Shown piece after piece: positions 1 to 31,919 of a stretch of DNA of 31,919 nucleotides. The translations under genes and the position numbers were made by a program. Below the pieces are notes generated by a model that saw only the letters and a list, made by a program, of their open reading frames with translations, was not told the DNA's origin and ran no database searches. The first letter of the stretch is position 1; every line of letters begins with the position of its first letter. The DNA comes from a virus: IMG/VR virus record IMGVR_UViG_3300037070_002158, positions 1-31,919 of that record. One strand, given 5' to 3'.

Positions 1-66
1 CGAATTGTCATGATTGTCGTGGCAAGCTGATAAACTGACAGCTAAAATCAATAATACTCTTTTCAT
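1..66 (-). CDS. Putative lipoprotein, N-terminus only (cut by window edge)
   Basis: Only the first 22 codons are inside the window. They read MKRVLLILAVSLSACHDNHD and two more residues: a basic start, a hydrophobic stretch and an LSAC lipobox with the lipidation Cys at residue 15. This predicts an exported, lipid-anchored protein. The rest lies outside the window, so no function can be given. Phage lipoproteins often act on infection of the host by other phages, but nothing here shows that. Confidence 0.6.
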   Translation of the reverse strand, partial: MKRVLLILAVSLSACHDNHDNS

Positions 67-101
67 TTGTTACGGCTTCTTATCCGGCCAGGGAGTTGGG
101 G

Positions 102-218
102 TTAATGTTTAATGAAGTACACATAAATTATAATATGCGCTATGTATAAAAGCAGTCCTAAAGCGACAAGCACAAGTGTTGCGCACTGCAAGTAATCAGA
201 TATTTTTTGATAGTTCAT
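102..218 (-). CDS. Small single-span membrane protein
   Basis: A 38-residue ORF with ATG start and TAA stop. The central part (about residues 14-35, LVLVALGLLLYIAHIIIYVY) is one hydrophobic helix, so the product should sit in the inner membrane. It lies in the leftward gene series between two exported-protein genes, which fits a cluster of envelope-directed accessory proteins. No family is recognised. Confidence 0.5.
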   Translation of the reverse strand: MNYQKISDYLQCATLVLVALGLLLYIAHIIIYVYFIKH

Positions 219-264
219 TTTATTTTGTATTTGTTTTCTAAGTAGTAAATAAAACCTTCCTGTA

Positions 265-543
265 TCAAGGCTTTCCGTCTCTAAACTGCAAATAATCTTC
301 TTTTGTTTTGAATTCGTAAATATTATTTATAACAAAGTTTTTTGCCTTGTATGATTTAACACACCATTCAAAAATATTTTGCTGGGAAGGAAACTGACCA
401 ACGCTTGTGTAAAACGCACTTCCTGTTCGCCCTCCTGTATCGTACGTTATTGTAATTAAGAAATACCTGTCTTTTTTTACAAAAGTTTGCGCCTGGCAAA
501 TAGTCGATACCGTAATAAGTAATAAGGCTAATGTCTTTTTCAT
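265..543 (-). CDS. Secreted small hypothetical protein
   Basis: A 92-residue protein with a clear Sec signal peptide (MKKTLALLLITVSTICQAQ, likely cut after AQA/Q near residue 19). The mature part of about 73 residues has no recognised motif. It contains one Cys and a lysine-rich C-terminus. The gene is 3 bases downstream of the 139-residue gene's stop and probably shares its transcript. The periplasmic or surface location is a prediction; the role is unknown. Confidence 0.6.
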   Translation of the reverse strand: MKKTLALLLITVSTICQAQTFVKKDRYFLITITYDTGGRTGSAFYTSVGQFPSQQNIFEWCVKSYKAKNFVINNIYEFKTKEDYLQFRDGKP

Positions 544-546
544 GGG

Positions 547-966
547 TTATTGTTTAGGTATATAATAATGTGTAACTCCGTCGCCGCCTATTGACACTTC
601 ACTTCCGCAGGTAGGACAATTTGTTTTTGAGTTTATTTGGTCTTCCTGTTTCGGCTGTTGGGTCATTCGGTTTAAATAATTGCAATAATCTTGTACAGCC
701 TCGTTTGAGCCAACGGGAAAAATCAAATATTCGTGTCCTGTTTCAACTTCTAAAATAGCCCTGCCCGAACTTCTGCCAACTCTGTATTTCGGCTCTGCCA
801 CCACCTCCTTGATAGGGATCAGGATTTCCGTTCTGTGTCCTGGTTTTAAATATCTTTTTAAAGCTATACCATTTAAGTCACCGAATCGGGTGTGATATAT
901 TACATCTTCTTTTAAGCTATTAATTACGTCTTGGGTAACTTTCACCCATTGCAGTGTTTCTTTCAT
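547..966 (-). CDS. Hypothetical protein with C-terminal CxxC knuckle
   Basis: A 139-residue protein. Near residues 116-121 it has CPTCGSEV, half of a zinc ribbon; no second Cys pair follows, so metal binding may need a dimer or may be lost. The start overlaps the stop of the upstream 91-residue gene as ATGA, a translational coupling arrangement. No family recognised. Confidence 0.55.
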   Translation of the reverse strand: MKETLQWVKVTQDVINSLKEDVIYHTRFGDLNGIALKRYLKPGHRTEILIPIKEVVAEPKYRVGRSSGRAILEVETGHEYLIFPVGSNEAVQDYCNYLNRMTQQPKQEDQINSKTNCPTCGSEVSIGGDGVTHYYIPKQ

Positions 967-1238
967 TTGGTTGGGGTTAAAGGGTTAGCGATTATCTGTA
1001 ATTTAAGTCCTATTAATTGTTGAAGTTCTTTTATTGATTTTAAATGCTTGCATATTCGGTCGGCATATTCATAAATTAAACCGTAATTATGCGCATCGTT
1101 GTCCCCGGCAATATCTAACTCAATACTTTTTAAAATCCTTTTACATTCAGATTTTTCATGCAATATATCTTGCTGGATAACTGTTATTGCCTTTCTGTGG
1201 CTTTGCAATTCCAATTCAATGCGTTTTATCGCTTCCAT
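963..1238 (-). CDS. Small helical / coiled-coil protein
   Basis: A 91-residue, mostly charged and leucine/isoleucine-rich protein predicted to be helical (for example residues 1-40 and 60-85). No catalytic motif is visible. It is coupled to the next gene by a 4-base ATGA overlap. Function unknown. Confidence 0.55.
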   Translation of the reverse strand: MEAIKRIELELQSHRKAITVIQQDILHEKSECKRILKSIELDIAGDNDAHNYGLIYEYADRICKHLKSIKELQQLIGLKLQIIANPLTPTK

Positions 1239-1263
1239 TTTTCTTTCAGTTAATTGTTTATTG

Positions 1264-1401
1264 TTACTTGTTAAATTTACTCTTAATTTTTTTGATTTTA
1301 TTCTTAGTGTATTCGCTTGAATTTACAATAGATTCGCAACTTTCAACGAAGCAAAATATTTCCCATTGGCACTTTAAATATTTTCTTATTCGTAACAACA
1401 T
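1264..1401 (-). CDS. Small basic hypothetical protein
   Basis: A 45-residue ORF (MLLRIRKYLKCQWEIFCF...) ending in a lysine-rich tail, with three Cys. A purine-rich AGGCAGGG lies just before the ATG. It fills what would otherwise be an empty stretch between the 91-residue gene and the next small gene, in the same direction. Composition is compatible with coding, but it is short and unrecognised. Confidence 0.4.
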   Translation of the reverse strand: MLLRIRKYLKCQWEIFCFVESCESIVNSSEYTKNKIKKIKSKFNK

Positions 1402-1429
1402 AGCCCTGCCTGTTTAAGTGTCTGTACGT

Positions 1430-1555
1430 TTAGGTGGTAGTTATTTTTAAATGCTTTTTAATAACCATTTCTACTGTAGCGTGGCATTCTTTTTGTATTT
1501 TAATAGTTAAGTCGTCAACACTTTTTATTTCTTCAATTTCAGATCCTGTTTTCAT
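1430..1555 (-). CDS. Small hypothetical protein
   Basis: A 41-residue ORF with ATG start (MKTGSEIEEIKSVDDLTIKI...) and TAA stop. The charged, amphipathic sequence looks like a real small phage protein. It is in line with its leftward neighbours. No domain recognised. Confidence 0.5.
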   Translation of the reverse strand: MKTGSEIEEIKSVDDLTIKIQKECHATVEMVIKKHLKITTT

Positions 1556-1599
1556 TGTTATTGTTTTAGTATTAGTTATTGGTTAAGGGAAGAAGATAA

Positions 1600-2196
1600 T
1601 TAAATTGACCACTGTTCTGCCATTGCTTTTGCTATTCCTGGAAAGGTTTTTGATCTTAATTTTGCCCTGTCTTTAGTTTTTGGTAGGTTATGCAATCTCT
1701 GTTCTCTGCCTTCAACTATATTTGTCGGGGTTAATTTAGATAAATTTTTCAACCACAAACAAGTGGCTTTTGTTTCACCATGCCCGAACATCCACGGTTG
1801 TAAAACTTGGTCAGGCTTCCTAAAAACACTACTCATTACCCCTATAGGGTTCTCGATAGCTATTTTGGGGATTTCGCAATTGTAAAGTTTAAGAAAAAAC
1901 GCAATCGCATTTTTCCGGGCCCGCTTTCTTTCTTCGCCTACTAAAGTTCCGCTTTTTCGTGGCGGCTGGTCTTTGTACCATTTATTTGCACTAACAGTTA
2001 GATATGTGCAATCGGGAAAAAATACACCCATATCCCACGGCTTTAATTTTATAGCCTCTAAAACGTCCATTTGCAGATGCCATTCAGGGTGACCGCCTGA
2101 GCATTCTTGCAAATCACAACTATACGCTTCGTGGCCAAGTTTTCGAAACTCTATACAAACCGCCTGACTTTCTTCGCAACCAACTAATATTAACAT
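1600..2196 (-). CDS. DNA cytosine-C5 methyltransferase-like protein
   Basis: A 198-residue protein matching the compact C5-methyltransferase-like family common in phages. Visible elements in order: LVGCEESQ near the N-terminus (motif I position, degenerate), FPDCTYLT with Cys63 (the PC of motif IV, where the catalytic Cys sits), AIENP at 113-117 (motif VI ENV-like) and PWMFGHGETKAT (motif VIII region). It is much shorter than restriction-type C5 methylases and lacks an obvious target-recognition domain. It may methylate phage DNA against host restriction. Activity is uncertain because motif I is not canonical. Confidence 0.7.
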   Translation of the reverse strand: MLILVGCEESQAVCIEFRKLGHEAYSCDLQECSGGHPEWHLQMDVLEAIKLKPWDMGVFFPDCTYLTVSANKWYKDQPPRKSGTLVGEERKRARKNAIAFFLKLYNCEIPKIAIENPIGVMSSVFRKPDQVLQPWMFGHGETKATCLWLKNLSKLTPTNIVEGREQRLHNLPKTKDRAKLRSKTFPGIAKAMAEQWSI

Positions 2197-2207
2197 TTTA
2201 TTTTTAT

Positions 2208-2357
2208 TTAAAGTTTATTTTGTTCATCCAAATAAGTAGATATAAGCTGCTTAATTGGCTCTATGTGGATTAATTTTACCCGAAACGCTATTACTTTCGT
2301 TTCTTCTCCTTTCGGTCTGCCTACGGGGCGTTTTTGCGTTTGTTTACTTTTTTTCAT
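2208..2357 (-). CDS. Small basic DNA-binding-like protein
   Basis: A 49-residue protein, MKKSKQTQKRPVGRPKGEET followed by KVIAFRVKLIHIEPIKQLIS. The VGRPKG segment resembles an AT-hook, and the following strand-helix resembles short ribbon-helix-helix type proteins of phages and plasmids. Its ATG directly follows the TAG of the upstream gene, in the same frame, so the two genes are separated by one stop codon only. A transcriptional regulator role is inferred. Confidence 0.5.
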   Translation of the reverse strand: MKKSKQTQKRPVGRPKGEETKVIAFRVKLIHIEPIKQLISTYLDEQNKL

Positions 2358-2666
2358 CTATTTACGATCTAATGAAATGTCCATCACATCATTTTTAACG
2401 TCATTTTTAATATACCACTCTGTTTCAGTTATTATTCCTGCAATGCCAACACCTTTTAACTCTTCCGTTTTATCAATTATGGAATCTGTATTAATTTTTA
2501 TCTGAGGATAAGTTCCTGTGTAAATAGTTGCCGGCATTAAAAACGCTTGTCCTTCACAAATTAAAGGCAAACTATCTCCTAACATATCGTCAGGAATAAC
2601 AGCTACTAATATCGATTTACCTTCCGCTGTCTTTTGAGCAATGAATTTAAAATAAATTGTTTTCAT
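2358..2666 (-). CDS. Hypothetical protein
   Basis: A 102-residue protein without signal, membrane segment or known motif. It is the first gene after a Bacteroidetes-type promoter on the minus strand (TACCTTTG, about 40 bases upstream of the ATG). It ends in TAG immediately followed in frame by the ATG of the 49-residue gene. Readthrough would fuse the two. Confidence 0.55.
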   Translation of the reverse strand: MKTIYFKFIAQKTAEGKSILVAVIPDDMLGDSLPLICEGQAFLMPATIYTGTYPQIKINTDSIIDKTEELKGVGIAGIITETEWYIKNDVKNDVMDISLDRK

Positions 2667-2706
2667 TTTGCTTAGTTTTTCGATACGCTTAATTGCTTAT
2701 CTGAAA

Positions 2707-2724
2707 CAAAGGTAATCAAATTTA
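2707..2724 (-). promoter_or_regulatory. Bacteroidetes-type -7 element(s)
   Basis: Read on the minus strand, TACCTTTG (2714-2707) matches TAnnTTTG exactly. TAAATTTG (2724-2717) is a second overlapping match. No TTTG is seen at the usual -33 distance. It lies 41 bases upstream of the 102-residue gene. Confidence 0.4.
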
Positions 2725-2782
2725 ATTACTGTAAACATAAATTATCACTTTTTAGACGAATCAACGGTTTTTGTCGGTGAAA

Positions 2783-3127
2783 TTACTCAAATGTAAAACT
2801 ATCGCATTTGGGCGGCATTTGTTCCTGGCCTAAAAACTGCTCAGGGTTTAATTTTAAAATACCCCTTTTTACCAAAACAAACGGATACATCGTTTTATTT
2901 AGCTTAGCGCAAACAAATTTTTTTCCAGTCTTATACAATCTATCGCCATCATAATCGGTATATGCGTATTCCGTAGGCTCTTGTTTTATAAATTTACAAC
3001 CAATACAAGCTACATGATTTTTAGGATTGTAAGTGCAATTGAATTCATGGTTAACCATTGCGCTTTTACGAACAAGATACTTTTTGCAGTGTTCACAAGT
3101 GTAAACTTCTTTTGTTTCTATTTTCAT
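2783..3127 (-). CDS. C2H2-like zinc finger protein
   Basis: A 114-residue protein. Residues 10-31 contain CEHC, 12 residues, then HEFNC: the spacing of a single zinc finger with a final Cys. CIGC follows at about 42-45, and two more Cys lie near 73 and 108. It is probably a small nucleic-acid-binding protein. No family name can be given. Confidence 0.55.
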   Translation of the reverse strand: MKIETKEVYTCEHCKKYLVRKSAMVNHEFNCTYNPKNHVACIGCKFIKQEPTEYAYTDYDGDRLYKTGKKFVCAKLNKTMYPFVLVKRGILKLNPEQFLGQEQMPPKCDSFTFE

Positions 3128-3169
3128 ATTTTTCTTTGTTTAAGGTAAGCGGTAACTATTTGCAACTGA

Positions 3170-3379
3170 TTAATGACGTTTAATTTTCTTTTCGAGTATT
3201 CCGTTAGATACTTCCTGTTCGGTTTTAGTGAAGTTTGGTTTTCCGGTATCGCCTAAAAATATAAATTCGTAATACCTACGACCACCTTGCCAAAATTCTG
3301 CCCGGTACTTTTCGCCTCCGATGGTTACGACTTCGTTGTTGCCTAATCTCGGATAGATATTTATGATTATTGGCTTCAT
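3170..3379 (-). CDS. Hypothetical protein
   Basis: A 69-residue protein with alternating hydrophobic strands and a basic C-terminal tail. Its ATG overlaps the upstream gene's TGA (ATGA). It belongs to the tightly packed series leading down from the helicase gene. No motif recognised. Confidence 0.5.
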   Translation of the reverse strand: MKPIIINIYPRLGNNEVVTIGGEKYRAEFWQGGRRYYEFIFLGDTGKPNFTKTEQEVSNGILEKKIKRH

Positions 3380-3708
3380 ATTGGTAAATTTTGTTTAAGG
3401 TTTTCAATCTCTTTATTTTGTGCCTCAATTATTTGTTGTTGCCTCCAAATATTATTTTCAAGATCAGTAATTATATTTGCGGCTTTTTGAGATTCTTTGA
3501 GTAAAAATATATTACCATGGTAAATTTTATTCATGTACTCTATGCTTTTTTCTACGTATTCAATGACTTTATCTTGTTCCGAGTAGTCAGCGTTTGGCGA
3601 CTTTAATTTAGCCTCTGTAACGCGATTAAATAGCCTTCCTTTTACGTAGGTTAAAAACCCTTCTATTTCTATTGAATCTAATAAACTAAATTGTAAAATG
3701 CTTTTCAT
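3376..3708 (-). CDS. Coiled-coil hypothetical protein
   Basis: A 110-residue protein whose C-terminal third (about residues 75-108, ending ...IIEAQNKEIENLKQNLPI) has heptad spacing of a coiled coil. The start overlaps the helicase gene stop as TAATG, so it is coupled to the replication block. A replication accessory role is possible but unproven. Confidence 0.55.
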   Translation of the reverse strand: MKSILQFSLLDSIEIEGFLTYVKGRLFNRVTEAKLKSPNADYSEQDKVIEYVEKSIEYMNKIYHGNIFLLKESQKAANIITDLENNIWRQQQIIEAQNKEIENLKQNLPI

Positions 3709-4718
3709 TAAAATGGATCTGTTTTATCTGCAAATAATTTGTCGTTAATTGGCTGCGTAAAATCTGTATTAGGTTTTATTGTGCTTTCGGATAATCTTTT
3801 CGGTGCTATACTTTCCAAAGTTTCGCAGGAGTATAGTTGTTGTGAACCTTCGTAGGAATAATACCTATTCTTTTGCCAATCATAAAATATAGAACGTGTA
3901 CCAATCTTTGCAACTCCCTTAGGTTTGGCCTTTTGAATAATTACGTGCGTTTCATTTTCTGCGTATGGCATTCCTTGGTCGTCTTTTAAAAATGTCGGAG
4001 GCCTCCAAAGCATTATCATTGTGAATCCCCTCCTTTGCCACGTTCGGCCTCCTGCCCATTCGTTTGGTAGTGCAAAAGGCGTGTATCTTTTTTTACTATC
4101 GGGATCAATGACCGCCTTTACATCTGCCGTGTGATTTACAAGTATGTCTATCCTGTTATTCTTTTTCGAGCTTATACGACATTGTTTTAAGGCGTGTGCT
4201 AAATATTTATCCTCCCTGCCTCCGAATAGTTCAGTTTCATCTTTAATGTCGTTAAATGGATCAAAAACGGTAGTATCGAATTTAATTTCTAATTCCTTTT
4301 CGCATTGTGAAACGCTGGCGTAAAATTCATCAATCGTAAAATCATTGTCATGGTTTGCAATTATGAAGTGTTGAGATACAAAATATTCGGCTTGCATTTT
4401 ATCTTTTTCATTAGCCCAATCGTATGGCTTTTGAAGGTACTTATGTAGTAATTCATTAAAAATATGCTCCACATTACCACCTTCTCCGCAATAAATAAAG
4501 TGCTTCCATTTATGGGTAATGCTTGCATTCATTAATATTTCGAGCGTAAACTCTGTTTTACCTGACCCCGGACTACCTGCAATAAATAACGGATACCCTT
4601 TTTTTAGCCCAACGTACCCATTTAACGAAGCTATCCCGGTCTGCTTAACATCTTTTAACCCATGCTTAGCAAACTGCTTTGTTTCGTTTATTTTATCTTC
4701 TAACCTAAAATATTTCAT
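3708..4718 (-). CDS. RecA-fold replicative helicase (DnaB-like C-terminal domain)
   Basis: A 336-residue ATPase. Walker A is GSPGSGKT at 48-55, preceded by LKKGYPLFIAG as in DnaB/RepA-type hexameric helicases. Walker B is the hydrophobic strand FDTTVFDPF at 147-155. ILVNHTADV (about 192-200) sits where the sensor strand of this fold is expected. The N-terminal DnaB domain is absent, as in many phage helicases. The upstream genes are a loader candidate and a DUF6291-like protein, with the stop of each gene overlapping or abutting the next start. I infer it unwinds the phage replication fork. RadA/KaiC-like ATPase is the main alternative. Confidence 0.7.
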   Translation of the reverse strand: MKYFRLEDKINETKQFAKHGLKDVKQTGIASLNGYVGLKKGYPLFIAGSPGSGKTEFTLEILMNASITHKWKHFIYCGEGGNVEHIFNELLHKYLQKPYDWANEKDKMQAEYFVSQHFIIANHDNDFTIDEFYASVSQCEKELEIKFDTTVFDPFNDIKDETELFGGREDKYLAHALKQCRISSKKNNRIDILVNHTADVKAVIDPDSKKRYTPFALPNEWAGGRTWQRRGFTMIMLWRPPTFLKDDQGMPYAENETHVIIQKAKPKGVAKIGTRSIFYDWQKNRYYSYEGSQQLYSCETLESIAPKRLSESTIKPNTDFTQPINDKLFADKTDPF

Positions 4719-5087
4719 TTAGTAAACCATTTTTACTGTGTGGTACTTTACGTGTAGGGCATTCCATTTTGTTATCTCACGGGAATTTGACTCTTTTATT
4801 TGATGAGAAATATATTTGCGGAACCCTTCAAAAATATTCTGAATACCTTTTCTGTTATCAAAATCAATTATTCCAACCTTCATTTTATCAATAATCCATT
4901 TAACGGCATCCGGGGTTATTTCAGGCTCCAATTCATTTAAAGTATTCGCCCAAACTTCTAACATTGTATCGCTAATCGGATATGCAACCAAGCAATTAAC
5001 GTGGAATAGCTCTTTAATCAGTAAAATTTTGGGGGGCATACTTACTAATTGGTTTGCCGCTGCTGTCTTTTGTAGTTCCTGTTCCAT
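4719..5087 (-). CDS. Helicase-loader candidate (G39P-like)
   Basis: A 122-residue all-helical protein. The pattern PISDTMLEVWANTLNELEPE followed by a basic region and a Phe-rich helix resembles the N-terminal domain of SPP1 G39P-type loaders, which deliver DnaB-type helicases to the origin. It directly precedes the helicase gene (start one base after this stop) and overlaps the DUF6291-like gene by 74 bases in another frame. The family call rests on pattern and position. Confidence 0.5.
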   Translation of the reverse strand: MEQELQKTAAANQLVSMPPKILLIKELFHVNCLVAYPISDTMLEVWANTLNELEPEITPDAVKWIIDKMKVGIIDFDNRKGIQNIFEGFRKYISHQIKESNSREITKWNALHVKYHTVKMVY

Positions 5088-5742
5088 TGTTTGATTTTAT
5101 TTCGTTTATAATTTCATTAAATTTTTGATCCAAAACTTCCAGGTCTTTGTTTTTATAGTATTCAGGCAACCTTAAACATATAGTTTTAAATGTATCAATT
5201 ACCGTTTTGTCCCCTATTTCGTTGCCTGCGCTTTTAACGACTGTTTTTATTTTATCAATAATTGATTTTAACGCCTTGCCTTTTGCTCCTGAAAAAGTCC
5301 ACCCTTGTTTAAATTCATCCAGCCAAAAATTTTTGCAGTCCACGAATTCAGGTTGTGGAGCTTTTTTTGCTCCACCTTTAGTACTATGTTTTATTTTATT
5401 ATCAATTACACTACCAATAACAATATCTATAACAGGTTTTGTGGGTTCTGAAATAACCTGATGGGTTTCTGTGGGTTTCTGTGGGTTTGGTGGCCTACCT
5501 CCGTTTTTCCCATTTTCTCTACTGTTTTCGGCTCTTTTCTCCCACTTCTTTAAATCCCTTTTCAACGTGTGCTGAATGTCGATAAATGATAATTCGGTAA
5601 TACGATCAGGAGGTTTTGGATTTAAATCATTTATATATCTAAAAAAATGCTTTATCAATCTTCCAGCCTCATCGTCTTCTAATGCTTCAAATTTTTCAAT
5701 CCAATCAGCATAAACAATAACCTTATTTTTATCTTCTGCCAT
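5014..5742 (-). CDS. DUF6291-like phage replication protein
   Basis: A 242-residue protein. The N-terminus (VIVYADWIEKFEALEDDEAG then RLIKHFFRYIND) matches the DUF6291 pattern common at the head of phage replication operons. A Gly/Pro/Asn-rich linker (about 77-92, ENGKNGGRPPNPQKP) leads to a C-terminal helical domain of about 100 residues. By position it could be the origin-binding or primosome protein. It overlaps the loader gene by 74 bases, a long overlap that suggests co-translation. Confidence 0.6.
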   Translation of the reverse strand: MAEDKNKVIVYADWIEKFEALEDDEAGRLIKHFFRYINDLNPKPPDRITELSFIDIQHTLKRDLKKWEKRAENSRENGKNGGRPPNPQKPTETHQVISEPTKPVIDIVIGSVIDNKIKHSTKGGAKKAPQPEFVDCKNFWLDEFKQGWTFSGAKGKALKSIIDKIKTVVKSAGNEIGDKTVIDTFKTICLRLPEYYKNKDLEVLDQKFNEIINEIKSNNGTGTTKDSSGKPISKYAPQNFTD

Positions 5743-5744
5743 TA

Positions 5745-5987
5745 TTATTCGTTATAAAATGTACTATTTTCATTTTCGTGATCCATTGCGCAATCATCGC
5801 AGCAAAAAGTTGTTTCGATATAATTTATTTCTCCCGATCCACCACAAACGTAACATTTGCAATATCCAGTACCATTAAAATCTATATCCCTTGTGCATTC
5901 ACAAATTCCATCATCGCAATTATGGCAACGGTAATAAGATTTATAGGATTCGAATTTTGACTGGCAATGAGCGCAAATTTTTGGCAT
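5745..5987 (-). CDS. Cysteine-rich zinc-binding protein
   Basis: An 80-residue protein from the ATG at 5987; the frame is open back to a TTG at 6008, but that codon lies in the U-tract of the upstream terminator-like hairpin. It has CAHC, CHNC, CKCYVCGGSG and CCDDC, about a dozen Cys, pointing to two or more zinc sites. It is the first gene after the kissing-loop leader and precedes the replication genes by 2 bases. Role unknown; a DNA-binding replication accessory is a guess. Confidence 0.6.
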   Translation of the reverse strand: MPKICAHCQSKFESYKSYYRCHNCDDGICECTRDIDFNGTGYCKCYVCGGSGEINYIETTFCCDDCAMDHENENSTFYNE

Positions 5988-6000
5988 GGTAAAATGTATT

Positions 6001-6048
6001 AAAAACAAAAACGCCCCTAAATTGCGTGCTGGCGCAAAAAAGAGGCGT
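6001..6048 (-). terminator. Intrinsic terminator-like hairpin just before a start codon
   Basis: On the minus strand: ACGCCTCT pairs with AGGGGCGT (8 pairs, one G-U), a TTT/TTT internal loop, then TTGCG-CCAGCA-CGCAA, followed by TTTTTGTTTTT. It ends 14 bases before the ATG at 5987, so it would attenuate rather than end the operon. Its hexaloop CCAGCA is exactly complementary to the loop of the hairpin at 6089-6104. Confidence 0.65.
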
Positions 6049-6166
6049 ATTGTTATAGGTATCTTCTTTCGTTGATACTATTTCAATTGTCATCCAGCAA
6101 TGACGTGTATAGACTAAGAACTAATAATTCTGCAATTATAAATAAAATAACAACACGAATTACAAA
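6049..6166 (-). promoter_or_regulatory. Promoter candidate and two leader hairpins
   Basis: Minus strand TATAATTG (6140-6133; one base off TAnnTTTG) with TTTG 22 bases upstream (6166-6163) is a possible promoter. The leader then has GTCAT-TGCTGG-ATGAC (6104-6089) and ATAGTATC/GATACCTAT (6082-6055, one bulge), followed by the terminator-like hairpin. A 50-codon ORF starting at the ATG at 6093 runs through the terminator and overlaps the next gene; it could be a leader peptide or chance. Confidence 0.45.
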
Positions 6167-6189
6167 AACGTTAAATTATTTTTAAATTA

Positions 6190-6340
6190 AACGGCTCCAG
6201 TTTCCATCCCCGGACTTTCGGAATTACTTCCCACCGTTCTTACCAGCAAATGACAACCTAATAAATTAGATTTGCTGACGTAATGTTAAAATCGGCTTCC
6301 TCGTTCATTCGAGAAACTTTCACTTTCGCCACCGATCATA
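6190..6340 (-). ncRNA. Candidate structured RNA in a 380-base gene gap
   Basis: Three consecutive stem-loops with perfect outer stems are visible, described on the minus strand: ATCGG/CCGAT (6336-6291) enclosing CTCG/CGAG; CAGCAAAT/ATTTGCTG (6277-6244) enclosing CTAAT-TT-ATTAG; AACGG/CCGTT (6238-6190) enclosing GGAA-GTAA-TTCC. No ORF longer than about 20 codons is found in this direction. The strand is assumed from the neighbouring genes. I recognise no known RNA family. Confidence 0.4.
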
Positions 6341-6386
6341 CTCATGTGTTGTTCTTTAGATTCTTTTTAAAGGCATGAGCGTAATG

Positions 6387-8606
6387 CTAAAATAAAGTTA
6401 AAACAGAGTTTTTTTCTTCAACAAATGATTTGTGATTTTGTTCGTTGATTTTAAAATATGATTCTTTTAATTCAATTGATATGCTTTTTCGGTTCATTCT
6501 GATTGCCGAACAACCCTCAGAGCCTATGCCTCCAAATGGACTAAAAACGGTTTCCCCCTCGTTTGAATAAAGATGCAATATTCGTTCAATGGTATCCAAT
6601 TGTAACGGACAAATATGCTTTTCGTCGTTTCCATCACGCCCGGATCTGTATTGTAATGTTCGGGAGTAGTCAATATCCATCCAAACTGGAGAAGCGTATT
6701 TTTGCCATAAATCCACCGGCAAATAATCGGGCATTGATTCGTCTTTATCTTGGTGGGTAATTGGTGTTTTATTGTCCCCTTCATTTCTGAAAAACAAAAC
6801 ATAATCCGGGATTCCAACCCTTGACATAACGCTATCTTTTTTAATTGTTTTATGAAGCAATCCTAATGCCTTAGTGCGTGTCATTTCAATTACAGGGGAT
6901 TTCCATAATGTAACCCGTGAATGATAAACAAATCCTTGTTCCTGGAACCAATCAATTAACATACCGCTAAAATCTCTTAATCCAATATACCCTTCTTTAC
7001 CTTTTTGTATTGGTAAGTCCATACAATGGATTGCGCAAATCCTACCCGGTTTTAAAATCCTTTTTATTTCCGGGATAAGAAATTTAAAATGTCTTTCAAA
7101 TTGGGTGTAATCCGAAACGTTGCCCATATCTTCTTCTTTGTCAGAATATACATATAATTCAGCGAATGGGGGGCTAAATACAGTAATATCTGCAATATTA
7201 TCAGGAAGTTTTTTTGATTCGGTTACGCAGTCCCCATTCATTAAATGGTACTGATCTGTTTTGATTTCTTTATTCATAATTTTAACTTTAGATTTTGCTT
7301 TTTTATAATTGGTTTCTGCTGAATATTTAGCCATTTCTGCAATGCGTTCTTTGTGCTGTTTTTCTTTTTCAAGAATGGAAGCCCGGACGTTTAACTGACT
7401 TTCAGGAACCAATAAATGAACGGTTACTTTCCTTTGTTGACCAAAACGATAACAACGTCTAACAGCTTGGTAAAATGCTTCAAATTTAAAATCATAAGCC
7501 ATAAAAACCATTTGATTGCATTGCTGATAATTCATACCAAATGATGCAATAGATGTTTTAGTTACAAGCGTATTAAATTCGTTTTTAGCAAACCCGTTGA
7601 GGTGTTTAGCTTTATATTCAGGAGTATTTGAACCTTGAACATTTATTGATCCCTGCAAACTTTTTGCGATTAAATCCGTTTCATTATTTTTTAATCCCCA
7701 AATAATCCATTGGTCAATATTTGATTCAACAAGGTCAATAGTTTTTAATAAACGTTGGTCGAATGATCTATTTAAGTCTTGGTGCAAATCGGTTGCGCTT
7801 ACTGAAACGTCCCCAAATAAATTTCCGGTTGTGTTTTCTACTTTAATTATATGCTCCACGTATTCTATTTCAGGTAAATTATATCCCTCAGAATCAAATC
7901 CTAATGTAGCCGGATTATCAATTGCGATACTCCAACTTGATACATATTTCCAAAAGGCATCAGCCGCATGCTTACGTAAACGCCATTTACTTGTTTCGCC
8001 CCCATCATGAACAAAGAACATTGCTAACATTTCAGAATAGCTCATACCTCCTAAAAACTCTGAATGTTGCCCTAATTCCATATGGTCGTTCGGGCTTGGC
8101 GTAGCGGTGCAACAAAGTTTGTATGGGGTTGTTTTAAACAGGTCTAAAATCATAGATGAAGTTTTCCCATCTTTACCCTTTAAAATGCTGCTTTCGTCAA
8201 GAACAACGCCCCCAAATACAGAACAATCAATGTTTTTCAATTGGTCGTAATTACAAATGAAAATATCAGGTTCACCTAAACATGGTGTATTATCAAAATC
8301 ATAATTATAAAGGTCAATGCCGAACTTCACGCCTTCTTCAATTGTTTGCGCCACAATAGCCAAAGGAGCCAATATCAATACTGGCTTATTTGTCTTTAAA
8401 ACGACCTGATGCGCCCATTCTAATTGGCAGAACGTTTTCCCTAAACCACAATCAAAGAACAAAGCAAAACGCCCTTTCATTAATGCCGTTTTTACTCCGA
8501 ATTTTTGAAAGTCCTTTAATGATGGATTAAGAATTGATTCGTCAACTTCAAATCCCGATTCTAAAAAAGTCTTTCGTTTTGTTTCTAAAAAGTCTGTATA
8601 GTCCAT
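6387..8606 (-). CDS. SNF2-type helicase fused to beta-class DNA methyltransferase
   Basis: A 739-residue two-domain protein. Residues about 30-400 are an SF2/SNF2-type ATPase: motif I DCGLGKT (52-58), motif II DESS (137-140), motif III TATP (167-170), and motif VI QAVRRCYRFGQ (380-390). Residues about 450-735 are an amino-methyltransferase with catalytic motif IV SPPF (478-481) first and the SAM motif SPFGGIGS (689-696) last, the permuted beta order. SPPF favours N4-cytosine. Such fusions are known in phages, usually next to VRR-NUC nucleases as here. Likely role: remodelling and modifying phage DNA. The start is 5 bases after a terminator-like U-tract; the stop is TAG. Confidence 0.85.
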   Translation of the reverse strand: MDYTDFLETKRKTFLESGFEVDESILNPSLKDFQKFGVKTALMKGRFALFFDCGLGKTFCQLEWAHQVVLKTNKPVLILAPLAIVAQTIEEGVKFGIDLYNYDFDNTPCLGEPDIFICNYDQLKNIDCSVFGGVVLDESSILKGKDGKTSSMILDLFKTTPYKLCCTATPSPNDHMELGQHSEFLGGMSYSEMLAMFFVHDGGETSKWRLRKHAADAFWKYVSSWSIAIDNPATLGFDSEGYNLPEIEYVEHIIKVENTTGNLFGDVSVSATDLHQDLNRSFDQRLLKTIDLVESNIDQWIIWGLKNNETDLIAKSLQGSINVQGSNTPEYKAKHLNGFAKNEFNTLVTKTSIASFGMNYQQCNQMVFMAYDFKFEAFYQAVRRCYRFGQQRKVTVHLLVPESQLNVRASILEKEKQHKERIAEMAKYSAETNYKKAKSKVKIMNKEIKTDQYHLMNGDCVTESKKLPDNIADITVFSPPFAELYVYSDKEEDMGNVSDYTQFERHFKFLIPEIKRILKPGRICAIHCMDLPIQKGKEGYIGLRDFSGMLIDWFQEQGFVYHSRVTLWKSPVIEMTRTKALGLLHKTIKKDSVMSRVGIPDYVLFFRNEGDNKTPITHQDKDESMPDYLPVDLWQKYASPVWMDIDYSRTLQYRSGRDGNDEKHICPLQLDTIERILHLYSNEGETVFSPFGGIGSEGCSAIRMNRKSISIELKESYFKINEQNHKSFVEEKNSVLTLF

Positions 8607-8610
8607 AAAA

Positions 8611-8660
8611 TAAAAAGAGCCTTTTCGGGTTCACGTTTGCGGACGATCCCCCTAAAGGCT
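8611..8660 (-). terminator. Terminator-like hairpin abutting the helicase-methylase start
   Basis: On the minus strand AGCCTTT (8660-8654) pairs with AAAGGCT (8624-8618); GGG/CCC extends the stem, and CTTTTTATTTT follows, ending at the ATG at 8606. The large loop contains TCCGCAA (8643-8637), which is complementary to TTGCGGA (8693-8687) upstream. Confidence 0.6.
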
Positions 8661-8740
8661 AAATGAGTTTATAATAATTAATGAGATCCGCAACCCTCAT
8701 AATTTTCTGCAATGATAAAACTTATTTATTTGCAATCAAA
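8661..8740 (-). promoter_or_regulatory. Promoter and competing leader helix
   Basis: Minus strand TTTG (8740-8737), 19 bases, TATCATTG (8717-8710) fits a Bacteroidetes promoter with one mismatch. About 10 bases after the expected start comes TTGCGGA (8693-8687), which can pair perfectly with TCCGCAA inside the loop of the downstream terminator hairpin. The helices are interleaved (A-B-A'-B'), so they form either a pseudoknot or two exclusive states. Confidence 0.5.
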
Positions 8741-9116
8741 ATGTTTGGCTTAAATAATTATCAATTTTTTTCTTAACGTCATCAAATCCGATTGCAAACA
8801 TAGCGCAATAGCCTCTGTCTTTGAGCCTGTTAAGCATCACGTTTTGTTTTTCTACGTGTTCATTCGCCCGGAGTGATCCGTCTTTTTTATAAATATCAAC
8901 GGCTTTGAGTTCTAAAAATAATCCGTGATACCTGTCATTCGGTTGGCAAATAAACAAGTCAGGGTACGAAGTCCATTTATTCATTCGTTTATTCCTTACT
9001 GCCATATTCATTGGCAGCTTTCCACCGCTTGATAAATCGAAGTGATAAATCAAATTAGGGTACTGCATTGATAGGTATTTCGATACCTGCAAACTTAAAT
9101 CTGTTTCTTTACCCAT
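8736..9116 (-). CDS. VRR-NUC domain nuclease
   Basis: A 126-residue PD-(D/E)xK nuclease. Visible catalytic pattern: YPD with Asp53, then GLFLELK with Glu69 and Lys71, and HVEKQ with Gln91, followed by the RGYCAMFAIGFDD strand typical of VRR-NUC. VRR-NUC proteins include structure-specific nucleases (FAN1-type) and are often encoded beside SNF2 helicases in phages, as here. It probably processes branched recombination or replication intermediates. It overlaps the HNH gene stop by 8 bases. Confidence 0.8.
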   Translation of the reverse strand: MGKETDLSLQVSKYLSMQYPNLIYHFDLSSGGKLPMNMAVRNKRMNKWTSYPDLFICQPNDRYHGLFLELKAVDIYKKDGSLRANEHVEKQNVMLNRLKDRGYCAMFAIGFDDVKKKIDNYLSQTF

Positions 9117-9483
9117 TGTCTTTAGTGTTTCTTAAAAGTGAATAACCCATTTCGTAAGCCCATTCGGGGTGATTTTCTATTTTTGTATGGCAATCCATAC
9201 AGGCGGCTAACCAAAACCTTATATCGCAAAGAAGTTTCCCTAACCTTCCCATTTTGTGATGCACCGTAGTTGCTTTATTGTTGCACCCTTCACATTGGCA
9301 CGTTTTACCTTCAAGGAACACTTTTCTCAGGCGAAGGTATACTGTTTCCTCTTTGGCTCTTTTATCGCTGCGCGGTTTTATCTTCGTAGGCTTTTTCTTT
9401 TCCTGTTTTTCAGGTTTTAAATCCGGGGTGAACCGGTTCGGGTTAAACACCTGGCCTTGTTTGAAAACGAATTTACCACCCAT
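9109..9483 (-). CDS. HNH-type nuclease-like protein
   Basis: A 124-residue protein with a basic N-terminal half. The C-terminal half has CQCEGC (Cys64, Cys67), VHHKMGR (His75-His76) and CMDCH (Cys95, Cys98, His99): the zinc-bound beta-beta-alpha metal fold of HNH endonucleases in the NinG/phage recombination style. It is not next to terminase, so a packaging HNH role is unlikely; its neighbours point to recombination. The gene overlaps the one upstream by 11 bases. Confidence 0.7.
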   Translation of the reverse strand: MGGKFVFKQGQVFNPNRFTPDLKPEKQEKKKPTKIKPRSDKRAKEETVYLRLRKVFLEGKTCQCEGCNNKATTVHHKMGRLGKLLCDIRFWLAACMDCHTKIENHPEWAYEMGYSLLRNTKDNG

Positions 9484-9787
9484 AATACTTAGCTATATGA
9501 AATAAAACTTTTGCCCCGATTATAATTGCGCCAAGGAAAGCCGCTAAAAACAACGCCAGGAACAAATCGGTTTGCGTTCTTCGCCCTTGTTCTATTTTCC
9601 ATTCCTCGTAATGCTTATCGCAAAATACGTCTTGAAAATCTTGCTTGTAAACCGGTTTAACTTTGTCCGAACCACCGCAAATGCAGCAATATTTATTTAA
9701 GTTTCTCATGGTAAATTTGTGTTTGAAAGGGTTTTTAATGGGCTTAGGAGTTGAATTTAATTTCAAATAAAGTTTTATCCGATCCAT
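9473..9787 (-). CDS. Zinc-finger protein with C-terminal membrane helix
   Basis: A 104-residue protein. CCICGG, then CDKH about 18 residues later, gives a probable zinc site; residues about 75-96 (LFLALFLAAFLGAIIIGAKV) form one transmembrane helix. An ATG at 9709 (MRNLNKYCC) is an alternative start that would begin just before the zinc site. It may tether a nucleic-acid-binding head to the membrane. Function unknown. Confidence 0.55.
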   Translation of the reverse strand: MDRIKLYLKLNSTPKPIKNPFKHKFTMRNLNKYCCICGGSDKVKPVYKQDFQDVFCDKHYEEWKIEQGRRTQTDLFLALFLAAFLGAIIIGAKVLFHIAKYYGW

Positions 9788-9788
9788 C

Positions 9789-10403
9789 TTAATAAATTGG
9801 CATAATCAAAAATTCGTAATCCCCGATTTTAAACATGGCGGCTTTTCCTTTTTCTAATTTATTTAAGGAAACGATTTCGCCCCCGATTATTTCCTGAGCC
9901 TTAAAAAGGGTTATTAAAACATTTAGGTTAAAAAATATACCATCAATTGTTACGTAGGCGAAGTTTGGAAAAGTTTTTTTGCCGTTCGGGATTAATCTTG
10001 CTTCTGAGCTGTAACCGCTTGCTTTACATACAGGGCATTCGTGTTCCGCTACGTGGTGCTTATACTCCCATTCTACATACCCTTCACCATCGCATTCTTC
10101 GCATTCAATATCTTCGCCCTGTTTAGTAAATTGATCCTCTGTTTTAAGGAAATCAAAATCTTCTATTTTTGTCGCAACAATTCTATTGCAATTCTCAGCA
10201 GGAAAGATGGTTCCTGGATTCAATGGGTTATGTGGATTATCTAAAGCAAATTCGCATAGGCTCGAATCTACTCTAATTAGTTTGTGTGCGTCTGTGGCGT
10301 AAATTTTCCCGTTCGATTCAAATGGTAGGAACATTACTGGCTTGTCTGCATCATGGCCGCAAAATAGGCTAAAAAGCTCTGATTGTTTTCTTTCGTTTAA
10401 CAT
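9789..10403 (-). CDS. Clamp-like protein with DnaJ-type zinc fingers
   Basis: A 204-residue protein. The middle (101-130) carries CEECDGEG and CPVCKASG, two CxxCxGxG-like repeats of the DnaJ central domain. The flanks do not look like DnaJ: KIYATDAHKLIRV near 33-45 and the C-terminal KIGDYEFLIMPIY resemble strands of sliding-clamp (DnaN) type proteins, whose last residues often read MPM/MPI. With the replication and recombination genes around it, a processivity-factor-like role is a reasonable inference. DnaJ-like chaperone is the alternative; no J domain is present. Confidence 0.5.
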   Translation of the reverse strand: MLNERKQSELFSLFCGHDADKPVMFLPFESNGKIYATDAHKLIRVDSSLCEFALDNPHNPLNPGTIFPAENCNRIVATKIEDFDFLKTEDQFTKQGEDIECEECDGEGYVEWEYKHHVAEHECPVCKASGYSSEARLIPNGKKTFPNFAYVTIDGIFFNLNVLITLFKAQEIIGGEIVSLNKLEKGKAAMFKIGDYEFLIMPIY

Positions 10404-10431
10404 AATTATTATTTTTTATAATGTTTTCTCC

Positions 10432-10566
10432 CTAACTGGAAGCCGTCGATAAATTAATTTTTTCTATTTTGCAAGGTAAACAAAACTTTTTGCTTTCCCG
10501 GACTTCACGAATTAACCTTTCGTAATAAGCGACTTTCTTTTTGATTTCTTCGATTGTGTCGGCCAT
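10432..10566 (-). CDS. Small coiled protein
   Basis: A 44-residue protein, MADTIEEIKKKVAYYERLIR followed by a CxxC pair (CLPC). Helical N-terminus. It starts 3 bases after the stop of the nuclease-FtsK gene and is clearly coupled to it. It ends in TAG. No family recognised. Confidence 0.55.
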   Translation of the reverse strand: MADTIEEIKKKVAYYERLIREVRESKKFCLPCKIEKINLSTASS

Positions 10567-10569
10567 GAT

Positions 10570-12588
10570 TTAGTTCGGTTTATAGAATGATTGAAACCTT
10601 ATTACTCCTTGGTAGTCAGGAGATTTTAGTAGTCCGTCCCCTTTTCCGGATAAACTTTCCGCTCCGGCTTCGTCAATTACCACCTTTGAATCGACTTCTT
10701 TTGGTACACGGAAGCATATTTGAACTGGAAAATTAACTTTTGCGTCCCCGGTTATTACTTTTACGGAAGCCCTTTGGGTTGCTGCGATTATTCTATATCC
10801 TGACGAACGACCTTTTTGTAAAAGTATTTTAAGGTTTTCCTCCAAAGATTTTTTACTGCCCAACGCTTTGCCTTTTGTGGATGCCGAAACAGCATCCGCA
10901 AATTCGTCAAAAACAATCAAAGTTCGTTTCTTTTTCCCGTGTTTTACAAGCAAATTCATTTCTTCTACCTTTAACTCCATGATAGTTTCGATGTCGTCAA
11001 TATCATTGTAAATAGATATGTTATGACTTTTGTATTTCGTGAACTCGTATTTAGGGTCGAATATTTCAATGCTGTCAAAACCTAACAACTTAGCATATTC
11101 AAGTATTGAAATAATAGCAACCGATTTCCCCGAACCCGTTGATCCGCAAATAAGCATGTGTGGAGTGGATGGATTTTCGGTGTCCCAATAGGCAGCGTTT
11201 CCAAAATTGTCAATACCTAATGGCACTTTACTACCAATTAAATATTTTGGATCAAACAGTAAATCCGACTTCCTTTCCTTTCCTGATTCAACGGCTAAAT
11301 AAGACCTCCCTTCATGCACATAAAGGTCTTCCATCATCCGGATAGATGAAACATTTAATGCGCTTGCAATGTCTAATTTAAAGCGGTGAACGTTTGCTAA
11401 TTTCGTTCCGGCCGAAACATTAAGTAAAAAAGTATCGCTGGAATACCCCTCGAATGTGTGTGCTACGTTCGCAACTATTCCGAGGGTTCGCAATGTATGT
11501 TCTATTTTTTCGTGGTTTTTCATATCTTTATTTGTTAAGTCGTATTCAATAAAATTTGAGGCTCCTTCGCGGAACTTTTTAATAGTTTTAGGGTCGATGG
11601 ATGCGATGGATGCGTCCCGTATTTTCTTTAATCGTTTACCGATCAATTCCTTTTTTGAATCTTGTACGGGAAAGTCGCCAACCTCAGCCATCATTGTCAT
11701 GGCCCAAAACTCATATATTTCTGCTTTGTCTACAAAATTATCATTCTCGTTTATCAGGTAAACATAATCCGGGTTCGATATGGCTTCGATCATTCGTTTT
11801 AGAGGCTCGTATAGCATTGCTTCGTATAATCTCCTTGTATCTTTGTCGATTGCCACTTTAAAGCAACTTAATTGCGGTGATTTGTCCCTGTTTTCGGATG
11901 TTTTGTTTTCAATAAACCACACCTCGTCAACTTTTTGCCCTGTTTTTGTTTCAAATCCAACCACATACGTTATTGCTTGCTTGCCTATTGAAAACTTTAA
12001 ATCTTTTTCGTCTGTAAAAGAGGCTTTCGATTTGTGGTCCGCAATAACAATCTTACCGTCCTTTGTTTTAAAAACTAAATCGATTAACATATGGGCCGGC
12101 AAAGGAATATCTACACCGTTTATTGTTAAAAACTCGTCGATATACATTTCGACTTCTATTAATTCGTCTATCTCAGATTCAAAAATTTGATAATCAGAAA
12201 AGAAGTTTTTTAATAATGCGTTTACTCCCTTGGTTGCTTTGTCGATACAATCGGCTATCGTTGGCGTTGTTTTTTGTAGTTTCCATTTATTCGGGTGAAT
12301 TTCGTTTATGTAAGCATACGCAACTATTTGAAGTGAAGCAAGGTCGTTTATAATACCCTCCTTTAAATCCTTAAAATACAATTCCAATGCTGAGTGATAA
12401 GCTGATCCGGCAACGCTCGACGCTGAATTTTTAAACGGTTGCCTGTAAATGTAGGACATTTCAAACGCTTTTTCATTCCTGGCGAATGCGCTAACTTTTG
12501 AAAAGCTCCAGCTATCGAATAGGTAGTTAGAAAAAAGCTCTTCCATTTGGTCGGTGGAATAATCCCGGTATTTGTGTGGCTGTTTCAT
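10570..12588 (-). CDS. RecB-like exonuclease fused to FtsK-like DNA translocase
   Basis: A 672-residue protein with two machines. Residues about 20-230 are a PD-(D/E)xK nuclease of the Cas4/RecB class: GSAYHSALE (His65), LIDLVF (Asp170), ADHK (Asp184, Lys186) and KQAITY (Gln204, Tyr208). Residues about 345-670 match the FtsK/SpoIIIE motor: a region resembling the FtsK alpha domain at 365-445, Walker A GSTGSGKS (482-489), Walker B LIVFDEF (557-563), ATQR (603-606), and the FtsK-type FPVQICFRV...GAESLSGKGDGLL tail. It directly follows recT (TAATG overlap), the usual place of a lone exonuclease. I infer a motor-driven resection enzyme feeding RecT. Confidence 0.8.
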   Translation of the reverse strand: MKQPHKYRDYSTDQMEELFSNYLFDSWSFSKVSAFARNEKAFEMSYIYRQPFKNSASSVAGSAYHSALELYFKDLKEGIINDLASLQIVAYAYINEIHPNKWKLQKTTPTIADCIDKATKGVNALLKNFFSDYQIFESEIDELIEVEMYIDEFLTINGVDIPLPAHMLIDLVFKTKDGKIVIADHKSKASFTDEKDLKFSIGKQAITYVVGFETKTGQKVDEVWFIENKTSENRDKSPQLSCFKVAIDKDTRRLYEAMLYEPLKRMIEAISNPDYVYLINENDNFVDKAEIYEFWAMTMMAEVGDFPVQDSKKELIGKRLKKIRDASIASIDPKTIKKFREGASNFIEYDLTNKDMKNHEKIEHTLRTLGIVANVAHTFEGYSSDTFLLNVSAGTKLANVHRFKLDIASALNVSSIRMMEDLYVHEGRSYLAVESGKERKSDLLFDPKYLIGSKVPLGIDNFGNAAYWDTENPSTPHMLICGSTGSGKSVAIISILEYAKLLGFDSIEIFDPKYEFTKYKSHNISIYNDIDDIETIMELKVEEMNLLVKHGKKKRTLIVFDEFADAVSASTKGKALGSKKSLEENLKILLQKGRSSGYRIIAATQRASVKVITGDAKVNFPVQICFRVPKEVDSKVVIDEAGAESLSGKGDGLLKSPDYQGVIRFQSFYKPN

Positions 12589-12689
12589 TACGGCATTTCC
12601 TCCCCTTTATTTTCGTTTGAACGCATTAATTCCTTTTTATCTGTTACGTCTGAATAGTCAACGTCTTGGGTGTTGTCAATATATTGCCC
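12588..12689 (-). other. In-frame recT extension after an internal TAG
   Basis: After the TAG at 12692-12690 the recT frame stays open for 33 codons (GQYIDNTQDVDYSDVTDKKE and 13 more) and ends in a TAA that overlaps the ATG of the next gene. The acidic, coding-like sequence and the TAATG junction suggest this is the true C-terminus of RecT. Either the TAG is a recent amber mutation, or it is read through. Confidence 0.6.
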
Positions 12690-13433
12690 CTAGTGTCCCT
12701 TGTCGTCATTTATTACGGCTTGGTCAAGTGTGATGGCTTTTTGCATTTCAATTGACAGTGGAGCGTTTTTTGAAAGATTTAATTTAATTACAGTCTTTAG
12801 GCACATTGCATCAAAATCGTCTTCCCATTTAGACCCTTTTTGTCCCCATGTTTTTGAATATTTTTTACCATGCGCTTTTAGTTTTTCTACGCTCATGTAA
12901 AAAGGTTTTTCAAAACCGTTAATTAATTTGAAGTAGGAAACGTAACCAACGACTGGCTTTGCATTTCTTTCCGCTTCGCTTTGCATCCAATTAAATTGCA
13001 TTTCTCCGGATAAGCGATCGGTAAAAGTTATCTCACCTTCGCGCACATCGGTAGCGTTAATCGTTTGGAACTGTCCGGAACGTTGCGCAAGCTGATTGAA
13101 TCCCTTCGCGCTGATCTGAAATTGAGCGACCGACTTCTTTTGCCATACCCCTTTTTCATCTTGGTATTTTTGATTGTACGGGATTATGTACGCAAACCCA
13201 AGGTTATTATTCAAAGGTAAATCCAAGGTCGCGGCAAGGGCGGCGGCATTATAAATACTCATGGGGTCAGCCGAGGCAAGCAGGGCGTTAGAATTAACTA
13301 TTTGGAGCACCGAAACAATGAAGTTTTGGGCTTTCTTACCAAGCATTTCTTCAAACTTTGCCCTCACATCTTCGCGAGCGAATAGGCTTTTAACGGTTTC
13401 CGGCTTTTTGTCGGGTAAATTAGATTTTGTCAT
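12690..13433 (-). CDS. recT: RecT-family single-strand annealing protein
   Basis: A 247-residue RecT-type annealing protein. The family pattern is clear: SADPMSIYNAAALAATLDLP near the start, NNNLGFAYIIPY, QFQISAKGFNQLAQRSGQF, and a C-terminal AMCLKTVIKLNLSKNAPLS. RecT binds single-stranded DNA left by a partner exonuclease and anneals it to homologous DNA; here the partner should be the nuclease-FtsK protein. The reading frame stops at a TAG and continues in frame for 33 codons. Most RecT proteins have a non-conserved acidic tail, so the shorter form may still work. Confidence 0.85.
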   Translation of the reverse strand: MTKSNLPDKKPETVKSLFAREDVRAKFEEMLGKKAQNFIVSVLQIVNSNALLASADPMSIYNAAALAATLDLPLNNNLGFAYIIPYNQKYQDEKGVWQKKSVAQFQISAKGFNQLAQRSGQFQTINATDVREGEITFTDRLSGEMQFNWMQSEAERNAKPVVGYVSYFKLINGFEKPFYMSVEKLKAHGKKYSKTWGQKGSKWEDDFDAMCLKTVIKLNLSKNAPLSIEMQKAITLDQAVINDDKGH

Positions 13434-13438
13434 TTTGT

Positions 13439-13720
13439 TTATTTGTTAGGATTAATCATTTTGTTGTAAGCGTCCATCACCTCCTGAGAGTTTGTTTCGA
13501 GTGCGAAATTCGTATTTGCTGAATAGGATTTACTGAAATTTTCAAGGCCTAAACGGGATAACATTTGTTGCCTGTATCTGTCGGTAGCGTTCGATATGTT
13601 CGCCTCCTGTAAAGATTTTATTTGCGCCTCCGAAAACTTATTTTGCACTTTAATTTGGTATGTAAAGTATTCGGGGTTCGGGTCGTTCGGTTGGTCTAAA
13701 CTTCTGTCGGGGGTGTACAT
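13439..13720 (-). CDS. Hypothetical protein upstream of recT
   Basis: A 93-residue polar protein with many Asn/Gln and no known motif. It lies 5 bases before recT and overlaps the upstream gene by 25 bases in another frame, so it is part of the recombination operon. A RecT or single-strand-binding accessory is possible, but nothing in the sequence shows it. Confidence 0.55.
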   Translation of the reverse strand: MYTPDRSLDQPNDPNPEYFTYQIKVQNKFSEAQIKSLQEANISNATDRYRQQMLSRLGLENFSKSYSANTNFALETNSQEVMDAYNKMINPNK

Positions 13721-14079
13721 GGTGCTGAGTATAAGTGACCGTTAAACATTATTCCGAAATTATCTTTTCCAGTAAATTCGGGTAAATTTTCCGATTTAAG
13801 GACTGTGTAATTTAACCCTTTTATTGAAACCTTTATTGAAACTTCTGTTTTTGAAATTGCAGATAATTCCTGTTCGAGCATTTTAATGCAAGTTTCCGTT
13901 ACCGAAATAATGTCAGCCATTTGATTGCCGACCAAAACGGGCTTAAACCATTCGTGGAATCTGTGACGTAAAACAACGGGGAATACTTTAAACCATTCGT
14001 CCTTAGTTTTATTTTCTCCCTTGATAAATTGACCTTCGGGAAGAAAAATGTTTTTTGTTGGGGTGTACTGTGTTTCCAT
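13696..14079 (-). CDS. Hypothetical protein
   Basis: 127 residues from the ATG at 14079 (METQYTPTKNIFLPEGQFIK); the frame is open upstream to a TTG at 14103, which is less likely. Mixed alpha/beta composition; no motif recognised. Ends with TAG inside the next gene, which is read in another frame. Confidence 0.55.
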   Translation of the reverse strand: METQYTPTKNIFLPEGQFIKGENKTKDEWFKVFPVVLRHRFHEWFKPVLVGNQMADIISVTETCIKMLEQELSAISKTEVSIKVSIKGLNYTVLKSENLPEFTGKDNFGIMFNGHLYSAPCTPPTEV

Positions 14080-14083
14080 TGTG

Positions 14084-14239
14084 TTAAAAATTAAATTTAT
14101 CAATGATTTGTTGTATGCTATCCATTTGAACTAAAGCTTTTTCGTATTTTATACGATCAGATAGTTTCATTTTTGATACCTCCATGCTTTGCAGGTTTGT
14201 TCTTGCTGACCAATAAAGGTCTAATACTACTTGTTTCAT
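14084..14239 (-). CDS. Small helical protein, first leftward gene
   Basis: A 51-residue ORF (MKQVVLDLYWSARTNLQSME...) with charged helices. It is the most upstream gene of the leftward series, 5 bases before the next start. No family recognised. No clear promoter with both elements is seen upstream of it. Confidence 0.5.
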   Translation of the reverse strand: MKQVVLDLYWSARTNLQSMEVSKMKLSDRIKYEKALVQMDSIQQIIDKFNF

Positions 14240-14342
14240 TTTATTTTCAGGTTTAAATTGTTTGTATTTGATTTCTGAAACAATATTACTTCAAAAGTCA
14301 ATAGGTAGATACATTTTTTAGACTAATGTAAAAACAAAATGT

Positions 14343-14462
14343 ATGAAGGGGGTTATTTTGTCGACGAATTATTTTAAGGAAACGGAAAAACAAATAATTA
14401 TCGGGAATATTTTGCCGGGGGAAGAGAAAAAGATTACACCTCAACGGTGTTTTTTATATTAA
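14343..14462 (+). CDS. Possible 39-residue peptide
   Basis: An ATG-to-TAA ORF (MKGVILSTNYFKETEKQIII...) on the plus strand, divergent from the leftward operon. Its last codons form a terminator-like hairpin. It could be a short regulator or leader peptide, or chance. The stretch 14240-14598 otherwise holds no gene. Confidence 0.3.
   Translation: MKGVILSTNYFKETEKQIIIGNILPGEEKKITPQRCFLY
14436..14455 (+). terminator. Small intrinsic terminator
   Basis: ACACC-TCAAC-GGTGT followed by TTTTT on the plus strand. Five base pairs with a clean U-tract. Confidence 0.45.
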
Positions 14463-14468
14463 AAGTAC

Positions 14469-14476
14469 TATATTTG
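14469..14476 (+). promoter_or_regulatory. Promoter -7 element TATATTTG
   Basis: Exact TAnnTTTG match on the plus strand just upstream of hairpin element A. No clear TTTG is seen at the -33 position. No convincing plus-strand gene follows directly, so its product may be untranslated. Confidence 0.35.
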
Positions 14477-14490
14477 CCAACGCACCCAAA

Positions 14491-14560
14491 GCTGCATTAA
14501 CATAATATTTTTTATTGAACATGAAAAATGTCAGCAATAACAAATATTATATTAAGCAGC
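14491..14560. repeat. Long hairpin element A
   Basis: Outer arms GCTGCATTAACATAATATT and AATATTATATTAAGCAGC are nearly complementary. Inner arms TTATTG/CAATAA and ACAT/ATGT fill the centre. Its layout and arm sequence match elements B and C. Confidence 0.6.
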
Positions 14561-14630
14561 CGCTCGAAAACCTTCCCTTGCAGGGCGCACCTGTGTATGA
14601 GTGACGATGAAAAAAGAGCTAAAATACAGG

Positions 14631-14885
14631 CTATCTCACAACGTATAAATGAGACTCAGGTTTGCCTTGAAAAGATTCGAGTCGTGCCAATAGATTTTTA
14701 TGAATATCGTGTTTTGACAATCCTTTTAGCTCGGCAAGCGTTTCGCAATAGTCAGCGATTAAGCAACTAAGATGCTTATGCAGTATTTCTTGATTGTTGT
14801 TCATCTTCATGGCTGTTTCGGCAATCTGTATGCTGTGTTTTGCCAATGAATCTATTTGGGTTAATATGTGTTCTTCATGTTCCAT
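14631..14885 (-). CDS. Small helical protein of hairpin-flanked gene pair
   Basis: 84 residues from the ATG at 14885 (MEHEEHILTQIDSLAKHSIQ...), rich in His, Glu and Leu; looks like a compact four-helix protein. The longer start at 14915 would run through a promoter element and is rejected. TATGTTTG lies on the minus strand only 3 bases before the ATG, so the mRNA may be leaderless. The gene lies between hairpins A and B and diverges from the 128-residue gene. Function unknown; an accessory cargo role is inferred from the position. Confidence 0.55.
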   Translation of the reverse strand: MEHEEHILTQIDSLAKHSIQIAETAMKMNNNQEILHKHLSCLIADYCETLAELKGLSKHDIHKNLLARLESFQGKPESHLYVVR

Positions 14886-14888
14886 GCC

Positions 14889-14896
14889 CAAACATA
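14889..14896 (-). promoter_or_regulatory. Promoter element TATGTTTG next to start codon
   Basis: Minus strand TATGTTTG, then GGC, then ATG. A TTTG lies 16 bases upstream. Transcription would begin at or within the start codon. Confidence 0.45.
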
Positions 14897-14991
14897 CAAA
14901 ATAAAATCCTACCAAATAGCCTGACCCTCCAAAAAGCTGTTGATTTTTAATTTCTATTTTTAATGAAAAAATCTACCATGCTTTTACCTAA

Positions 14992-15076
14992 GCTATTTAT
15001 ACATAATACTTGTTATAAAACTCTCCGCATGAAGGATGCGAAGGTCTTATAACAATGGGATTTTATGTTAAATAGC
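14992..15076. repeat. Long hairpin element B
   Basis: Outer arms GCTATTTATACATAAT and ATTTTATGTTAAATAGC (imperfect), middle arms TTGTTATAA/TTATAACAA (perfect 9), inner CGCAT-GAAGG-ATGCG (perfect 5). It lies between the two divergent genes. Confidence 0.65.
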
Positions 15077-15154
15077 CACACGCTGCACATCAGTCGGTTA
15101 CGAATCTCCTCGCTTCTTTCGTGCTTTCTATGGTTGTAATTTAGATAATTAGAT

Positions 15155-15162
15155 TATGTTTG
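15155..15162 (+). promoter_or_regulatory. Promoter element TATGTTTG next to start codon
   Basis: TTG at 15134-15136, 18 bases, then TATGTTTG, then only 4 bases to the ATG at 15167. Same arrangement as the divergent gene, suggesting leaderless transcripts. Confidence 0.45.
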
Positions 15163-15166
15163 CGGT

Positions 15167-15553
15167 ATGCAGCAAGATGAAAGGAAATTTTTAAAATTGG
15201 TTACTAATGAGTTACAGCCATTAAATAAAATTCAGGAAAAACTTGGCTGGGATTTTGAAACAACGCTTCATTTCGCTATTCATTTAGAAAAAGAAAAATT
15301 GGTAAGAACAACCAGTTTCGTTATGAGCAACGGAATAAGATTACATTTAGTTGCAAAACCAATTGATAAAAGAAAATGGCAAGATAAAAACTGGATTCTT
15401 ATAGCTGTAATAGCTTACATATTTGGAATACTAAGTCCGATGCTCTCTGATTTGATAAAAGGATACTGGACTGAACGAAACCCAAACAAAATAGAAATAA
15501 ACAAAGAAATTCAAGCCGATTCTTTGAACAAATCCAAACTGAAAAATCATTAA
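15167..15553 (+). CDS. Winged-helix-like protein with membrane anchor
   Basis: A 128-residue protein. Residues 1-60 (RKFLKLVTNELQPLNKIQEK... then EKLVRTTSF) have the helix-turn-helix and wing pattern of small winged-helix domains. Residues about 75-97 (ILIAVIAYIFGILSPML) are one transmembrane helix, followed by a polar, Lys/Asn-rich tail. This could be a membrane-tied sensor or part of a defence or exclusion function; neither is proven. Hairpin C follows 41 bases after the stop. Confidence 0.6.
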   Translation: MQQDERKFLKLVTNELQPLNKIQEKLGWDFETTLHFAIHLEKEKLVRTTSFVMSNGIRLHLVAKPIDKRKWQDKNWILIAVIAYIFGILSPMLSDLIKGYWTERNPNKIEINKEIQADSLNKSKLKNH

Positions 15554-15565
15554 CTCCACCGCCAC

Positions 15566-15682
15566 GAACTTTTTTACCCCTCCCCACTACCGAAGCTATG
15601 TAACATAATGTGGCATTATAAGACAAAGAAAATTTTGATCTTATAATCAACATTATATTAAATAGCCGCTGTAAAAAAGTTC
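15566..15682. repeat. Long hairpin element C with perfect 12-bp outer inverted repeat
   Basis: Core hairpin 15595-15666: arms GCTATGTAACATAATGT and ACATTATATTAAATAGC (15 of 17 paired), inner ATTATAAGA/TCTTATAAT (perfect 9). It is bracketed by GAACTTTTTTAC (15566-15577) and GTAAAAAAGTTC (15671-15682), an exact inverted repeat. It resembles A and B in the core; the outer repeat is unique to C. Confidence 0.65.
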
Positions 15683-15743
15683 TTTCCATCCCACAAATGT
15701 ATAAAATTTTTCACATATTCCAAATAATCACTATTTTTGAAAC

Positions 15744-15890
15744 ATGAAATTACAGATAATCCAAATATTAAACGATTACAGGCAATCAAGTTGCAATAAC
15801 AGCACTATTGCAGATAAGATAATAAAAGCTATTGACAAGCAATATAAGTGCGACAAATGCAGCGAAAAGATACCGAAATCAAATAAATGA
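15744..15890 (+). CDS. Small protein with CxxC pair
   Basis: A 48-residue ORF (MKLQIIQILNDYRQSSCNNS...) ending with YKCDKCSEKIPKSNK, a CDKC knuckle. Codon use looks like the neighbours. No promoter with both elements is seen directly before it. No family recognised. Confidence 0.4.
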   Translation: MKLQIIQILNDYRQSSCNNSTIADKIIKAIDKQYKCDKCSEKIPKSNK

Positions 15891-15960
15891 CAGGGAGTGA
15901 TTACGTGTTAAACATGGAGCCGAACCAATCTAAAATTGGGACTATTACTATTTTCGTAAA

Positions 15961-15997
15961 TAAATTTGTTTTTGTAAATTAATTTTATTTATATTTG
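15961..15997 (+). promoter_or_regulatory. Promoter for the structured leader of the rightward region
   Basis: TTTG at 15965-15968, 21 bases, TATATTTG at 15990-15997: a good Bacteroidetes promoter. TAAATTTG at 15961-15968 is a second, overlapping -7 match. Transcription should begin near 16003, about 7 bases before the first helix of the leader. Confidence 0.6.
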
Positions 15998-16009
15998 CAA
16001 TGTTATTCG

Positions 16010-16125
16010 GCCTGAGAACTGATAATAAAAGATTAAAAGCATTTAAGATAAGCCGAAAGGCGCACAAACTCCCTTACAAACGTAAACTCTCAGGCTGAAA
16101 AGTTTGGGAGTTTTGTGTTTTTATT
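16010..16125 (+). promoter_or_regulatory. Attenuator / pseudoknot leader
   Basis: GCCTGAGA (16010-16017) pairs perfectly with TCTCAGGC (16088-16095). Inside lies GCC-GAAA-GGC (16052-16061). AAACTCCC (16066-16073), also inside, pairs perfectly with GGGAGTTT (16106-16113), followed by TGTGTTTTTATT. The two long helices interleave: a terminator that excludes the first helix, or an H-type pseudoknot. The end CTCTCAGGC recalls glycine riboswitches, but the rest does not fit one. Confidence 0.55.
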
Positions 16126-16345
16126 GGGTTTGCCAACAAAATACATAGTATTAATGGCAATGCGTTGTGTCTGACGGCTTGCTAAACGCTTGGCACAATT
16201 AAGATAGTGGATAAAGGTACGTGGAATCCACAGGTGCGGACGAAATCCTGACACCGACACGAAGGGGCTTGTATCGGCTCTAAAGTCAGGGTAAGTGTTA
16301 GATGATATATATACTAACATGGTTGGAACGGGGGTTGGCTCCATA
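16126..16345 (+). ncRNA. Candidate structured non-coding RNA
   Basis: No plausible gene lies between 15891 and 16488. This part looks less AT-rich than its surroundings and contains hairpins GCCA..AATAC-ATA-GTATT..TGGC (16132-16158), GCGTT/AACGC (16162-16189), CCTGAC/GTCAGG enclosing CCGA/TCGG (16247-16290) and TGTTAG/CTAACA (16296-16319). It lies downstream of the attenuator on the same strand. No known RNA family recognised. Confidence 0.45.
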
Positions 16346-16488
16346 TAAGCTAATTTTGTTCAAATCTCGTCTTAACAGAAATTCGAGTTTAAATAAAAAA
16401 CTTTGATTTTTGGTAAGGCGGACTATGGGAAGGTTGAAGGGTTTTCCACTAAGCTAATTAATAATACACAACTAAACAAACACTTAAA

Positions 16489-16731
16489 ATGGCAAAGAAG
16501 AAAAAGTTTAAAGAGTACCAAATAAACACAATCGAAGATTTTATGAATGTGGTAAACGAAAAAAACATGGATATGTTAATCGGGAACTTTTACGGCATGA
16601 CAGTTCAATGGATTAAATTAAAAAAGAAAGTCCCTGGCGTAAAGTTTACAGGCTTTAAATGGATAGATGATGGGTTGTTAGAAATAAGGCACCCGGAAGT
16701 GTTTAAAATGGACATAGAAGATAAAAAATAA
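16489..16731 (+). CDS. Hypothetical protein
   Basis: An 80-residue, lysine-rich protein (MAKKKKFKEYQINTIEDFMN...) with no known motif. First protein gene of the rightward block, about 480 bases behind the leader promoter. It precedes the HAD gene by 15 bases and probably shares its transcript. Confidence 0.6.
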   Translation: MAKKKKFKEYQINTIEDFMNVVNEKNMDMLIGNFYGMTVQWIKLKKKVPGVKFTGFKWIDDGLLEIRHPEVFKMDIEDKK

Positions 16732-16746
16732 TAAATAAAAAAAACT

Positions 16747-17196
16747 ATGATAATAGCAATTGATTTTGATGGGACATGCGTAACTCATGAATTCCCGAAA
16801 GTAGGTAAAGATATTGGGGCGGTCCCTGTATTAAAAGAGTTAGTTAATAATGGGCATAAATTGGTATTGTTTACCATGCGGTCTGATATTAAAGATCCGA
16901 AAAGCGATAGCCATGAAATTCACGCAAAAGGCGGCAAATATTTGACGGATGCCGTTAATTGGTTTAAGAAAAATGAAATACCGCTTTGGGGTATTCAAAT
17001 TAATCCTGAGCAAACAACATGGACAACAAGCCCAAAAGCATACGCACAACTTTACATTGATGATGCCGCTTTAGGTTGCCCTTTATTGTATGAAAACGCT
17101 AAAGAAAATAAAGAAGGAGTGTGTATGTACAGGCCGCATGTTGATTGGGCCGAAGTAAGGAAAATATTAATTGAAAATAAAGTAATTAATCAATAA
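16747..17196 (+). CDS. HAD-superfamily phosphatase
   Basis: A 149-residue HAD protein. Motif I is IDFDGT with nucleophile Asp6 and Asp8; motif II is the Thr of LFTMRS (about 54-59); motif IV is YIDDAALG (about 102-109). The small cap-less form resembles BT_0820-type Bacteroidetes proteins and phage-encoded nucleotide phosphatases. Substrate unknown; 5'-nucleotidase or polynucleotide 3'-phosphatase activity are reasonable options. Confidence 0.75.
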   Translation: MIIAIDFDGTCVTHEFPKVGKDIGAVPVLKELVNNGHKLVLFTMRSDIKDPKSDSHEIHAKGGKYLTDAVNWFKKNEIPLWGIQINPEQTTWTTSPKAYAQLYIDDAALGCPLLYENAKENKEGVCMYRPHVDWAEVRKILIENKVINQ

Positions 17197-17250
17197 CAAA
17201 AGGGGTCTTTATTTCTTTTGGAAACCGTTAAACAATTAATAATAAAAAAT

Positions 17251-17523
17251 ATGAAAAAATGGATTATTAGAACCTTTGGGCTAAAAGGCTCTTGGAAGTG
17301 GGCGAAACGCCAAATGTTAAAAGGTAAAATGGTAAGGTGTAAACATTGGTCAGGTGCGCTAAAATACAAGATAGATAGCCCTGAAAACGGGCTGATGCTA
17401 AGCGATTACAGCAGGAGCATAATGCAATGCGAATGGAGGTCGTCAAACCACCATTTAAAATACGAAGATTTTACTGATTACGAAGTGTTTTATTGGGATT
17501 ATCAAATAAAGAAAAGTAATTAA
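17251..17523 (+). CDS. Tad2/DUF2829-like small protein (candidate)
   Basis: 90 residues from the ATG at 17251; the frame extends upstream to a TTG at 17218, which is unlikely. The layout WAKRQMLKGKMVRCKHWSG, a middle strand pair, then EWRSSNHHLKYEDFTDYEVF resembles the DUF2829 pattern (small strand, GkxVxRxxW, strands, W-S-x-x-D-hh-x-x-D-W-x-V). DUF2829 includes Tad2, which sequesters the Thoeris signal molecule. The match is by eye and distant: key spacing is similar but not identical. Confidence 0.4.
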   Translation: MKKWIIRTFGLKGSWKWAKRQMLKGKMVRCKHWSGALKYKIDSPENGLMLSDYSRSIMQCEWRSSNHHLKYEDFTDYEVFYWDYQIKKSN

Positions 17524-17546
17524 TAATAACTAAAAACAATAACACA

Positions 17547-17891
17547 ATGATAAAAAATACAATTAACGCTTTAAAAGTGTTTAAGCTAATAGCTAATAAT
17601 CCAGCCATATTTAAAGTTGTGGGAGATATCTTTAAATTCGTTGAAAAAACGCAGGAAGAAGGGCGACCGATGGTAACAAAAATAGTTTTAGCAAACATGG
17701 GCGATGGTACGCATTTATGTGATTTTGTATCATTGTGGGCGGGGGTTGGAGAAACGAACCCAATAGAAAGGGCGAAGCAATTAAAGGCTCAGAATACTGA
17801 ATTAATGAGATTGCTAACCATTGCCAAAAACGGAAATGTATCAAAAGAAAACATCGAATTAATCGACTTAACTTTAAATCATTTTGGCTAA
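17547..17891 (+). CDS. Hypothetical protein
   Basis: A 114-residue, mostly helical protein; a central Gly/Trp segment (FVSLWAGVGETNPIERAKQL) is the most distinctive part. No signal, membrane segment or known motif. In series with the other rightward accessory genes. Confidence 0.55.
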   Translation: MIKNTINALKVFKLIANNPAIFKVVGDIFKFVEKTQEEGRPMVTKIVLANMGDGTHLCDFVSLWAGVGETNPIERAKQLKAQNTELMRLLTIAKNGNVSKENIELIDLTLNHFG

Positions 17892-17905
17892 TTATTTAAA
17901 ATAAA

Positions 17906-17937
17906 TTTGTCCATTAAAGGGAAAACAACTAACTTTG
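17906..17937 (+). promoter_or_regulatory. Promoter for tRNA-Phe and terminase operon
   Basis: TTTG (17906-17909), 20 bases, TAACTTTG (17930-17937): a textbook Bacteroidetes promoter. The start should lie near 17943, about 20 bases before the tRNA. Confidence 0.65.
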
Positions 17938-17963
17938 GGGGAAATAAAGAAAAACACGAATAA

Positions 17964-18036
17964 GCCGCAGTAGCAAAGTTGGTCTATGCAGAGGACTGAA
18001 AATCCTTAGATTGAGGTTCGATCCCTCACTTCGGCA
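17964..18036 (+). tRNA. tRNA-Phe (anticodon GAA)
   Basis: Cloverleaf read by eye: acceptor GCCGCAG/CTTCGGC (one C-T mismatch), D stem GCA/TGC, anticodon stem GAGGA/TCCTT with loop CTGAAAA (GAA at 17998-18000), variable loop of 4, T arm TGAGG-TTCGATC-CCTCA, discriminator A. CCA is not encoded. It probably supplements the host tRNA for phage codons. Confidence 0.85.
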
Positions 18037-18050
18037 CAAAATAAAATAAA

Positions 18051-18311
18051 ATGGAAGATTTGCCTAAAGGTTACAAAAAGATGTCAAAGTTTGACTTGAA
18101 TAGGGTAGAAAACAAAATAAACCCAAACGGTTTTTCCTTGTGGATAAAAGAGAAAAATTCCAGCTTTCCTCATTGGCTTATTGATGCTTCAGATTTTTAC
18201 GCTAACGGAACGATTCGCGTTGGTGGCGACATAAAAGAATACGATCACAGGGCTGTTATTGTCGGAACTGAAATTTACTTTGTTACACGCAAAAAAAGAG
18301 TAAATAAATAA
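18051..18311 (+). CDS. Hypothetical protein before terminase
   Basis: An 86-residue protein with no known motif, 14 bases after the tRNA and 9 bases before the small terminase gene. It probably shares the tRNA promoter. Its position suggests a packaging-region accessory; nothing more can be said. Confidence 0.55.
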   Translation: MEDLPKGYKKMSKFDLNRVENKINPNGFSLWIKEKNSSFPHWLIDASDFYANGTIRVGGDIKEYDHRAVIVGTEIYFVTRKKRVNK

Positions 18312-18320
18312 TTCAAGATC

Positions 18321-18890
18321 ATGGCTAAGAGCAATACAGGAGATTTAACGGACAGACAGAAATTCTTTTGCCTGGAGTACCTAAAAGATTTAAACGGAAC
18401 TCAGGCAGCGATTAGGGCAGGTTATTCGGCTAAAACTGCCAATGAGCAATCGGCAAGACTGTTAGCAAATGTTAGTATTCAGGAGTTTACCAAAGGGTTA
18501 ATGGAAGAAAGAGCTAACAGATGTGAAGTTGATGCCGATAAGGTGCTGAAAGAGCTATCAAAGATTGCCTTTTCAGATTTAAGGAAGTTTTATGGTCCCG
18601 ATGGGCAATTGCTGCCAATAGGACAAATAGATGACGAATCGGCCGGTGCTATTTCATCCCTAAAAAGTTATGAGGAAAAATTGCAGGCGACTGACGACGA
18701 TGGCGAACAAATAGTTCAGGGTACCAACAAAGAGATAAGAATGCATGACAAGTTGAAGGCTTTGGAAATGTTAGGTAAGCACTTTGGCGTATTCGAAAAA
18801 GACAACGGACAAAAATCGATGCTTGTTATACCTCAGTTATCCCCCGAACAAATAAAAGCGTTAAATGCTAAAATTGAGCGAAAATACTGA
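18321..18890 (+). CDS. terS: Terminase small subunit
   Basis: A 189-residue protein of the Terminase_2 type: LTDRQKFFCLEYLKDLNGTQ, then AAIRAGYSAKTANEQSARLL (DNA-binding helix-turn-helix), a coiled middle, and LKALEMLGKHFGVFEKD before the C-terminus. It recognises the packaging site and recruits the large subunit. It overlaps the large subunit gene by 26 bases, which fits coupled synthesis. Confidence 0.85.
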   Translation: MAKSNTGDLTDRQKFFCLEYLKDLNGTQAAIRAGYSAKTANEQSARLLANVSIQEFTKGLMEERANRCEVDADKVLKELSKIAFSDLRKFYGPDGQLLPIGQIDDESAGAISSLKSYEEKLQATDDDGEQIVQGTNKEIRMHDKLKALEMLGKHFGVFEKDNGQKSMLVIPQLSPEQIKALNAKIERKY

Positions 18891-20301
18891 TCTTGCCGAA
18901 CTTCCAATTATTAAGCATAAAGCAGACCGCTCTATGCTTTTTTTTACCCGTTATTTCTTTGCTAAGAAGTTTAAGCGAAAGTTTGTGATAGGCGAACACC
19001 ACCAAATCATTTCCGATGCATTAGATAAGGTTTTGAACGGTGAAATCACAAAACTAATCATAAACATTGCCCCCCGTTACGGAAAAACAGAATTAGCCGT
19101 AAAAAACTTCATTGCAAAGGGTTTGGCTCAAAATGCCGCTTCCAGGTTCATTCATTTATCTTATTCCGACGACCTTGCATTAGATAACAGCGACGAGGTG
19201 CGGGAACTGGTAAAGCACGAAGACTACCAACTGCTTTATCCGCACGTTCAAATAAAGCCCAATTCAGATAGTAAAAAGAAATGGTACACAACTGAAAATG
19301 GTGGAGTGTACGCCACAAGCGCAGCCGGGCAAGTTACGGGATTTGGAGCCGGGCAAGTTGATAGCGAAGAAAACGAATTTGATTTTATAACCGAAAGTAA
19401 GAGTAAGTTCGGTGGAGCTTTGATTATTGATGACCCTATTAAGCCGGAAGACGGGGACAGCGAAACGAAACGGGAGCGAATCAATCAAAGGTATGACAGT
19501 ACAATAAAAAACCGTGTAAACAGCCGAAACACTCCTATAATCATAATCATGCAAAGGGTTCACGAAAATGATCTTTGTGGCTTCTTAATTGATAAAGACC
19601 CTGGCGAATGGACTGTATTATCTTTGCCTTGCATTAAACCGGATGGAGCGGCATTGTGGCCATTTAAACACACGTTAGATGAACTCGCTAAATTAAAAAA
19701 AGACAATGAATTAGTGTTTGAAAGGCAGTATCAGCAAGACCCGAAACCTTTAAAAGGTATGCTTTTCCCGGCAAAGGAGTTGCAATACTTTAAACCGGAT
19801 GCGCTTCTTAAATTTGAATCATCACTTGCCTACGCTGACATTGCAGATGCAGGGGAAGACAGCACCAGCGTTCCGGTTGGGCGAAACATAAAGGATTTGA
19901 TTTACGTTACCGATTGGGTGCATGATGAAAGCATAAGCGATGTAACGATACCAAAAGTAAAAGCGATGTTAACGGCTCAATCATCAATGTACATACGTGT
20001 AGAGAGTAATAATATGGGCGCAATGTATGGGCGCAATCTGCAAAAAGAGATTAAAACATGTACAGTTTACCCGGCTGTTTCAACATCCAACAAACACACC
20101 CGTATAATGATGGAGGCGGCATTCATTATGAAGTACTGCCGATTCTTATCCCCTGAATTCCAAAGTGACGAATACAAAAAAGCCATGAAAGAGCTTACAA
20201 GCTACCTAAAGAATGGTAAAAGCAAGCATGATGACGCTCCGGATGCGTTAAGCGGACTTGCCATGTTTATTCGTGGTGTTCTGCCTCATTTGTATAGATA
20301 G
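18865..20301 (+). CDS. terL: Terminase large subunit
   Basis: A 478-residue packaging motor and nuclease. The ATPase has Walker A APRYGKTE (69-76), Walker B ALIIDDP (185-191) and the coupling strand IIIIMQR (225-231). The nuclease domain has YADIAD (Asp325/Asp328), RVESNN (Glu380) and DDAPDA (Asp456-460), the RNase H-like metal ligands. Length and order are normal for siphovirus TerL. It acts at the portal vertex, whose gene is inverted downstream. It stops at TAG followed directly by TAA. Confidence 0.9.
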   Translation: MLKLSENTDLAELPIIKHKADRSMLFFTRYFFAKKFKRKFVIGEHHQIISDALDKVLNGEITKLIINIAPRYGKTELAVKNFIAKGLAQNAASRFIHLSYSDDLALDNSDEVRELVKHEDYQLLYPHVQIKPNSDSKKKWYTTENGGVYATSAAGQVTGFGAGQVDSEENEFDFITESKSKFGGALIIDDPIKPEDGDSETKRERINQRYDSTIKNRVNSRNTPIIIIMQRVHENDLCGFLIDKDPGEWTVLSLPCIKPDGAALWPFKHTLDELAKLKKDNELVFERQYQQDPKPLKGMLFPAKELQYFKPDALLKFESSLAYADIADAGEDSTSVPVGRNIKDLIYVTDWVHDESISDVTIPKVKAMLTAQSSMYIRVESNNMGAMYGRNLQKEIKTCTVYPAVSTSNKHTRIMMEAAFIMKYCRFLSPEFQSDEYKKAMKELTSYLKNGKSKHDDAPDALSGLAMFIRGVLPHLYR

Positions 20302-20355
20302 TAATTATTTTACATTTTTCTTTGCGGTTTAATTTATTCTACATACTTTTAAGCC

Positions 20356-20532
20356 GTGAAAAAGTCTACAATTAAAATATTTTGCAAATGCGAAAACTGC
20401 TTAGAATACTTTGAAACAAAGCGAAGGAGGATATTTTGTACCGATATTTGCAAAAGAAAGTTTTATTATAAAGAATCAGTAGAAGCGAAGATCATTTTAA
20501 AATTCAAATTAAAACCCAATAAATTAAAATAA
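20356..20532 (+). CDS. Small treble-clef-like zinc protein (GTG start)
   Basis: 58 residues from GTG at 20356; a TAA two codons upstream limits the start. FCKCENCLEYFETKRRRIFC then CKRKF has the Cys spacing of a small zinc finger in the MYM/treble-clef style. Its TAA abuts the next ATG. Probably a nucleic-acid-binding accessory. Confidence 0.5.
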   Translation: MKKSTIKIFCKCENCLEYFETKRRRIFCTDICKRKFYYKESVEAKIILKFKLKPNKLK

Positions 20533-20784
20533 ATGAGCGCAAAACAAAGAATCGAATGCTTCCAACAAAATTTAGGGAGTTTCTTAACCGAACAAAAAGA
20601 GTATTTAGCTAATCGTAAAGTAGGTAAAAGGTCTAGAAAAAACAGGATTGGTATTTATGTAGATTGGGCTGATGGCCGAAAAGACCTTATTTTTGATATG
20701 GGGAGCCATAGCAAGCAAATAAGTGAAGCGTTTGGCGTACCAAAAGAAATGTTTGGAAAGGAGGTTAACAATGAAAGCAAATAG
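20533..20784 (+). CDS. Hypothetical protein
   Basis: An 83-residue polar, basic protein with no recognised motif. It ends TAG TAA and overlaps the next gene's start by 14 bases; a strong AGGAGG within its end serves that gene. Confidence 0.5.
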   Translation: MSAKQRIECFQQNLGSFLTEQKEYLANRKVGKRSRKNRIGIYVDWADGRKDLIFDMGSHSKQISEAFGVPKEMFGKEVNNESK

Positions 20785-21058
20785 TAAAAATAGAAAACTG
20801 CATTTTATACGTATAAAGAACGCTATAAATTTAGGGAAACTGCATTTGCATACCAGCTTTAAAAGCTCTAACATTGCAGAGCTTGACAATGAAAAAAGCA
20901 TAGAGTTTATTAATGCACAAGCAAAATCGGGGTGGGAATCAATAAGGCGCACATGGCATTTAAAGTGGAGCCCATCAAAAATTGAGATAAAAATAGGATA
21001 CAATGAAGATGACTTTATCAAAAATATAAGCACTATTGACATAAAACATATAAAATGA
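20771..21058 (+). CDS. Hypothetical protein with strong Shine-Dalgarno
   Basis: 95 residues from the ATG at 20771, chosen because AAAGGAGG lies 7 bases upstream, an unusually strong ribosome site for this genome. An upstream ATG at 20723 is in frame but lacks this. Basic N-terminus; no motif recognised. Overlaps the next gene by 4 bases (ATGA). Confidence 0.5.
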   Translation: MKANSKNRKLHFIRIKNAINLGKLHLHTSFKSSNIAELDNEKSIEFINAQAKSGWESIRRTWHLKWSPSKIEIKIGYNEDDFIKNISTIDIKHIK

Positions 21059-21306
21059 GCAGAACAGGGAACTACACAGGTGTTGTCGAAACTAAAATAA
21101 AAAACACATTAAAAGGCTTTTTTCAATTCGCTTACGGATTGCTTTGGCTGCTAACTTTACTATGCGTAGCTGGTGTATTTATTGGGTTAATCGTTGCTTT
21201 ATTTAACGGAACGTTTGAATATAGGCAATTGATGTTATTTATTGGCCTTATTGTTTTTTGCTACGCATTCAAAATAATTTACGATAGATTTATAAATAAA
21301 AACTAA
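21055..21306 (+). CDS. Two-span membrane protein
   Basis: An 83-residue protein with hydrophobic helices at about 26-50 (LLWLLTLLCVAGVFIGLIVAL) and 58-74 (LMLFIGLIVFCYAF), so an inner-membrane hairpin. A holin is a possible reading, but the usual lysis neighbours are absent, so I do not assign it. Confidence 0.5.
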   Translation: MSRTGNYTGVVETKIKNTLKGFFQFAYGLLWLLTLLCVAGVFIGLIVALFNGTFEYRQLMLFIGLIVFCYAFKIIYDRFINKN

Positions 21307-21307
21307 G

Positions 21308-21583
21308 ATGAAAAAATTAATACAACGATGGCTGGGGATACCCGACAATTTGGAGTTTAACCTTAATAAGATTGAGTTTGAGGCTCAAAACAAGCCGAAA
21401 TATAAACCAGGAGATACGTGCGGAAAGTTCATTGTAACAAGATGCTACCCTCAGGTAAGCACAATGATGATAGCATCACACGTTTTTATTACCGGAAGGT
21501 TTGAATATAAATATGAATGCTTTGATTTAGCAACAAACGAAACTAAAGAGATACAAGAAAGTTTTATGCCACCAAAAAACTAA
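21308..21583 (+). CDS. Hypothetical protein
   Basis: A 91-residue soluble protein; KYKPGDTCGKFIVTRCYPQV followed by alternating strands suggests a small beta barrel. It sits 1 base after the membrane protein and 6 bases before the lipoprotein gene. No family recognised. Confidence 0.5.
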   Translation: MKKLIQRWLGIPDNLEFNLNKIEFEAQNKPKYKPGDTCGKFIVTRCYPQVSTMMIASHVFITGRFEYKYECFDLATNETKEIQESFMPPKN

Positions 21584-21589
21584 AAAGAA

Positions 21590-21943
21590 ATGAAAAAACT
21601 TATCCCATTATTACTGCTTTTTGTAACATTAAACGGATGCAAAAAAGAAGAGCATAAACATATTAAGGAAGTTAGCTACCATTGCTACACAGATCAAGGA
21701 AAAGCTGTATTTAAGTACGTAGACCGCCAAGGTAGTTGGGTGACGTTACCGTTAAACAGAAAAACGACCGATTTAACAATCGAAACGAACGAGGATGATT
21801 ATCATTTTATACCTTCGCTTGTATCGACCGGCCCGGATAGTTTATTTTTGTCCGCATCTTGCAACGGTAAATCAACTGAAAATAAATTCAGATCCGCAGG
21901 CGGAACGAATACGATTACCGTTGAACTGGAAAAATTGCGTTAA
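21590..21943 (+). CDS. Phage lipoprotein
   Basis: A 117-residue protein with a lipoprotein signal: MKKLIPLLLLFVTLNGCKKE, lipidation at Cys17. The mature domain is predicted beta-rich with two further Cys. Phage lipoproteins often block re-infection by masking receptors; that is a family-level possibility, not shown here. Its stop overlaps the stop of the convergent portal gene by 4 bases. Confidence 0.65.
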   Translation: MKKLIPLLLLFVTLNGCKKEEHKHIKEVSYHCYTDQGKAVFKYVDRQGSWVTLPLNRKTTDLTIETNEDDYHFIPSLVSTGPDSLFLSASCNGKSTENKFRSAGGTNTITVELEKLR

Positions 21944-23178
21944 TCAGCTATTTCAGAATCTTTGAATAGCTTGTACCTTGCTTTACCTTCTGACTCTGTG
22001 ATTAGTCCGGCTGTTATTGCTGCCTGGATATTAGAAATCTCAATAGCTTCCATTTCTGAAACTACCTTTTTATCCGCTTGCATAGCCTCCACATGGCTAT
22101 AATCTAAGGTTAAATACGAGCCATCGGTGAAATTAAAGAATGATCCAAGCGTTTGACATAAGCTATCAGCCATTGGTTGTATGGCATCGGTATAACCTTG
22201 TTTTGTGGCATCTTTAATATCTTGACTTGAAAACCCTTCCATTTCAGAGCTGAAAATGTTTTTATTCAAATTGTATGCATCACATATAGTGTGCTTGTTT
22301 GCTTTGATTTGCTCTAATAACAATAGGCTTTCCGTTGGGTAGGTAGTTGGAACCCACTCAGTGCCACCATCGACAAATTTAACCCGGCCTTTTTTGTCGT
22401 CACCAACGCCATACGTGTTAGTGAAATCATTTTCCTGCTCTAATCTTCTTTCCGGAGTGATAGGCAATGCACCTGCGCCATCCTTGGCCGTCAACTTAAC
22501 AAAGCCTAACGCCCCCATTTCTCCCGAAATAACGTTTAAAAAGTCGTAGGCTAACTTTGTGTTAGTTATAGGGTATTGAAGTGATTTAAGAGGGGAAACA
22601 CCTACTATTGGATTATTGATATCATTTATCTTACTCCAAATAATTTCGTTCGGCTGAAATATTCTTTTCGTTGTGCCATCACTATATTCGTAATGCTTAA
22701 CAATCCCAGATATATCCGTTTGATCAAAGAATTTGCCCGTTAAAACAGGTGTTAAGTATTCCGATGAAATGGATTGCAATTTGCTTGGAACGCCTTTAGA
22801 TAGCACAGAAACAACCGGAGCGTAAATGTATTGATTCCCGAACGTTGATAGCTGGAACATATAATTACGAAGGAACTCGTTCTCTGAACTGAATGGTGTA
22901 GGCTTGTTTAAAAGAGCAACATAAGGGCTATTCTTTATTTCTTTGCCATCCTTTGTTTTATGCCGGAACACTCCATTGCTGAACATATCGGACTTCTTTG
23001 TAATGACAAGATTTAATTCAGGAACTTCACTAACGAGCTTGGAAGGTATGTCGGACGTATAGATAGCTCCTTTAGTTCCGATGCGTACAGTTTTCGTTTT
23101 AAAGAATGCTTTTTCTTGCGCTTTGCGTCCAAATCCGAAAAAACTTCCAAGTCTATCAATAAAATTATTATCTTCCAT
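21940..23178 (-). CDS. Portal protein, HK97 type, inverted
   Basis: A 412-residue portal-family protein: N-terminal SFFGFGRKAQ, SPYVALLNKPTPFSSENEFL, LSTFGNQYIYAPV, a conserved middle PNEIIWSKINDINNPIVGVS, and SLLLLEQIKANKHTICDAYN before the stem/crown helices. Length is normal. Twelve copies should form the packaging channel and neck. It is the only minus-strand gene in the rightward block, convergent with a lipoprotein gene and divergent from the head operon. A minus-strand TACATTTG about 70 bases upstream is its likely promoter. Confidence 0.85.
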   Translation of the reverse strand: MEDNNFIDRLGSFFGFGRKAQEKAFFKTKTVRIGTKGAIYTSDIPSKLVSEVPELNLVITKKSDMFSNGVFRHKTKDGKEIKNSPYVALLNKPTPFSSENEFLRNYMFQLSTFGNQYIYAPVVSVLSKGVPSKLQSISSEYLTPVLTGKFFDQTDISGIVKHYEYSDGTTKRIFQPNEIIWSKINDINNPIVGVSPLKSLQYPITNTKLAYDFLNVISGEMGALGFVKLTAKDGAGALPITPERRLEQENDFTNTYGVGDDKKGRVKFVDGGTEWVPTTYPTESLLLLEQIKANKHTICDAYNLNKNIFSSEMEGFSSQDIKDATKQGYTDAIQPMADSLCQTLGSFFNFTDGSYLTLDYSHVEAMQADKKVVSEMEAIEISNIQAAITAGLITESEGKARYKLFKDSEIAD

Positions 23179-23242
23179 AGTGAGGGTACGTGCAGCTTAA
23201 CACGCTTTTTTAGGTGTATTTTAAAAATAAATTAAAATAATA

Positions 23243-23282
23243 TTGCAAATGTAATAATAATTATTCGTAAATTTGCCACAAA
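23243..23282. promoter_or_regulatory. Overlapping divergent promoters of portal and head operon
   Basis: Plus strand: TTG 23243-23245, 22 bases, TAAATTTG 23268-23275. Minus strand: TACATTTG 23253-23246 with TTTG 23282-23279, 25 bases apart (long). The two sets interlock, so polymerase binding to one may exclude the other. Confidence 0.5.
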
Positions 23283-23335
23283 GCGTATGAAGATGTACGC
23301 AACAATGTCATGGAAAAAGGGTTTAGTTATTATTT

Positions 23336-23385
23336 AAAAGCGTTGTATCACTTGTAAAAACAGGTTGTGCAACGCTTTTTTATTT
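23336..23385 (+). terminator. Terminator-like hairpin at head operon start
   Basis: AAAAGCGTTG (23336-23345) pairs perfectly with CAACGCTTTT (23370-23379); an inner ACTTGT/ACAGGT pair lies in the loop; TTATTTTATT follows. It ends about 8 bases before the first ATG and 55-100 bases after the promoter, so it should act as an attenuator. Confidence 0.6.
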
Positions 23386-23392
23386 TATTAAA

Positions 23393-23497
23393 ATGAGCGA
23401 TAAAAAAGAAAATATAAAAATTGATTACGATGCACTTTTGAAAAAAAACGTTCAAAAGCAAAAAGCAATCAAGGAGCAAACGTCAATTAAAAAATAA
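23393..23497 (+). CDS. 34-residue charged peptide
   Basis: MSDKKENIKIDYDALLKKNV and 14 more residues, lysine-rich and helical. The ATG follows the attenuator; the TAA abuts the protease ATG. By position it could help protease translation or assembly. Unrecognised. Confidence 0.45.
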   Translation: MSDKKENIKIDYDALLKKNVQKQKAIKEQTSIKK

Positions 23498-24343
23498 ATG
23501 GCAATTATAAAAGCGATAGAATTTCCAAATAAGACTTTTGCAACTAAAGAGGCTTTATTCAATGATCTAAAGTTGAATGAGGAAAAACTTATTTCGTTAA
23601 AAACATCTCAGGTGTACAAGTCATCCGAAAAAGGGCAAATATCGTTTTTAAACGGGGACAAAATTCAGGATATATCGAAAGGTATTCTAATTGCGAAGGA
23701 AGGGTTTATCTACCCAATAGTGTCGACAACAAGATACAGAGATAGTCACAAGGATGTTCATTTTGACGGCTCAATGACTAAAACAGCGAAAGAGCAGCAA
23801 GGGAAAGTGGTTTATGCATTAGATCACGAATTGAAATATGATTCAATTATTGCTTGGCAAAAAGACGTGAGAATGTTTATTGCTAAAATGGGCTGGGCTG
23901 TTGTCGGTAAAAGTTATGAAGGGCAAACCGAAGGGCTTGTATTTGAGATTTCAAAAGATAACATTGTTCGTAAGGATGTGCTAAAGGCAATCGAAGATAA
24001 AGTGAGCGAATTTGAAAACTCAATTCGTATGCAATATGTTAAAATGACTTTAGGGATGAATTCTAAAAATTCAGATCACAAAGCGAATAAATCGTATTAC
24101 GACGAACGAATAGGGTTGATAGCCAACAAAGAAGAAGTAGAGGCCGATGGCTATTTTTGGGGTGTTGACGAATTAAGGATTTATAAAGAGGCGAGCTTAG
24201 TAGTTGCCGGTGGATCAAATGATGCAACAAGTATTTTCAGTAAAGAATTAAACGAGCCGTTGGAAGACACTCACAAACAAATAGAGCCGGCAGTTGTCAC
24301 TCAAAACATCCACAAATCAATATTAAACAATTTTAAACTTTAA
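23498..24343 (+). CDS. Prohead protease-like protein
   Basis: A 281-residue protein directly before the capsid gene. Features of the HK97-type prohead serine protease family: VYALDHE (candidate His), SIRMQYVKM (candidate Ser), and IYKEASLVVAGGSNDATSI, which corresponds to the family's conserved E-x-S-x-V...N-x-x-A end. It would cut the capsid N-terminal scaffold segment during maturation. Divergent, so the catalytic residues are proposed, not certain. Confidence 0.65.
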   Translation: MAIIKAIEFPNKTFATKEALFNDLKLNEEKLISLKTSQVYKSSEKGQISFLNGDKIQDISKGILIAKEGFIYPIVSTTRYRDSHKDVHFDGSMTKTAKEQQGKVVYALDHELKYDSIIAWQKDVRMFIAKMGWAVVGKSYEGQTEGLVFEISKDNIVRKDVLKAIEDKVSEFENSIRMQYVKMTLGMNSKNSDHKANKSYYDERIGLIANKEEVEADGYFWGVDELRIYKEASLVVAGGSNDATSIFSKELNEPLEDTHKQIEPAVVTQNIHKSILNNFKL

Positions 24344-24354
24344 TCTTAAAAACA

Positions 24355-25797
24355 ATGAAAAACGTGAAAAACAAAAAAGCTCCAGGCGGAATGCGTGGCA
24401 ATAAATTAAAATTAGAAGCAAGAAATAAACATGTATTCATGTTCGCATTCGGTTTGTTCGCATTCCTTGTATGTGGTGCAATTACAGGTGATTTCTTTGT
24501 AGGCGCAGGGTTGGCCTCGTTGGCGGCATTCGTTCCTGTAGCATTTAAAGAAGATCCAACAAAAACAGCAGAGGAAAACGCAATTGCAAAGATTCAAAAC
24601 GAAATTGCAAACGCATTGGGAAAAGCAGATGACTTAACAAAGGCGGAGATTAATGCATTAAAAGAATCCTTAGATGCATTAGTTAAAAACGATGTTATCG
24701 TAAAATCAAAAGATGTAATGGCTGAGCTAATAAAAATGGCTGGCGAAATTGCTGCTTTAAAAGAAGTCGGAAACGGTGGCGCATCCAAATTGTCATTCAA
24801 AGCCCAAATAGTTGATTTCATTGTAAAAAATAAAGATGAAATTAAAAGCATGCTAAAAAAGGGTACCGGCACTATTGAGATTGAATTAAAAGCGGTTGCC
24901 GACATAACAACAGGTTCAGCGATTAACGTCGGTACAGTTCCTACCCAATACGGGGAAACAACTGATCCGCAAATTGTTGGAAATTGGATTGAGGGATACA
25001 CAACCACATCTAACACAAACTCTCCAAACTATCCATACACAGAGGTTTTGCCTAAAGATGGAAATTACGCATTCTTAGCAGAGGCTGCAACAAAACCGCA
25101 AATCGACTTTAAAATGGAAACCCGTTTCGCTACGCCTGTAAAGGCGGCCGCATGGGAGAAGTTGACAGAGGAAGCAATGGATGACATCCCACGAATGAAC
25201 GATTTGGCTAATCAAATCCTTTTGAAAAAACACAACATTTTCAAACAAAGAGGGATTATTTCAGGTGATGGAATTTCACCAAACCCGAAAGGAATTTTAG
25301 AGTATGGCCGCGCGTTTGTTCCTGGCGATATGGCTGGAAAGGTTCAGGCTCCTAACTTTATGGATGTGATTAACGCTGCTATTGCAGATATGAGAACCAC
25401 GCACAACTACCAAGACGAGATACCGTACATTGCAAATGTCGTAATGTTAAATGATATCGACTTCTTTTTAGAGGTTCAATCAGCAAAAGACACAACCGGA
25501 AGACCATTGTTTAATTACAATCCTATCACACAGGTTGCCACTATGGGAAGTGTTGCGGTTATTCCGACACCCGAAATTGAAGCAGGAAATATCTTGGTTG
25601 CCGACGTAACGAAATACAATGTAGTAAACTACAAACCGTACACGGTACGTATTGGATGGGTTAACGACGATTTCATTAAAAATCAATTTGTAATCCTTGG
25701 CGAATCAAGATTTTACGGATTCGTTAAGAAGTTGGATGAACAAGCATTCATTTACGATTCTATCGACACCATCAAAGACGCATTAAGATTAGTATAA
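24355..25797 (+). CDS. Major capsid protein, HK97 fold, with hydrophobic N-terminal hairpin
   Basis: A 480-residue capsid protein. Residues 70-190 are helical like a scaffold (delta) domain; from about 195 the fold matches HK97-type capsids (NVGTVPTQYGETTDPQIVGN..., FATPVKAAAWEKLTEEAMDD, GISPNPKGIL, and a C-terminal FVILGESRFYGFVKKLDEQA). Residues 27-44 and 47-64 are two strongly hydrophobic helices (FMFAFGLFAFLVCGAIT, FVGAGLASLAAFVPVAF), which is unusual for a capsid. They would be removed if the protease cuts the N-terminal domain. A GC hairpin follows the stop. Confidence 0.8.
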   Translation: MKNVKNKKAPGGMRGNKLKLEARNKHVFMFAFGLFAFLVCGAITGDFFVGAGLASLAAFVPVAFKEDPTKTAEENAIAKIQNEIANALGKADDLTKAEINALKESLDALVKNDVIVKSKDVMAELIKMAGEIAALKEVGNGGASKLSFKAQIVDFIVKNKDEIKSMLKKGTGTIEIELKAVADITTGSAINVGTVPTQYGETTDPQIVGNWIEGYTTTSNTNSPNYPYTEVLPKDGNYAFLAEAATKPQIDFKMETRFATPVKAAAWEKLTEEAMDDIPRMNDLANQILLKKHNIFKQRGIISGDGISPNPKGILEYGRAFVPGDMAGKVQAPNFMDVINAAIADMRTTHNYQDEIPYIANVVMLNDIDFFLEVQSAKDTTGRPLFNYNPITQVATMGSVAVIPTPEIEAGNILVADVTKYNVVNYKPYTVRIGWVNDDFIKNQFVILGESRFYGFVKKLDEQAFIYDSIDTIKDALRLV

Positions 25798-25803
25798 ACT
25801 AAT

Positions 25804-25830
25804 GCCCCCGGAGTAATTCGGGGGCTTAAT
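25804..25830 (+). terminator. Hairpin after capsid gene
   Basis: GCCCCCG-GAGTAATT-CGGGGGC, 7 perfect pairs, followed by TTAATAATT. The weak U-tract suggests partial termination or mRNA 3'-end protection, giving more capsid than downstream products. Confidence 0.5.
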
Positions 25831-25840
25831 AATTGAAATT

Positions 25841-26041
25841 ATGGCTAAAGAGCTAAATAAAAAAGAAGATACTAAAGCGGAAGGTTTAGAGTTTTTAAAT
25901 TCTGATCTTGTTTTAGTAAAAGGAACCGAAGACAAAAAGTTTTCGATGTCACCTAAAAAAGAATACAAGGTATCGGGAGTAATGGCAAAAATCCTGATCG
26001 ATAAAAAAGCAGCCGAATTTATCAAGGTAATAAAAAAATAA
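25841..26041 (+). CDS. Small head-region protein
   Basis: A 66-residue charged protein (MAKELNKKEDTKAEGLEFLN...). It lies right after the capsid gene and its hairpin, 4 bases before the signal-peptide protein. Possibly a small head-completion or capsid-associated protein by position only. Confidence 0.5.
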   Translation: MAKELNKKEDTKAEGLEFLNSDLVLVKGTEDKKFSMSPKKEYKVSGVMAKILIDKKAAEFIKVIKK

Positions 26042-26045
26042 GAAC

Positions 26046-26858
26046 ATGAAAAAATTAATCTTATTGGGGATTTTTAGCGTATTCGCTTTAGGTTCATTCG
26101 CTCAGAATAGCATTGTCACAATGGTTGGCAGCGACACAATCGTAAATACCGCAAACGATACCGTTTATCAAAACGTATTAGGCACTTACGAAACAGTTGC
26201 ACTGCAAGCCGTTGTAACCAAATTATCAGGAACCGTAACAACTACATTCGCCTACATTCAGGGGTCGATTGACGGAACCAATTACGTTAATTTAAACACG
26301 GATACATTAACTTGTACGCAACAAACAACCAATACAAAGGTTTGGGTAATTGAAAACTCGAATTATACATGGTTAAGAATTATTTTTGACGGCGGCGGCA
26401 CTCAATCATCCATTGTTCATGGCTATTTGATTGGAAATCCTCCCGGAGGAAAACACTCGGCTATTAGCATGGTTTCGGACATTAATTTAACTTCCGATAC
26501 AGCTACGAATACCGGAACGGCATACCTTGAAAAGCGTGTTAAGGGTTGGTATAATACGGTAAGCATTCAGGCGGTTGCAACTAAGTTGACCGGAACAGCC
26601 GGAGGTACAATTACTTTGCAGGGGTCAGTCGATGGAACTAATTTTGTAACCGTTTCGACTAAATACCTTGCCGATGTATCGTTACAAAAACCTTATACGG
26701 TAGACGGTGGTGCAACCTTAACAGTATTAGACCAAGCAACCACGACAAAGATTTTCACAGTAATTGGAAGTCCTTATTCGACTTATCGACTAAGCTATAC
26801 CGGAACAGGAACAATGACAGTAAGGTTACGTGGTTATTTACTTGGCAATAAAAAATAA
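26046..26858 (+). CDS. Exported two-repeat protein inside the head gene cluster
   Basis: A 270-residue protein with a Sec signal peptide (MKKLILLGIFSVFALGSFAQ, cut near Ala19/Gln20). The mature part holds two copies of a beta-rich domain: LQAVVTKLSGT...IQGSIDGTNYV and IQAVATKLTGT...LQGSVDGTNFV, each ending in a strand with GYLIGN/GYLLGN. It sits between capsid and connector genes. It may be a virion decoration protein or an envelope protein; a signal peptide on a virion protein is odd. Confidence 0.6.
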   Translation: MKKLILLGIFSVFALGSFAQNSIVTMVGSDTIVNTANDTVYQNVLGTYETVALQAVVTKLSGTVTTTFAYIQGSIDGTNYVNLNTDTLTCTQQTTNTKVWVIENSNYTWLRIIFDGGGTQSSIVHGYLIGNPPGGKHSAISMVSDINLTSDTATNTGTAYLEKRVKGWYNTVSIQAVATKLTGTAGGTITLQGSVDGTNFVTVSTKYLADVSLQKPYTVDGGATLTVLDQATTTKIFTVIGSPYSTYRLSYTGTGTMTVRLRGYLLGNKK

Positions 26859-26860
26859 AT

Positions 26861-27349
26861 ATGGGTTTACTAATTTCAAAGACTGATTTTGTAGGTGTTT
26901 ATGGGTTAAGTCAATCCATATCCGACACTATTGATCCGTACATCTTGAAATGGGAAAAACTTTATTTGCGTGAATTGATGGGTGCTGAATTGTATGATTT
27001 GTTTGTCGCTTCATTTGTTGGTGTTTTACCTACTGGTGATTACTTGACACTTTACAACGAGATCAATCAAGATGTTTGCGGTGGCTTATTGCATTCAGAA
27101 GGTATGAAAAAGATGCTTTTAGGCTTCATTTGGTACGAATACGCAAGCGGTACGGCACACAAACATTCAGATACCGGAATAGTTGCCGGGACAAATGAAA
27201 TATCCGTACAAGCTGATTTTAGCCTGGCATACAGACATTACAATGATTCAATCAGTACTTATAAGTCGATTCAGTACTATATTCAGAAAAATATAAGATT
27301 GTACCCGACTTTTAAAGGTGTACCGAAACGATTAATTAGTTCTTTGTAA
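26861..27349 (+). CDS. Head-tail connector protein
   Basis: A 162-residue, helical protein: DTIDPYILKWEKLYLRELMG then AELYDLF, and MKKMLLGFIWYEYASGT, which resembles the adaptor (DUF6712-like) proteins of Bacteroidetes phages. Position after the capsid gene fits the first ring below the portal. It ends 2 bases before the next gene. Confidence 0.55.
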   Translation: MGLLISKTDFVGVYGLSQSISDTIDPYILKWEKLYLRELMGAELYDLFVASFVGVLPTGDYLTLYNEINQDVCGGLLHSEGMKKMLLGFIWYEYASGTAHKHSDTGIVAGTNEISVQADFSLAYRHYNDSISTYKSIQYYIQKNIRLYPTFKGVPKRLISSL

Positions 27350-27351
27350 AA

Positions 27352-28044
27352 ATGGAAACGGTAGACATTGTCAGGGAGGTTGTTTCGAACATAGATAATG
27401 CCATTGCGCTCACGTCTATTGTCGATAATGCCGATGGAACGTATCTGCTAAATACAAACGATACACTTCATTTACAAGATGGTTTTCCGCTTGTAATTGG
27501 TGGCAACGATTACACTATTGTAACCGTTGTAAAAGATGTTTCGGTATTAATTAGTGGGTCCGTTTTGCCTGTTTTAACTTCATTCAACGTTTACGCTCCT
27601 GTTTATTTTCACGGGACAGTTATCCGGGTAAATGCTGAAATGAAAACTACCGCAGATGCTCAAAACATTTTTAGCCGAACCCCTTTCATTTATTTGAAGG
27701 AAGTATTAACCGATAAAGTAAATTCAAAGTTCAATAAAAGCCCGATTGAAAAAGAAACAACGTTGAAAATACTATTTCTTACTCAATCTAAATTTAAAGA
27801 CTGGAAAACAACGGAGCATTATTCAAAGTCGATTTATCAAATGACTAACCTGGCTAATAGATTTATTGAATCATGTTATGCCAACAAAACGATATGGGAG
27901 TTTCAAGATTACGAAATGATTCCGCACGCTAATTTTGGAGTGTACGTAGATAACGGGCATAATAAATCAATTTTTGAAGACCAGTTATCGGGAATTGAAA
28001 TGAATATTTCGCTCCCATTTTTAAGACAAGATGAATGTAATTAA
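27352..28044 (+). CDS. Neck / head-closure candidate
   Basis: A 230-residue protein. The N-terminal about 100 residues are beta-rich (DGTYLLNTNDTLHLQDGFPL...), the rest mixed with a DYEMIPHANFGVYVDN segment. It starts 2 bases after the connector gene. The role is inferred from gene order. Confidence 0.45.
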   Translation: METVDIVREVVSNIDNAIALTSIVDNADGTYLLNTNDTLHLQDGFPLVIGGNDYTIVTVVKDVSVLISGSVLPVLTSFNVYAPVYFHGTVIRVNAEMKTTADAQNIFSRTPFIYLKEVLTDKVNSKFNKSPIEKETTLKILFLTQSKFKDWKTTEHYSKSIYQMTNLANRFIESCYANKTIWEFQDYEMIPHANFGVYVDNGHNKSIFEDQLSGIEMNISLPFLRQDECN

Positions 28045-28075
28045 CAAAAATATTAACTTTTAACACTTAAACAAA

Positions 28076-28996
28076 ATGAATGTATGTGATTGCAACGAAA
28101 CATTAGGCAACACCGGAGTACCGGGCTGTAACCCTATTGCGAAAACGACCTCTAAACACATTATTGTTCCAACTTTTGACAGCACAGGAACACGAAACTC
28201 AATTACAATAGCTACGCTATTTACGCCAACGTTATTGACTGAAAAAGTTAACGAGCCGGATTTAACAAAGCGTTGGTTTCCGCTACCGATTTACAACACG
28301 GTAGCAGGTGAAAGAGCGGAAAGTAAATTCCAAACCGATGCATTCGGACGGATGGAAAAATTGATTCAAGGTGTTCGTAATTTCATTGGCGACATTTGGG
28401 GGCAAGCAGGTGTTTTCTTAGGTCAAATTGAGAAAGCAAATTGCAATGACTTCTCCATTTACAAAATTGATGTAAATGGGAGCATTACCGGAGCTATCAG
28501 CGCAGACAATGACGGAAAATTGTACCCAATCAGAATGGCTAAAGGGTCTTTTGATGCGAGATTTTTCGAGGAAATGCCGGAATCGAGAGCGATGGTTAAA
28601 ATTGCCTTTGAATATGATTTACGTGAATCTGATTCTTTATTGAGAACAATTTCCGCAGATGACATGACAGCCGATTTGTTGAACGCAACCGGATTAATCG
28701 ACGTTTCGAGTGTTATAACAAACATTTCAACTACTGGATTTACTGCTAAATTAGTAACAAAATACGGTTCAGTAGCTAATTTGGTTGTGGATAAATACTT
28801 GGTTGCTGGTGATTTTGCATTATACAACACTACCGATTCCTTGGCTGTTGTCCCTTCATCCGTTACAGAAAGCGCACCAGGAACGTATGATTTTGTTTTT
28901 GCAGCTCAAACAAGTGCTGATGTATTGCGTTTAACGCCAACAAAAACAGGTCGTGATTACACGGCAGTAATTGCAAACACTATCTTAATACCATAG
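28076..28996 (+). CDS. Major tail tube protein candidate
   Basis: A 306-residue protein. The N-terminus has four Cys (CDCNETLGNTGVPGC) that could bind metal or cross-link. The middle (FIGDIWGQAGVFLGQIEKAN... then IYKIDVNGSITGAISADNDG) and a C-terminal Ig-like part (SVTESAPGTYDFVFAA) suggest an abundant structural protein. By order and size, a tail tube subunit is most likely. A virion decoration protein is the alternative. Confidence 0.45.
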   Translation: MNVCDCNETLGNTGVPGCNPIAKTTSKHIIVPTFDSTGTRNSITIATLFTPTLLTEKVNEPDLTKRWFPLPIYNTVAGERAESKFQTDAFGRMEKLIQGVRNFIGDIWGQAGVFLGQIEKANCNDFSIYKIDVNGSITGAISADNDGKLYPIRMAKGSFDARFFEEMPESRAMVKIAFEYDLRESDSLLRTISADDMTADLLNATGLIDVSSVITNISTTGFTAKLVTKYGSVANLVVDKYLVAGDFALYNTTDSLAVVPSSVTESAPGTYDFVFAAQTSADVLRLTPTKTGRDYTAVIANTILIP

Positions 28997-28998
28997 TC

Positions 28999-29178
28999 AT
29001 GAAAATAGGCAACACATCATTTACTCCGGCTGCGTTTGTCGGAGTGTCAAGGGAGGAATTTATTAAGCGCTATCGGGGGAAACTCGATGGCGCTGATATA
29101 AACGAAGCATTTGATAAAATCCAAAACGAAAACAAAAAAAACGAACCGAAAGAAATTAAGAAGCCCCGAATAAAATAG
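28999..29178 (+). CDS. Small tail-region protein
   Basis: 59 residues, MKIGNTSFTPAAFVGVSREE then FIKRYRGKLDGADINEAFDK and a lysine-rich tail. It starts 2 bases after the preceding TAG. Its last codons and TAG form the left arm and loop of a terminator hairpin. No family recognised. Confidence 0.55.
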   Translation: MKIGNTSFTPAAFVGVSREEFIKRYRGKLDGADINEAFDKIQNENKKNEPKEIKKPRIK

Positions 29179-29190
29179 GGGCTTTCTTTT
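29161..29190 (+). terminator. Intrinsic terminator within tail genes
   Basis: AAGCCCC (29161-29167) pairs perfectly with GGGGCTT (29178-29184), followed by TCTTTT. It overlaps the end of the 59-residue gene. The next ATG follows at 29194, 3 bases after the U-tract, so downstream tail genes are probably reached by readthrough. Confidence 0.6.
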
Positions 29191-29193
29191 ATC

Positions 29194-29664
29194 ATGGCAT
29201 TAAAAAACCCATTTAAACAGCTATTTGATTTAACTGCAAACGCTATTAACATGGATGTGCAGAAAATAGCTATACGGCTGATTTTTACGGACGAAATAAG
29301 GGTTTTTATACTTGACTTAAACCGGATTAACCAGCTATTTGATAAGGGAGAAAATGCGTACGGTGATTTCCTTGGAACGTATAGCTATCGAACGGAATTA
29401 ATAACGAAAGGCAGAAAAAAGGCAGGGGATCACATTACTTTATTCGATACCGGTGAATTTTATAGATCATTCGATGTGGCTGTTTTTAGCGACAATAGTT
29501 TTTTGATTGAAGCAAATACTATTAAGGATGACAATACGGATTTGGCAAGCTCAAAACGGTACGGGAAAGGCATACTTGGATTGAGCGAAGAAAGCAAAGG
29601 TAAATTGATTGAGAAAATATTGCCGCTTATAATTATTGAAGTCCGAAAAGAATTATCAAAATGA
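29194..29664 (+). CDS. Tail completion-like protein
   Basis: A 156-residue protein. KGRKKAGDHITLFDTGEFYR then SFDVAV, with a helical C-terminus, resembles the minor tail or tail-completion class (HK97 gp10-type) found between connectors and the tape measure. It overlaps the next gene as ATGA. Confidence 0.45.
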   Translation: MALKNPFKQLFDLTANAINMDVQKIAIRLIFTDEIRVFILDLNRINQLFDKGENAYGDFLGTYSYRTELITKGRKKAGDHITLFDTGEFYRSFDVAVFSDNSFLIEANTIKDDNTDLASSKRYGKGILGLSEESKGKLIEKILPLIIIEVRKELSK

Positions 29665-30149
29665 TGTTAAGGCATAAATACGAAGATTGGAAGTTGTCGA
29701 AGTACTATTTAAGTATTCGAGAATGCCCGATGCATAACTGGATAATGCTTTACGAGGAACGCAATTACAAACACCTATTAAAGTCAGGAAACCTTTGTAA
29801 ACGAGCTGAAAAAGTCTATGAGTTGTTGCAAGATCAAATAGTTGATAATTTCGGAGCGAATGAGGATTTATTAAAATTGCTACGCATTGAAACACAAATA
29901 GAATTGCTATATGCTGAACAGGTAGAAACCGGGGATAGATCAAATCAAATCTTTATTGATATAAAAACCATTGAAATTGATGAATTGTCGAAAGGGCAAA
30001 ACAAAACTGATTTCTATACTCAGGTTTTTGATATGCAAAAGCATCTTAGTTACCGGGTAGATGTAAAAGAAATTTCTATTTTCGATTACTATAAAAATAT
30101 GAAGATTATTTCAAACAGATTAAAACATGAGCGACAAGATAAAAAGTAG
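29661..30149 (+). CDS. Tail-region protein before tape measure (chaperone position)
   Basis: A 162-residue helical protein. It lies where tail assembly chaperones are usually encoded, directly before the tape measure. A second ORF overlaps its end in the +1 frame. It ends with TAG. The role is inferred from position. Confidence 0.5.
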   Translation: MMLRHKYEDWKLSKYYLSIRECPMHNWIMLYEERNYKHLLKSGNLCKRAEKVYELLQDQIVDNFGANEDLLKLLRIETQIELLYAEQVETGDRSNQIFIDIKTIEIDELSKGQNKTDFYTQVFDMQKHLSYRVDVKEISIFDYYKNMKIISNRLKHERQDKK

Positions 30150-30252
30150 CGATATTTTCGACTGGGAAATGTGCCGTAAGATTTATGATGACAGCCTTTT
30201 GTTGGCTATATTATTTTATGTAAGAATAAAAGTGAAAAGCATATTTGAATAA
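30127..30252 (+). CDS. Small overlapping ORF before tape measure
   Basis: 41 residues, MSDKIKSSDIFDWEMCRKIY then a hydrophobic helix (LLLAILFYV). It begins inside the preceding gene in the +1 frame and ends with TAA overlapping the tape measure ATG. It may be made from its own ATG, or as a frameshift extension of the preceding gene, as in G/GT tail chaperones. No classic -1 slippery heptamer is present. Confidence 0.5.
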   Translation: MSDKIKSSDIFDWEMCRKIYDDSLLLAILFYVRIKVKSIFE

Positions 30253-31919
30253 TGGCAGAAAGCGCACCAATAAAGGCGAATGAATTAATACAGCCGGATG
30301 TATTTGCAAATACCGTTGAAAGCGCAAAAACTCTTAACGCTGAGCTTGCTATTGCCGTTGATGGATTAAAGGCTGTTATTTCTGCTAATGCTACATTAAT
30401 GAAGCAAGCGAAAGGCGAAAGTTCGGCAGATTTAAAGGAGCGATTAAATTTAATCAAGGAAAATAAAGCTACACGGCTTGCATTAATTGAAGTTGAAAAA
30501 GTTCAGGCGTTAAATAATGAGAAGATTGCACAAGCTGAATTAAAAACATCAGCCGCAAAACTAAAATCCGACCAAGCCGAATTAAAAAGCGCACAACAAA
30601 AAGAAAAACAATCCCAACAAAACGCAAAAGCAGCCTCAAATGAGGCGAGTGCATATAAAAAACTTTCCGATCAGTTAAACGTTCAGAAAAAAGCAGTTCA
30701 GGATTTACTTGCTTCCGAAAAGGCGCTATCTGAGCAAGATAAGATTTTAATAAAAAACACGCAGGATTTAGATGCCAAACTAAAGGCTATTGATGCTACT
30801 GTTGGTAATAATACCCGTAACGTAGGTAACTATAAGTCCGGCTTTAACGGATTAAGCAATTCAATCAACCAATTAACCAGGGAAGCCCCGGCATTTGCTA
30901 ATTCGGTTCAAACCGGATTTATGGCAATATCGAATAACTTACCTATTTTCTTTGATGAAATATCGAGGGCAAGAAAAGGGATTGAGGAATTACGGGCGCA
31001 AGGTGAAAAAGTGCCAAGTTTATTTTCGCAATTAACTTCCAGCGTTTTAAGTTGGGGTACTGCATTATCTTTAGGTGTAACGCTCCTTACTTTTTTTGGT
31101 AAAGCGATTGGAGAGTTTGTCGTAGACTTATTTAAAGCAGATAAAGCATTGAAAATAAGCACCGAAACACAGAGTAAATATTATACTGAATTAACCGATA
31201 AAATAAACGAAGTTATTGATGCTCAAATAAGGTTAAATGTATTGAACGGGAAATGGACAGAGGAGCAAGCTAAAAACTTCAAGGATGGCAGGGAACTGAA
31301 TAAAAAAATATCGGCAGATAACAAATTTTTACGAGATGAAATAGTAAAGCAAACCGCTGAATGGGGGATAGAATTGACAGATGTTTGGGATGAAAAAAAT
31401 AAAAAAATAAAGCTATTAAGTGAGGGGGCTATAATGACCGAACAACTGCGCAGATCAAAAGATGTTTTCGAAGAAATAAAACTGAATAAGGGGAGAAATA
31501 AAATTCTCCGTGAACTATTTACGGATTACACAAAATTAGTAGAGGAGGATAAAAAAGGGTTTGATTTGAAAGTTGCCGCCACTACAAAAGAAGCGGATAT
31601 TGAGGCGGCAAAAGAAGCGAAAAAAGCTAAAGACAAACGTTTGCAGGAGCAAGATGATGAAACTATAAGGCAAATGGAAATTATTAGGGAGCGACGAGAG
31701 AAAGCCGATAAAATAATGACCGACTTTAATAATAAAGAGGGCGTGTTTAAGCCCGAAAAAACAGAAGAAACGGAATGGTACGACAAAGAAAACGGCATTA
31801 CAGTAGATGACCATAACCAAACCCTAAAAGATATTGAAGCCACAAGATTAAAGGCTATTGAAGATGCGAGGTTGGCGGCAATAAAAAAGGCGGAAACAGA
31901 AGTCGCATTGGCACAATTC
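30252..31919 (+). CDS. Tail tape measure protein (3' end outside window)
   Basis: 556 codons are open to the window edge. Residues 1-180 are a long, Ala/Lys/Gln-rich coiled coil. Next comes NYKSGFNGLSNSINQLTREA then PAFANSVQTGFMAISNNLPI, a signature I associate with Bacteroidetes phage tape measures. About residues 255-300 are hydrophobic (WGTALSLGVTLLTFFGKAIG), and more coiled coil follows. It sets tail length and is injected with DNA. Overlaps the preceding ORF as TAATG. Confidence 0.85.
   Translation, partial: MAESAPIKANELIQPDVFANTVESAKTLNAELAIAVDGLKAVISANATLMKQAKGESSADLKERLNLIKENKATRLALIEVEKVQALNNEKIAQAELKTSAAKLKSDQAELKSAQQKEKQSQQNAKAASNEASAYKKLSDQLNVQKKAVQDLLASEKALSEQDKILIKNTQDLDAKLKAIDATVGNNTRNVGNYKSGFNGLSNSINQLTREAPAFANSVQTGFMAISNNLPIFFDEISRARKGIEELRAQGEKVPSLFSQLTSSVLSWGTALSLGVTLLTFFGKAIGEFVVDLFKADKALKISTETQSKYYTELTDKINEVIDAQIRLNVLNGKWTEEQAKNFKDGRELNKKISADNKFLRDEIVKQTAEWGIELTDVWDEKNKKIKLLSEGAIMTEQLRRSKDVFEEIKLNKGRNKILRELFTDYTKLVEEDKKGFDLKVAATTKEADIEAAKEAKKAKDKRLQEQDDETIRQMEIIRERREKADKIMTDFNNKEGVFKPEKTEETEWYDKENGITVDDHNQTLKDIEATRLKAIEDARLAAIKKAETEVALAQF

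Follow-up and report, generated by a model that had tools for sequence, protein, structure and literature searches.

What would a phage do with a nuclease and a DNA motor joined in one protein and encoded beside an annealing-protein gene? The question is raised by the window, by which I mean the whole stretch of DNA analysed, a virus record of 31,919 bases that bears phage terminase, portal and capsid genes. On its minus strand a single intact open reading frame (10570-12588) encodes a protein of 672 residues, and the gene upstream of it is recT (12690-13433, minus strand). A nuclease gene likewise adjoins the annealing-protein gene in the lambda Red (Exo-Beta) and RecE-RecT systems, and the known partners of annealases are stand-alone, motor-less exonucleases (YqaJ-like, DUF3799 and RecE; PMC8093625). 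I argue that the fusion is probably a resection nuclease driven by ATP, comparable to HerA-NurA, on which interchangeable annealing proteins would dock by means of a short C-terminal tag.

Domain structure of the fusion protein

The first-pass annotation described a Cas4/RecB-type nuclease and an FtsK-type motor in one protein of 672 residues, and both halves of the single reading frame are matched by Pfam and PHROG profiles. The profile search that it proposed as a check on the N-terminal half does find a nuclease there: Pfam PDDEXK_1 matches residues 26-237 above its cut-off (E 4e-9), and a PHROG exonuclease family matches residues 27-231 (E 5e-12). The other half is matched by FtsK_SpoIIIE (Pfam, above the cut-off, residues 454-495, E 6e-7), by a PHROG FtsK family (residues 359-669, E 2e-43) and by FtsK in a PDB profile search (E 1e-37). 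An AlphaFold model made with 39 homologues reaches a pLDDT of 86 and a pTM of 0.50, so the domains themselves are well modelled but their mutual arrangement is not confidently predicted.

The nuclease domain, delimited by PDDEXK_1, conserved residues and fold, occupies residues 14-298 (11695-12549, minus strand). Over 240 residues of this region a structural aligner matches the nuclease of AdnA-AdnB (Z 16.8), and the Cas4-family ACE1 and Dna2 are among the Foldseek matches. H65, D170, D184, K186 and Q204 are invariant in the 39 homologues and Y208 is conserved in at least 90% of them; the domain thus has both the fold and the core residues (D, D-x-K, Q-x3-Y and an upstream His) of a RecB/Cas4-type PD-(D/E)xK nuclease. 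The Cas4/AddB/AdnB branch of this family carries a four-cysteine Fe-S cluster in the nuclease domain. No such conserved cysteine set is present here, there being no invariant cysteine in residues 1-330 of the 39 homologues; the only two in the protein, C481 and C625, both lie within the motor.

The motor comprises an FtsK alpha domain (residues 355-434; 11287-11526, minus strand; Pfam FtsK_alpha, E 1e-6, above the cut-off) and a beta or RecA-like domain identified by Pfam, PHROG and fold (residues 450-672; 10573-11241, minus strand). Conservation marks out a Walker A motif, GSTGSGKS, at residues 482-489 (11122-11145, minus strand) and a Walker B motif at residues 557-563 (10900-10920, minus strand), in which G482, G485-S489 and the D561-E562 pair are invariant in the 39 homologues. 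These residues and those of the nuclease are the ones that the first-pass annotation had picked out. With its alpha and beta domains and both Walker motifs this is an FtsK/SpoIIIE motor; residues 356-672 match FtsK with a Z of 33 and 30% identity, and the motor also resembles HerA structures (Z 17-20). FtsK proper, the chromosome segregation protein, has in addition a gamma domain for sequence recognition, but Pfam finds none in the fusion, which stops where the beta domain stops and in which the N-terminal position is held by the nuclease, with no other N-terminal match.

Distribution of the fusion

The same one-gene fusion is found in about 75 further full-length copies, mostly from Bacteroidota prophages and phages. 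The count of the domain pair suggested by the first-pass annotation comes to 43 viral loci, out of 45 found by scanning viral contigs with the fusion protein, that span into both halves, and to about 34 further loci in bacterial genomes, nearly all Bacteroidota. Among the prophages with the fusion are those of Tenacibaculum, Chitinophaga, Flavihumibacter, Dysgonomonas, Chryseobacterium, Flavobacterium and Muribaculaceae. One homologue with 44% identity comes from a Verrucomicrobiota genome; a handful of short contigs assigned to other phyla may be mis-binned.

Could the two halves in fact be separated by a frameshift, as the first-pass annotation had allowed? This is ruled out by the single reading frame in about 75 further full-length homologues, in which the halves remain joined; the only homologue with a frameshift is L038. 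In another locus (L362, 3763-6684) an intein-like insert with an HNH-like segment sits between the G and the S of the P-loop, so that Walker A reads GATG|CLSAD...VHN|SGKS around it. Inteins typically occupy sites that cannot be lost, and the insert therefore fits a functional motor. Judged by these reading frames, the fusion is real and not a chance joining.

Both halves come from known families, and pairs of annealase and exonuclease are likewise familiar. The one-piece combination of a RecB-type nuclease with an FtsK motor, like its part as the constant partner to a variety of annealing families, was found in none of the sources searched: among annotated phages no record matches the protein over as much as 80% of its length, and a search with just the nuclease half has zero matches there at E 1e-3; the plasmid collection holds FtsK motors only; curated NCBIfam and PADLOC have no model for the fusion and match the motor alone; and the open-access literature yielded no paper on it.

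Annealing partners and the missing exonuclease

Which genes accompany the fusion? The genes upstream of the about 75 fusions form 11 clusters, and in most loci a recognised or structurally supported annealing family lies directly upstream. By profile these partners include RecT, the RecT-like phrog_561, Sak4-like ATPases (AAA_24), ERF and Rad52; Bet, phrog_3657 (putative Rad52 fold) and others add to them. That RecT is one of many interchangeable partners had escaped the first-pass annotation. On a tree of 77 full-length fusions, that of the window included, the partner family changes at least 23 times, and in two loci (L022 and L024) the fusion genes are almost the same but the annealing genes beside them come from different families.

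The largest cluster, phrog_3657, has no named function. A second structural aligner places its model nearest to Rad52, Sak, Mgm101 and Red-beta at Z 5-7.8, and a Foldseek search of the PDB with the model returns nothing below E 0.001; the model is suggestive of a Rad52-fold annealing protein. Profile comparison of phrog_3657, or of the family around L003, with RecT finds no domain similarity; in the L003 family the tail segment alone aligns with RecT, weakly.

A YqaJ exonuclease is present in 0 of 24 records with the fusion but in 9 of 26 records that have the same annealing families without it, which indicates that the fusion replaces the stand-alone exonuclease (the families tested were YqaJ and PDDEXK_1 only). 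Nor did a profile search of the fusion records find a second PDDEXK_1, although this absence is weak because the genome search with PF12705 also missed the nuclease of the window itself, which hmmscan found. The RecT nearest to that of the window (84% identity) belongs to a locus without the fusion (L286), and there a stand-alone nuclease-like gene lies near recT. Within the phage annealase-exonuclease pair, the fusion fills the position of the exonuclease.

The same observations bear on whether the protein is a recombination enzyme at all, since it might be a motor for packaging or segregating DNA whose endonuclease trims or destroys host DNA. Motors of the FtsK-HerA family do package DNA in some membrane-containing viruses (PMC7824862), and PHROGs files phage FtsK-like genes under host takeover. 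However, this phage has terminase, portal and capsid genes of its own (18321-18890, 18865-20301, 21940-23178 and 24355-25797), and the coupling to many annealing families together with the exclusion of YqaJ points to recombination. I regard a packaging role as very improbable.

A C-terminal tag shared by unrelated partners

What would allow such different proteins to work with the same nuclease-motor? Fusion partners tend to end in [Leu/Met]-Pro, a feature that the first-pass annotation missed and that is cut off by a TAG codon in the recT of the window. The strict form of this tag ends 63 of 84 fusion-partner tails and 0 of 115 tails of the same families without the fusion (p 6e-34), and a looser form 77 of 84 against 3 of 115. 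Leu or Met stands at position -2 in 80 of these 84 distinct tails, and 64 of them finish with Pro. Among 19 distinct tails from new contigs that had been held out, 13 fit the strict form and 17 the loose one; one of the two failures (L325) is a short upstream gene that resembles none of the known annealing proteins. All these counts assume independent tails, an assumption that does not hold. On the phrog_3657 tree the fusion changes 15 times and the tag 16 times, the two changing together, and among strongly supported independent pairs about 5 of 6 agree and 0 go against, a result that falls short of significance taken alone (sign test, p 0.06).

The association has exceptions on both sides. 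The fusion partners in L023, L054/L057 and L360 have no tag, and two annealing proteins without the fusion end in GKLL (L153, 4986-6041; L160, 4983-5906). L153 has a stand-alone YqaJ nuclease, and in L160 a 328-aa nuclease-like gene lies directly downstream of the annealing gene. Enrichment is also seen for a Lys-rich helical element that precedes the tag (36 of 82 against 10 of 120), though it is not general. A terminal tag shared across unrelated annealing families was not found in open-access papers.

One might suppose that the fusion is a resection nuclease and the tag a mere by-product of translational coupling, with DNA constrained at the overlapping stop and start and hitch-hiking with the fusion gene at each swap of the annealing gene. 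Most pairs do overlap as CCATGA. Moreover, in the newest swap of partners, that between L022 and L024, the identical DNA starts just upstream of the terminal Met-Pro codons; the shared DNA takes in these last two codons, and hitch-hiking can therefore contribute. Yet the tag is rare where genes overlap elsewhere in these loci: [LM]P terminates 3 of 97 such pairs, one of the three being itself an annealing protein (L035), against 46 of 59 fusion pairs. The codons also vary, the Leu being encoded by all six (TTA, CTG, TTG, CTA, CTT and CTC) and the Pro, where there is no overlap, by CCG, CCC, CCT or CCA. Finally, the tag is present where the partner is not adjacent, as in L035, whose annealing gene lies 1.6 kb from the fusion with genes between and still ends QMP, and in L053, where the distance is about 0.2 kb and the end is TLM. 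It is the amino acids and not the DNA that appear to be kept, and I consider the by-product explanation unlikely.

A different explanation starts from the likeness of the tag to the ends of single-strand binding proteins (SSBs). An SSB-like (D/E)-L-P end might mimic or hook the SSB system and bind host or phage repair proteins, with the fusion merely co-occurring. The SSBs of two fusion phages end ...DDDLPF and ...PDDLPF, some annealing proteins end VDLP or VELP, similar to SSB tails minus the final Phe, and a phage Sak4 is recruited by the SSB tail NDYPPF (PMC5928155). But that final Phe, characteristic of SSB tails, is missing from the tag, the strict tag is absent from all 115 tails of the same annealing families without the fusion, and an SSB occurs in only 2 of 24 fusion records; this explanation is, if anything, a little less likely than the preceding one. 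In phages that lack the fusion, Sak4-like proteins often have a tail of another type, which is acidic and SSB-like (DDDPFA...; L238:5001-5939, L241:5001-5939, L254:5001-5903).

I lean towards the view that Bacteroidota phages use a portable docking code, in which a constant nuclease-motor is combined with a [Leu/Met]-Pro tag on unrelated annealing families. The tag could also bind some other component that accompanies the fusion. If the code is as proposed, the tag would identify annealing proteins beyond the reach of sequence search, namely phrog_3657 and the families around L003, L007 and L033. The tagged upstream proteins of these last three (5294-6001, 5183-5998 and 3350-4057, respectively) are candidate new annealing proteins; none has a Pfam match, and that of L033 matches a PHROG of unknown function.

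The recT gene of the window

How does the window fit this pattern? Its RecT, of 247 aa as read to the TAG at 12690-12692 (minus strand), is a clear member of its family (Pfam RecT, E 8e-39; phrog_148, E 6e-65) and passes the cut-off of NCBIfam TIGR00616. The first-pass annotation had it coupled to the fusion by a TAATG overlap. The recT gene is real and the overlapping frame exists, but as normally read the gene terminates 101 bases upstream of the fusion start without overlapping it, and the overlap is reached only beyond the in-frame TAG. There the RecT frame continues for 33 codons (12588-12689, minus strand), which would run ...VTDKKELMRSNENKGEEMP if the TAG were read through, to a TAA that overlaps the ATG of the fusion. 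This stretch ends ...KKELMRSNENKGEEMP and contains the Met-Pro tag of the family, so that with its TAATG it resembles the usual C-terminus of a fusion partner. Direct overlap (ATGA, TAATG or TGATG) is common in the homologous loci, and this type of coupling is therefore genuine for the family.

Recoding of TAG throughout the phage was considered and rejected as improbable, because TAG is the ordinary stop of 7 of the 39 open reading frames of at least 100 aa in the window. Either the RecT of the window has no tag, or it is tagged by read-through, or the TAG is a mutation, an assembly error or a strain polymorphism. A true nonsense mutation would mean that the system is decaying in this phage and that RecT works untagged or not at all, a reading that concerns this window alone and is compatible with a docking tag in the family at large. 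The TAG codon itself speaks for decay, as elsewhere in the window TAG is an ordinary stop. However, the 33 codons beyond it still encode a Met-Pro tail of the family type and the TAATG overlap, the fusion gene has no defect, and the same picture would result from read-through, from polymorphism between strains or from an error in sequencing or assembly. Decay is a serious possibility, though less likely than not.

Proposed mechanism and comparison with known systems

FtsK motors form hexamer rings around double-stranded DNA. By this likeness, the alpha-beta motor of the fusion very likely forms a ring and would use ATP to travel on double-stranded DNA, starting at an end, while the RecB/Cas4-type nuclease that precedes it would cut one of the strands of the passing DNA and leave the other single-stranded. 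The product of the upstream gene, the annealing protein (RecT in the window), would be delivered to this single strand by docking of its tag on the nuclease-motor, and the fusion would supply the resection step of phage recombination by single-strand annealing. Because such docking would use a short tag and no domain-domain interface, phages could swap in an unrelated annealing protein and keep the same nuclease-motor. I infer the nuclease and translocase activities, strand polarity, hexamer formation and docking of the tag on the fusion; physical contact between annealing protein and fusion is suggested by the association of the tag with the fusion gene.

Of the known systems, HerA-NurA of archaea and Deinococcus offers the closest parallel, resecting the 5' strand by an ATP-driven process that leaves a 3' tail (PMC9960219). 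In both cases a double-strand translocase of the FtsK-HerA superfamily is joined with a nuclease. HerA and NurA are two separate proteins, however, NurA being the nuclease, whereas the fusion unites a RecB/Cas4-type nuclease and an FtsK alpha-beta motor in one phage polypeptide encoded beside an annealing protein. A HerA-type motor with a NurA-fold nuclease is not what the fusion contains, and the comparison is one of function only.

The first-pass annotation had likened the protein to RecBCD. Both halves are there, as is the position of the exonuclease, and RecBCD, AddAB and AdnAB do join a nuclease domain of the same family to a DNA motor, but the analogy is loose. Those are cellular multi-subunit enzymes with SF1 helicase motors; the fusion is a single phage protein without an SF1 motor. 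HerA-NurA is the better comparison because the motor is an FtsK-HerA double-strand translocase and not an SF1 helicase. Among phage systems, Red-beta binds its exonuclease by C-terminal contacts and also by its N-terminal region, and the C-terminal contacts also serve double-strand recombination (PMC5052646).

If the nuclease is driven by its motor and partners dock on it by two residues, the free exchange of annealing proteins would be explained and annealase-nuclease pairs could be predicted. It would also mean that an FtsK-type motor is apparently used for the resection of DNA ends, as is known for HerA-NurA. Recombineering is built on phage annealing proteins. The exonuclease pairing that enables the use of double-strand substrates is poorly portable between species (PMC8093625), and the fusion could supply a transferable module for double-strand recombination in Bacteroidota.

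Two further genes of the window deserve mention. The portal gene (21940-23178, minus strand) lies on the strand opposite to the flanking terminase and capsid genes, and a gene at 6387-8606 (minus strand) encodes a 739-aa protein in which a SNF2/DEAD-type helicase region is combined with an N6/N4 DNA methyltransferase.
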